Of a DNA stretch of 39,514 bases, positions 1 through 39,514 are shown in pieces. The stretch comes from a virus: IMG/VR virus record IMGVR_UViG_3300048672_000137, positions 1 through 39,514 of that record; one strand, 5' to 3'. Position 1 is the stretch's first letter; the number at the start of each line of letters is the position of its first letter. Made by a program: the position numbers and the translations under genes. The notes beneath the pieces were generated by a model. That model searched no databases, had not been told where the DNA came from, and saw only the letters and a list, made by a program, of their open reading frames with translations.

Positions 1-1520
1 TCCTGGGGCGCGCTAGCCCACACGGCTTCGGCCATCGCGTCGAGGTCCATCTTGTAGACGGCAGCGAAAGTCAGGAACGCGGACACACCGCCCTGGTAAC
101 CCAGGCCCAGCTCCTGGACCTTACCAATCTGGCGCCCCCCTTTGGGGATGTCTTCTACCTTGACCCCGAAGCTGCGTGCGTAGGCCAGGTTGTAGAGGTC
201 AGCGCCAGTTCCGTCGTCGTAGTCCTTGAAGGCTTTGATCTTCCAATCTTCACCGGCCAGGTAAGCCAAGCCTCGGCCTTCGATGTTGGCCAAGTCAGCG
301 ATGCACAGTTTCTTTCTTGGCGGGGCCACAATCGAAGCGCGCACCAAGTTGGCCGTCAGTCCCATCACGTTGGTGAACACGAAGTCGGCATAGCCACCTT
401 TGAGCGCGGCAACCCCTTGGTCCTCGTACTCCTGGATCAGCTCGTCGGTCAGTGCCTTCACCTTCACCCCGAAGTGCGCGGCGATCAATTCGATGTCGGG
501 GCGTGGCATGTTTTGGGGCTGGAAAATACGACCGGCCCAGCGTGCTGTGCGCAGCGCGCCTGCAAACTGCAGAGCGTTGCGCAGGCGGCCATCCGCACTG
601 GCAGCTTTGTCCAGCGCCTTGTACTTGGCCGTTGACGTCTTGGCCGACTCCAGGCGCAGGGAGAGCAGCAGCTTAACTCCGTCTGGCAGCTCAGGGTCTT
701 CCAGTCTGCGGCGCAGCGTGTCGGCCTTCATATCGGGCAGGCTGACGCCGTGCTCCGCCATAATGAACGCCAGCATCTGGTCAACTTTGCTGGCGCTGGA
801 CACGAGGCCGTTGGTGGCATCGTGCACTTCGCCTTTCAGTCTTTCTTTCTCGATGTCAGTGGCACGGATGGTCCCCTGCGCAAGGTCAAGGTCGACGGCA
901 AAGCCGCGATCATTGATTCGCTGGTCGAGGTGCCAGAGGTCCAGCTCACGTCCCCTGTAGTTCCATGTTGGAAGGCGACGGTCAGCCTCACGCATTGCAA
1001 TAACGTCGGTGTAGCCATAGCTGAGGAACTCGGCCCACTCTGTTGGGTGTGTGTCACGTGTAGCTCTCCTGAGTTTGTGACCTTTTGGCCGAGGCTTGCA
1101 GAACAGCTGGATCAGCTGGGTCCCGCGCTTGTCTTTCTGCTGGTCAACCGGCAGCCCCAGGATGGGGCCGAGCTTGCCCAGGGCACCGGGCAGACCGTGG
1201 GCCAGGGCCTTGACCATGGTGTCGCGCCAGCGCTTGATGGGCACCTCGACGCCCCACACGTGACGCAGCAGGGTGCGGTCGAACACGGAGTTATGAGCAA
1301 TGACGATGACGCTGGGGTCATCGAGCAGGGCGGCCAGCTGCTTGCTTGGAGGGGCTCGGCCAGTGAGGTCCTCGACCACTGGTTCGCCGTCGTCTACAGC
1401 CCACTGGACCATCGTTATCTCGGTGCTCGGGTGTTCAGCGTAGCGGTGAGTGCCGTGGGCTTTGAGGTCGCACTCCGAGTAGGTCTCGGTGTCCAGCCAA
1501 AGGATGGTTTCTGTTGTCAT
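1..1520 (-). CDS. DNA polymerase I-like (family A) replicative polymerase, 3' end missing
   Basis: Frame open from the ATG at 1520 to the window edge, about 506 codons, so the C-terminus lies outside. The N-terminus is a DnaQ-type 3'-5' exonuclease: ExoI LDTETYS near residue 9, ExoII AHNSVFDRTLL near residue 85, and a Y-GYTD segment that fits ExoIII. The palm follows: motif A as IADLANIEGRGLAYL near residue 400 and motif B as RQIGKVQELGLGYQGG near residues 463-478. Motif C (HDE) would be beyond the edge. These motifs identify a proofreading phage replicase. It is the last visible gene of the leftward unit, after the DUF2815 and DUF2800 genes, a common phage replication trio. There is no recognisable Shine-Dalgarno sequence; the start codon sits inside one arm of a 17-bp inverted repeat. 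The start fits the natural N-terminus of the exonuclease fold. Confidence 0.93.
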   Translation of the reverse strand, partial: MTTETILWLDTETYSECDLKAHGTHRYAEHPSTEITMVQWAVDDGEPVVEDLTGRAPPSKQLAALLDDPSVIVIAHNSVFDRTLLRHVWGVEVPIKRWRDTMVKALAHGLPGALGKLGPILGLPVDQQKDKRGTQLIQLFCKPRPKGHKLRRATRDTHPTEWAEFLSYGYTDVIAMREADRRLPTWNYRGRELDLWHLDQRINDRGFAVDLDLAQGTIRATDIEKERLKGEVHDATNGLVSSASKVDQMLAFIMAEHGVSLPDMKADTLRRRLEDPELPDGVKLLLSLRLESAKTSTAKYKALDKAASADGRLRNALQFAGALRTARWAGRIFQPQNMPRPDIELIAAHFGVKVKALTDELIQEYEDQGVAALKGGYADFVFTNVMGLTANLVRASIVAPPRKKLCIADLANIEGRGLAYLAGEDWKIKAFKDYDDGTGADLYNLAYARSFGVKVEDIPKGGRQIGKVQELGLGYQGGVSAFLTFAAVYKMDLDAMAEAVWASAPQ

Positions 1521-1652
1521 AGGTGATGGCGGTGGTACCGCTTTGCCCAACCATGCAGTGATTCGCTAACCACTTCTGCCTTACCTGGGGTTCACTACCC
1601 AGACCGCACGATCTAACGACGCCATCACCTATGACAGCCCCCGAAGGGGCTG
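1515..1652 (-). promoter_or_regulatory. Structured leader of the polymerase gene (long-range inverted repeat plus UUCG hairpin)
   Basis: The gene-free stretch 1521-1816 separates the DUF2815 gene from the polymerase. In it, tgtcataggtgatggcg (1515-1531) and its exact reverse complement (1620-1636) form a 17-bp inverted repeat with an 88-base loop. On the leftward transcript the 3' arm contains the polymerase AUG (1520-1518). Abutting the 5' arm is a 7-bp hairpin with a C(UUCG)G tetraloop (1635-1652). Inside the loop are CTGGG/CCCAG and AGTGG/TCACT hairpins, and GCGGT/ACCGC (1529-1541) whose 3' side competes with the top of the long stem. I see no protein gene here. A role in translational control or as a structured RNA is inference. 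A weak promoter-like TTGACC-17-TGAATA lies at 1727-1755 on the same strand. Confidence 0.6.
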
Positions 1653-1816
1653 GCACAGAACACTCTTTCCGAAGATTCCCAACTATGACTTTAACGCGTC
1701 GTTGGTGTGGTCGCCTCTGGCCCTGGTATTCAGCAGGGGCAGAACCCGAGGTCAATCTTCAGCTTTATCCCTTGTGAGTGAGCAAAGGTTGGAGAGGACG
1801 CGCCCCTATAAGTATC

Positions 1817-2386
1817 TTAAGCGAAGTCGCCAGCGTCGGCACCTTCAACGGCATCAAATTCGTCAGCGTCAGCTGGGCGGCCACCACCGAAGCTGTCGCC
1901 GTCGCGGACGAACTGCACGCCACGCAGGGATGCGCTGACGCCCACACCGGAACTGTCGTACACGAAGAAGTCAACCGAGGCGTTGACGTAGCAGCCAGCG
2001 TAGGGCTTTCCGTCAGCTTCAACCAGGGGGCTGCGATCCGCTGCGATGATAGTGGGGCGTGCTGTGCTCTTGGCGGACAGAGCCATCATGCCTTCGTAAC
2101 CGTCGTAGCTCTTGGTATCGCCATCCTGCCAGCAGAATTTGTTGGGGTTGCCACGGATGCTCTTGAGCAGCGCGTCAGCCTTCTGGGGGTACTTCTCTTT
2201 CAGCACGGCCAGGATTTTGGCCTCCACGGCGTTCACCTGGGGATCGTTCTTGGGCACCAGGAAGGTGGCCTTGAACTTTGGATCGTCGCCGGGCTTGAAG
2301 GCTTCGGCGTTGAATAGTCCTGGGAAGGACAAGCGAACGCCCAGGAGCATGATGCGGCCAACGGGGGTAACTGCGTTTGTGGTCAT
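1817..2386 (-). CDS. DUF2815 family single-stranded DNA-binding protein
   Basis: 189 residues. The first two thirds show the DUF2815 pattern: the segment IMLLGVRLSFPGLF, then KFKATFLVPKNDPQ, a long helix around residues 50-75, and a central FCWQDGDTKSYDGYEGM stretch, ending in an acidic tail (DADEFDAVEGADAGDFA) typical of SSB-like proteins that recruit partners. The family is regarded as phage SSB of an OB-fold type and usually lies beside DUF2800 and family A polymerase genes, as here. It probably coats single strands at the replication fork and in recombination. The ribosome-binding site is unusual: GAAAGA five bases before ATG instead of GGAGG. It lies 15 bases after the nuclease gene and 296 bases before the polymerase. 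Confidence 0.85.
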   Translation of the reverse strand: MTTNAVTPVGRIMLLGVRLSFPGLFNAEAFKPGDDPKFKATFLVPKNDPQVNAVEAKILAVLKEKYPQKADALLKSIRGNPNKFCWQDGDTKSYDGYEGMMALSAKSTARPTIIAADRSPLVEADGKPYAGCYVNASVDFFVYDSSGVGVSASLRGVQFVRDGDSFGGGRPADADEFDAVEGADAGDFA

Positions 2387-2401
2387 TTTGGTCTTTCAGA
2401 G

Positions 2402-3670
2402 TTAAGCAAAATAGGATACGGAACTGACATCAGAAAAGTCATCCACGGCTGGCGTCAGTACCAGTGCTGGCCGTGAATCGGTAGCGGGGGCAACGTGAGG
2501 CTTGCCCTTGGTTTGGCTGTACATGGTCTTCAACTTGGGCCACTGGCGGGGGCCAATGACTTTGGCCTTGGCCAGCTTCTCGGCTGTCGTCGGGCTTATC
2601 AACTTGAAGTCGTACATCTCGGCCTCTTTCAGGCGCATGGTCTTCAGCTCAGCCTCAACGGCAGCGGGGTCGGTCCACTTGCGGTGGCCCAGCTTGCCTT
2701 CAACCACCTTGTAGCCGGGCACCTCCTGGCCGTCCAGTAGCCGGTGTTCAACCTCAGCGCGCACTGCCTTCACCCAGTCTTCGATCAGGTCGGCCTTTTT
2801 CATGCTGGCGGCGAGCCAGTCGGAGCCATCACTGGTAAGCTCCTCTTTGCCGTGCACCTGGGCGGCGGCGAACTCTTCCGGCGTAGCCACAGTGGCGTCT
2901 GTGAACACTGCCTTGGCCACCTCAGCACGCAACGCTGGGCAAGTTGCCTTGGCCCGGCAGAACTTGCACTGCTTCTCGCCAGGCGCCAGGTAGTCCTGGA
3001 TAGTCTCGCCCTCTTCGAGGTTAGCAGCGCGTCGGCGCATATCCACCGCGTCACCAGCCTTAGTCAGTGCCCAGTGCTCCAGCTCCTCGACGGTGCAAGC
3101 CCACTCGCTAGGCGCGCTCTTGACGTTTGGCTGGTGGATCACCAGTCGTACCGTCTTGAATGGGCCGAGCAAGTCGTTCACTGCTTCAAGCGCGCCCAGG
3201 CCGTAGAGCATCATCTGCGGATTCTCGTCCGCTTCGACGACCACGCCTGAGCCGTTCTTGTAGTCGTGCACCTGCAGCTCGTCACCACGAGGCACGATGG
3301 CGTCGGCAGTGCCCCAGGCTTCGTCACGATCCACCTGTAGGTAGCGTGAGTAGTTGACCTGCTGCTCTGGCATGATGGCAGCGCCACCGGCCATCTCGCG
3401 GATGTTACCGAGGGCTGTCTCCACCGCGTCGACCATATCCTCGTCGACCTCGATGTCAAACCCTTCAACCTGGAAGATTCGACCCAGGTACGCAGGCGGC
3501 TCAGTGCCGTCGCGCAGGGCGAACTCCAGCAGCATGTGCGCTACTGTGCCGGTAGCAGCGTAGATGGAGGAGCGGTTGGGCTTCCCCTCCTCCATCACTG
3601 GCTTGCCAGGGCACAGCATCGCGGCCTCGAAGCCGCTTGCGCTGTAGGAACTGTGGCCTGCCTCAGCCAT
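2402..3670 (-). CDS. DUF2800 family PD-(D/E)XK nuclease with Cas4/AddB-like iron-sulfur cysteines
   Basis: 422 residues. The RecB-type nuclease core is visible: GTAD at 120-123 and HDYKNGSG at 135-142 (catalytic Asp and Lys of the PD-(D/E)XK fold), followed by QMMLYGLGALEAV, the QxxxY-type helix. Cys20 together with Cys235, Cys238 and Cys244 matches the one-plus-three cysteine layout of the 4Fe-4S staple in Cas4, AddB and RecB-like phage nucleases. It probably degrades or resects DNA ends in phage recombination and replication, next to the SSB and polymerase. The C-terminal 130 residues (KLGHRKWTDPAAVEAEL and onward) are the usual DUF2800 extension. It starts with ATG at 3670, overlapping the preceding small gene by 8 bases, so translation is likely coupled. 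Confidence 0.88.
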   Translation of the reverse strand: MAEAGHSSYSASGFEAAMLCPGKPVMEEGKPNRSSIYAATGTVAHMLLEFALRDGTEPPAYLGRIFQVEGFDIEVDEDMVDAVETALGNIREMAGGAAIMPEQQVNYSRYLQVDRDEAWGTADAIVPRGDELQVHDYKNGSGVVVEADENPQMMLYGLGALEAVNDLLGPFKTVRLVIHQPNVKSAPSEWACTVEELEHWALTKAGDAVDMRRRAANLEEGETIQDYLAPGEKQCKFCRAKATCPALRAEVAKAVFTDATVATPEEFAAAQVHGKEELTSDGSDWLAASMKKADLIEDWVKAVRAEVEHRLLDGQEVPGYKVVEGKLGHRKWTDPAAVEAELKTMRLKEAEMYDFKLISPTTAEKLAKAKVIGPRQWPKLKTMYSQTKGKPHVAPATDSRPALVLTPAVDDFSDVSSVSYFA

Positions 3671-3893
3671 TTGCGGCCTCGGGCATGCTGACCAAGGTGC
3701 GGATCACCCCAAGGCGCTCAGCGCCACGGGTGTTGCGAGGCTTGGCGTTCCACTGGCGAGCCAGCTTGCGCTTCAGGTTTCGCGCTGGATTGAACAGCTG
3801 GAGCGGGTCGCCCTTCTTCGGCAGGTTCTTCGCCCCTGCCTGCATCAGAGCGTTGACCACGTGATCCAGCAGTTTGCTGGTGCGGCGGTTCAT
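3663..3893 (-). CDS. Small basic hypothetical protein
   Basis: 76 residues, rich in Arg and Lys. I chose the ATG at 3893 because GGAGG lies about 8 bases upstream, inside the end of the preceding gene; a longer frame to 4028 would overlap that gene fully. The stop TAA of the upstream gene and this ATG are one base apart, and the 3' end overlaps the DUF2800 nuclease start by 8 bases, so the three genes look translationally coupled. No known domain is recognised. The position directly before the nuclease suggests a nucleic-acid-binding accessory, but this is only context. Confidence 0.7.
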   Translation of the reverse strand: MNRRTSKLLDHVVNALMQAGAKNLPKKGDPLQLFNPARNLKRKLARQWNAKPRNTRGAERLGVIRTLVSMPEAANG

Positions 3894-3894
3894 T

Positions 3895-4326
3895 TTAGGC
3901 AACCTCCAGCTCGGCCAGCTTGGCGCTAACTGCAGCCAGGGCGTTCGCACGTTCTTCGCCAGTGGCCTGCTCAAAGCCTTTGAAGTTGGCAACGCCCAGA
4001 GACTTCGCCACTTCGCCAGCTGCTTCACGTGACTTGTTCGCCAAGGCGAACACTGCTTTCTGCAGAGTAGCGTAGTCCACGCCGGAGGAGGCAGCTGGCG
4101 CAGCGGTCGTTTCCGGTGCGGTAGCTACCGCAGCAGGCTTTGGGTCAGAAGGGCCTGCAGCTGGTGCCGTAGTGTTGGCAGGGTCCGGCTTGGAAGCAGA
4201 CTGGGTAGGGGCAGTGGCCTTCGCGGACTTTGGGGGCTCCACCTTCACCGCCTTCTCGGCAGTCGGGGCAGAAAAGAAGGCCAGCAGCTCTTGCTGGTTT
4301 GCAAATTCGAGAGTGACTTTAATCAC
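3895..4326 (-). CDS. Hypothetical protein with Ala/Pro linker and helical C-terminus
   Basis: 143 residues from a GTG start at 4326, chosen because AAGGA lies six bases upstream and the longer ATG frame would run deep into the preceding gene. Three parts are visible: a short beta-like N-terminus (IKVTLEFANQQELLAFF), a low-complexity Ala/Pro/Thr linker of about 60 residues, and a helical C-terminal domain beginning VDYATLQKAVFALANKSREAA. Similar linker-plus-helix proteins occur in phage replication regions; I do not recognise a named family. It sits between the Gly-rich gene and the nuclease gene. Confidence 0.72.
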   Translation of the reverse strand: MIKVTLEFANQQELLAFFSAPTAEKAVKVEPPKSAKATAPTQSASKPDPANTTAPAAGPSDPKPAAVATAPETTAAPAASSGVDYATLQKAVFALANKSREAAGEVAKSLGVANFKGFEQATGEERANALAAVSAKLAELEVA

Positions 4327-4357
4327 GGTTTTTCCTTGGTAGTTGAGGGGAATTGGA

Positions 4358-4786
4358 TTAGTACGAGCTGGACACGTTGGAGCTGGAATCAGAGGAGCCC
4401 CAGTCCGAGCTGGCACCGCCACCGCCGAAGTCGCCGCCACCACCAGAGACGATAGCGGCTGTGCCGAAGTTCTCAGACACCGGCAAAGTCGCGCTGGCCA
4501 AGCCGGTCAGGTCCACTGGCTCGGAGCTGGTGACGCTACTGGACTCAGCACGTTGCACTGCAGCTGCCAGCTTGGTTGGGGCGTACACCGTTGCGCGGCG
4601 GCCCACTTCGTTGCCAATCTCGCAAGCCTTGGCGTTGGCTTCCACTTCACTGGCGTGAGTGCTGTAGCCAACGTAGTGCAGGCCGTGGTACTCGGCAACC
4701 ACGTACAAGCCTTTGGCTTGCTGGTTTGGGATGTCGCGCTCGTGAGCTTCAGAGTTGATTTTGGCGATAACGTCTAGGTCTTGCAT
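4358..4786 (-). CDS. Hypothetical protein with Gly/Ser-rich tail; first gene after the second operator region
   Basis: 142 residues from ATG 4786, preceded by GAAAGA-N5-ATG. The first 90 residues are an ordinary mixed domain (DLDVIAKINSEAHERDIPNQQ, then GLYVVAEYHGLHYVGYSTH). The tail is flexible, with GGGGDFGGGGASSDWG and then serine runs ending SSSY. Such tails are usually disordered. Function unknown. It is the first gene downstream of the AT-rich stretch 4787-4886 with two copies of the palindromic operator, so it probably heads the transcript that includes nuclease, SSB and polymerase. An upstream in-frame extension to 4957 would cover the operators and has no ribosome site. Confidence 0.75.
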   Translation of the reverse strand: MQDLDVIAKINSEAHERDIPNQQAKGLYVVAEYHGLHYVGYSTHASEVEANAKACEIGNEVGRRATVYAPTKLAAAVQRAESSSVTSSEPVDLTGLASATLPVSENFGTAAIVSGGGGDFGGGGASSDWGSSDSSSNVSSSY

Positions 4787-4832
4787 GGTCGTCTTTCTGT
4801 GGTTGACGGTTGAGGAAAATAGAAACTTTATT

Positions 4833-4882
4833 TTAGCGGGTGCTAACAGGGAATTTAGCGCTTTATTTTTAGCTGTTGCTAA
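4833..4882 (-). promoter_or_regulatory. Second operator/promoter region (two TTAGC-N4-GCTAA palindromes)
   Basis: AT-rich gene-free segment. On the leftward strand the palindromes read TTAGCAACAGCTAA (4882-4869) and TTAGCACCCGCTAA (4846-4833), with a lone half site near 4855-4862. In the 4833 site, the right half runs straight into TAAAAT, a five-of-six match to a sigma70 -10 box; the -35 box is poor. The same palindrome overlaps the -10 box of the promoter at 6637-6664, which suggests one repressor controls both. Binding is inferred; the repeats are seen directly. Confidence 0.6.
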
Positions 4883-4886
4883 ATAA

Positions 4887-5174
4887 CTACATGTGGTGTT
4901 TATTTTGCTTGTAGGCCGCCAGTATCTTGCGCCCAGCGCCTGCGGTGAGCTTGCCACCCTTCAGCAGGCCGTGCAGCGTGGCGTCAGTCATGCCCGCCAG
5001 GTCGGCAGCTTTGCGGATCGACCCGGTGTACTCGATCAGCTTGTTGACGATTACCACAAAGGGCTTCACCTGGGTGGCGTCCAGTGCGGACTTCGCGCCA
5101 GTATTGCTGTCAAGGCGGCGCCCAGCGTTATAGCCAGTGCGCGCAGACTCAAGGACCTCAGTGAACTTGGTCAT
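4887..5174 (-). CDS. Small helix-turn-helix protein, candidate regulator
   Basis: 95 residues, starting at 5174 behind a strong AAGGAGG and overlapping the previous stop (ATGA). The C-terminal half, about residues 40-90, reads as an HTH: a helix NKLIEYTGSIRKAADLAG, a turn, then MTDATLHGLLKGG. It is the last gene of the first leftward operon and lies immediately before the second operator region, a position common for autoregulators, including anti-CRISPR-associated proteins. That analogy is context only. It could be a partner of, or competitor with, the regulator at 6755. Confidence 0.72.
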   Translation of the reverse strand: MTKFTEVLESARTGYNAGRRLDSNTGAKSALDATQVKPFVVIVNKLIEYTGSIRKAADLAGMTDATLHGLLKGGKLTAGAGRKILAAYKQNKHHM

Positions 5175-5572
5175 TTTGCCTCCTTCAAGGCCACAGCGAA
5201 GCTGACTGCCTGTTCGTAAGACCCCACCAAGATGCCGTTGGGTTTACCCGGGCCGACAACCCCGTAGCGCAAACCCTCGATGGTCTCCTGAGCGAAGATG
5301 ACGTAGGGGTACAGGCCGCCGCAGCTGTGCTTCTGCACGCTGGAGCCGTCACTGGCGTGGCCTTGGTAGGCATCCCACGAAGGCGCCCTGGAACTTTCCC
5401 ATACGGGAAGGCCAATTTCCTTGATTTGACGTCCTTGTTTTATCACGATGTTGGGGTAAGGCCGGGTGTTGGCCGGGACTCTGTTGCTTTTGGCGATAAC
5501 ACGGTAGTCCCAGGTCGACAGGGAGTACCAAAGGTCGTCGTCAATTTGGTGGGGCTGGAGGTAAGTTCTCAT
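5171..5572 (-). CDS. Hypothetical early protein
   Basis: 133 residues from ATG 5572, which overlaps the preceding stop (ATGA), so translation is coupled; the longer frame to 5641 lies inside the upstream gene. Opening residues MRTYLQPHQIDDDLWYSLS; the C-terminus (NGILVGSYEQAVSFAVALKEAK) looks helical. It has several Trp and Tyr and no membrane segment. No family is recognised. It is the fourth gene of the leftward early operon and overlaps the HTH gene by 4 bases. Confidence 0.7.
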   Translation of the reverse strand: MRTYLQPHQIDDDLWYSLSTWDYRVIAKSNRVPANTRPYPNIVIKQGRQIKEIGLPVWESSRAPSWDAYQGHASDGSSVQKHSCGGLYPYVIFAQETIEGLRYGVVGPGKPNGILVGSYEQAVSFAVALKEAK

Positions 5573-5925
5573 GATATTAGACCCTGGCTGAGCCGGGTTC
5601 CGTTCAAGGTTAAAAAGTAGTCGGGGTTGAATGGCAGCCACTTGTCAGCCCGAGGGCCAATCAGTGTCCGGGCGCCGGTTGTCTCGTTGACAACGGCGAT
5701 GCAGTCCTGGCCCAGGATGGCGGAGATGTGGAACAGAGCGTTGGCCACGCGCTCCGTGGAACCTGCGTGATCCGCAAGGACCACCAAGGTGTGCTCGGTG
5801 TTTGAGGCGTAGCCAGCGTTGCGCAGGATGGTGAACCCACCCAGCGCCAGGTCGCGCAGGGCGGTGCCCACACCGATGTTGCTCTTGCCTTCACGGGCCA
5901 GGCCGATGTTGAGTAGAAGTCGCAT
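5569..5925 (-). CDS. Hypothetical early protein
   Basis: 118 residues from ATG 5925, one base after the TGA of the preceding gene; the longer frame to 5940 would overlap it. The protein begins MRLLLNIGLAREGKSNIG and contains short hydrophobic beta-like stretches (HTLVVLADHAG, DCIAVVNETTG). Globular, no signal peptide or membrane helix. Function unknown. It is part of the tightly packed early leftward operon and ends in ATGA shared with the next gene. Confidence 0.7.
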   Translation of the reverse strand: MRLLLNIGLAREGKSNIGVGTALRDLALGGFTILRNAGYASNTEHTLVVLADHAGSTERVANALFHISAILGQDCIAVVNETTGARTLIGPRADKWLPFNPDYFLTLNGTRLSQGLIS

Positions 5926-5926
5926 A

Positions 5927-6334
5927 TCAGGCCTGTGCAAGTTCAGCAGCGCGACGGGCGTAGAACGCTTCGTACTGGGCCAGGGTATCGTTGATAAAGC
6001 AGTTTTGCTGTGCGCTCAGCTCATAGGTATCGCGGAAAGCCTTGAGGGCTTCGTAGCCGTCGTGGAAAGTCCAACCGCGAGACTCTACACGCCCGGTTTC
6101 CGTGTCCACAAAGATCACAGCCAGGGGGCGGTACACACCGGCCTTGGGTCTGTCCCATTGGCCGGTCTTTGGGTTGAGGGTGCAAGTCACCACACGCTGG
6201 GTCAGCTCACCCTTAACGAACTTCTCCTCTACCCAGTAGCGGATGGTGGTGCGCAGCTTGAAGCCGTAGGGGTAGTCACCCACGTTGTAGCCGTGATCGA
6301 AGCTGGTTGCTTGGATGGTTTGAATCTTGTCCAT
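5927..6334 (-). CDS. Hypothetical early protein
   Basis: 135 residues. Two ATGs lie six bases apart; I prefer the inner one at 6334 because AAGGAG is then about 7 bases upstream, while the outer ATG at 6340 nearly touches it. The sequence has aromatic-rich strands (GFKLRTTIRYWVEEKFV, RPLAVIFVDTETGR) and a helical C-terminus ending RRAAELAQA. No family is recognised. It is the second gene of the leftward operon, 53 bases after the first, with a strong hairpin in between. Confidence 0.72.
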   Translation of the reverse strand: MDKIQTIQATSFDHGYNVGDYPYGFKLRTTIRYWVEEKFVKGELTQRVVTCTLNPKTGQWDRPKAGVYRPLAVIFVDTETGRVESRGWTFHDGYEALKAFRDTYELSAQQNCFINDTLAQYEAFYARRAAELAQA

Positions 6335-6360
6335 TTTCATTCTCCTTGGTTAATCACACT

Positions 6361-6380
6361 GAACTGGCCTGGGCCAGTTC
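6361..6380 (-). other. Intercistronic hairpin between the first two leftward early genes
   Basis: GAACTGGCCTGGGCCAGTTC is a 9-bp perfect stem with a two-base centre, seven bases past the stop codon of the first gene. No T-run follows on the leftward strand, so it is not a standard intrinsic terminator. It could stabilise or separate the message of the first gene from the rest. Confidence 0.55.
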
Positions 6381-6387
6381 GCTGGGA

Positions 6388-6603
6388 TCAGTTCAGGTTG
6401 TAGGCTGCTGCGAATTCGGACTGGTTGGCGTAGGTTTCAATCTCGTATGAGTCATCACCACCGCGAACATCAATCACACCATCAATGCTGCAACGAATGC
6501 CGTAGGTTGAATACTCCACGCGCAGGAGGTACAGGGCACCGATGTTGTTCAGCGCACACATGGCGCTGTAAACGGCTTCTGCTTGGGCTTGGCTGAGGAT
6601 CAT
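6388..6603 (-). CDS. Small hypothetical protein, first gene of the leftward early operon
   Basis: 71 residues. I chose ATG 6603 (MILSQAQAEAVYSAM) because GGAG lies seven bases upstream; the longer frame to 6630 has no ribosome site and would start at the predicted transcription start. An N-terminal helix is followed by short strands and an acidic Tyr-rich C-terminus (DDSYEIETYANQSEF). No known family. It is the gene closest to the strong regulated promoter at 6637-6664, so it should be among the earliest and most highly expressed, typical for host-takeover or anti-defence proteins. Confidence 0.68.
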   Translation of the reverse strand: MILSQAQAEAVYSAMCALNNIGALYLLRVEYSTYGIRCSIDGVIDVRGGDDSYEIETYANQSEFAAAYNLN

Positions 6604-6636
6604 GTCTAACTCCAGGTTTGTTTTGAACACGGCTCT

Positions 6637-6664
6637 ATCTTAGCACGTGCTGAAACAATGTCAA
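6637..6664 (-). promoter_or_regulatory. Leftward early promoter with embedded palindromic operator
   Basis: On the leftward strand a perfect TTGACA (6664-6659) is followed after 16 bases by TAAGAT (6642-6637). The palindrome TCAGCACGTGCTAA (6653-6640) fills the right part of the spacer and overlaps the -10 box, so a bound protein would block RNA polymerase. The core GCACGTGC is self-complementary. The same TYAGC-N4-GCTAA pattern recurs twice at 4833-4882. A nearby ACAAC/GTTGT inverted repeat (6664-6680) overlaps the -35 box. The neighbouring HTH gene at 6755 is the obvious candidate for the binding protein. Confidence 0.72.
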
Positions 6665-6700
6665 CAACTATTTTCGTTGTATTTTCACCACTCATATCCT

Positions 6701-6729
6701 GCTAAAAGAATTTCAGCACCAAGTAGAAT
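6701..6729 (+). promoter_or_regulatory. Possible rightward promoter with everted half-operators
   Basis: TAGAAT at 6724-6729 is a good -10 match about 25 bases before the regulator start; a -35 box is not clear. Half sites GCTAA (6701-6705) and TCAGC (6713-6717), the same sequences as in the palindromic operators but facing outward, lie where the spacer would be. This would allow the regulator to control its own gene. Weak evidence. Confidence 0.3.
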
Positions 6730-6754
6730 CTCGCCTTCACCTGAAGGAACCCCT

Positions 6755-7081
6755 ATGAACGCAATCAAGCAGTGGATGCGCCTATCCACGACCCAGGAGC
6801 AAGAGGAGCTGGCCCGTCTGGCAGGCACCTCGCGTGCCTACCTCTACCACCTGGCAGGCAACACCGACAAGGCATACTCACGCGAGCCCCAGCCCAAGCT
6901 GGCCATCGCTATCGAGGTCGCCAGTGCCGCTCTGCACAAGCGCACCAAGGGCGCTCTGCCGAAAATTTACCGCACCGACCTGGTGAGCAGCTGCCGCGAG
7001 TGTTCATTCGCGCAGCGCTGCCTGGGCGCTGCCGCTGTACGCAGCGACTTTCCGATTGAAGACAATGACACCCGCAACTAG
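6755..7081 (+). CDS. YdaS/Cro-like HTH regulator with C-terminal cysteine cluster
   Basis: 108 residues from ATG 6755, with AAGGA seven bases upstream; a longer frame to 6647 would cover the operators. The HTH is at about residues 15-35 ([21 protein letters not shown]), close to the pattern of YdaS-type Cro-like phage regulators. The C-terminus has Cys80, Cys83 and Cys89 ([10 protein letters not shown]), a small metal-binding-like knuckle. It is transcribed divergently from the leftward early operon across an operator-rich 151-base region, the classic place for a lytic/lysogenic or early/late switch. It probably binds the TTAGC-N4-GCTAA operators; this is inferred. It may be repressor or Cro-like; no CI-type protease domain is present. 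Confidence 0.78.
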
Positions 7082-7089
7082 GACCCGCT

Positions 7090-7647
7090 ATGGGCAGAAA
7101 AATACCTGACGATGCTTTGACTCTGCGACAGGCGTACCAACGCAAGTGGCGCGAAGCCAACCGGGATAGGCTGCTAGCTGAAAAACGCGAGCGGCACCAG
7201 CAAAACAGAGCTTCCGAATTGGAACGCATGAAGCAGCGCTACCGGGATAAAAAACCCGAATACGCCGCACGTAGTAAGGTGTTTGCCGAAACGCACGTTG
7301 CAGAGGAGCGAGAGCGTCTAAAGGCGCGTTACGCAGCTAACAGGGAAGCGGAGCTACAACGCAGGCGTGACAACTACGCCAAAAATAAAAGCGCCTACGT
7401 GGCCAGGGCAAAGTTCAGAAAAGCAATGCTGCGCAACCGTGTCCCGGCATGGGCTGATATCCAGGCGATAAACGCTGTTTATGAGAAGGCTGAGCATTTG
7501 CGTGCCATCGGTGTTGACGTTCACGTCGACCACATCTACCCGCTGCAGGGAAAAACAGTCAGCGGGTTGCACGTCCACAACAACTTGCAGGTGCTTCTGG
7601 CTGCGGATAACCGAAGTAAGAGCAATAAACTGATTGAAGAAGTATGA
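7090..7647 (+). CDS. HNH endonuclease with long basic coiled-coil N-terminus
   Basis: 185 residues, ATG 7090 with AGGA overlapping the previous stop. Residues 10-120 are a highly charged helical stretch with repeated RYxxxKKxEY/[10 protein letters not shown] patterns, as in many phage HNH proteins that grip DNA. The nuclease motif is at the C-terminus: [11 protein letters not shown] (His145, Asp147, His148), then [11 protein letters not shown] (His163, Asn164/165) and NRSKSNK. It may be a free-standing homing-type nuclease or assist DNA processing. It overlaps the primase-helicase start by 4 bases (ATGA), so it is embedded in the replication operon. Confidence 0.86.
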
Positions 7648-9638
7648 ATACAATTTATAACGGTCAGTGCCCAAACGCGCTGCGTGAGCTGCCGGGGTGG
7701 TTGGTGTGGAACCTAGAAGCGAACGGCACCTCTAAACCACGAAAGGTGCCGTACTACGCCAAGGGCGGTAGGCGGCATGGCGTTCAAGGTAGGCCGGAAG
7801 ATCGCAACCAACTGGTGACATTTGACGAAGCGTTGGCCGCAGCTAAGACGCGAGGCTGTACTGGTGTTGGGTTTGCACCGATGCCTGACTTCAACGTTGT
7901 TGCCCTGGATTTTGACAACTGCATAGACCCGACAGGAGAGATTCACCCAGAAGTAGCTGCGGTACTAGGCTCCAGCTATGCTGAGCGAAGTCCAAGCGGT
8001 AAGGGAATCCGGGCGATTTTCAAGGGCCAGCTTGGAGACTTAAAGGCCCACGGTGAGCCCTTTGGTTTTGAAACGTTTTCTACCAAAGGCTTTGTTACGG
8101 TAACGCTTGATGTACTTCCGGCTTGTGACATGCTGGGCAACGCCGATACCATAGCCGACGTCACGCCCGAGGTGCGCGAGCTATGCTCCAGGCGCTTCAA
8201 GCGTGAATTGGCTGCCCAGTCCATGAGCGAAGAGTCGAACGAACAGCCCGTTGGCCTCACCGAGCCCCAGCTGCGCGAGTGCCTGGACGTGCTGCCCACC
8301 GACATGGACTACGACAAGTGGGTCCAGGTGGGTATGGCCATCCACCACGAGACCCAAGGCAACGGCTTCGACCTATGGGACGCCTGGAGCCAACAGTCAC
8401 CCAAGTACACCGACCGCGATTACGGTATCGAGCGTTGGAACTCGTTTGGCAAGGGCTCAGGCAAGGTCGTCACAGCCCGTACACTGGTGCGAATGGCCAA
8501 CGAGAACGGGGCGCACATCAACCTCAACGGCCCGGCGTCCATGGACGAGTTCGACAACCTGGCACCACCCCAGGACGAGTTCCCGGACGAGTCTCACAAT
8601 CAGCCTGTTGCTAAAAAACAACGTTTCCAGCTGACTCAGGCTGCTGACTTCGCCAGTGGCGCCAGTCCGCGGTGGCTTATCAAGCACGTGGTGCCTGATG
8701 CCGAGCTGGTGGTCATGTTCGGGGAGTCTGGATCAGGCAAGTCGTTTATGGCACTGGATATGGCCTTCCACATCGCTCAGGGCCTGCCGTGGCGCAACAA
8801 GAAGACGCGCAAGGGTAAGATTGTGTACATCGCTGCCGAGGGCGCTGGTGGCTTTCGCAATCGCCTAAGAGCCTACGCCCTGCACCACCAGCTCAACCTG
8901 GCTGACATCGACGTTTACATCCTGGACGCGGCGCCCAACTTCATGCTCAAGGAAGATGCGCTGGACGTGTGCAAGGCCGTGCTGTCACTGGGCCTGACCG
9001 ACATTGCCATGGTCATCGTCGACACATTCGCCCAGGTGATGCCAGGTGCCAACGAGAACTCAGGCGAGGACGTGGGCAAGGCACTGCGCCACGCCAAGGG
9101 CATACACAAGGCGCTCAAGTGTGCAGTGATGCTGGTCCACCACGCTGGCAAGGACACCACCAAGGGTGCCCGGGGCTGGTCAGGCCTACGCGCTGCAGCT
9201 GATGCCGAGATAGAGGTGCTACGCAGCGGCAACGCCAGGGCTTTGCGCCTCTCAAAGTCCAAGGATGGGGAAGACGGGACCATCTTTGGTTTCACTCTGG
9301 AGACGGTCAATCTGGACATGGACGAGGATGGCGACATCATCTCCAGCTGTGTGGTGATTGAGGCTGTGAACGCCCTTCCAGGGCCTGCCAAAGTGCGTAA
9401 AGAACTGGGGCCAGTGGAGAAGATTGTGAACGATGTGATCCAAGAGTTTGCCAAGAGTCAAACTGCCGGGATTGAGTCAGATGCGGTCATCAAGGAGGCC
9501 TTATCGCGGTTCGCAAAGATAGACGACGGGCTTGAAAAAACACGTCGGGATAGGGTGCGCAGGTCCCTTGTTGGGCTCTGCAAAGGGGATGATTCACCCT
9601 ACATCCTGGAAGACGATAAGACCATTTCGATCCTATGA
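7644..9638 (+). CDS. Bifunctional primase-helicase (PrimPol + PriCT + RecA-like ATPase)
   Basis: 664 residues. The N-terminal primase-polymerase domain shows [10 protein letters not shown] with Asp89 and Asp91 as metal ligands, and [18 protein letters not shown], typical of AEP-type phage primases. A PriCT-2 like domain follows ([21 protein letters not shown] at about 210-230, then [15 protein letters not shown]). The C-terminal RecA/RepA-type ATPase has Walker A GESGSGKS at 360-367, Walker B VIVD with Asp460, and [16 protein letters not shown] as the sensor/arginine region. It probably unwinds the fork and primes synthesis for the family A polymerase encoded leftward. It ends just before the hairpin block at 9639-9878. 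The final 60 residues ([21 protein letters not shown]) look like a winged-helix tail. Confidence 0.9.
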
Positions 9639-9860
9639 ACGTGCAAAAAGATGCGCGTTGGGCTTCCAACATGACCAACATCAACCAACATGGGTCCGTG
9701 TTGGTCATGTTGTGAATGTCCGAAAACCACAACACAACACAACATCGCCCTTTAGGGGATGTTGGTTGTGTTGGGTTCGGATCAGGGTCAAGTTGGTTGA
9801 AGACGTAAAAAACTGCACATTCGATCCGATGGCCCGACACGCTGGAACGAACGTGCAAAA
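9637..9860 (+). repeat. Non-coding block with two long hairpins between 12-bp direct repeats
   Basis: No gene in 9639-9878. gaacgtgcaaaa occurs at 9637-9648 and 9849-9860. Between them lie a 14-bp perfect inverted repeat, caacatgaccaaca (9667-9680) with tgttggtcatgttg (9699-9712), and a 19-bp hairpin with two single-base bulges (9730-9750 with 9755-9773, loop ttta). Both are built from CAACA/TGTTG units. No T-run follows. The block is next to the primase-helicase and ahead of the packaging genes, so replication origin, RNase III site or transcription boundary are all possible. Confidence 0.7.
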
Positions 9861-9878
9861 TTCTGCAAGGACTGGAAA

Positions 9879-10181
9879 ATGACCTACAAACTGGTGTTCG
9901 TGAACGACAAGGGCAAGCGCATCGGGGAGGACCATCATCGCGCCAAGTTGACCGATGCCGACGTCGAGCTGGTGTTCGAGTTGAGGGAGGCTGGACTGAG
10001 CTATGCGCAGATCGCTGGCAAGTTCGACGACATCCCTGGCGGCATCGCCAAGTCGACGATCCGCGACATCTTGACTGGTCGTAAGCGCGCACAGGTCCCA
10101 GCGGCCACCAAACGGGTCTTGGTGCGTTCAATTGAGCTTGCCTGGGGGGTAGCTAGCCCCAACGAGTTTCCGGCGCTCTGA
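9879..10181 (+). CDS. Small HTH protein of unknown role
   Basis: 100 residues. ATG 9879 is preceded by AAGGA at about nine bases. After a beta-like N-terminus (TYKLVFVNDKGKRIGEDHH), residues 24-65 form an HTH: LTDADVELVFELREAGLSYAQIAGKF, then AKSTIRDILTGRKRAQV. This is the resolvase/Xre-like DNA-reading unit seen in small phage proteins beside terminase genes. It could control late transcription or act as an accessory DNA-binding subunit of packaging. It is the first gene after the hairpin block and the last before the first copy of the GTGYGCTTAAA element. Confidence 0.75.
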   Translation: MTYKLVFVNDKGKRIGEDHHRAKLTDADVELVFELREAGLSYAQIAGKFDDIPGGIAKSTIRDILTGRKRAQVPAATKRVLVRSIELAWGVASPNEFPAL

Positions 10182-10193
10182 GGCCGTTTTAAC

Positions 10194-10207
10194 GCGTGCG
10201 CCTAAAA
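10194..10207 (+). promoter_or_regulatory. Recurrent post-stop element, copy 1
   Basis: gcgtgcgcctaaaa starts 13 bases after the stop of the HTH gene and 39 bases before the terminase start. It belongs to a set of four near-identical intergenic motifs (others at 12344, 14309 and 34094). In this copy the flanks GGC..TTTTA and TAAAAGCC pair around it. Promoter, processing site or terminator cannot be decided from sequence. Confidence 0.45.
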
Positions 10208-10232
10208 GCCCTGCCCGGCCTACCATGGCGGC

Positions 10233-10790
10233 ATGGCTTCCCACCCCTTCCCATGGCAATCCGCGTTCCTGGCTGCGCTTCGCGTGATGCCAGTCGTCCG
10301 CCACGCTTGCGATGCGGTAGGCATCAACCGTTCAACCGCATACGACCGGCGCAACGCCGACAAGGCATTCGCTGCAGCATGGGATGACGCCATGGCCGAT
10401 GGCGTTGACCGAGCCGAGCAGGCAGCCTACAAGCGGGCTGTGGATGGCTTCGAGGAGCCCGTGATCGACAAAGGTCGACTCACCTACCGCTACGAACGTT
10501 ACATCGTCAAGCACGAGCATGCTGAGACCGGCGAGCCCGTCGAGGAGGAGAAGTGGCGCATGGTGCTGGACGACAACGGCCAGCCCATCCCGTTGACCGT
10601 TCGCAAACACAGCGATGCGCTCCTGTCGCTGATCCTCAAGGGCAGGCGCAAAGAGGTCTACGCAGACCGCACCGAGCTGGCTGGCGTCGAGGGCCAGCCC
10701 CTGGACGTTGACCCAACAGCACGCGCTGCGCGCGTGGCACAGCTGCTCGCCTTAGCCCAACAGCGCAAAGACTTCAGCGACCTGGCATGA
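10233..10790 (+). CDS. Terminase small subunit
   Basis: 185 residues. An N-terminal HTH (VMPVVRHACDAVGINRSTAYDRRNADKAFAAAWDDA, residues about 14-48) is followed by RAEQAAYKRAVDGFEEPVIDKG and the conserved VRKHSDALLSLILKGRRKEVY segment, the usual layout of phage small terminases. It recognises the packaging site and hands DNA to the large subunit. ATG 10233 has only a weak GGCGG upstream. The end overlaps the large-subunit start by 4 bases (ATGA), the usual coupling of the two subunits. Confidence 0.88.
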   Translation: MASHPFPWQSAFLAALRVMPVVRHACDAVGINRSTAYDRRNADKAFAAAWDDAMADGVDRAEQAAYKRAVDGFEEPVIDKGRLTYRYERYIVKHEHAETGEPVEEEKWRMVLDDNGQPIPLTVRKHSDALLSLILKGRRKEVYADRTELAGVEGQPLDVDPTARAARVAQLLALAQQRKDFSDLA

Positions 10791-12340
10791 ACGCCTCCGA
10801 CCTCGCAACGCTTGAGGCGCACTTAAGCCCCGAGGAGCGCAAGGAGCTGATGGCCCTCGTGGTGGCCGACATCCACGACAAGCTGTGGAGCCCACTGCCA
10901 GGCCCACAGCAGATGGCCTACGACAGCATCGCAGACGTGATTGGCTTCGGTGGCGCAGCTGGCGGCGGCAAGACCGACCTGGCGATTGGCAAGGCCATCA
11001 TGCAGCATCGCGTTGCGTTCGTGGTGCGTAAGAACGGAACCGAGCACACCGGCATGGTGGATCGGCTGACCGAGTTGCTAGGCACGCGTGATGGCTTCAG
11101 TTCCAAGGATGGCATATGGCGTGGGGCTGGGCCTCGTGGTGTGCAGATCGAGTTTGGGTCATTGCCCAACCCCAAGGACGAAGAGAAGTATCGCGGTCGG
11201 CCTCACGACTTAATCATCTACGACGAGGCCACCAGCCTGGCTCAACTGCAGGTCGAGTTCCTGATGGCCTGGAACCGAACGACAACACCAGGCCAGCGAT
11301 GCCAGACGCTGCTCACGTTCAACCCACCCAGCACTGCCGAAGGGCGATGGGTCATCGAATACTTCGCGCCATGGCTGGACACCAAGCACCCAAACCCAGC
11401 CATGCCAGGCGAGCTGCGCTGGTTCGCAGTGATCGACGGGCAGCAGACCGAGATGCCAGATGGCACGCCATTCACGCATAAGGGTGAGCTGATCACCCCA
11501 CGTTCACGCACGTTCATCCCGTCGCGCATTTCAGACAACCCTTACCTCGTGGGAACCGGATATATGTCACAGCTCCAAGCACTGCCCGAGCCCCTGCGCA
11601 GCCAGATGCTGTACGGGTCATTCACTGCCGGTGTGCAGGACGACCCCTGGCAGGTCATCCCCACCAGCTGGGTCGAGGAGGCCCAAGCCCGTTGGAAGAA
11701 GCGCGCCCCCAAAGGCGAGATGCTGGCCATCGGCGTGGACGTTGCGCGAGGCGGTCAGGACAAGACCAGCATCGCAACGCGTCACATGGACGACAACGGC
11801 AAGGGCATGTGGTTCGACGAGCCCCACGAGTACGCTGGAAGCCAGACGCCAGATGGGCCCAAGGTGGCCGGGCTGACCATTGCCCACCGCCGTGACGATG
11901 CGCCAATCCACATCGACGTGATCGGTGTGGGTGCCAGCCCCTACGATGTGCTCAACGGGATGCGCTTGAACGTGATCGGCGTGAACGTGGCCGAGAAGGC
12001 ACGAGGAACGGATCGCTCAGGAAAGCTGCGCTTCTTCAACCAACGCAGCGAGCTGTGGTGGCGTATGCGCGAGGCACTGGACCCAGCCAACGACACCGGC
12101 ATTGCCCTGCCACCAAGCAAGAAGCTGCTGTCGGAACTGTGTGCGCCCAAGTGGGAGGCGTCTGGTTACACCGTCAAGGTCGAGAGCCGCGACGACATTA
12201 TCAAGCGGATTGGCCACAGCCCGGACATGGCCACGGCCTACATCCTGGCCTTGATGGAGACGCCGAAGGTGAGCTTCAAGATGCAACAGCAGAGCATGGA
12301 AGAGGTGCTTTCCTACGACCCAATGGCCTCACGAGGCTAG
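10787..12340 (+). CDS. Terminase large subunit (ATPase and nuclease)
   Basis: 517 residues. ATPase domain: Walker A GFGGAAGGGKTD (residues 53-64, Lys62), Walker B LIIYDEAT with Asp146 and Glu147, and a coupling motif in TLLTFNPPS. The RNase H-like nuclease begins with GVDVARGGQDKT (Asp318, Asp325), followed by DVIGVGASPYDVL and later PKWEASGYTVKVESRDDI, with a C-terminal Asp in HSPDMATAYI. The protein powers DNA packaging into the prohead and cuts the concatemer. It directly follows the small subunit. Immediately behind its stop is copy 2 of the recurrent hairpin element. Confidence 0.95.
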   Translation: MNASDLATLEAHLSPEERKELMALVVADIHDKLWSPLPGPQQMAYDSIADVIGFGGAAGGGKTDLAIGKAIMQHRVAFVVRKNGTEHTGMVDRLTELLGTRDGFSSKDGIWRGAGPRGVQIEFGSLPNPKDEEKYRGRPHDLIIYDEATSLAQLQVEFLMAWNRTTTPGQRCQTLLTFNPPSTAEGRWVIEYFAPWLDTKHPNPAMPGELRWFAVIDGQQTEMPDGTPFTHKGELITPRSRTFIPSRISDNPYLVGTGYMSQLQALPEPLRSQMLYGSFTAGVQDDPWQVIPTSWVEEAQARWKKRAPKGEMLAIGVDVARGGQDKTSIATRHMDDNGKGMWFDEPHEYAGSQTPDGPKVAGLTIAHRRDDAPIHIDVIGVGASPYDVLNGMRLNVIGVNVAEKARGTDRSGKLRFFNQRSELWWRMREALDPANDTGIALPPSKKLLSELCAPKWEASGYTVKVESRDDIIKRIGHSPDMATAYILALMETPKVSFKMQQQSMEEVLSYDPMASRG

Positions 12341-12343
12341 CGC

Positions 12344-12363
12344 GCGTGCGCTTAAACGCGCAC
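12344..12363 (+). promoter_or_regulatory. Recurrent post-stop element, copy 2 (hairpin)
   Basis: Three bases after the TAG of the large terminase: gcgtgcgcttaaa, with a perfect 6-bp stem GTGCGC (12346-12351)/GCGCAC (12358-12363) and loop TTAAAC. The gap to the next gene also ends with cctcagag-atcc, shared with the gap before 14350, so the two intergenic regions look like diverged copies. No T-run follows. Confidence 0.5.
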
Positions 12364-12416
12364 CTGCGACCTAGAGTTCGGGCTTTACAGTACCCAACAA
12401 CCTCAGAGGTATCCCC

Positions 12417-12617
12417 ATGTGCTTTGGCGGTTCTCCACCTCCTACCCCAGCGCCCACCCCAGCCCCATCTGCGCCTAAAGACCCCAACCTGGCCGACCTG
12501 GCCGACATGCGCAAGAAGCGTGGCGGTATGTCGGGTGGCGGTACGCTGCTCACTGGGGCAACGGGCATCGAGAACTCGCAACTTAACCTGGGGCGTAACA
12601 GCCTGTTGGGCAGCTAA
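12417..12617 (+). CDS. Small Pro/Gly-rich protein upstream of the portal
   Basis: 66 residues with a good AGAGG ribosome site. It starts MCFGGS, continues with a Pro-Ala run (PPPTPAPTPAPSAP), and ends TGATGIENSQLNLGRNSLLGS. Small proteins of this type, with MC/MG-FGG start, proline linker and a Gly-Leu-rich end, are regularly found just before podovirus portal genes. The role is unknown; a head or connector accessory is likely from position. It ends three bases before the portal start. Confidence 0.78.
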   Translation: MCFGGSPPPTPAPTPAPSAPKDPNLADLADMRKKRGGMSGGGTLLTGATGIENSQLNLGRNSLLGS

Positions 12618-12620
12618 CAC

Positions 12621-14309
12621 ATGGCAACCGTACCGGGCTCAGGCCTCACCGAAAGGCAACGCGTACTGCAGCGCAAAGGCGCGCTGTGGCAAGAGCGCAG
12701 CTCCTGGCTAATGCACTGGCGCGAGATAAGCGAATACCAGCAGCCACGCCTGGGCCGGTACATGGTCACTGACGTGAACAAGGGCTGGAAACGCCACAAC
12801 AGCATCTACGACAACACTGCCATCGGCGCCTCGCGCACCTTGGCTGCCGGGATGATGTCTGGCATGACCAGCCCCGCACGTCCATGGTTCAAGATGGAAC
12901 TGGCTGACCGCGAGCTGATGGAGTTTGGCCCGGTCAAGTCCTGGCTGTTCCAGTGCACCAACCTGCTGCGCGACATCTTCGCCCGGTCCAACACCTATCG
13001 CAGCCTGCACCAGGGCTACGAGGAGCTGGGCCTGTTCGGTACGTGGGCAACCGTCGTGCTGCCTGACTTCGATAACGTGATCCACCACTACCCCATGACC
13101 ATCGGGGAGTACGCGATTGGCACCGACCATCGCGGTCGCGTGGACACCCTGGGTCGTGAGTTCCAGATGACCGTTGGCCAACTGGTCAAGCAGTTCGGCG
13201 TGAACAACTGCAGCACCACGGTGCGTACCCTGTACGAGCGCAACCAGCTGGACGCCTGGGTGCCAGTGGTCCACTTGATCGAACCCAATCACGGACGCGA
13301 GCCAGGCAAGCGGGACAACCGCAACATGCCGTTCGCGTCCAACTACCTGGAGCTGGGCGGTAACGAGGACAAGTTCCTGCGCCAGTCTGGCTTCAAGCGT
13401 TTCCCAGGCTTGGCACCACGCTGGGCTGTGACGGGCAACGACATCTACGGCAACAGCCCAGGCATGGAAGCTCAGGGCGACGTCAAGCAGCTTCAGCACG
13501 AGCAGCTGCGCAAGTCGCAGGCGATTGACTACCAGGTCAATCCCCCACTGCAGGTGCCCACCCAGTACAAGGACGCTGCGAAGTCGCGTCTGCCAGGCGG
13601 CATCATGTTCGCTGACGTCACCCAAGCCGGTGGCGGCATCCGCTCTGCGTTCGAGGTCAACCTGGACCTGAACCACCTGCTGGAAGACATCAACGACGTG
13701 CGCGGTCGCATCCGCGGCGCCTACTACGCCGACCTGTTCATGATGTTGGCCAACGACACGCGCAGCGGGATTACCGCTACCGAGGTTGCAGAACGCCACG
13801 AAGAGAAGATGCTGATGATTGGCCCCGTGCTGGAACGCCTGCACGACGAGCTGCTGAAGCCCCTGATCGACATTACTTTCGACTACTGCGTTGAGGCAGG
13901 CATCCTACCCCCAGCCCCGAAGGAACTGCAAGGCGTTGAGCTAAACACCGAGTTCATTTCCACACTGGCTCAGGCACAGCGCATCGTCAGTGCCCAGGGC
14001 ATGGACCGACTGCTGGCTACTGTTGGCAATATCGCTGGCCTCAACCCAGGCGTACTCGACAAAATCGACTTCGATCAGGCCATCGACGACTACGGCCAGA
14101 TGTACGGCGTCAACCCAGAAATCATCGTGCCTGACGACGTGGTGGCCAAGAAGCGTGCAGATGCAGCCAAGCAAGCGCAGCTCATGCAAACCGCAGCCAC
14201 AATGCCGCAGACCGTTGAGACTGCGAAGACGGCAAGCGAGATTAACCCGCAGAACCTGCAAAGCGTGATGGCCAGCCTACAAGGCTACAACACGCCAGGC
14301 GCGCAATAG
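12621..14309 (+). CDS. Portal (head-tail connector) protein, BPP-1/T7 type
   Basis: 562 residues, the usual size for a podovirus portal. Typical stretches: the N-terminal helix ERQRVLQRKGALWQERSSWLMHWREISEY with the QPRLGRY turn, TLAAGMMSGMTSPARPWF near residue 70, the YEELGLFGTWATVVL segment, and the conserved RLPGGIMF and DVRGRIRGAYYADLFMML-RSGITATEVAERHEEK near residues 350-395, which form the stem and crown region. It forms the dodecameric ring for packaging and tail attachment. The C-terminal 50 residues are a flexible Ala/Gln/Thr tail. The ribosome site is weak, suggesting coupling to the small gene three bases upstream. Confidence 0.93.
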   Translation: MATVPGSGLTERQRVLQRKGALWQERSSWLMHWREISEYQQPRLGRYMVTDVNKGWKRHNSIYDNTAIGASRTLAAGMMSGMTSPARPWFKMELADRELMEFGPVKSWLFQCTNLLRDIFARSNTYRSLHQGYEELGLFGTWATVVLPDFDNVIHHYPMTIGEYAIGTDHRGRVDTLGREFQMTVGQLVKQFGVNNCSTTVRTLYERNQLDAWVPVVHLIEPNHGREPGKRDNRNMPFASNYLELGGNEDKFLRQSGFKRFPGLAPRWAVTGNDIYGNSPGMEAQGDVKQLQHEQLRKSQAIDYQVNPPLQVPTQYKDAAKSRLPGGIMFADVTQAGGGIRSAFEVNLDLNHLLEDINDVRGRIRGAYYADLFMMLANDTRSGITATEVAERHEEKMLMIGPVLERLHDELLKPLIDITFDYCVEAGILPPAPKELQGVELNTEFISTLAQAQRIVSAQGMDRLLATVGNIAGLNPGVLDKIDFDQAIDDYGQMYGVNPEIIVPDDVVAKKRADAAKQAQLMQTAATMPQTVETAKTASEINPQNLQSVMASLQGYNTPGAQ

Positions 14310-14329
14310 CGTGTGCTTAAGCCGCTAAG
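14309..14329 (+). promoter_or_regulatory. Recurrent post-stop element, copy 3
   Basis: gcgtgtgcttaag begins on the last base of the portal stop codon. A GCTTA (14315-14319)/TAAGC (14326-14330) stem can form with a six-base loop. It is followed by cctcagagaatcc, as in the gap before 12417. No T-run. Confidence 0.45.
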
Positions 14330-14349
14330 CGCCTCAGAGAATCCGCAGC

Positions 14350-14661
14350 ATGTCATCCACCGAACGCGACCCTACAGACCTGAACGCGCACGCACGTGAA
14401 GACGAGGCCAAAGGCCTTGAAGCAAACGTCGAACGCAAGAAGGAACTAGACGACATTCGCTGGTTGATGGGCCACAAGCAGGGCCGTAGGTTTGTCATGC
14501 GACTCTTGGAGAAGGCCGGTATCTACCGTACCAGCTTCACTGGCAACAGTGAGACCTTCTTCCGTGAGGGCATGCGTAACATGGGCCTGTTTGTGCTCAG
14601 TGAGGTTATGGAAGTAACCCCTGAGCAATTTGCACAAATGCTCAAGGAGCAGAAGCAATGA
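14350..14661 (+). CDS. Bbp19-like phage structural-module protein
   Basis: 103 residues. After a charged N-terminus, residues 34-100 match the Bbp19-type domain pattern: DDIRWLMGHKQGRRFVMRLLEKAGIY, TSFTGNSETFFREGMRNMGLFVLSEV, ending in EQFAQMLKEQ. The family is named after Bordetella phage BPP-1 and is found between portal and scaffold genes in many podo- and siphoviruses; its precise function is not established. Starts 40 bases after the portal, overlaps the scaffold gene by 4 bases. Confidence 0.82.
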   Translation: MSSTERDPTDLNAHAREDEAKGLEANVERKKELDDIRWLMGHKQGRRFVMRLLEKAGIYRTSFTGNSETFFREGMRNMGLFVLSEVMEVTPEQFAQMLKEQKQ

Positions 14662-15263
14662 CAGTAGAAGCCGTAGCGCCAGTAACCAGCCAAGCAACAC
14701 CCGATGCTGGGGTACAGCCTAACGTCGATCCAGGCGCACTGCCTGAAGGTTCGGTAGCACCAGAGTCGGTCGCCCCAGGCGCTGATGACGGCGCAGCCAA
14801 TAACGAGCCTGAAGCGGAAATCAGCTACGAGTTCGTAATGCCGGAAGGCATTGAGCCCGATGCGAAAGCCACTGAAGAGTTCGTTGCGATTGCCAAGGAA
14901 CTGAAGCTGCCCAAGGAAGGCGCGCAGAAACTGGTCGACCTCGCCATCGCGCGAGACAAAGCCCAGGCTGAAGCGTTCTCTGCGCAGGTTCAGGCGTGGG
15001 AAGCCACGGTGGTGGGGGACAAGGAACTCGGCGGCGCCAAGCTGCAGGAGACCTTGGCCGTCTGCCAGAAGGCGATTGCACTTGGGCCACCCGAACTGAA
15101 GGACCTGCTGAGCAGCACCAAGATGGGAAGCCATCCTGCTGTCGTGAAGTGGGCGTATGCCGTCGGCAAAGCATTGAGCGAAGACAACTTCGTACCTGGT
15201 GGCTCTGGAGCACCCAAGGGCGCAGCTGGCGCAGCTCAAGTCCTGTATCCAAATCAATCTTAG
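14658..15263 (+). CDS. Probable scaffolding protein
   Basis: 201 residues directly before the major capsid gene. The first 55 residues are Pro/Ala/acidic and probably disordered; then YEFVMPEGIEPDAKATEEFVAIAKELKLPKEGAQKLVDLAI and a helical stretch with W-ATVVGDKELGGAKLQETLAV, the recurrent pattern of phage scaffold-like proteins in this position. The C-terminus is Gly/Ala-rich, ending in NQS. It should guide prohead assembly and then leave. Acidic and helical composition supports this. Start overlaps the Bbp19-like gene (ATGA). Confidence 0.75.
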   Translation: MTVEAVAPVTSQATPDAGVQPNVDPGALPEGSVAPESVAPGADDGAANNEPEAEISYEFVMPEGIEPDAKATEEFVAIAKELKLPKEGAQKLVDLAIARDKAQAEAFSAQVQAWEATVVGDKELGGAKLQETLAVCQKAIALGPPELKDLLSSTKMGSHPAVVKWAYAVGKALSEDNFVPGGSGAPKGAAGAAQVLYPNQS

Positions 15264-15279
15264 AACGAGGTAACTCAAA

Positions 15280-16299
15280 ATGGCTTTACTCTCTACCGGC
15301 GCACTGACCCTGGCCGACTGGGCAAAACGTCTCGACCCTGATGGCCAAGTGCCTAAAGTGGCCGAGCTGCTGTCTCAAACCAATGAGATTCTTGAAGACG
15401 CGGTGTTCATGGAAGGCAACCTGCCAACCGGACATCGTTTGACAATCCGCACCGGATTGCCTCAAGTCTTCTACCGCATGATTAACCAAGGTGTGCCGAC
15501 CAGCAAATCGCTGACCGCGCAGATCGACGAAGCCTGCGGTATCCTGGAAGCACGTTCGCACATCGACGTGGAGCTGGCCAAGCTCAACGGTAATACTGCT
15601 GCCTTCCGTTTGTCGGAAGACCAGGCGTTTATCGAAGCGATGAACCAGACCATGGCTGGCGCGATGTTCTACGGCAACCCCGGTACTGATCCCCGTCAGT
15701 TCCTGGGCCTGCAGACCCGCTACTCCAGCTTGACTGCCGGTAACGCCCAGAACATTCTGGACGCTGGCGGTACAGGTTCCAACAACGCATCCATCTACCT
15801 GGTGGTGTGGGGTGAGAACACTGTCTTCTGCCCATTCCCCAAGGGCACGAAGGCTGGCTTGATGCACCAGGACCTGGGCGAAGAGTCTGTGCCCGACAGC
15901 AACAACAACTTCTTCCAAGCGCTGCGTGCTCTGTACCAGTGGAAGAACGGTGTTGCCGTCAAGGACTGGCGTTATGTTGTGCGGATCGCCAACATCAACG
16001 TGACCGACTTGACAACCCAAGCCGGTACACAGGCGACCACCGCTGCTACGCAGATCATCAACTTGATGTCTCGTGCCTTGGACCGCGTGCCAAACTTGTC
16101 CATGGGTCGTGCTTGCTTCTACGCAAACCGCACCGTGTACAGCATGTTGCGCGTCGCCGCGCTGAACAAGTCCAACGCTGCCTTGAGCATTCAAGACGCG
16201 CTGACCCAGTTCGGCACTCCCTACGCGTTGACCAAGTTCTTGGGCGTGCCCTTGCGCAAGGTCGACCAGCTGTTGAACACCGAGTCTCGCGTGGTCTAA
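15280..16299 (+). CDS. Major capsid protein, Bbp17 (BPP-1) type
   Basis: 339 residues, close to BPP-1 Bbp17 in size and sequence style: TLADWAKRLDPDGQVPKVAELLSQTNEILEDAVFMEGNLPTGH, then RTGLPQVFYRMINQGV, DQAFIEAMNQTMAGAMFYGN, and the C-terminal YANRTVYSMLR, FLGVPLRKVDQLLNTE. By cryoEM the BPP-1 protein has a permuted HK97-like fold; carry-over to this protein is by homology. A strong AACGAGG ribosome site and a stable hairpin behind the gene fit a highly expressed shell protein. Next to it is the matching cement protein gene. Confidence 0.92.
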   Translation: MALLSTGALTLADWAKRLDPDGQVPKVAELLSQTNEILEDAVFMEGNLPTGHRLTIRTGLPQVFYRMINQGVPTSKSLTAQIDEACGILEARSHIDVELAKLNGNTAAFRLSEDQAFIEAMNQTMAGAMFYGNPGTDPRQFLGLQTRYSSLTAGNAQNILDAGGTGSNNASIYLVVWGENTVFCPFPKGTKAGLMHQDLGEESVPDSNNNFFQALRALYQWKNGVAVKDWRYVVRIANINVTDLTTQAGTQATTAATQIINLMSRALDRVPNLSMGRACFYANRTVYSMLRVAALNKSNAALSIQDALTQFGTPYALTKFLGVPLRKVDQLLNTESRVV

Positions 16300-16308
16300 A
16301 GCTGACAT

Positions 16309-16328
16309 GAGCCTGCTTCGGCAGGCTC
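16309..16328 (+). terminator. Hairpin with UUCG loop after the capsid gene
   Basis: GAGCCTGC-TTCG-GCAGGCTC, 8-bp perfect stem, twelve bases behind the capsid stop. Only CTATTC follows, so termination would be partial at most; it may instead protect the 3' end of the capsid message. Confidence 0.55.
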
Positions 16329-16359
16329 TATTCGCAACCATCTTTAAGAGGTAAACCAA

Positions 16360-16854
16360 ATGATTCTCGACAACACTCTCCTCCTGTCCGGCTCCTACTC
16401 CGCAGCTGGCGTACTGTCTGGCCAGGCCGTCACTGCAACCGCAGTGTCGACCAATACCTACGACACCGCGCCTTTGGCTTTGGGCGGTAACACTCCCAAC
16501 GACATTGGCCGTGGCGAACCCTTGAGCATCGCAATCAGCACCTTGGTGGCCGCCACCGCAGCTGGCGCAGCGACTGTCAACTTCGAGTTGATCCAAGCTG
16601 ACGACGCTGCGTTGACAACCAACGTGGAAACGATTGTGCAGACCGGCCCTATCGGTAAAGCAACGTTGGCCGTGGGTGCCTTGGTGCACTTGCGCTACGA
16701 CCGTGCAGCACCGCTGGCCGCTCGTCGCTACATCGGTATCCGCTACACCGTAGGTACGGGTCCATTGACCGCTGGCACGTTCTCCGCCGCCATCGTCAAA
16801 GACCCAGCCGACATCGCCAATATCTACGGCAAGTCCGGCATCCTGGTCTCCTAA
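16360..16854 (+). CDS. Capsid cement/decoration protein, Bbp16 type
   Basis: 164 residues. It begins MILDNTLLLSGSYSAAGVLSGQAVTATAVSTNTYD and continues with beta-strand-rich segments (EPLSIAISTLVAATAAGAATVNFELIQADD, RRYIGIRYTVGTGPLTAGTFSAAIV), the pattern of the Bbp16 family. In BPP-1 this protein sits on the capsid surface and stabilises the shell. It directly follows the Bbp17-like capsid gene as in BPP-1. It is preceded by AAGAGG and followed by a long-armed hairpin. Confidence 0.88.
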   Translation: MILDNTLLLSGSYSAAGVLSGQAVTATAVSTNTYDTAPLALGGNTPNDIGRGEPLSIAISTLVAATAAGAATVNFELIQADDAALTTNVETIVQTGPIGKATLAVGALVHLRYDRAAPLAARRYIGIRYTVGTGPLTAGTFSAAIVKDPADIANIYGKSGILVS

Positions 16855-16862
16855 AGAGACCC

Positions 16863-16925
16863 CTCCCGCTACGTTCACACCAGGCAATTGAAGCCGAAAT
16901 GTCGACGTAGCGGGAGCCCTATTTT
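16863..16925 (+). terminator. Inverted repeat with T-rich tail after the cement gene
   Basis: ctcccgctacgt (16863-16874) pairs perfectly over 12 bp with acgtagcgggag (16905-16916); the 30-base loop is large. CCCTATTTTC follows, so it resembles a weak intrinsic terminator or an mRNA-stabilising structure. Confidence 0.6.
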
Positions 16926-16943
16926 CACAACTGAAAGACCACC

Positions 16944-17339
16944 ATGGCCGATACCCCTATCAAGTACATCGTCAAGGAAAAGTCTCTCATTGGCAACGAG
17001 TTGTTCGAGGCTGGTGCAGAGGTTGAACTACCGGAGGGCACACTGCCCGCCGAAAACTTGGAGCCCACCTGCGAACGCGGTGCCGCCAAGTACCAGGAGT
17101 ACCTGGAGTCCAACGCAGAGCGCGTGCGCAAAATGAAAGAACAGTTTTGTGATGATGGCCTGACCGGCGACGTCACGTTGCTGTCCAAGCTGATCGCATC
17201 CGCTGTGGCTCAAGCCTTGAAGGACCAGAAGGACGCCGACGCTGCGCAAGCTGCTGCCTTGGCGGAAGCTGAAGCAATCGCACTGGCTGAAGCGAAAGCC
17301 GCCAAAGGCAAAAAAGCCTCCGCAGCCGACCTGGCGTAA
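16944..17339 (+). CDS. Hypothetical head-module protein with Ala-rich helical tail
   Basis: 131 residues, start with GAAAGA-N5-ATG. N-terminal half: DTPIKYIVKEKSLIGNELFEAGAEVELPEG, a small beta-like domain seen in several phage head regions. C-terminal third: an Ala/Glu/Lys-rich helix (AAALAEAEAIALAEAKAAKGKK). No named family recognised. It lies between two hairpins inside the capsid block, so it may be expressed separately from the capsid and cement genes. Confidence 0.72.
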   Translation: MADTPIKYIVKEKSLIGNELFEAGAEVELPEGTLPAENLEPTCERGAAKYQEYLESNAERVRKMKEQFCDDGLTGDVTLLSKLIASAVAQALKDQKDADAAQAAALAEAEAIALAEAKAAKGKKASAADLA

Positions 17340-17360
17340 GCCATCGGTTGACGATTGAAT

Positions 17361-17388
17361 GTGGGGCCTTCTGGCCCCACTTTTGTTT
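17361..17388 (+). terminator. Intrinsic terminator in the capsid block
   Basis: GTGGGGCC (17361-17368), loop TTCT, GGCCCCAC (17373-17380), followed by TTTTGTTTG. It is the best rho-independent terminator in the window, yet the tail genes lie downstream in the same direction, so read-through or a further promoter is needed. Confidence 0.82.
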
Positions 17389-17399
17389 GAAAGAACGCC

Positions 17400-17705
17400 A
17401 TGACCGCAATGAACATCAAGTCCGAAGGTAACGAAGTTCCTTCTCCAGACTACGACTGCAGCCCCACAATCTGGCTCAACGATGACCAGTGCGAAGCGCT
17501 CGGCATCACCTCACCTCCAGCCCCTGGCAGGGTCTACCACATGAAGGTAGTCGCGGTGGCCACTAGCGTTACGGCGGAGCTGGAAGAGGCTGACGAAGCC
17601 AGCACAGAGGGGAGTGCGCCTGACGTTCGGTTGACTCTTAAACTCACTGATATTGAGATTGTCGACAGCGGGAAATCTATCGCTGCTTCGCTCTACGGAG
17701 AGTAA
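17400..17705 (+). CDS. Possible capsid staple-like small protein
   Basis: 101 residues with GAAAGA-N5-ATG. Middle segment: PDYDCSPTIWLNDDQCEALGI and GRVYHMKVVAVATSV, ending VRLTLKLTDIEIVDSGKSIAASLYGE. The order, an acidic loop before W/Y-L-DDD-EALG, then strands and a final LTDIEI, resembles small phage proteins described as capsid staple/stabilising proteins. The match is by eye and tentative. It lies between the terminator and the tail adaptor gene. Confidence 0.6.
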   Translation: MTAMNIKSEGNEVPSPDYDCSPTIWLNDDQCEALGITSPPAPGRVYHMKVVAVATSVTAELEEADEASTEGSAPDVRLTLKLTDIEIVDSGKSIAASLYGE

Positions 17706-17708
17706 GCC

Positions 17709-18368
17709 ATGGCCACGAGTGACGTCGTTATCTGCAACCTTGCGCTGAGCCACATCGGCGCCGACGCAGTGCTGTCTTCTATCAACCCGCCTGACGGCAG
17801 TGTGGAGGCTGGCTACTGTGCCCGCTACTATCCCGTAGCCCGGCAGGGGTTGATCGAGATGCACGCGTGGGGGTTTGCGAAGACACGCGTTGCTCTGGCC
17901 GCTCTCAGCGTCAACCCAAGCGCAACGTGGACCTACGCCTACGAGGCGCCCTCAGACATGATCCAGAGCCAGCGCATCTTGACCACGAGCACACTGGACG
18001 CCTATGGGTTTTTTCCCTTCGGCGGCCTACTGCGTGCTGACGAGGTGGCACTGTTCAGTGAACGCGGCTCTGCCAACTTCGACATCGAGGATGGCGTCGT
18101 GCTGACGCACGAGCCTGACGCAGTGCTGCTGTACACCCGCGACGTCATCGACACCAGTAAGTTCACCGCCGGTTTCACCTCGGCACTGTCGTTCCTGGTG
18201 GCATCCTACCTGGCCGGTCCCCTGATAAAGGGCGCTGAGGGCACCAACGCTGCACTGAAGATGCGCCAGGTGGCAGAGCGCAAAGCCGCGCAGGCAGCTG
18301 CCAACGACGCGAACTCCAGTGTTGAATCTTCAGGCCATGTGCCAGAACACATCCGTCGTCGAGCATGA
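17709..18368 (+). CDS. Tail tubular protein A-like head-tail adaptor (T7 gp11 type)
   Basis: 219 residues. The opening DVVICNLALSHIGADAVLSSINPPDGSVEAGYCARYYPVARQGLIEMHAWGFAK is the hallmark of gp11-like adaptors, followed by W-YAYEAPSDMIQSQRIL and a C-terminal helix SALSFLVASYLAGPLIKG. These adaptors form the ring between portal and nozzle. The stop overlaps the nozzle gene start by 4 bases, matching the gp11-gp12 order of T7. Confidence 0.9.
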   Translation: MATSDVVICNLALSHIGADAVLSSINPPDGSVEAGYCARYYPVARQGLIEMHAWGFAKTRVALAALSVNPSATWTYAYEAPSDMIQSQRILTTSTLDAYGFFPFGGLLRADEVALFSERGSANFDIEDGVVLTHEPDAVLLYTRDVIDTSKFTAGFTSALSFLVASYLAGPLIKGAEGTNAALKMRQVAERKAAQAAANDANSSVESSGHVPEHIRRRA

Positions 18369-20623
18369 GCACCAAAACGCTACAGAGGTCCTTCGCGGGA
18401 GGTGAGATAACCCCCGAGCTGTTCGGGCGCCTGGACCTGCCAAAGAACCAGACTGGCATGCAGAAGGTGCTCAACTTTCTGGTGCTGCCTCACGGCCCCC
18501 TGGCCCGCAGGCCAGGTACGGCGTTCCTGAACGAAAGCCGCGACAGCACGAACATCTCGCGGATCATCCCTTTTGTGTACAGCGCCAGCCAGGCCATGGT
18601 CCTGGAGCTTGGCGTCGGGTACATGCGCTTCCACAACGGCAACGGCACACTACTGGAAACCAACTACGCTATAGTTTCTGTAGCGGGAAACACAGTAACG
18701 CAGACGGCTCACGGCTATGCTACCGGGGATTGGGTATTCCTGTCCTTGTCCGGCGCTGGCGGTCGCTTCTTCAAGATCACCGTCACCGGAGCCAACACCT
18801 ACACGACAGCTGACCCCGGCGGCACAGCGGCCAACCCCAACGTTGCGTACAACCAGGCGGCGCGCGTCTACCAGATCGCAACACCATACGTTGCCGACGA
18901 CTTGTTCAGCATCGTCTACGCACAGAACGCAGACGTAATAACGCTGACACTGAACTTGAAGCCAACCCAGGAGCTTCGCCGCCTTGGTGCCACGAACTGG
19001 ACGCTGACCGCCGCCAGCTTCGCACCCACGGTATCGGCGCCCACAGCACCATCCGCTGTCGCCACCGTGGCAGTGGCCACCAACCTGACCACGCAGCGGT
19101 ACGTCGTCACAACGATGGCCAACGACTTGGTAACCGAGTCCCTGCAGACTGCGGTGGTGACGTGCGACAACAACCTGACTCTGGCCGGTAACTTCAACAC
19201 CATCAGCTGGACTGCGGCCGCAGGCGCCAACCGCTACTACGTGTACAAGCAACGTGGTGGAGCCTGGGGCTACATCGGCCAGACAACAGGCCTGAGCCTG
19301 ATCGACGACAACATCACAGCCGACACCACGCAGGTGCCTCCTGAAGCCAACATCTCGCTGAACGCAGCCGCAGGGGACTACCCCGCAGCAACGACCTACC
19401 ACGAGCAGCGTCGGTGGTTCGGCGGGACCATCAACAGCGCACAACGCATATACGCCACGCGCAACGCGACCGACTCGAACATGACGTCCTCGGTCCCCTC
19501 GCGCGACGACGATGCTTTGCAGTTCCGCATCGCGGCTGCTCAGCAGAATGCCATTCGGCATCTGGTCCCCCTGGCCGACTTGCTAGCCCTCACTGCCGGT
19601 GGAGAGTTCCGTATCTACTCGGACGGCTCCAGTTCGGCCATCACGCCAAAGAGTCTGACGGTAAAGCCCCAGGCGTATTGCGGCGCGAACGGCGTACAGC
19701 CAGTCGTAACCAGCGGATCGGCCTTGTACGTCCAGGCGCAGGGCTCACACGTTCGGGAGATTGCCTACGACCCATCAGGCACTGGCTTCTACCGGACGGT
19801 GGACATCAGCCTGATGGCACCTCACTTGTTCAACGGCTACAACATCGTGCAACTGGCGTATTGCCGGGCGCCAGACCAGATGCTGTGGGCGGTGCGCAGC
19901 GACGGTACGCTGCTCGGCCTCACCTACGTCCCGGACCAGAACGTCTACGGCTGGCACCAGCATGTCACAGACGGCTTTGTTGAGTCCATCGCGGTGATAC
20001 CGGAGAACAACACCGACGTGTTGTACATGAGCGTTCGGCGTACCGTTAACGGTCGTACCGTGCGCTATATCGAGAAGCTGCAAACGCGCATCTTCACGAC
20101 GCTGGTAAGCTGCTTCTATGTGGACTCCGGCCTGACGTACACTGGTTCGCCAGTCAGCACCGTGACGGGCCTCTGGCACCTTGAGGGCAAGACGGTAAGC
20201 ATCCTGGCGGACGGCGCAGTGGCACCCAGCGTCACGGTGACGAACGGCACCATCACCTTAGTGACACCGGCCAGCACCATCAGCATCGGCCTGGGTTACG
20301 TCTCCGACGCGCAGACCGTACCGCTAGACCTGGAAGGCGCAGCGGCAGGCGGTATGGGCACCGTGAAGAACGTCAACAAGGTCCACATCCGCGTTGCCCA
20401 AAGCTCGTTGGTGTCCGCAGGCCCTTCGTTCTCCCGGCTAACCGACTACCCTTCGCGCGCCATCAGCGACCCCTATGGCTCTCCACCGGCATTGCGCAAC
20501 GGTGAACTACCCCTGGCGATTGGCGCCTCCTGGCAGTCCGATGCCACGGTATGCGTGCGGGCTTCAGCCCCACTCCCGCTCACGATGCTGAGCATGGCAA
20601 TCGAGGTGGCAGTAGGTGGCTAA
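18365..20623 (+). CDS. Tail nozzle protein (T7 gp12-like tail tubular protein B)
   Basis: 752 residues. N-terminal FAGGEITPELFGRLDL and GMQKVLNFLVLPHGPLARRPGTAF are the conserved gp12-like opening. Then IIPFVYSASQAMVLELGVGYMRF, many beta strands, and YHEQRRWFGGT-NSAQRIYATR near residue 340, typical of the nozzle platform. C-terminal part has VSTVTGLWHLEGKTVSILADGAV and a GLGY segment. It forms the hexameric tail nozzle that receives the fibres. Length is close to T7 gp12 (794). Confidence 0.92.
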   Translation: MSTKTLQRSFAGGEITPELFGRLDLPKNQTGMQKVLNFLVLPHGPLARRPGTAFLNESRDSTNISRIIPFVYSASQAMVLELGVGYMRFHNGNGTLLETNYAIVSVAGNTVTQTAHGYATGDWVFLSLSGAGGRFFKITVTGANTYTTADPGGTAANPNVAYNQAARVYQIATPYVADDLFSIVYAQNADVITLTLNLKPTQELRRLGATNWTLTAASFAPTVSAPTAPSAVATVAVATNLTTQRYVVTTMANDLVTESLQTAVVTCDNNLTLAGNFNTISWTAAAGANRYYVYKQRGGAWGYIGQTTGLSLIDDNITADTTQVPPEANISLNAAAGDYPAATTYHEQRRWFGGTINSAQRIYATRNATDSNMTSSVPSRDDDALQFRIAAAQQNAIRHLVPLADLLALTAGGEFRIYSDGSSSAITPKSLTVKPQAYCGANGVQPVVTSGSALYVQAQGSHVREIAYDPSGTGFYRTVDISLMAPHLFNGYNIVQLAYCRAPDQMLWAVRSDGTLLGLTYVPDQNVYGWHQHVTDGFVESIAVIPENNTDVLYMSVRRTVNGRTVRYIEKLQTRIFTTLVSCFYVDSGLTYTGSPVSTVTGLWHLEGKTVSILADGAVAPSVTVTNGTITLVTPASTISIGLGYVSDAQTVPLDLEGAAAGGMGTVKNVNKVHIRVAQSSLVSAGPSFSRLTDYPSRAISDPYGSPPALRNGELPLAIGASWQSDATVCVRASAPLPLTMLSMAIEVAVGG

Positions 20624-21071
20624 CATCGACGTGCGCAAGCCGCAGTGGGGTGACTCGCTTGAGCTTGTTGTAAAAATGAGACAGGCCGACCTAGAGGAGC
20701 TGGCAGCCCTTGGCTACACTTCCGGCCTAGACCACCTGATCGACACCAGCGTGAACGCTTCAGCCCCGGCCTACACCATCACCGCCGACGGCGATGTCGC
20801 GTGCATCATGGGTGTCGTGCCGTTGGCCGATGGCGCTGCTATCTGGATGCTTGGGACGGACCTCGTTACTGTGCACCAGCGTGCGCTTATGCGTCTATGC
20901 CGACCCTACATTCAAGCCTTCCTGAGCGAGTACAAACACCTTTACAACTACGTCCACGCAGACAACACCCGCGCGGTACGGTGGCTTAAAAGTGTTGGTT
21001 TTACGCTACAGTCCCCGGAACCCTACGGCCCTCTCGGGTCGCCTTTCCACAGATTCGATATGAGGTCCTGA
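20616..21071 (+). CDS. GNAT-like internal virion protein A (T7 gp13 position)
   Basis: 151 residues from a GTG start at 20616, overlapping the nozzle gene by 8 bases; GAGG lies about nine bases upstream. The sequence has an acetyltransferase-like layout: MRQADLEELAALGY, GDVACIMGVVPLADGAAIWMLGTD, and YNYVHADNTRAVRWLKSVGFTLQSPEPYG, a typical GNAT end. T7 gp13 is related to this fold, and the gene order nozzle-gp13-gp14 fits. Enzyme activity is not assured; it is more likely a structural or morphogenesis use of the fold. Confidence 0.82.
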   Translation: MANIDVRKPQWGDSLELVVKMRQADLEELAALGYTSGLDHLIDTSVNASAPAYTITADGDVACIMGVVPLADGAAIWMLGTDLVTVHQRALMRLCRPYIQAFLSEYKHLYNYVHADNTRAVRWLKSVGFTLQSPEPYGPLGSPFHRFDMRS

Positions 21072-21072
21072 T

Positions 21073-21594
21073 ATGTGCGAGCCCACCACCCTACTGATTG
21101 CCAGCTCTGCGCTGGCGGTTACGAGCGCAGTGGCCCAAGGGCAAGCCAAGCAGGACCAGGCCAACTACGAGGCCGGTGTCGCACGCGACAACCAGAAGAC
21201 AGCCAAGTTCGCTGCGCAAGACGCATTGCGCCGTGGCGACATTGAGGCTGGCCGGGTACAGCGCAACGCCAACAGCGTACTCGGATCGCAACGCGCCAGC
21301 TTCGCCGCCAAGGGTTTGGACCTGCGTGACGGCACGCCCGGCGACATCATGGACCAGACCAACTTCTTCGGCAAGATTGACGCCGAGAGCGCCCGGTACA
21401 ACGGTAAGGTCGAAGCCTGGCAGAAGCAAAGCCAGGCCAACAACTTCGGCGCCCAGGCGTCCGCTGCCTCCTCCCGTGCCGGTAGCGCCATGACGGAGAG
21501 CTTGCTTTCCGCAGGCACCTCGGTGGCCTCCAACTGGTACTCCTACGGTGGCGGAGCCCCGAAGGCAAAACCGAAGATGGACTGGTACGAGTAA
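21073..21594 (+). CDS. Internal virion protein B-like (T7 gp14 type)
   Basis: 173 residues. It begins MCEPTTLLIASSALAVTSAVAQGQAKQ, the usual MC-D/E-P start and hydrophobic helix of gp14-like proteins, then a long helical stretch NYEAGVARDNQKTAKFAAQDALRRGDIEAGRVQ and NSVLGSQRASFAAKGLDLRDGTPGDIM. In T7, gp14 is ejected and forms the outer-membrane pore. The C-terminus ends with a Gly/Pro/Lys linker. Confidence 0.85.
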   Translation: MCEPTTLLIASSALAVTSAVAQGQAKQDQANYEAGVARDNQKTAKFAAQDALRRGDIEAGRVQRNANSVLGSQRASFAAKGLDLRDGTPGDIMDQTNFFGKIDAESARYNGKVEAWQKQSQANNFGAQASAASSRAGSAMTESLLSAGTSVASNWYSYGGGAPKAKPKMDWYE

Positions 21595-21595
21595 C

Positions 21596-23338
21596 ATGCC
21601 AACAATACCCGCCTACGATGGCCCTCAAGTACGCCAAGCCGCGCTTGAGGGTGGCTTCCAACAGAACCAGGACATCAGCTCCGGTCGCCTTGGCGTAGCG
21701 AAAGCGCTGCAGGGTGCAGGGGACGCACTGGACAAGCTGGACCAGCAACGCGCTACGCTTCAAGCCCAAGAGGCTGAAGTGAAGATTCGCCAGGCTTGGT
21801 ACGAAACCGACACGCGACTGCGCAAAGAGTTCAGCGGAACCAAGATCGGCGGCTACCAAGCTGCCGTCGACAAGTGGTGGAACGAAGACGCCAAGACCCT
21901 GGGCGAAGGCCTGGATGGGCGTGCCCAGATGATTGCCAGCCGGTCTCTAGTTGCGGCTCGTGACATCGCCACTCGCACAACGTCGAACTACGCCCAGGCT
22001 GAGACTGCACGCGTCGAGGAGGTAGGCCACGCCGCTGCCAAGAACGCGGTTATCCAGGGCGCCCTGACGGCGGTAAAGGATGGCGACGTACAGGCGGCAC
22101 CCATGGCCGCTACTGACATCCGTGCGAAGAACGCGAGGTGGGGTGAGTTACGCAACCTGTCAGCGGACGAGGTAGCGTACCACAACGTCAAGGACCTGAC
22201 GACGCTGCACAGCAACGTTATCAGCCAGCTCAGCGAAACCAACCCCGCAGCTGCGCGCGCCTACTGGGATAAGCTGGACAAGGGCAAAGAGTTCGACGCC
22301 ACACGCGTTGACGAAGTAGATAAGCTGTTGAAGCAGGCCACCGGGCAGCACAACGCTCAGTCGTTTGGCGACGAGGTGATGGCCAAGAAGATGACACTGG
22401 AAGACGCTCTGGCCGAGGCGCGCAAACGCTTCGATGGCAAGGACGAGGAGATGGCCCTGGCTGAGGTTAAGACCCGCTTCACGGAGCAGGAAGTGATACA
22501 GTCGCGTCAGGCGAAGGCCGTTGAGAAACAGGGCTGGTCTATTCTCATGGAGAAAGGCAGCATGAGCGCTATCCCTCCGTCACTGATGGTGACCCTGCGC
22601 GAGCAGGCGCCAGAGGCCGAGCGCCAGATGCGCGACTGGCTGGCAGCCAAGGCTCGCCAGGCAAAGGCCGATGCCGAGGGCAAGAGCGACCCAGACGAGT
22701 TTGGCCGGTACTACACTTACCGCGTCATGGCCATGGAAGACCCGCAAAAGTTCTCCAAGCTGAATCTGACCCAGGTACAGCCCTACGTCAGCAAGCAGCA
22801 ACTCAACCACCTGGTCGAACTGCAAGGTGGCATCGAGCGCAGTGACGCCAAGGCCATGGACCTGAACACCCAGGTCAAGACTGCAGTGTCCAGCGTGAAG
22901 ACGGCCATACTGGCAAGCGGCCTGGACATGACACCTAAAGAAGGGTCAGCCGCTGCGACTGAGTACAACAACTTCATGGGCTCCGTCACCATGGCTATTA
23001 GCGAAGCTCAGCGCGCAGCAGGTGACAAACCGCTGCCTCCTGAGAAGCTGAAAGCCATCGGCATGGACATGTTGCGCGTCAAGTACGAGCAGGGCTCTGG
23101 CATCTTCGGTGCGTTCCGTAGCACGAAGAAGGGCTACCAGGTCATAGCCGACCCGAACAGCGCAAACAAGAACTTTGTGGACACGCCTTACGGAGAAATT
23201 CCCGAGGCCATCCGCAATCAGCTGGAAGCCGACGCCCCTGGTCCGAAGACCACCGGCATGTATGGAACCAAGCGCATCGACAAAGAGGCGATAGAGCGTG
23301 CGTACCAGCGTGGGCGCGAGCAAGGAAGGTTTAAGTAA
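21596..23338 (+). CDS. Internal virion protein (T7 gp15-like position)
   Basis: 580 residues. The start at ATG 21596 (MPTIPAYDGPQV) is chosen because it follows the previous stop by one base; a longer frame would overlap gp14. Mostly helical, rich in Ala, Gln, Lys: QQNQDISSGRLGVAKALQGAGDALDKLDQQRATLQAQEAEVK and W-ETDTRLRKEFSGTKIGGY are typical of internal core proteins with a tail-fibre-independent role in DNA ejection. C-terminus GMYGTKRIDKEAIERAYQRGREQGRFK. It overlaps the giant gene by TAATG. Confidence 0.82.
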   Translation: MPTIPAYDGPQVRQAALEGGFQQNQDISSGRLGVAKALQGAGDALDKLDQQRATLQAQEAEVKIRQAWYETDTRLRKEFSGTKIGGYQAAVDKWWNEDAKTLGEGLDGRAQMIASRSLVAARDIATRTTSNYAQAETARVEEVGHAAAKNAVIQGALTAVKDGDVQAAPMAATDIRAKNARWGELRNLSADEVAYHNVKDLTTLHSNVISQLSETNPAAARAYWDKLDKGKEFDATRVDEVDKLLKQATGQHNAQSFGDEVMAKKMTLEDALAEARKRFDGKDEEMALAEVKTRFTEQEVIQSRQAKAVEKQGWSILMEKGSMSAIPPSLMVTLREQAPEAERQMRDWLAAKARQAKADAEGKSDPDEFGRYYTYRVMAMEDPQKFSKLNLTQVQPYVSKQQLNHLVELQGGIERSDAKAMDLNTQVKTAVSSVKTAILASGLDMTPKEGSAAATEYNNFMGSVTMAISEAQRAAGDKPLPPEKLKAIGMDMLRVKYEQGSGIFGAFRSTKKGYQVIADPNSANKNFVDTPYGEIPEAIRNQLEADAPGPKTTGMYGTKRIDKEAIERAYQRGREQGRFK

Positions 23339-26300
23339 TGGGCCAGTATTCTGACCTCTTCAACGATACGCCAGCCCCACCGGCTAACCCCGGCACGGCA
23401 GTGCAGCTCACCGCCGACGCGGTGCCACAGCAAGAGGTTAAGTACAAAGACCTGGCAGCCCGGTACAAGGTGCCGGTTGACGTCGTTCGCACTTTCCCAA
23501 AGGACTACGAGGTCAAGGCCAAGGTCGATGATGTCGACAGCGCCACAGCCAATGCACCCCACCTGCGAAGCTGGCTAGCCGACACACGCAATACGCCCTT
23601 GGTCGATACCAAGGACGTAGGCGTGCTGAGCACCTTGGAGACTGCGCTGGCTAACACCGGCAAAGCCATCTTGAGTGCAGGCCCGAAGTTCAACGAAGGT
23701 GCATGGGGCGTGGCCCGAGCCGGTGCTGAACTGCTGCCAGACATCGTTGGCCTGCCTGCGGCCGAGCTGTTCGCCAAGTACGGCGGCATCCAGCGGTCTA
23801 CGGCAAACGAGCTGATGCCGAAGGCAGAAAGCGTACTGGGCGCCGGATGGTACTCTGGCATGCAGTCACTCGGCCTGAACATCCTGCAGATGCCGCTCGG
23901 CATTGGCGGAAAGCTAGCCCCAGTACTCGCATCCATGGGCCTGTCTACAGGTGGCCAGGCGTATGGCGAAGCGCGCGACGCCGGAGTCGGCATCCCCAAG
24001 GCTCTGATGTTCGGAGCCTCACAAGGCGTGATCGAAGCAGGCACAGAGATGATGGGCTTGCCCGCTGCCCTGGGCGTGTTCAAGCCCGGGCAGTTTGGCG
24101 CCAAGGCCATGGAGTACCTGTGGAAGGATCAAGTCGGAGAGCAGATCGCAACCCACCTTCAGGACCTTAACGAGTGGGCTGTGCTGCATCCAGAAAAGAC
24201 GCTGCAGGACTACATCGACGAGCGCCCAGACGCAGCCCTGCAAACCGCCCTGGCAACGGCCTTCGGTGGTGGCGGCCAGGTGGTGCTCAGTAAGGTCGTG
24301 CAGAAGGGCCTGCAGATCGCGGCGAAGGATCACGGGCAGGAGCGCGCCCAGGCCAACGCCGACCAGCTCGGCCAGATGCTGGCCTTGGCTGCACAAGCGC
24401 AGCTGCGCGAGCAAAGCCCCCAGACGTTCGCTGAAGTGTCACAACACCTGGCGGAGCAAACCGAAGGTGCACCTACCGAGGTGCGCTTCGACGCACGCAC
24501 GTTGGGCGAGGTGCTAAACCAAGACGAGATAGCGATGCTTCCAAGCGTTGCTTCCCAGATGCAAGAGGCCCTGGCCACTGGCGGAGAGGTCCGTGTGCCT
24601 ATCGGTGAACTGCTGGCCAGCGTTGCAGGAACTCCGGTCGAGAAGAAGCTCACCGAGCATGCACGCATTGGCGATGCTGACATGAGCCAGGCGGAAGCCA
24701 AAGAGGCGCAAGCCCAGGCCGAGACCTACCTGCAAGACGAGGCCAAGCGCGTCATCTCTGAAGCCACCGATACCGTGGCCGCTCAGGCAAGCGCAGATAA
24801 GGTAAAGGCCAACATCCACAGCCAGCTCACCACCTTGGCTCGGTTCACGTCGGATGTGAACGGGGCCTACGCAACTGTGGCAGCCAACATGTACACCGCA
24901 CTGGCATCACGCCTGGGCGTTACAGCGGAAGAGGCCTACGACCGCTACCCGCTGAAGATTAACGGCGTCAACCCAGCGACCCAAGGAGAGGTGCTTAACT
25001 CACGTCCCGGTGCGCTCAGCGTTGAGGGCTACCACTACAGCAAGGCCGAGCGGCCTATCATCAGTGGGCACGCCTTTGGCTCAGGGCTGAAGGGCAGCAA
25101 CCAGGATATGTACGCGAACGCGGAAGACAAGCGCTTGCGCAATCGCTCGTACTTCTACGTTGACACCGGCACTGGTATCACGCCTGAAGCAGGTGTCGGT
25201 GGCATCGGCCACCGCGCTCAGCTCAACAACATCTATGACGCCAACACCGACCCCCTGCGCTTGCGCAAAGGCGGCCAGCTGGCGTTCGAGAGCGCGGTGC
25301 TAGACAACGGCTTCGACGGCTACCTGGACCGGCTCAGCGGCACCCAGCCTGGGCAGGTGGTCGTACTCAACGGAAAGATGGTAGACGCCGAGGTGCTTGG
25401 CCCTACCGGCAAGACCAAGGGCAAAGTAGTGCCAGCTGTTGGCACACGCGAAAGCATTGGCCGGGATCAGGTCGTGGACCGGGTTACCGCCAACAACGCT
25501 TTGCCCTCCGGCGCCCCTACCCTGGCGCGATGGGCTGAGCTGCTTCCAACTGAAGACTACGCTGCCATGAAGCAAGCTGGCGTCTTTGATGGGGACCTTA
25601 CCAAGACGATGTACAAGTCGGAACTGGTGAAGGCTTTTGAGAGCAAAACGGAGGACCCAGTTTATGGCCAACGAGACCGAGAAGGAAGCCGCGCGATTGG
25701 AAGCGATACGCCGCTACCAGGTGCGCCAAAGATTGAAGGCGCGAGCGGCCCAGACCAACGCCTCGTAGACGTTGCCGAAACCTACGCTGCCAGCGTAGGT
25801 ATCGACCTGCGCCGTCAGAGCGAGTACGTGAAGGTTGATCCAGAGCGTGCTGCACGTATCGCGCAGGCCTACGAGGACATGAAACACGCACCTCAAGACC
25901 CCGAGGTGAAGGCTGCCTACGCCGACCTCATAAAGCAGACCCTGGCGCAGTACAAAGCACTGGAGGACGCCGGGTACAAGTTCACCTTCTTCGACAGCAG
26001 CACCGACCCCTACAAAGGCAACCCATGGAACGCAATGCGCGACCTGCGCGCGAACCAGACGATGGCTGTGTACGGCACCTACGACGGCTACGGCACTGAG
26101 GGTGTGACCCAGGGAGCCACCGAGGACAACCCCATGCTGGCCGACACCGGCCTGCAGTGGCCAGACCAAGGCGGGGTGATGCATCCTGTGCTGGCCAACG
26201 ACCTGTTCCGTGCAGTGCACGATGCCTTCGGCCACGGCTTCGAGGGTGCTGGCTTCCGGGCAGACGGCGAGGAGAACGCCTGGCAAGCCCACGTGCGTTT

Positions 26301-28956
26301 GTTCACCGGCCCTGCTGTGGCGGCGATAACCACCGAGACGCGCGGCCAAAACAGCTGGCTGAACTACGGCCCCCACGGCGAGAGCAACCGCAACGCCAAG
26401 GTGGAGGACACTGTTTTTGCTGACCAGAAAACAGGTCTCATGCCAGCGTGGACCTGGGAAGAAGGCCGCGCCGGAGATATGCCAGAAGCGGTATACGAGC
26501 AGTCGGACCCGAAGAAGATTGCAGGGCTTGCACGCATCGAAAAGAACCTTACACCAGCGGAGCGAAACAAGCTCAACAAAGGCACTGCCCAGCGCCTGGT
26601 AGACCTGTTCAAAGGCCTACCGCCTACTGACCAGTTCGTAGCTGCAGCTTGGGCTGGCAGGGCCAAGCGTGGGTGGTACAAAGAAAGTGCACTGGCCATT
26701 GGTCAGGTGTTTGGTCCTGACGCTCCTCGCTTTGCCGGACTGCTGGCGGCCATGTCGCCTCAAAACTCAGTCGAAACCAATCTACTTAACACCCTCAACA
26801 CCTGGAAAAACTGGGTGGCCGCCGGGCGTCCTACCTCGCGCGAAGACATCGTGCAGATCATGGGCCGTTCGGTAGAAGGCACAGGCGGCGTTAGCAGCGT
26901 GTTGGATGCATGGATCAACAACAGCGTTCGCGCGCTGACGACAGAGAACCCAGGGCAGGATTTACTGTCAGGACCAAAGGTTGACAGCTTCATGCGCAAT
27001 TTGCTCAACGACGTAGAGCAGGTGACGAACGACGCTTGGATGGCCAACTTCGCCTTTGTCGACCAGAAGATGTTTAAGGGTGGCCTTAACGCTACGGACG
27101 CAGGAAAAGGCCCGGGCTACCTGGCCATGAGCGCCAAGGTACGCGAAGCAGCAAAGGTGCTGACCGAGAAGACCGGGGAGCAGTGGACACCCGCCGAGGT
27201 TCAGGAGACAATCTGGTCGTGGGCCAAAACACTGTACGAAGCGCAAGAGGCGGACATCTCTGCCAGCGATATTCTGTACAACGAGCAACTGACCCACGAA
27301 ATGATCCGGGCCACGCCCGACTTTAAGGGGTTATTCCATGACGAAAAGTACGAAAAAATCCTCCGCGACGCGGGATATGGCAGTCAACTCGACGCTCTCG
27401 ATCCTGGATCAGCAGGCCGTGAAGTCGCCGGACTTAGCGAGCAAGCAGGCCCGTTTGATAGCGCTACTCAGTACAAACACGAACTCGCCAGCGCCAAACG
27501 ACTTGAAGACCTAAAACGCTACGGAAAACCTGACTCGGCTAAAGTCTACGAGCAGGCTGACAACAAGTACCAATCCAAGTACCTAGCTGGCCGCGATGTC
27601 GCCTCACTCAACCCCGAGGAGCGGGCGCAGTACGACGCCTTGGCGACACCGGAAGTGCTCAACGCCCCTGGCGCTCGCGGCACCTTCAACCCGAAGACGC
27701 TGACCATAAGCCTGCTGGAGAGGGCCAACCTCTCCACGTTCCACCACGAGATGGCGCACTTCTACCTGGAGACGCTGATCGACGTCGCCAGCGGGCCGAA
27801 CGCACCTGCGCCTATCGTGTCGGACGTTAACACCCTAATGGGCTGGTTCGGTGTCAAGGACCTGGCGACGTGGAATGGCATGAGCTTCGAGGCCAAGCGC
27901 GCCAGCCATGAGAAGTTTGCGGAGCACTACGAGCGCTACCTGTTCGAGGGCCAGTCTCCCAACCAGGAGATGCAGACACTCTTCCGCCGGTTCTCCACCT
28001 GGATGAAGGACGTCTACAAGAACGTCAAGGACTGGATGGAAGGCATGGGCAAAACGCTCACGCCCGAAGTCCGTGGCGTCTATGATCGGATGCTGGCCAC
28101 AGACGCCCAGATCGAAGAGGCAGAGCACGTTCGCAATTACGCCCCGCTATTCAAGTCCGCAGACCAGGCTGGTATGACACCAGAGGCCTGGACCATCTAT
28201 CAGCTGCAAGCCCAAGAGGCTACCGAGACGGCGATGGAGAATCTGCAGACGCGCAGCTTGCGTGACATGAAGCTGACGATCAACGCCCAGTCGCGTGCGC
28301 TCAAGGCTCTCACCAAGGACGCTGCCGAGAAGCGCAAAGCGATTGAGGCTGAGGTCAAGATGGAAGTCGCCAGCTTGCCGGTGTACGAGGCCAAGGCGTA
28401 CCTGGACGCAGCGCACAAGCCAACCGCCGAGGACAAGGCAGCGAGCGCAGCCCACAAGGCTCTACGCGATGCTGCTGCGGCCAAGGCACTGGAAGACGCC
28501 AAGGCAGCGCTTCCTGGGTTCGCTGAGGTCAAGGGCCTGGAGAAAGCCCAGCTGGTGGCCAAGAGCAAGCGCGAGCTAACCAACGCTGTAGACCGGGAGA
28601 TGATCGCCTGGGACCGGGCAAACCCCAAACCCGAGAAGACCAACTCGGAGACGGACCTGCAGGTGGCCAGCGAGATGTTCGGCTACTCGTCTCCCGACGA
28701 GATGCTGCGTGCCATCCGGGAGGCAGAGCCTTTCGCAGGCGTCGTCGACGGCATGACCGACCAGCGTATGCTGGAGCGCTACGGGGACCTGGCCACGCCG
28801 AAGGCTTTGGCCAACGCTGCCAACGCCGCCGTGCACAACGAGGCACGCGCAAGGTTCATTGCAACTGAGCTGAAGGCGCTTAACGAAGGCATGCGCTTAA
28901 CCCCTCCCAGTCGTCTTAGCATTCTTGAGAAGCTGAAGGAGTGCCTAGGATCATGA
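23338..28956 (+). CDS. Giant polyvalent internal virion protein (ART-like domain, two conserved phage domains, zinc metallopeptidase motif)
   Basis: 1872 residues, at the place of T7 gp16. Visible order: N-terminal linker; amphipathic region about 175-250; helical region; ART-like domain at about 560-690 (GYHYSKAERPIISGHAFG, EAGVGGIGHRAQL, FDGYLDR; Tyr565-His566); a conserved phage domain at about 810-1045 (HDAFGH 961-966, FRADGEENAW, ETRGQNSW); another at about 1100-1305 (GWYKESALAIG 1112-1122, SPQNS 1140-1144, GPKVDSF 1212, TNDAWM 1230); and a zincin-like HHEMAH at 1469-1474 (HExxH with His1470, Glu1471, His1474). The C-terminus is a long charged helix. Such multi-domain proteins have been described as polyvalent proteins carried with phage DNA and injected to act on host defences. 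ART identity is my inference. Confidence 0.85.
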   Translation: MGQYSDLFNDTPAPPANPGTAVQLTADAVPQQEVKYKDLAARYKVPVDVVRTFPKDYEVKAKVDDVDSATANAPHLRSWLADTRNTPLVDTKDVGVLSTLETALANTGKAILSAGPKFNEGAWGVARAGAELLPDIVGLPAAELFAKYGGIQRSTANELMPKAESVLGAGWYSGMQSLGLNILQMPLGIGGKLAPVLASMGLSTGGQAYGEARDAGVGIPKALMFGASQGVIEAGTEMMGLPAALGVFKPGQFGAKAMEYLWKDQVGEQIATHLQDLNEWAVLHPEKTLQDYIDERPDAALQTALATAFGGGGQVVLSKVVQKGLQIAAKDHGQERAQANADQLGQMLALAAQAQLREQSPQTFAEVSQHLAEQTEGAPTEVRFDARTLGEVLNQDEIAMLPSVASQMQEALATGGEVRVPIGELLASVAGTPVEKKLTEHARIGDADMSQAEAKEAQAQAETYLQDEAKRVISEATDTVAAQASADKVKANIHSQLTTLARFTSDVNGAYATVAANMYTALASRLGVTAEEAYDRYPLKINGVNPATQGEVLNSRPGALSVEGYHYSKAERPIISGHAFGSGLKGSNQDMYANAEDKRLRNRSYFYVDTGTGITPEAGVGGIGHRAQLNNIYDANTDPLRLRKGGQLAFESAVLDNGFDGYLDRLSGTQPGQVVVLNGKMVDAEVLGPTGKTKGKVVPAVGTRESIGRDQVVDRVTANNALPSGAPTLARWAELLPTEDYAAMKQAGVFDGDLTKTMYKSELVKAFESKTEDPVYGQRDREGSRAIGSDTPLPGAPKIEGASGPDQRLVDVAETYAASVGIDLRRQSEYVKVDPERAARIAQAYEDMKHAPQDPEVKAAYADLIKQTLAQYKALEDAGYKFTFFDSSTDPYKGNPWNAMRDLRANQTMAVYGTYDGYGTEGVTQGATEDNPMLADTGLQWPDQGGVMHPVLANDLFRAVHDAFGHGFEGAGFRADGEENAWQAHVRLFTGPAVAAITTETRGQNSWLNYGPHGESNRNAKVEDTVFADQKTGLMPAWTWEEGRAGDMPEAVYEQSDPKKIAGLARIEKNLTPAERNKLNKGTAQRLVDLFKGLPPTDQFVAAAWAGRAKRGWYKESALAIGQVFGPDAPRFAGLLAAMSPQNSVETNLLNTLNTWKNWVAAGRPTSREDIVQIMGRSVEGTGGVSSVLDAWINNSVRALTTENPGQDLLSGPKVDSFMRNLLNDVEQVTNDAWMANFAFVDQKMFKGGLNATDAGKGPGYLAMSAKVREAAKVLTEKTGEQWTPAEVQETIWSWAKTLYEAQEADISASDILYNEQLTHEMIRATPDFKGLFHDEKYEKILRDAGYGSQLDALDPGSAGREVAGLSEQAGPFDSATQYKHELASAKRLEDLKRYGKPDSAKVYEQADNKYQSKYLAGRDVASLNPEERAQYDALATPEVLNAPGARGTFNPKTLTISLLERANLSTFHHEMAHFYLETLIDVASGPNAPAPIVSDVNTLMGWFGVKDLATWNGMSFEAKRASHEKFAEHYERYLFEGQSPNQEMQTLFRRFSTWMKDVYKNVKDWMEGMGKTLTPEVRGVYDRMLATDAQIEEAEHVRNYAPLFKSADQAGMTPEAWTIYQLQAQEATETAMENLQTRSLRDMKLTINAQSRALKALTKDAAEKRKAIEAEVKMEVASLPVYEAKAYLDAAHKPTAEDKAASAAHKALRDAAAAKALEDAKAALPGFAEVKGLEKAQLVAKSKRELTNAVDREMIAWDRANPKPEKTNSETDLQVASEMFGYSSPDEMLRAIREAEPFAGVVDGMTDQRMLERYGDLATPKALANAANAAVHNEARARFIATELKALNEGMRLTPPSRLSILEKLKECLGS
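25664..25768 (+). CDS. Possible embedded out-of-frame small ORF 1 within the giant gene
   Basis: 34 residues (MANETEKEAARLEAIRRY...), +1 to the main frame, preceded by GGAGG nine bases before ATG. It lies in the linker between the ART-like domain and the following conserved domain. The peptide is basic and helical. Chance is a serious alternative; expression is unknown. Confidence 0.22.
   Translation: MANETEKEAARLEAIRRYQVRQRLKARAAQTNAS
27338..27514 (+). CDS. Possible embedded out-of-frame small ORF 2 within the giant gene
   Basis: 58 residues (MTKSTKKSSATRDMAVNSTL...), again +1 to the main frame, with AAGGGG eight bases before ATG. It lies in the linker before the metallopeptidase-like domain. 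Its Ser/Thr/Lys-rich composition shows no known domain. Chance cannot be excluded. Confidence 0.22.
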   Translation: MTKSTKKSSATRDMAVNSTLSILDQQAVKSPDLASKQARLIALLSTNTNSPAPNDLKT

Positions 28957-29288
28957 ACACCACATCAAGCATGGAGATAGGCGCGGCCCTGGCGGACCTC
29001 GTATCTTTGGCGGAGAAAGACGCAGTAACGCTACCGGCAATGCTGGAGGCGTTAAAGGCTTTGGTGGCCAAGAGCACAACGCCCGTAGTCAACGTGGCGG
29101 CCCCGAACGTCAACGTGGCGGCCCCCAACGTGAATGTGGCCGCCCCGGCCGTCAACGTAACCGCCCAAGCAGGGCAAACCATCGTAAAGCTCGTGGAGCC
29201 AACGAAAAAGAAAGTGAGCCTGAAGGTTCACTACAACGACAGTGGACGCATCGACACGATGGACGTCGTAACCGTAGCAGAGGGCTAA
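28953..29288 (+). CDS. Small protein with VNVAAP repeats
   Basis: 111 residues from ATG 28953, overlapping the giant gene stop by ATGA. The N-terminal helix MEIGAALADLVSLAEKDAVTLPAMLEALKALVAK is followed by four tandem seven-residue units (V-NVAAPN), encoded by 21-bp DNA repeats, then a charged C-terminus KKKVSLKVHYNDSGRIDTMDV. Proteins with similar APxVNV repeats occur near tail fibre genes of many phages, probably forming beta-helical connectors. Function not established. The in-frame GTG at 28941 is too near its own AAGGA to be favoured. Confidence 0.75.
   Translation: MNTTSSMEIGAALADLVSLAEKDAVTLPAMLEALKALVAKSTTPVVNVAAPNVNVAAPNVNVAAPAVNVTAQAGQTIVKLVEPTKKKVSLKVHYNDSGRIDTMDVVTVAEG
29088..29171 (+). 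repeat. Four tandem 21-bp coding repeats
   Basis: Units start at 29088, 29109, 29130 and 29151; the first two differ by a single base. They encode VNVAAPN-type heptads in the small protein. Confidence 0.85.
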
Positions 29289-29291
29289 ACC

Positions 29292-29666
29292 ATGGCAGTC
29301 TCAATGGCAACCGCCTTGCGGAACAACCGCTTGGACCAGATCACATCTTTCGCTGGCGCTGGCGCTAAGCTGCGGGTCTACACCGCTGCCTATGCTGCGG
29401 TCCTGTATGAGTCCACCTGCGCTGCCACCTTCGCTGCTGCGGCCTCGGGCGGCGTGCTCACCGCCAACGCTATCGGCAACGCTACCGCAACGGGGTCTGG
29501 GACCGCAGCCATCGCCCGCCTGTACAAGTCGGACGGCACGACCATGGTATTGGAAGGCTTGACCGTCGGCACCAGCGGCACGAACATCGTCATCGCCAAC
29601 ACCACTATCGTCGCCCTTGACACGATCACAACCTCCAGTGCGACCATCACTGAAGGGAACCCATAA
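29292..29666 (+). CDS. Small tail-module structural protein
   Basis: 124 residues. MAVSMATALRNNRLDQITSFAGAGAKLRVYTAAYAA and later GGVLTANAIGNATATGSGTAAIARLYKSDGTTMVLEGLTVG, TSATITEGNP match the recurrent beta-rich phage proteins in tail-tip and baseplate regions. No catalytic residues. Preceded by AGAGGG. Role as tail-tip/fibre accessory is inferred from position between the repeat protein and the next fibre-like protein. Confidence 0.72.
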   Translation: MAVSMATALRNNRLDQITSFAGAGAKLRVYTAAYAAVLYESTCAATFAAAASGGVLTANAIGNATATGSGTAAIARLYKSDGTTMVLEGLTVGTSGTNIVIANTTIVALDTITTSSATITEGNP

Positions 29667-29669
29667 GCG

Positions 29670-30599
29670 ATGTCCCTGAAACACGCCTTTGTCAGTGGAA
29701 AAACTGATGGCGGTGACGCTACGCAGGTGCAGCCGTCGAACTGGAATGCTGACCACGCTATTGATGCCGATGGAGTAGTCATTCCGGCAGGGGCACTGCC
29801 AGCGGCACCAGCGTCGGGAAACTACCGACTATTTGCAAAAAGCCAAGGTGGGCGGGTTATGCCCGCCTTCATGGGCCCCAGCGGATTGGACTCTGTTCTG
29901 CAACCCCACATGGCAAAGAGCGGGTGGGCGATGTGGAGACCAGCGGGCCAGTCAACAACCATCCAGGCCACCGGGGCCGCCGCGCTAACCGCCACTGGGA
30001 CCGCAACGACCAAAAGCTACGCAACCACCAGCCTGCACACCCGCACCACTGGCGTTGACTACCTAGTAACCACGGCAGCAACCACTGCGGTGGCGGGATA
30101 CCGCGCAGCAACAAATACCTACCGTGTAACTGACGGCTTCCACATGATTTTTCGTGTGGCTCCTGCTACTGGCGGCACTGTTGCAACAGGGCGTTTCTTT
30201 TGCGGAATGAGTACATCAACCGCAGCGCCAACGGATGTAGACCCATCAACACTTACGCAAATTTGCGGGGTGGGCTATGCAAAGGGAACTGATACCAATT
30301 GGCAAATTTACTTTGGCGGAACTGCCACCGCCAAGGTGAACACTGGCATGGCAGTGCCTGCTGCAGATCGCAGCGGCCCATTCACAGTCATCATATTTTC
30401 GCCACCCGGCGGTGCGTACATCGGCGTCAAGATCGTAGACGAAACAACCGGCGTCAGTTTTGAAAGCACTACGACAACAAGCACCAACATGATGGCGGCA
30501 GCGACAGCAGCAGGCCCCCGCGCATACCACTCGGTAGGCGGTACGTCTAGCGTTGTCGGCCTAACGCTGTTTCTGGGCTACGTTGAAACGGATAACTGA
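29670..30599 (+). CDS. Probable tail-tip/fibre protein
   Basis: 309 residues. N-terminus SLKHAFVSGKTDGGDATQVQPSNWNADHAI is the typical start of phage fibre/adsorption proteins (phosphate-free GD-TQVQPSNWNA-H pattern). The rest is Thr/Ala/Gly-rich beta-structure with a jelly-roll-like C-terminal domain (GRFFCGMSTSTAAP to SVVGLTLFLGYVE). Likely a carbohydrate-binding or trimeric surface protein. No variable-repeat pair or reverse transcriptase nearby, unlike BPP-1 mtd. Confidence 0.7.
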   Translation: MSLKHAFVSGKTDGGDATQVQPSNWNADHAIDADGVVIPAGALPAAPASGNYRLFAKSQGGRVMPAFMGPSGLDSVLQPHMAKSGWAMWRPAGQSTTIQATGAAALTATGTATTKSYATTSLHTRTTGVDYLVTTAATTAVAGYRAATNTYRVTDGFHMIFRVAPATGGTVATGRFFCGMSTSTAAPTDVDPSTLTQICGVGYAKGTDTNWQIYFGGTATAKVNTGMAVPAADRSGPFTVIIFSPPGGAYIGVKIVDETTGVSFESTTTTSTNMMAAATAAGPRAYHSVGGTSSVVGLTLFLGYVETDN

Positions 30600-30601
30600 C
30601 C

Positions 30602-31330
30602 ATGGCTGCGTTCGATAGTGGCGCGTTCGATAGTGGCGCGTTCGACGCAGGGGGTGGCGGTGGCCCCGCCACCCACAACCAATCCCTGGCACTAACCCTT
30701 GACGGGGTTGCAGTTTCTGCGGCGCAGAATCTTCAGCATAGCCAAGCGCTGGCGCTCACTCTAGGGGATGTCGGCGTTGCTGTTGCGCAGACGGAGCAAC
30801 ACGACCAAGTAGCGGGCGTCACGTTAGGGGACGCCTCCGTAGCGGTAGCGCAAACGAACACCGGCTCCAGCGGCGGCACCTACAACCAGGCCCTGGCGCT
30901 CACACTAGATGACGTCACTCCTGCGACCAACCAGGTCCTCCAGCACAGCCAAGCCTTGGCGGTTACGCTGGGCGACGTGTCCGTTGCGGCAGCGCAAACG
31001 CTGCAGCACAGCCAAGCCCTGGCCCTCACGCTTGGTGATGCCAGCGTATCGGCCAGCCAAACAGCAAATCACCCGCAAGCCCTTGCCGTTACTCTTGATG
31101 ATGCTACTGTTTTTGTAGCACAGACAAATTCAGGCCAGAGTCTACCGAACACCTACGATCAGGCCTTCGCTGTCATCCTTGGTGACATCGTGGCAAGCGT
31201 GCAGCAGATCGGCCCCCCACCCCCTGGTGCGACAATAGGCTCGGCGGGGGGACTCCAGCGCCAGATAAGACAACAGAACGAGGACGTCATCGCCCTTGTT
31301 CTTTCACTGATACACAGCGAGGTAATCTAA
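30602..31330 (+). CDS. Repeat protein of the tail tip (eight 21-residue repeats)
   Basis: 242 residues. The N-terminus is a triplet FDSGAFDSGAFDAG typical of phage tail proteins. Then eight units of about 21 residues on the pattern HSQALALTLGDVSVAAAQTLQ (residues about 25-215), two with Gly/Ser-rich inserts. C-terminus: QNEDVIALVLSLIHSEVI, probably a short helix. The repeats predict a regular beta-solenoid or stacked strands. Similar repeats appear in phage tail-module proteins. The gene is immediately followed by the 920-residue protein (stop then ATG without gap). Confidence 0.72.
   Translation: MAAFDSGAFDSGAFDAGGGGGPATHNQSLALTLDGVAVSAAQNLQHSQALALTLGDVGVAVAQTEQHDQVAGVTLGDASVAVAQTNTGSSGGTYNQALALTLDDVTPATNQVLQHSQALAVTLGDVSVAAAQTLQHSQALALTLGDASVSASQTANHPQALAVTLDDATVFVAQTNSGQSLPNTYDQAFAVILGDIVASVQQIGPPPPGATIGSAGGLQRQIRQQNEDVIALVLSLIHSEVI
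30675..31200 (+). repeat. Eight degenerate 63-bp coding repeats
   Basis: Clear periodicity of 63 bases, for example cagcacagccaag at 30941 and 31004; the third unit carries an 18-base insertion (GSSGGT). The repeats encode the 21-residue units of the tail-tip protein. Confidence 0.8.
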
Positions 31331-34093
31331 ATGGGCACCCTTACCGGCTGCATGGCAAAGGCAGGCAAGCTACTGCACTCTAAAGACCGGGAGGCCATCC
31401 TCCAGCGGGCGTCCAGCTTACGTGCAAGCGGCATGGACGCGCAGGCGGCTGCGGTTGCTGCTGTAGACCAGCATATCGCCACGGTTAAAGCGCAGCCGGA
31501 TCGCAAAGCGCTCGGCAGCGTCAACACGCTGGTGGCTGCGGCCAAGGAGTTCGCGGCAGGGCTTGTGGCAGGACGCAAGGTACGCGACCTAAAGCCTGGC
31601 GCCCACGCGGCAGCAGAGGTGCGTGCTGCGAAGAATGCAGAGAAGGCTATGGTGAAGGGTGATACCCAGTCGGCCATCGTCGCTAAGCGAGACCAGCTGC
31701 TGCAGTTTCACGCTGCCAAGGCCACGACGGAAGCGCAGGCTGAGATTGATAAAAAGGTCAAGAACCTGAAGGCCATCAGCGCCAATGACAAGCTGCCTAT
31801 CGAGTACCGCGACCAAGTGGACAAACTGCTGGAGCGCGTGGACCTGAAAGACCGCACACTGCGTGAGCTGGACAAGCGCGCCAAGCTGTCGGCGTGGTTG
31901 GAGTCCCAAGAGGAGATAGGCTTAGAGCCCGAAGTGCCGGACTACCTTAAAGAAGATAGCCAGCTCACCAGTTACAAGGACATGACCGTCGAGGAGTTCC
32001 GGGGGCTCTACGACACGATCAAACAGATTGAGCACTTGGGGCGCCTGAAGAATACCCTGCTGACAGCCAAGGACAAGCGGGAGTTCAACGCCGCGCGTGA
32101 CGACATTGCCGAAAGCATTACGACCCTGGCGGGTGACCGCAGCACCAACCCTCGCACCGCAACGACCAAAGGTGGTCGGTGGCTGCAGGCCGTCAAGGAC
32201 TTCGGCAGCGCGCACATCAAGGCTGCCACATGGGCTCGCGTGTTCGACGGCGGCAAGGACGGTGGCAAGGTGTGGGAATACTTTGTGCGCTCGGCCAACG
32301 AGAAAGCAGGCTGGGAAACCACCAAGCGCGCAGAGGCCACAGAGAAGCTGACCGACATCCTGCATCCGTGGCTGGCCAAGGGCGACCTGGGAAAGCAAAC
32401 CTTCTTCCCTTCCATCAATCGAAGCCTGACGCGCCAAGAGGTACTGGCCATCGCGCTGAACACTGGCAACGAGTCCAACCTGCAACGACTGCTGGGTGGA
32501 GAGGGCTGGACCCAGCAGCAACTGGAGCCGGTGCTCAGCACCCTGGACTCTACCGAGTGGTCCGTGGTTCAAGGCGTTTGGGATCACATGGAAAGCTACT
32601 GGGAAGCCATCGAAGCCAAGAACCTGCGGGTCTACGGTAAGCGGTTGAACAAGGTGGAGATTGGATCGGACATCGCCACCAAGCACGGCCTGCGCGGAGG
32701 ATACTACCCCGTCAAGTACGACCCTCGCGCCAGCATACGGGCGGAGGAGCATGCGGACGCAGAAGGCGCACGACGCCAGCTCAAAGGTGCGTACAACGCT
32801 GCCACCACGCGCCGGTCATTCACGAAGGCGCGTGCCGACGAGGTGAACGGGCGTCCACTGCTGTACAACCTGAGCGGCCTGTACTCCGGCGTCAACGACG
32901 TGATCCACGACCTGGCCTGGCACGAGTGGCTTATCGACACCAACCGCCTGCTGAAGTCGACGGCTATCGACACTGCCATCCGCGAGCACTACGGGGACGC
33001 TGCTGCACGCCAGCTCAAGACCTGGCGCGACGCGATTGCCGAAGGGGATACCGGAACCCAGGAGGCCATGGATAGTGCCCTGAGCTGGTTGCGCCAGTCG
33101 GTGAGCGTTGCGGGCCTGGGCTACAACGTGATGTCTGCTGCGATGCAACCTATCGGGTTGACCAACTCGATCAGCCGGGTGGGCATGAAGTGGGTGGCGA
33201 AGGGCGTTGCCGCCTACACTGCACACCCTGTACAGCAAACCCAGGAGGCACGCGAGAAGTCGGTGTTCATGGCCAACCGCGCACGCACCCAGTTCCGTGA
33301 CCTCAACGAGCTGCGCAACCGAGTGCAGGGTGAGGACACAGTAATGAACGGCGTGCGCAAGAACGCCTACTTCCTGATGATGCAGGCCCAGAGCATGGTG
33401 GACGTGCCAACCTGGCATGGCGCCTACGAGAAGGCCATCAGCGAAGGCAACGACGAAGTGCGCGCCGTCGACCTGGCAGACCAGGCGGTCATCGACTCCC
33501 AGGGTGGGGGTGAGACCAAGGACTTGTCGGCCATCGAGCGTGGCGGCCCCGCGCAAAAACTGTTCACCACCTTCTACAGCTTTATGAACACAGTGGCCAA
33601 CATGGGCTACGCCAACGCCCGCACAGGTGACACAGCCCAGAAGGCTATGTCCATCCTGCTGCTTGGCGTACTGCCTGCCATTCTGCCTGCACTACTGAAG
33701 GACGCCCTGACCCCCGGTGGCTCGGACGATGACTGGAAAGCGCTGATGCGCAAACTGCTGGGCGAGCAGCTGTCCTACCTGATGGGCATGATGGTGGTGT
33801 CGCGGGAGTTTGCCGAGGCAGGCAAGACGGTTACCGGAACGACAGACCACCCGCGCGACTACTCTGGCCCTGCCGGTGTTCGCATGGTGGCTGATGCGGG
33901 AACGTTTGCCAAGCAGCTCTACCAGGGCGAGCTGGACGATGCCTTCCGCAAGGCAGCCATCAACCTGGTAGGCGACCTGGCCGGTCTTCCTTCAGCCCAG
34001 CTCAACCGAAGCATCACTGGAACCAAGGCCCTGCTGGACGGCAAGACTAACAACCCGATGGCGGTCCTGATGGGCTACCAGGAACCGAAGTGA
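31331..34093 (+). CDS. Large internal virion/polyvalent-type protein
   Basis: 920 residues. It starts MGTLTGCMAKAGKLLHSKDREAILQRASSLRASG, then long helical regions. The middle contains a recurrent phage segment (GGYYPVKYDPRAS near residue 458, LLYNLSGLYSGVNDVIHDLAWHEWLIDTNRLL), followed by GLGYNVMSAAMQPIGLTNS and a hydrophobic helix SILLLGVLPAILPALLKDAL near residue 780, able to cross a membrane. C-terminus: PSAQLNRSITGTKALLDGKTNNPMAVLMGY. These features match the large polyvalent-protein associated type proteins of phages, which may be ejected with the DNA. It probably works with the 1872-residue protein in DNA ejection. No catalytic motif seen. Confidence 0.78.
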   Translation: MGTLTGCMAKAGKLLHSKDREAILQRASSLRASGMDAQAAAVAAVDQHIATVKAQPDRKALGSVNTLVAAAKEFAAGLVAGRKVRDLKPGAHAAAEVRAAKNAEKAMVKGDTQSAIVAKRDQLLQFHAAKATTEAQAEIDKKVKNLKAISANDKLPIEYRDQVDKLLERVDLKDRTLRELDKRAKLSAWLESQEEIGLEPEVPDYLKEDSQLTSYKDMTVEEFRGLYDTIKQIEHLGRLKNTLLTAKDKREFNAARDDIAESITTLAGDRSTNPRTATTKGGRWLQAVKDFGSAHIKAATWARVFDGGKDGGKVWEYFVRSANEKAGWETTKRAEATEKLTDILHPWLAKGDLGKQTFFPSINRSLTRQEVLAIALNTGNESNLQRLLGGEGWTQQQLEPVLSTLDSTEWSVVQGVWDHMESYWEAIEAKNLRVYGKRLNKVEIGSDIATKHGLRGGYYPVKYDPRASIRAEEHADAEGARRQLKGAYNAATTRRSFTKARADEVNGRPLLYNLSGLYSGVNDVIHDLAWHEWLIDTNRLLKSTAIDTAIREHYGDAAARQLKTWRDAIAEGDTGTQEAMDSALSWLRQSVSVAGLGYNVMSAAMQPIGLTNSISRVGMKWVAKGVAAYTAHPVQQTQEAREKSVFMANRARTQFRDLNELRNRVQGEDTVMNGVRKNAYFLMMQAQSMVDVPTWHGAYEKAISEGNDEVRAVDLADQAVIDSQGGGETKDLSAIERGGPAQKLFTTFYSFMNTVANMGYANARTGDTAQKAMSILLLGVLPAILPALLKDALTPGGSDDDWKALMRKLLGEQLSYLMGMMVVSREFAEAGKTVTGTTDHPRDYSGPAGVRMVADAGTFAKQLYQGELDDAFRKAAINLVGDLAGLPSAQLNRSITGTKALLDGKTNNPMAVLMGYQEPK

Positions 34094-34111
34094 GTGTGCT
34101 TAAAAGCACGC
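34094..34111 (+). promoter_or_regulatory. Recurrent post-stop element, copy 4 (hairpin)
   Basis: Directly after the TGA of the 920-residue gene: GTGTGC (34094-34099), loop TTAAAA, GCACGC (34106-34111), a 6-bp stem with one G-U pair. It separates ejection genes from the tailspike gene. No T-run follows; TTGGACAATACGAT lies just downstream. Confidence 0.5.
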
Positions 34112-34148
34112 TCGCTTTGGACAATACGATGTAACCAGGACCACCGCC

Positions 34149-36035
34149 ATGACCGTACCTTCGACAACCCGAAAAGCTGGACCGTACACCGGCAACGGCG
34201 TGCAGACGGTGTTTCCGTTCAGCTTCAAAGTGTTCTCCGTAGCCGACGTCACTGTCACGCAGACAGATACGGTAGGCGTGGACGCGACACTGACATCCGG
34301 CTATGTCGTAACGCTCAACCCTGACCAAGTTGCCTCACCTGGCGGTAGCATCACCTTGTCGGTGGCGCCCCCTACCGGGTACAAGATCACCGCCACAGGC
34401 GCGTTACCTTACGACCAAACGTTGTCCCTGCCAGGCGGCGGTAACTTTAACCCTACCGCTGCGGAAAATGCGTTCGACCGGGTGGTCATGCAACTCCAGC
34501 AGGTCAATGAGAAAGTCGATAGGGCTATTAAATCTTCGGTTTCTACGCCCCCCGGGGTGTCGTCAGCGATACCAAGCCCATCCCCCTACAAGGTTCTTGC
34601 ATGGAATGGAACTGGTACAGCACTAGAGAATACTGACCCTTCTACGTCTTCTGCACTTGCTGCAAATCTATCCGCATCCTCCGGCTCATCCCTAGTAGGC
34701 CACCTGCCTTCTGGTGCTGGTGCTGTAGCTACTACGGTGCAGAGCAAGCTGCAAGATTTTTCAACCACAACAGGATACCCGTCCATTCAAGCTGCATTAG
34801 ATGCAAACCCAAACAAAGCAATTTTGCTAGTGGATGCGTCTTACACACTCTCAAGCACTCTAACCGTTGGAAGCGGTCAGAGGTTGATTGGCTTTGGCCC
34901 AAATGTAACAACCGTCAACTACACCGGAACAGGCACGGCAATTCAATATATAAGCCCTTCTGGTACTGGTATTCGGATTTACGGAAGTGGTGCTGAAAAC
35001 TTCTTATTGACAACTTCAACTGGTGCAACTGGTATTGATTGCGATAGCTTGAGTTCAGGGCAATTTGCTGATTTAATAATCGCGGGTTTTGCAACAAGTG
35101 GCCTAAAACACCATACACCAACATCAGGCGGGTCTGTTTACAACCGACATTACAACGTCAAGGCGCAATCGTGCGGCGTTGGTTTTGACTTGGTGCGTGA
35201 TGGTGGTGGACTATCCAGCTACACCAACGACAACACATTTATAGCTTGCCGTGCAAACATCTGTACCACTGGCTTCAACATTACTGGCGGCAACCACAAC
35301 ATCATTAGCAATTCACAGATTGAAGGGTGTACTACTGGAGTTTATTTGGCTGAATCTGGAGCAGCTTCATGCTCGGTAAACACCATCAGCTTGTGCCGCT
35401 TTGAAGGAAATACATCTGATGTGACGATTGGTGCATTGGTTACAGAAACAATTTTGCAAGATAACTTCTATGTAAACGGGAACCGAATAACGGACTCTGG
35501 AACACGAACACAGTCCATCGGTGCAGGCCCAAAAGCCCACATTCGTTCATCTGGTTATCAATTGGCGGGGGGTTCCTTCCGCTATGTCCGAACTGCAAAC
35601 GGTGGCACGGAAGTACCTCACACAGTTTTCAATGATGCTTCTTCTGTAAATAGTCCTGTTACTGTTGAAATTCAGAATACAGCTTCAAGCCTTAGTGCTA
35701 GGGCTTTAAGGGTTCGTTACGGCGGCGATGCAGGAGCAATCAAATTTGGTATTGTTCCAATTAGCGGAAAGATTACCGACCTTGCTACAACAAATGGCCC
35801 TGTAGGTTCTTTTATCTGTGCTGCTGCTGCATCAACAACGATAAACAACACCTGCGTTACATCGGCATCAGTCATTTTCTTACAAGCTATCGGCGCATCG
35901 GCTGGTGCGCTTCAAGGTTCATCAAAGCACCTGATTATTTTGAGCAAAGTAGATGGCGTTTCATTTACTGTGCGTACCGCAGACAGCACCGCAGCAGCAG
36001 GTACAGAGGGTTTTCAATATTGGATTGTTAACTAA
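34149..36035 (+). CDS. Tailspike: T7-fibre-like anchor plus beta-helix receptor-binding domain
   Basis: 628 residues. Residues 1-130 match the T7 gp17 N-terminal anchor pattern (GPYTGNGVQTVFPFSFKVFSVADVTV, LPYDQTLSLPGGGNFNPTAAENAFDRVVMQLQQVNEKVDRAI). A Ser-rich linker leads to TVQSKLQDFSTTTGYPSIQAALDAN at about 195-220, the usual start of a pectate-lyase-like right-handed beta-helix, with repeated N/G/T turns to about residue 460. The C-terminal domain ends FTVRTADSTAAAGTEGFQYWIVN, typical of trimeric spike tips. It determines host recognition and may cut surface polysaccharide; catalytic acids cannot be assigned by eye. From about 34600 the DNA is clearly richer in A and T than the rest, a sign of recent exchange of the receptor-binding part. 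Confidence 0.88.
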   Translation: MTVPSTTRKAGPYTGNGVQTVFPFSFKVFSVADVTVTQTDTVGVDATLTSGYVVTLNPDQVASPGGSITLSVAPPTGYKITATGALPYDQTLSLPGGGNFNPTAAENAFDRVVMQLQQVNEKVDRAIKSSVSTPPGVSSAIPSPSPYKVLAWNGTGTALENTDPSTSSALAANLSASSGSSLVGHLPSGAGAVATTVQSKLQDFSTTTGYPSIQAALDANPNKAILLVDASYTLSSTLTVGSGQRLIGFGPNVTTVNYTGTGTAIQYISPSGTGIRIYGSGAENFLLTTSTGATGIDCDSLSSGQFADLIIAGFATSGLKHHTPTSGGSVYNRHYNVKAQSCGVGFDLVRDGGGLSSYTNDNTFIACRANICTTGFNITGGNHNIISNSQIEGCTTGVYLAESGAASCSVNTISLCRFEGNTSDVTIGALVTETILQDNFYVNGNRITDSGTRTQSIGAGPKAHIRSSGYQLAGGSFRYVRTANGGTEVPHTVFNDASSVNSPVTVEIQNTASSLSARALRVRYGGDAGAIKFGIVPISGKITDLATTNGPVGSFICAAAASTTINNTCVTSASVIFLQAIGASAGALQGSSKHLIILSKVDGVSFTVRTADSTAAAGTEGFQYWIVN

Positions 36036-36122
36036 ATGACACCAGAAGAAAAAACCCAATTCATTCACGCCATCACTGAGGCGGTGAAGTCAAAACATAA
36101 AACCTTTGGAGATCAAGCCTGA
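36036..36122 (+). CDS. Very small ORF between tailspike and lysis genes
   Basis: 28 residues (MTPEEKTQFIHAITEAVKSK...), one helix by appearance. It starts directly after the tailspike stop (TAA-ATG) and ends in TGATG, sharing one base with the next start, so coupling is likely. Weak ribosome site. No family can be assigned. Confidence 0.45.
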   Translation: MTPEEKTQFIHAITEAVKSKHKTFGDQA

Positions 36123-36391
36123 TGCCTACGCAAAAAGAAGAAAACACCCACTGGACGATTAAACGCGAGGTGCAACTTGGGCACGTTATAAGCACGATTC
36201 TCTTAGCAGCTTCCGCATTTGGCTACATCACCAGCATGGAGAAACGCATCGCTCTCATTGAGGACAAGATCGTTATGCAGAAAGAGCGTGACGATAGGCA
36301 AGATGCGCGATACAGCGAGAACATGGGGCAAATGTCTATGAAGATCGACAAGATGGATTCCAAACTGGACAGGCTGATTGAGAGAAAGTGA
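36122..36391 (+). CDS. Small membrane protein with coiled coil, lysis-region (holin/accessory candidate)
   Basis: 89 residues, GGAG before ATG 36122. One transmembrane helix at about residues 19-37 (LGHVISTILLAASAFGYIT) is followed by a heptad-rich helix (MEKRIALIEDKIVMQKERDD, MSMKIDKMDSKLDRLIERK). A short cytoplasmic N-terminus, one membrane span and a coiled coil is seen in small phage holin-accessory or spanin-like proteins. Position before holin-like and lysozyme genes supports a lysis role. Overlaps the 28-residue ORF by one base. Confidence 0.68.
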   Translation: MPTQKEENTHWTIKREVQLGHVISTILLAASAFGYITSMEKRIALIEDKIVMQKERDDRQDARYSENMGQMSMKIDKMDSKLDRLIERK

Positions 36392-36392
36392 T

Positions 36393-36470
36393 ATGAACTT
36401 TGACCAAGCATTTGATGCACTTATAAGCCGTGTGTACGGCAGCAACGATACGGGGCCAGGATGTCCGTAG
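36393..36470 (+). pseudogene. Possible remnant of a GH108-type muramidase N-terminus
   Basis: 25 residues starting MNFDQAFDALI and ending in TAG at 36470. GH108-type phage muramidases typically start MNFDxAFxxLLxHEGGY; here the catalytic EGG is missing and the frame stops. It follows the membrane protein by one base and overlaps the next gene. It may be a decayed endolysin replaced by the GH24 lysozyme downstream, or a real tiny peptide. Confidence 0.4.
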
Positions 36471-36673
36471 AGCGCATGAGCGACATCGACACGCGCGAGT
36501 TTGACCCGGCAGTGTCAGTAGCCTTGGAGCGGTGCATCTCAAAGTACTACCAGTACAAGGACCGGCATGAGCACCAGAAGGCTCACGGCGCCGCGACGGT
36601 CATAAAAATTTTCTACGAGGCCATGACCGGCGACTTCTCTGACACGTTACCAACTCAACGAGGTGACCTATGA
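36461..36673 (+). CDS. Small hypothetical protein in the lysis region
   Basis: 70 residues; start at ATG 36461 with GGGG five bases away, or the inner ATG at 36476 (MSDIDTREF). Charged, with a helical centre (VALERCISKYYQYKDRHEHQKAHGAATVIKIFYEAM) and no membrane span. Overlaps the holin-like gene by 4 bases (ATGA). No family recognised. Confidence 0.62.
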   Translation: MSVERMSDIDTREFDPAVSVALERCISKYYQYKDRHEHQKAHGAATVIKIFYEAMTGDFSDTLPTQRGDL

Positions 36674-37137
36674 TTACTGCACTGCTATCCTTCCTTGGGG
36701 GCAACGTAGCCCGTATGCTCTTTGGTGAGCTTATGGGCTACCTAAATAAACGGCAGGAGCACGCCCAGGAACTGGAGCGCATGACGATCCAGGAAGCGGC
36801 AGCTGCGGCCCAGCATGCACGCAACATGGAAGCCATCAAGGTGCAGGCCGACCTGGGGGTGAAGACGATCCAGGTGCAAGCGGAAGCAGACATCGGCAAG
36901 CTGGAGATGGAAGGCTGGCTGGAAGCCGTCAAGGCTACGGCCACAAAGACCGGGGTGCTTTGGGTCGACGCCTGGAACGCAACGATACGCCCTGGCGTGG
37001 CCACCTGGTCCGTCATCATGCTTACCCTGGCCGAGATTGGCGCCATCCACGCGCTCAGCGAAAACGTTACGGCAATCAGCAGCTGCGCGTTGGGCATCTA
37101 CTTGGCCGAACGAAACCTAATGAAGCGGGGCAAGTAA
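36670..37137 (+). CDS. Holin-like membrane protein
   Basis: 155 residues. N-terminal MITALLSFLGGNVARMLFGELMGYLNKRQ, then a long helical region (HAQELERMTIQEAAAAAQHARNMEAIKVQADLGVKTIQVQAEADIG), then KTGVLWVDAWNATIRPGVATWSVIMLTLAEIGAI and SENVTAISSCALGIYLAERNL, giving two C-terminal hydrophobic spans. This layout, with WVDAWNATIRP before the spans, is a frequent phage protein next to endolysins, treated as a holin. It overlaps the lysozyme gene by TAATG. Holin activity is inferred from position and spans. Confidence 0.75.
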   Translation: MITALLSFLGGNVARMLFGELMGYLNKRQEHAQELERMTIQEAAAAAQHARNMEAIKVQADLGVKTIQVQAEADIGKLEMEGWLEAVKATATKTGVLWVDAWNATIRPGVATWSVIMLTLAEIGAIHALSENVTAISSCALGIYLAERNLMKRGK

Positions 37138-37583
37138 TGGACGCCCTGGCCATCACGCTTGCGTTGATCCGCAGGTTTGAGGGCCTGTACCTATCCCCCT
37201 ACCTGTGCCCCGCTGGTGTGCCTACGATAGGCTACGGCGCGACTTTCTACGAGGATGGCACCAGGGTATCCTTGCACGACGCGGCGATCACCAGAGCGCG
37301 CGCAGAGGCCTTGCTGCTATGGCACGTGCAGGCTGTCTTCCTGCCTGCTGTACTCAAGCTGTGCCCATCCCTAGTCCACGAAACGCCAGGTCGCATCGCT
37401 GCTATCCTGGACTTCACGTTTAACTTGGGCTCAGGCAACCTGAAGGCCAGCACTCTGCGCAAGCGCGTCAACGCCGGAGACTGGGACTCTGTTCCGACAG
37501 AGCTACGAAAGTGGGTGAGGGCGGGTGGCCTTGTACTTCGAGGCTTGACCCTGCGCCGAGAGGCTGAAGTTGCGCAGCTATAG
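37137..37583 (+). CDS. GH24 lysozyme (T4-type muramidase, endolysin)
   Basis: 148 residues. The active-site region reads RRFEGLYLSPYLCPAGVPTIGYG, with catalytic Glu15, Cys24 where T4 lysozyme has Asp20, and Thr30 where T4 has Thr26. A Cys at the Asp position is common in phage GH24 enzymes and compatible with activity in T4 lysozyme. C-terminal FNLGSGNLKASTLRKRVNAGDW and GLVLRGLTLRREAEVAQL fit the family. No signal peptide, so release needs the holin. Its last 116 bases overlap the opposite-strand gene 37468-37704. Confidence 0.92.
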   Translation: MDALAITLALIRRFEGLYLSPYLCPAGVPTIGYGATFYEDGTRVSLHDAAITRARAEALLLWHVQAVFLPAVLKLCPSLVHETPGRIAAILDFTFNLGSGNLKASTLRKRVNAGDWDSVPTELRKWVRAGGLVLRGLTLRREAEVAQL

Positions 37584-37704
37584 CTTGGCGCCAGGCGGCA
37601 TGCAGCGCTTTGTTGTTTTCGCGCAACACCAGGTTTTCGTCTGCCGCCTCCCTGGCAAACTGCTCTAAAGTCTTGCGATCCCAGGTAGTGAAGTCTGTGG
37701 CCAT
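37468..37704 (-). CDS. Small hypothetical protein, overlaps the lysozyme gene tail to tail
   Basis: 78 residues from ATG 37704, sharing one base with the helicase stop (TGATG). The N-terminal half is clearly protein-like: TDFTTWDRKTLEQFAREAADENLVLRENNKALHAAW, a helix often found in small phage proteins. The C-terminal 40 residues (from about LQPLGAG) lie on the complement of the lysozyme gene and look less structured. Start and coupling are well supported. Confidence 0.65.
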   Translation of the reverse strand: MATDFTTWDRKTLEQFAREAADENLVLRENNKALHAAWRQAIAAQLQPLGAGSSLEVQGHPPSPTFVALSEQSPSLRR

Positions 37705-39125
37705 CACAGTTTCCTTTTCATGTATTCCATCAACGCAGCCTGAACGCTAGCCTTTCCAGAGCGGCGGCCCATAACCACCTCGTCCAAGGTGCCGCGTGCT
37801 ACGATGTAATCGATAAACACCCCACAGGTTTTGCCTTCCTGGTACTGGCGCATGGGGCCAATGCGCTCCAGTATCTGGTCGTGGTACTCAAGGTTCCAGT
37901 CCTGTGCGAAAAAGCATATGCGGTTGCAGTGGGCCTGCAGCCCATCTACGCCATGGCCCATGCTGCCGGGGTGGCCAAGCCACAGCTTGCCCTCTCCGCG
38001 TTTGGCTGCCGCCATGTGGTCGTCGCGCGACAGGTCCAGCGCATCGGGGAACTCCCGTTGCAAGCGCACCAAGTCAGACTCAAAATAATAGGCCACCAGT
38101 ATCGGATCGTCGCCGGTTTCTTCGGCCAAGCCACGTAGCGCTTCTATCTTTCCGAAGTCACACTCGACGAAGGCGCCCTTGCCGTAGCGCTCAGGGTCCA
38201 GATAGACAGCGCCATTGGCCAACTGGGAGCACTTCAGCGTGAGCCCAGCGGCGTTGAACACCTCAACGTCTTTGCCGTCGAACTGCGCGAACAGTTCCTT
38301 CTCCATCTCTCGGTACTTGATGCGTGCGCTGACACTGAGGTCAACCTCGATAACGTTGACGATGGGCTCTTGCAAATCGAACCAGTCTTTGGGGTCAAGG
38401 GTCAGGCATATGTCTGCCAGGCGCTCGTGTATCTGGTCCTTGGCATAGGGCTGGATCACCGGCACGATGCCGGGCTTGTGGCTGATGGCGTCCACGATCC
38501 GCTTGTACGCAAACCAGCGCTCCTCAAACGAGGCGTAGCTGCGACCCAAGCGCATGCCCTGGTCCAGGAACCACATCTGCCCCCACAGGTCCTTCAGCCC
38601 GTTGGGGCTGGGGGTGCCGGTCAGCTCAATGAACTCTTTGACGTCGGCGTGGGCGAAGCGTGCAAGGGCCTGCGCACGGACGCTGCCCTGCTTCAACCTG
38701 AAGCTTTTTAGCTTTGTGGCTTCGTCAGCAACAACGCGACGGAAGGGCCACTTGCGACCCTTCTTGGCGTAGTAATCGCAAAGCCAATTCAGCTGTTCGT
38801 AGTTGGTGGTGTAGACGGGGGCGTCAACTTTAAGTGCCGCCGTGCGCTGGCGTAGATCACCCACGATAGGCACCACATCAAACCCTGCCAGGTGGTCCCA
38901 CTTGTTGGCCTCGTGCGCCCACCCGTCACGCGCAACGCGCAGCGGGGCCAGCACCAGGGTGGGCTCCGTCTCCCCCATCACGTTGTAGCAGACCTCAAGG
39001 TGCGAGAGGGTGAGCACGCTCTTACCCATGCCTGGCTTGGCCCACAACGCACACCTGGGGTGCTCTGCAAAGAAGTCGGCAACCGCTGGCGCGAAGGCTC
39101 GGGGAACGTACTTGCGGCGGGTCAA
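37704..39125 (-). CDS. SNF2/DEAD-type helicase
   Basis: 473 residues from a TTG start at 39125: AAGGA lies six bases upstream and the TTG overlaps the preceding stop (TTGA). Motif I AKPGMGKS (29-36), Ia LVLAPLRVAR, II DEAT (134-137), III LTGTPSPNG (168-176) are clear. The second RecA domain has KLWLGHPGSMGHGVDGLQ and the closing motif QILERIGPMRQ, similar to SNF2-type phage helicases. It is probably a DNA translocase or branch-migration factor in replication/recombination. It belongs to the leftward transcription direction, like the polymerase group. Confidence 0.9.
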   Translation of the reverse strand: MTRRKYVPRAFAPAVADFFAEHPRCALWAKPGMGKSVLTLSHLEVCYNVMGETEPTLVLAPLRVARDGWAHEANKWDHLAGFDVVPIVGDLRQRTAALKVDAPVYTTNYEQLNWLCDYYAKKGRKWPFRRVVADEATKLKSFRLKQGSVRAQALARFAHADVKEFIELTGTPSPNGLKDLWGQMWFLDQGMRLGRSYASFEERWFAYKRIVDAISHKPGIVPVIQPYAKDQIHERLADICLTLDPKDWFDLQEPIVNVIEVDLSVSARIKYREMEKELFAQFDGKDVEVFNAAGLTLKCSQLANGAVYLDPERYGKGAFVECDFGKIEALRGLAEETGDDPILVAYYFESDLVRLQREFPDALDLSRDDHMAAAKRGEGKLWLGHPGSMGHGVDGLQAHCNRICFFAQDWNLEYHDQILERIGPMRQYQEGKTCGVFIDYIVARGTLDEVVMGRRSGKASVQAALMEYMKRKL

Positions 39126-39373
39126 GTCTCGTCCTTTAGTTTGCGAATCTTGTCAGTCCAATCTGCAGCAGTGTCATCAGGTGAGTAGCATTGGATGGAC
39201 TCCTCCAGCGCATCACGCCGGAACTGGAGCATCTGGTCTTCGGTGTAGTATTTGGTAATAGTCCATCCATGTGCAGGACCTGTGTTGGTGGAGAATCCAG
39301 AGCCATCTTTCCCCATCCATTCGATAGTTCCATCAGGCTCCCAGTAGTACGCTGGTTCTGGTAGCTTGGTCAT
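39122..39373 (-). CDS. Small hypothetical protein
   Basis: 83 residues from ATG 39373 (MTKLPEPAYYWEPDGTIEW), with AGGTG about seven bases upstream; a longer frame to 39424 lies inside the upstream gene. Small phage proteins starting LPEP and ending with YTxDQM are frequent in early regions; function unknown. Overlaps the upstream gene (ATGA) and the helicase start (TTGA). Confidence 0.7.
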   Translation of the reverse strand: MTKLPEPAYYWEPDGTIEWMGKDGSGFSTNTGPAHGWTITKYYTEDQMLQFRRDALEESIQCYSPDDTAADWTDKIRKLKDET

Positions 39374-39514
39374 GACGTTGCACCTATTCCAGCGAGTGCA
39401 ACCGCGCCCATAACTGAAACCCATGTCACAGCTCCACGCGCTGCTTTCATGTCGGGATTACCCTCTGGGAGGAACCCTTGCCCAACAAAAGCAAACATAA
39501 CGAGGTTTGCAATC
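39370..39514 (-). CDS. Small membrane protein, 5' part outside the window
   Basis: Open frame from the right edge to TGA at 39370. Visible residues include ANLVMFAFVGQGFLPEG, then MKAARGAVTWVSVMGAVALAGIGATS: two hydrophobic segments around a charged loop, so likely a two-span membrane protein. An ATG at 39498 is in frame but a start further out is possible. Coupled to the next gene by ATGA. Too little to assign a function. Confidence 0.5.
   Translation of the reverse strand, partial: IANLVMFAFVGQGFLPEGNPDMKAARGAVTWVSVMGAVALAGIGATS

Follow-up and report, generated by a model that had tools for sequence, protein, structure and literature searches.

Polyvalent proteins form a known class, few members of which have been characterised. 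Iyer et al. 2017 (PMC5512222) set out their design, and suggested that such proteins are injected early and processed by a zincin. The proteins in that study are multi-domain and of phage type, combine LPD22, zincin and ART domains, and are predicted to be injected. One representative is Bbp10 of Bordetella phage BPP-1. In Bbp10, an LPD22 domain is present and PBECR1, a predicted RNase, fills an interior segment of the protein. Separately, degradation of S-adenosylmethionine (SAM) by phage SAM lyases has precedent and benefits the phage (PMC7877911, PMC8406200). The T3 SAMase and its relatives deplete SAM at infection, and are early products of the phage genome.

We analysed a 39.5 kb phage genome record, the whole of which is referred to as the window. 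It encodes a polyvalent protein of the Bbp10 type. The class is known already, and the set of cargo domains is its less known part. A first-pass annotation, made from the DNA sequence, had proposed one ejected protein that seems to combine an ART-like domain, two conserved phage domains and a zincin-like motif.

A constant backbone surrounds a cargo slot

Features of the locus are listed in Table 1. As first annotated, the polyvalent gene is one open frame of 1872 residues; the ORF and its translation confirm an ATG start, 1872 codons and zero internal stops. LPD22, an ART-like domain, a second cargo domain (D2), a third (D3, DUF7178) and a zincin are found within this single ORF, which places the product in the polyvalent class. 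Matches among PHROGs were to phrog_9880 (E 2e-157), phrog_3170 (D2) and phrog_3842 (D3). No match was found in NCBIfam with the whole protein or its domains. Likewise, PDB sequence searches with the whole protein, or with profiles of domain 1, D2 and D3, returned nothing credible. A single-protein scan of viral sequences recovered one relative only. Fragments containing the ART-like domain, D2 and D3 were aligned as two alignments anchored by multi-domain rows. The labels 'crystallin beta/gamma' and 'lysis protein', attached to relatives, were disregarded as inherited annotation that nothing here supports.

Table 1. Coordinates of features at the polyvalent protein locus, numbered from the start of the window.
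Feature	Positions	Strand	Support
T7 gp13-like internal virion protein gene	20616..21071	+	PF11090 E 3e-7; phrog_308 E 1e-34
Internal virion protein gene, phrog_418	21073..21594	+	E 4e-33
596-aa ORF between phrog_418 gene and polyvalent gene	21548..23338	+	Without family match
Polyvalent internal virion protein, N-terminal part, 1872 aa	23338..28956	+	ORF and translation, phrog_9880, LPD22, DUF7178, Bbp10 homology
LPD22, residues 21-110; start of constant N-terminal backbone (to ~541)	23398..23667	+	Pfam PF18834 E 5e-8; also in Bbp10
Cargo domain 1, ART-like, residues ~548-725; H566, Y607, E651	24979..25512	+	Alignments, AF2, hhalign
Cargo domain 2 (D2), residues ~785-1055	25690..26502	+	133-sequence alignment, phrog_3170, AF2
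Cargo domain 3 (D3), residues ~1060-1400; DUF7178 core 1102-1294	26515..27537	+	PF23802, phrog_3842, AF2
Zincin-like metallopeptidase, residues ~1444-1696; HE1471xxH1474, E1525	27667..28425	+	HExxH in 83/83 relatives
Conserved helical C-terminus, residues 1701-1872, ending ...EKLKECLGS at the split point	28438..28953	+	
Insert gene 1, 115 aa	28941..29288	+	Homologue at same place in relative L394, 48%
Insert gene 2, 124 aa, virion structural family phrog_3758	29292..29666	+	76% in L394
Insert gene 3, 309 aa, phrog_13925	29670..30599	+	
Insert gene 4, 242 aa, repetitive	30602..31330	+	Homologue in L394
C-terminal half of ancestral giant protein as own gene, 920 aa	31331..34093	+	phrog_9880 and Bbp10 matches

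All of the motifs named in the first-pass annotation are present and are conserved far above chance. In the polyvalent protein we located YHYS (565, containing H566), HDAFGH (961-966), GEENAW (977-982), TETRGQ (999-1004), SPQNS (1140), GPKVDSF (1212), TNDAWM (1230) and HHEMAH (1469, containing E1471). Such motifs are not chance occurrences because they occupy nearly invariant positions in large, diverse families. Side chains that had been picked for alteration (H566, H961/H966 and E1471) rank among the most conserved.

Homology to Bbp10 covers residues 24-541 and 1446-1848, with none in between. The intervening cargo slot (residues ~545 to ~1440) lies before the zincin and its contents differ between phages. 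In BPP-1 the slot holds PBECR1, while podoviruses ctEw122 and DC33 have true ART-PolyVal domains in it. Here, the slot contains three domains; the ART-like domain, D2 and D3. Hence, the protein pairs a constant backbone with a cargo slot, since Bbp10 homology flanks the slot only and other domains reside there in relatives. Giant ORFs in IMG/VR carry ART-like, D2, D3 and ART-PolyVal domains in many orders around the same backbone. Examples from viral contigs are NT-ART-D3-D2-ZN, NT-D3-D2-ART-ZN and D2-D3. We are highly confident in this polyvalent cargo-slot architecture. At the level of sequence, both the architecture and the exchange of cargo are established, as are the conservation of residues of active-site type and the splitting of the gene described below. 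This gives polyvalent proteins a concrete anatomy: a fixed backbone, one cargo slot and shuffled modules.

The protein and Bbp10 share the LPD22 N-terminal backbone, the zincin, the C-terminus and a C-terminal half (here the ORF starting at 31331). Their genes also sit at equivalent positions in the cassette of virion genes. They differ in that Bbp10 has PBECR1 in the slot and is encoded by one continuous gene, whereas here the slot is occupied by the ART-like domain, D2 and D3, and four ORFs interrupt the gene.

Gene order points to probable delivery with the virion

The polyvalent gene is found among virion and injection genes, after those matching phrog_308 and phrog_418. Tail, major capsid, protease, connector and terminase genes lie further upstream. 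Together, LPD22, the phrog_9880 match and the adjoining T7 gp13/gp14-like internal virion genes bear out the original assignment to polyvalent proteins of internal virion type. From gene order, the 596-residue ORF probably holds the position of a gp15-like ejection protein. The same evidence underlies the word 'ejected', and makes virion delivery of the polyvalent protein likely. The product would correspond to the leading portion of an internal virion protein like Bbp10 or T7 gp16, packaged in the virion and ejected early along with the DNA.

The zincin is a core function and domain 1 is ART-like

The predicted zincin-like motif, HHEMAH, has an intact HExxH in every relative. Furthermore, H1470, E1471, H1474 and a downstream glutamate, E1525, were found in 100% of 83 zincin sequences. 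The domain is at the same place in BPP-1 and in other phages. Because HE1471xxH1474 and E1525 are kept in all 83 relatives, we consider the peptidase to be a core function rather than cargo. It would release cargo or cut host targets.

The proposed ART-like domain is supported as a divergent one, as judged by H566, Y607 and a collinear profile alignment, and a Pfam search gave zero matches, PF18760 (ART-PolyVal) included. Among ~57 relatives, H566 is conserved in 96%, Y607 in 100% and E651 in 98%. Comparison with the ART-PolyVal family using hhalign gave P 0.0013, collinear over 135 columns; control profiles gave 0.12-0.23. Two of the three seeds of the ART-PolyVal profile were checked and both match PF18760 at 1e-22 or better. 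Most residue blocks of the AF2 model have pLDDT about 90-96, and H566 and Y607 both fall in predicted strands. In ART-PolyVal, strand 1 carries the H and strand 2 the Y. The two differ in that domain 1 has YHYS/YHFS where ART-PolyVal has YHGT, and in their third motifs. Weak structural matches of the model, to BC2332 (2aua) and a PARP-like viral protein, point in the same direction as the profile. BC2332 (SCOP d.166.1.6) is listed among ADP-ribosyltransferase families (PMC3000352). An ART fold for domain 1 is probable. The domain would ADP-ribosylate host proteins.

D3 resembles DNA glycosylases at a pair of invariant residues

D3 matches Pfam PF23802 above the curated cut-off (E 7e-13). G1212-K1214 (GPK) and D1232 are invariant in 45/45 sequences, with a Lys to Asp spacing of 18. 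Identical spacing was found in 13/13 HhH-GPD proteins examined, where the first position is Lys in Nth-type enzymes and Ser or Tyr elsewhere. The spacing in D3 is thus that of HhH-GPD enzymes, in which the catalytic Asp comes a set distance after the HhH hairpin, with a Lys as well in bifunctional members. In the all-helical AF2 model (pLDDT about 95), K1214 is at a helix start and D1232 is just ahead of the next helix. The corresponding hhalign comparison with HhH-GPD profiles gave P 0.0023 in the wrong register, leaving GPK and the Asp unaligned. Foldseek searches of the PDB with the D3 model, which was multi-domain, gave no match below E 0.001. The match of highest probability, which was insignificant, was a phage 5-PmdU glycinyltransferase (8z2n). 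In SEA-PHAGES records, mycobacteriophage relatives of DUF7178 are labelled 'glycosylase'; the word is absent from the text of PMC5512222. On balance we favour a glycosylase fold for D3. It would act on bases as an enzyme with a DNA-glycosylase fold.

DUF7178 also occurs as a separate phage protein of ~560-635 residues (L102-L147), with an N-terminus that is of low complexity and partly hydrophobic.

D2 is a widespread family with a metal-site-like signature

D2 has the signature NDxFRxVHDxxGH-x11-E-x6-H-x14-ET-x2-Q...QK. In an alignment of 133 viral and bacterial sequences, N954, R958, H961, D962, H966, G977, E978, H985 and Q1004 are 100% conserved. The figure is 99% for E1000, and K1031 is present in 100% of rows reaching that position. 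No model in Pfam (2025) matches D2, or those bacterial relatives that were scanned. The domain is encoded in at least 590 IMG/VR stretches and in 107 stretches of bacterial and archaeal genomes. It is free-standing in Bixzunavirus and in Streptomyces phages. When a named D2 protein was sought on plasmids, only 'hypothetical protein' was found. Four sequences (L101, L110, L179 and L200) have a ~100-residue insertion within D2, after its N-terminal helices and ahead of the HDxxGH helix.

The AF2 block for D2 has pLDDT about 96. In this model, H961-H966, E978/H985 and E1000/Q1004 are on three successive helices. A Foldseek search of the PDB with the D2-containing model, which held two domains, gave no match below E 0.001. 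In the Alr8543 structure, the COQ4 motif HDXXH-(X)11-E forms a metal site (PMC9774615). D2 has HDx3H-x11-E; one residue more. Like COQ4 (PF05019), D2 has R-x2-HD-x2/3-H-x3-G-x6-G-E, with shared R(-3), G(+4) and G(+11). Unlike COQ4, it has the extra residue in the helix motif and additional invariant H985, E1000 and Q1004. Profile comparisons by hhalign were not significant for either COQ4 (P 0.007, probability 5.5%) or the aromatic amino acid hydroxylase family PheH (PF00351; P 0.0019, probability 14.5%). Seven control families gave P 0.07-0.7, and the COQ4 and PheH targets had been chosen for their motif. We considered membership of D2 in the COQ4 or PheH family and do not claim either kinship because the comparisons are too weak and the targets were deliberately chosen. 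We nevertheless think it likely that D2 is a metalloenzyme.

The family alignments support the first-pass view that D2 and D3 have enzyme-like invariant residues. That annotation had also raised plain helical fillers as a contrary outcome. This description does not fit D2 or the ART-like domain, which are mixed alpha/beta in high-confidence models. It fits D3 in so far as D3 is all-helical, yet D3 has an invariant Lys/Asp pair at glycosylase spacing.

Some bacterial D2 genes adjoin genes for SAM metabolism

We counted 62 bacterial D2 loci, each with a D2 ORF under 700 residues. At least one gene of SAM or sulfur metabolism is near D2 in 23 of these. An adenosylhomocysteinase gene is within 5 kb of D2 in 16/62 loci; chance would account for well under 1% of loci, assuming ~1 such gene per genome. 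Two arrangements recur. In type 1 (11 loci, several phyla), D2 shares a compact operon with an adenosylhomocysteinase-like Rossmann protein and DUF3293, the last being present in all such operons but one. It occurs in genomes of Chryseobacterium, Aquimarina, Aureispira, Enterovibrio, Ruegeria, Pelagibius and the BD1-7 clade. Type 2 (12 loci) is found in Proteobacteria and Actinobacteria, including Paraburkholderia, a gammaproteobacterium, Streptomyces and other actinobacteria. Here, D2 neighbours are some or all of homocysteine S-methyltransferase, methyltransferase, adenosylhomocysteinase, cystathionine-synthase-like and SufS-like genes. Neither the Microbacterium-type nor the Micromonosporaceae D2 groups have SAM-cycle neighbours. 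In 14 Micromonosporaceae loci D2 adjoins an N6-methylase gene (e.g. L304 and L312), and L312, the representative locus examined, has UvrD-helicase and Cas3-HD genes downstream of D2. Among the papers searched, none names DUF7178 or DUF3293.

In the type 1 operons, which include L280, L273, L274, L276 and L281, the Rossmann protein is ~355 residues long. D2 and DUF3293 are fused in L282. The type 2 clusters L301, L302, L310, L325, L326 and L329 could be sulfur or methyl biosynthetic clusters.

Possible roles of the cargo

Because of this genomic context, metabolism of SAM and S-adenosylhomocysteine (SAH) is the best lead for D2 chemistry. We propose it tentatively. D2 would be a metal-dependent enzyme of SAM/SAH metabolism, with HDx3H-x11-E as its site. 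On entry, it would lower or alter SAM-derived pools, and so blunt SAM-dependent defences, perhaps restriction. As with phage SAM lyases, SAM would be depleted at infection; D2 differs in that it would ride in the virion. Pfam and PDB sequence searches found no relation of D2 to known SAM lyases or phosphodiesterases. An extended proposal is more speculative, and on present evidence we would not expect all of it to hold. This is that phages recruited a widespread metalloenzyme family from bacterial SAM/SAH metabolism, and carry it in virions as swappable cargo to disable SAM-dependent restriction, methylation or SAM-derived signalling at DNA entry, before phage gene expression. For the protein as a whole, we lean slightly towards an internal virion protein with swappable cargo that includes an ART, a base-directed D3 and a SAM/SAH-directed D2.

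D2 and D3 might instead act on nucleic acid, altering or removing modified bases in host or phage DNA at entry. D3 would then be like a DNA glycosylase or an amino-acid:DNA transferase, with D2 as its partner. The GPK...(18)...D of D3, as in HhH-GPD enzymes, is consistent with this, as are the insignificant match of its model to 8z2n and the 'glycosylase' label on DUF7178 relatives. D2-D3 fusions, seen in 7 viral ORFs and a bacterial protein, also fit. However, most viral D2 ORFs were seen without a detected D3, and the neighbours of D2 in 23 bacterial loci belong to sulfur and SAM metabolism, not DNA modification. We judge a joint action on bases to be unlikely, though worth weighing. The bacterial fusion (L288:4899-6698, from an Acidipila MAG) is 600 residues long and has no other recognised domain.

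Three further readings appear less probable. D2 could remove a SAM-derived immune signal, such as the SAM-AMP of type III CRISPR, rather than SAM. SAM lyases can break down SAM-AMP, and a possible role as anti-CRISPRs has been suggested for them (PMC10600005); the Micromonosporaceae loci place D2 beside an N6-methylase and, in the one examined, near Cas3-HD and UvrD-helicase. Conversely, Cas3 marks type I rather than type III CRISPR, and the searches above found no homology of D2 to known SAM lyases or phosphodiesterases. We regard this as improbable. Equally doubtful is that D2 is a remote relative of the aromatic amino acid hydroxylases, with an HDxxGH...E iron site that oxidises a small molecule or side chain. 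HDxFGH is shared, with a Glu 34 residues downstream, and hhalign gives P 0.0019. Yet the hhalign probability is only 15%, no PheH was among the 50 structural matches listed, and the spacing and position of E978 suit the COQ4 signature better. Least probable, and to us very unlikely, is that the middle domains are passive spacers or structural modules of an ejection machine. They do lie in a giant internal virion protein and D3 is all-helical. Against this, invariant His, Asp, Glu, Gln and Lys residues recur across phages and free-standing bacterial proteins, and relatives have no cargo or have other enzyme domains instead.

The SAM/SAH neighbours of bacterial D2 genes, and the closeness of the D2 signature to the COQ4 metal motif, are new here. 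For D2, a very frequent cargo domain, the free-standing bacterial relatives in SAM/SAH operons and the defined invariant residues provide a first functional lead. If the SAM/SAH reading is true, a metabolic counter-defence delivered by the virion would reside in one domain of ~270 residues.

The ancestral giant gene is split

The first-pass annotation missed the splitting of the gene and the anatomy of the cargo slot. The ORF is real but covers just the N-terminal part of the ancestral protein, as a separate ORF downstream encodes the counterpart of the C-terminal half of Bbp10/phrog_9880. The product of this second ORF matches phrog_9880 positions 1301-2213 (E 2e-246), is 61% identical to Bbp10 1185-2052 and has one strongly hydrophobic segment near residue 773. 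A single continuous polypeptide is usual for Bbp10/phrog_9880 proteins, rather than defining, and is not what is found here. Four insert ORFs are tightly packed between the halves (28956-31331). In 75 of 80 relatives of the C-terminal half, both halves are in one frame. Two others (L394 and L396) have the split in common with the window, and three are cut by contig ends. The new termini are kept in 3/3 split cases; ...LKEC ends the first protein and MGTLTGC starts the second. Hence, we consider the split to be a maintained state. Sequencing error was ruled out as the cause, since the split recurs in two relatives and the new termini are conserved there.

The product of insert gene 4 consists of near-repeats of SQALALTLGDVxVAxAQT and is likely a fibre or decoration protein. 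Each new terminus has one conserved Cys, and MGTLTGC is lipobox-like, without a signal peptide.
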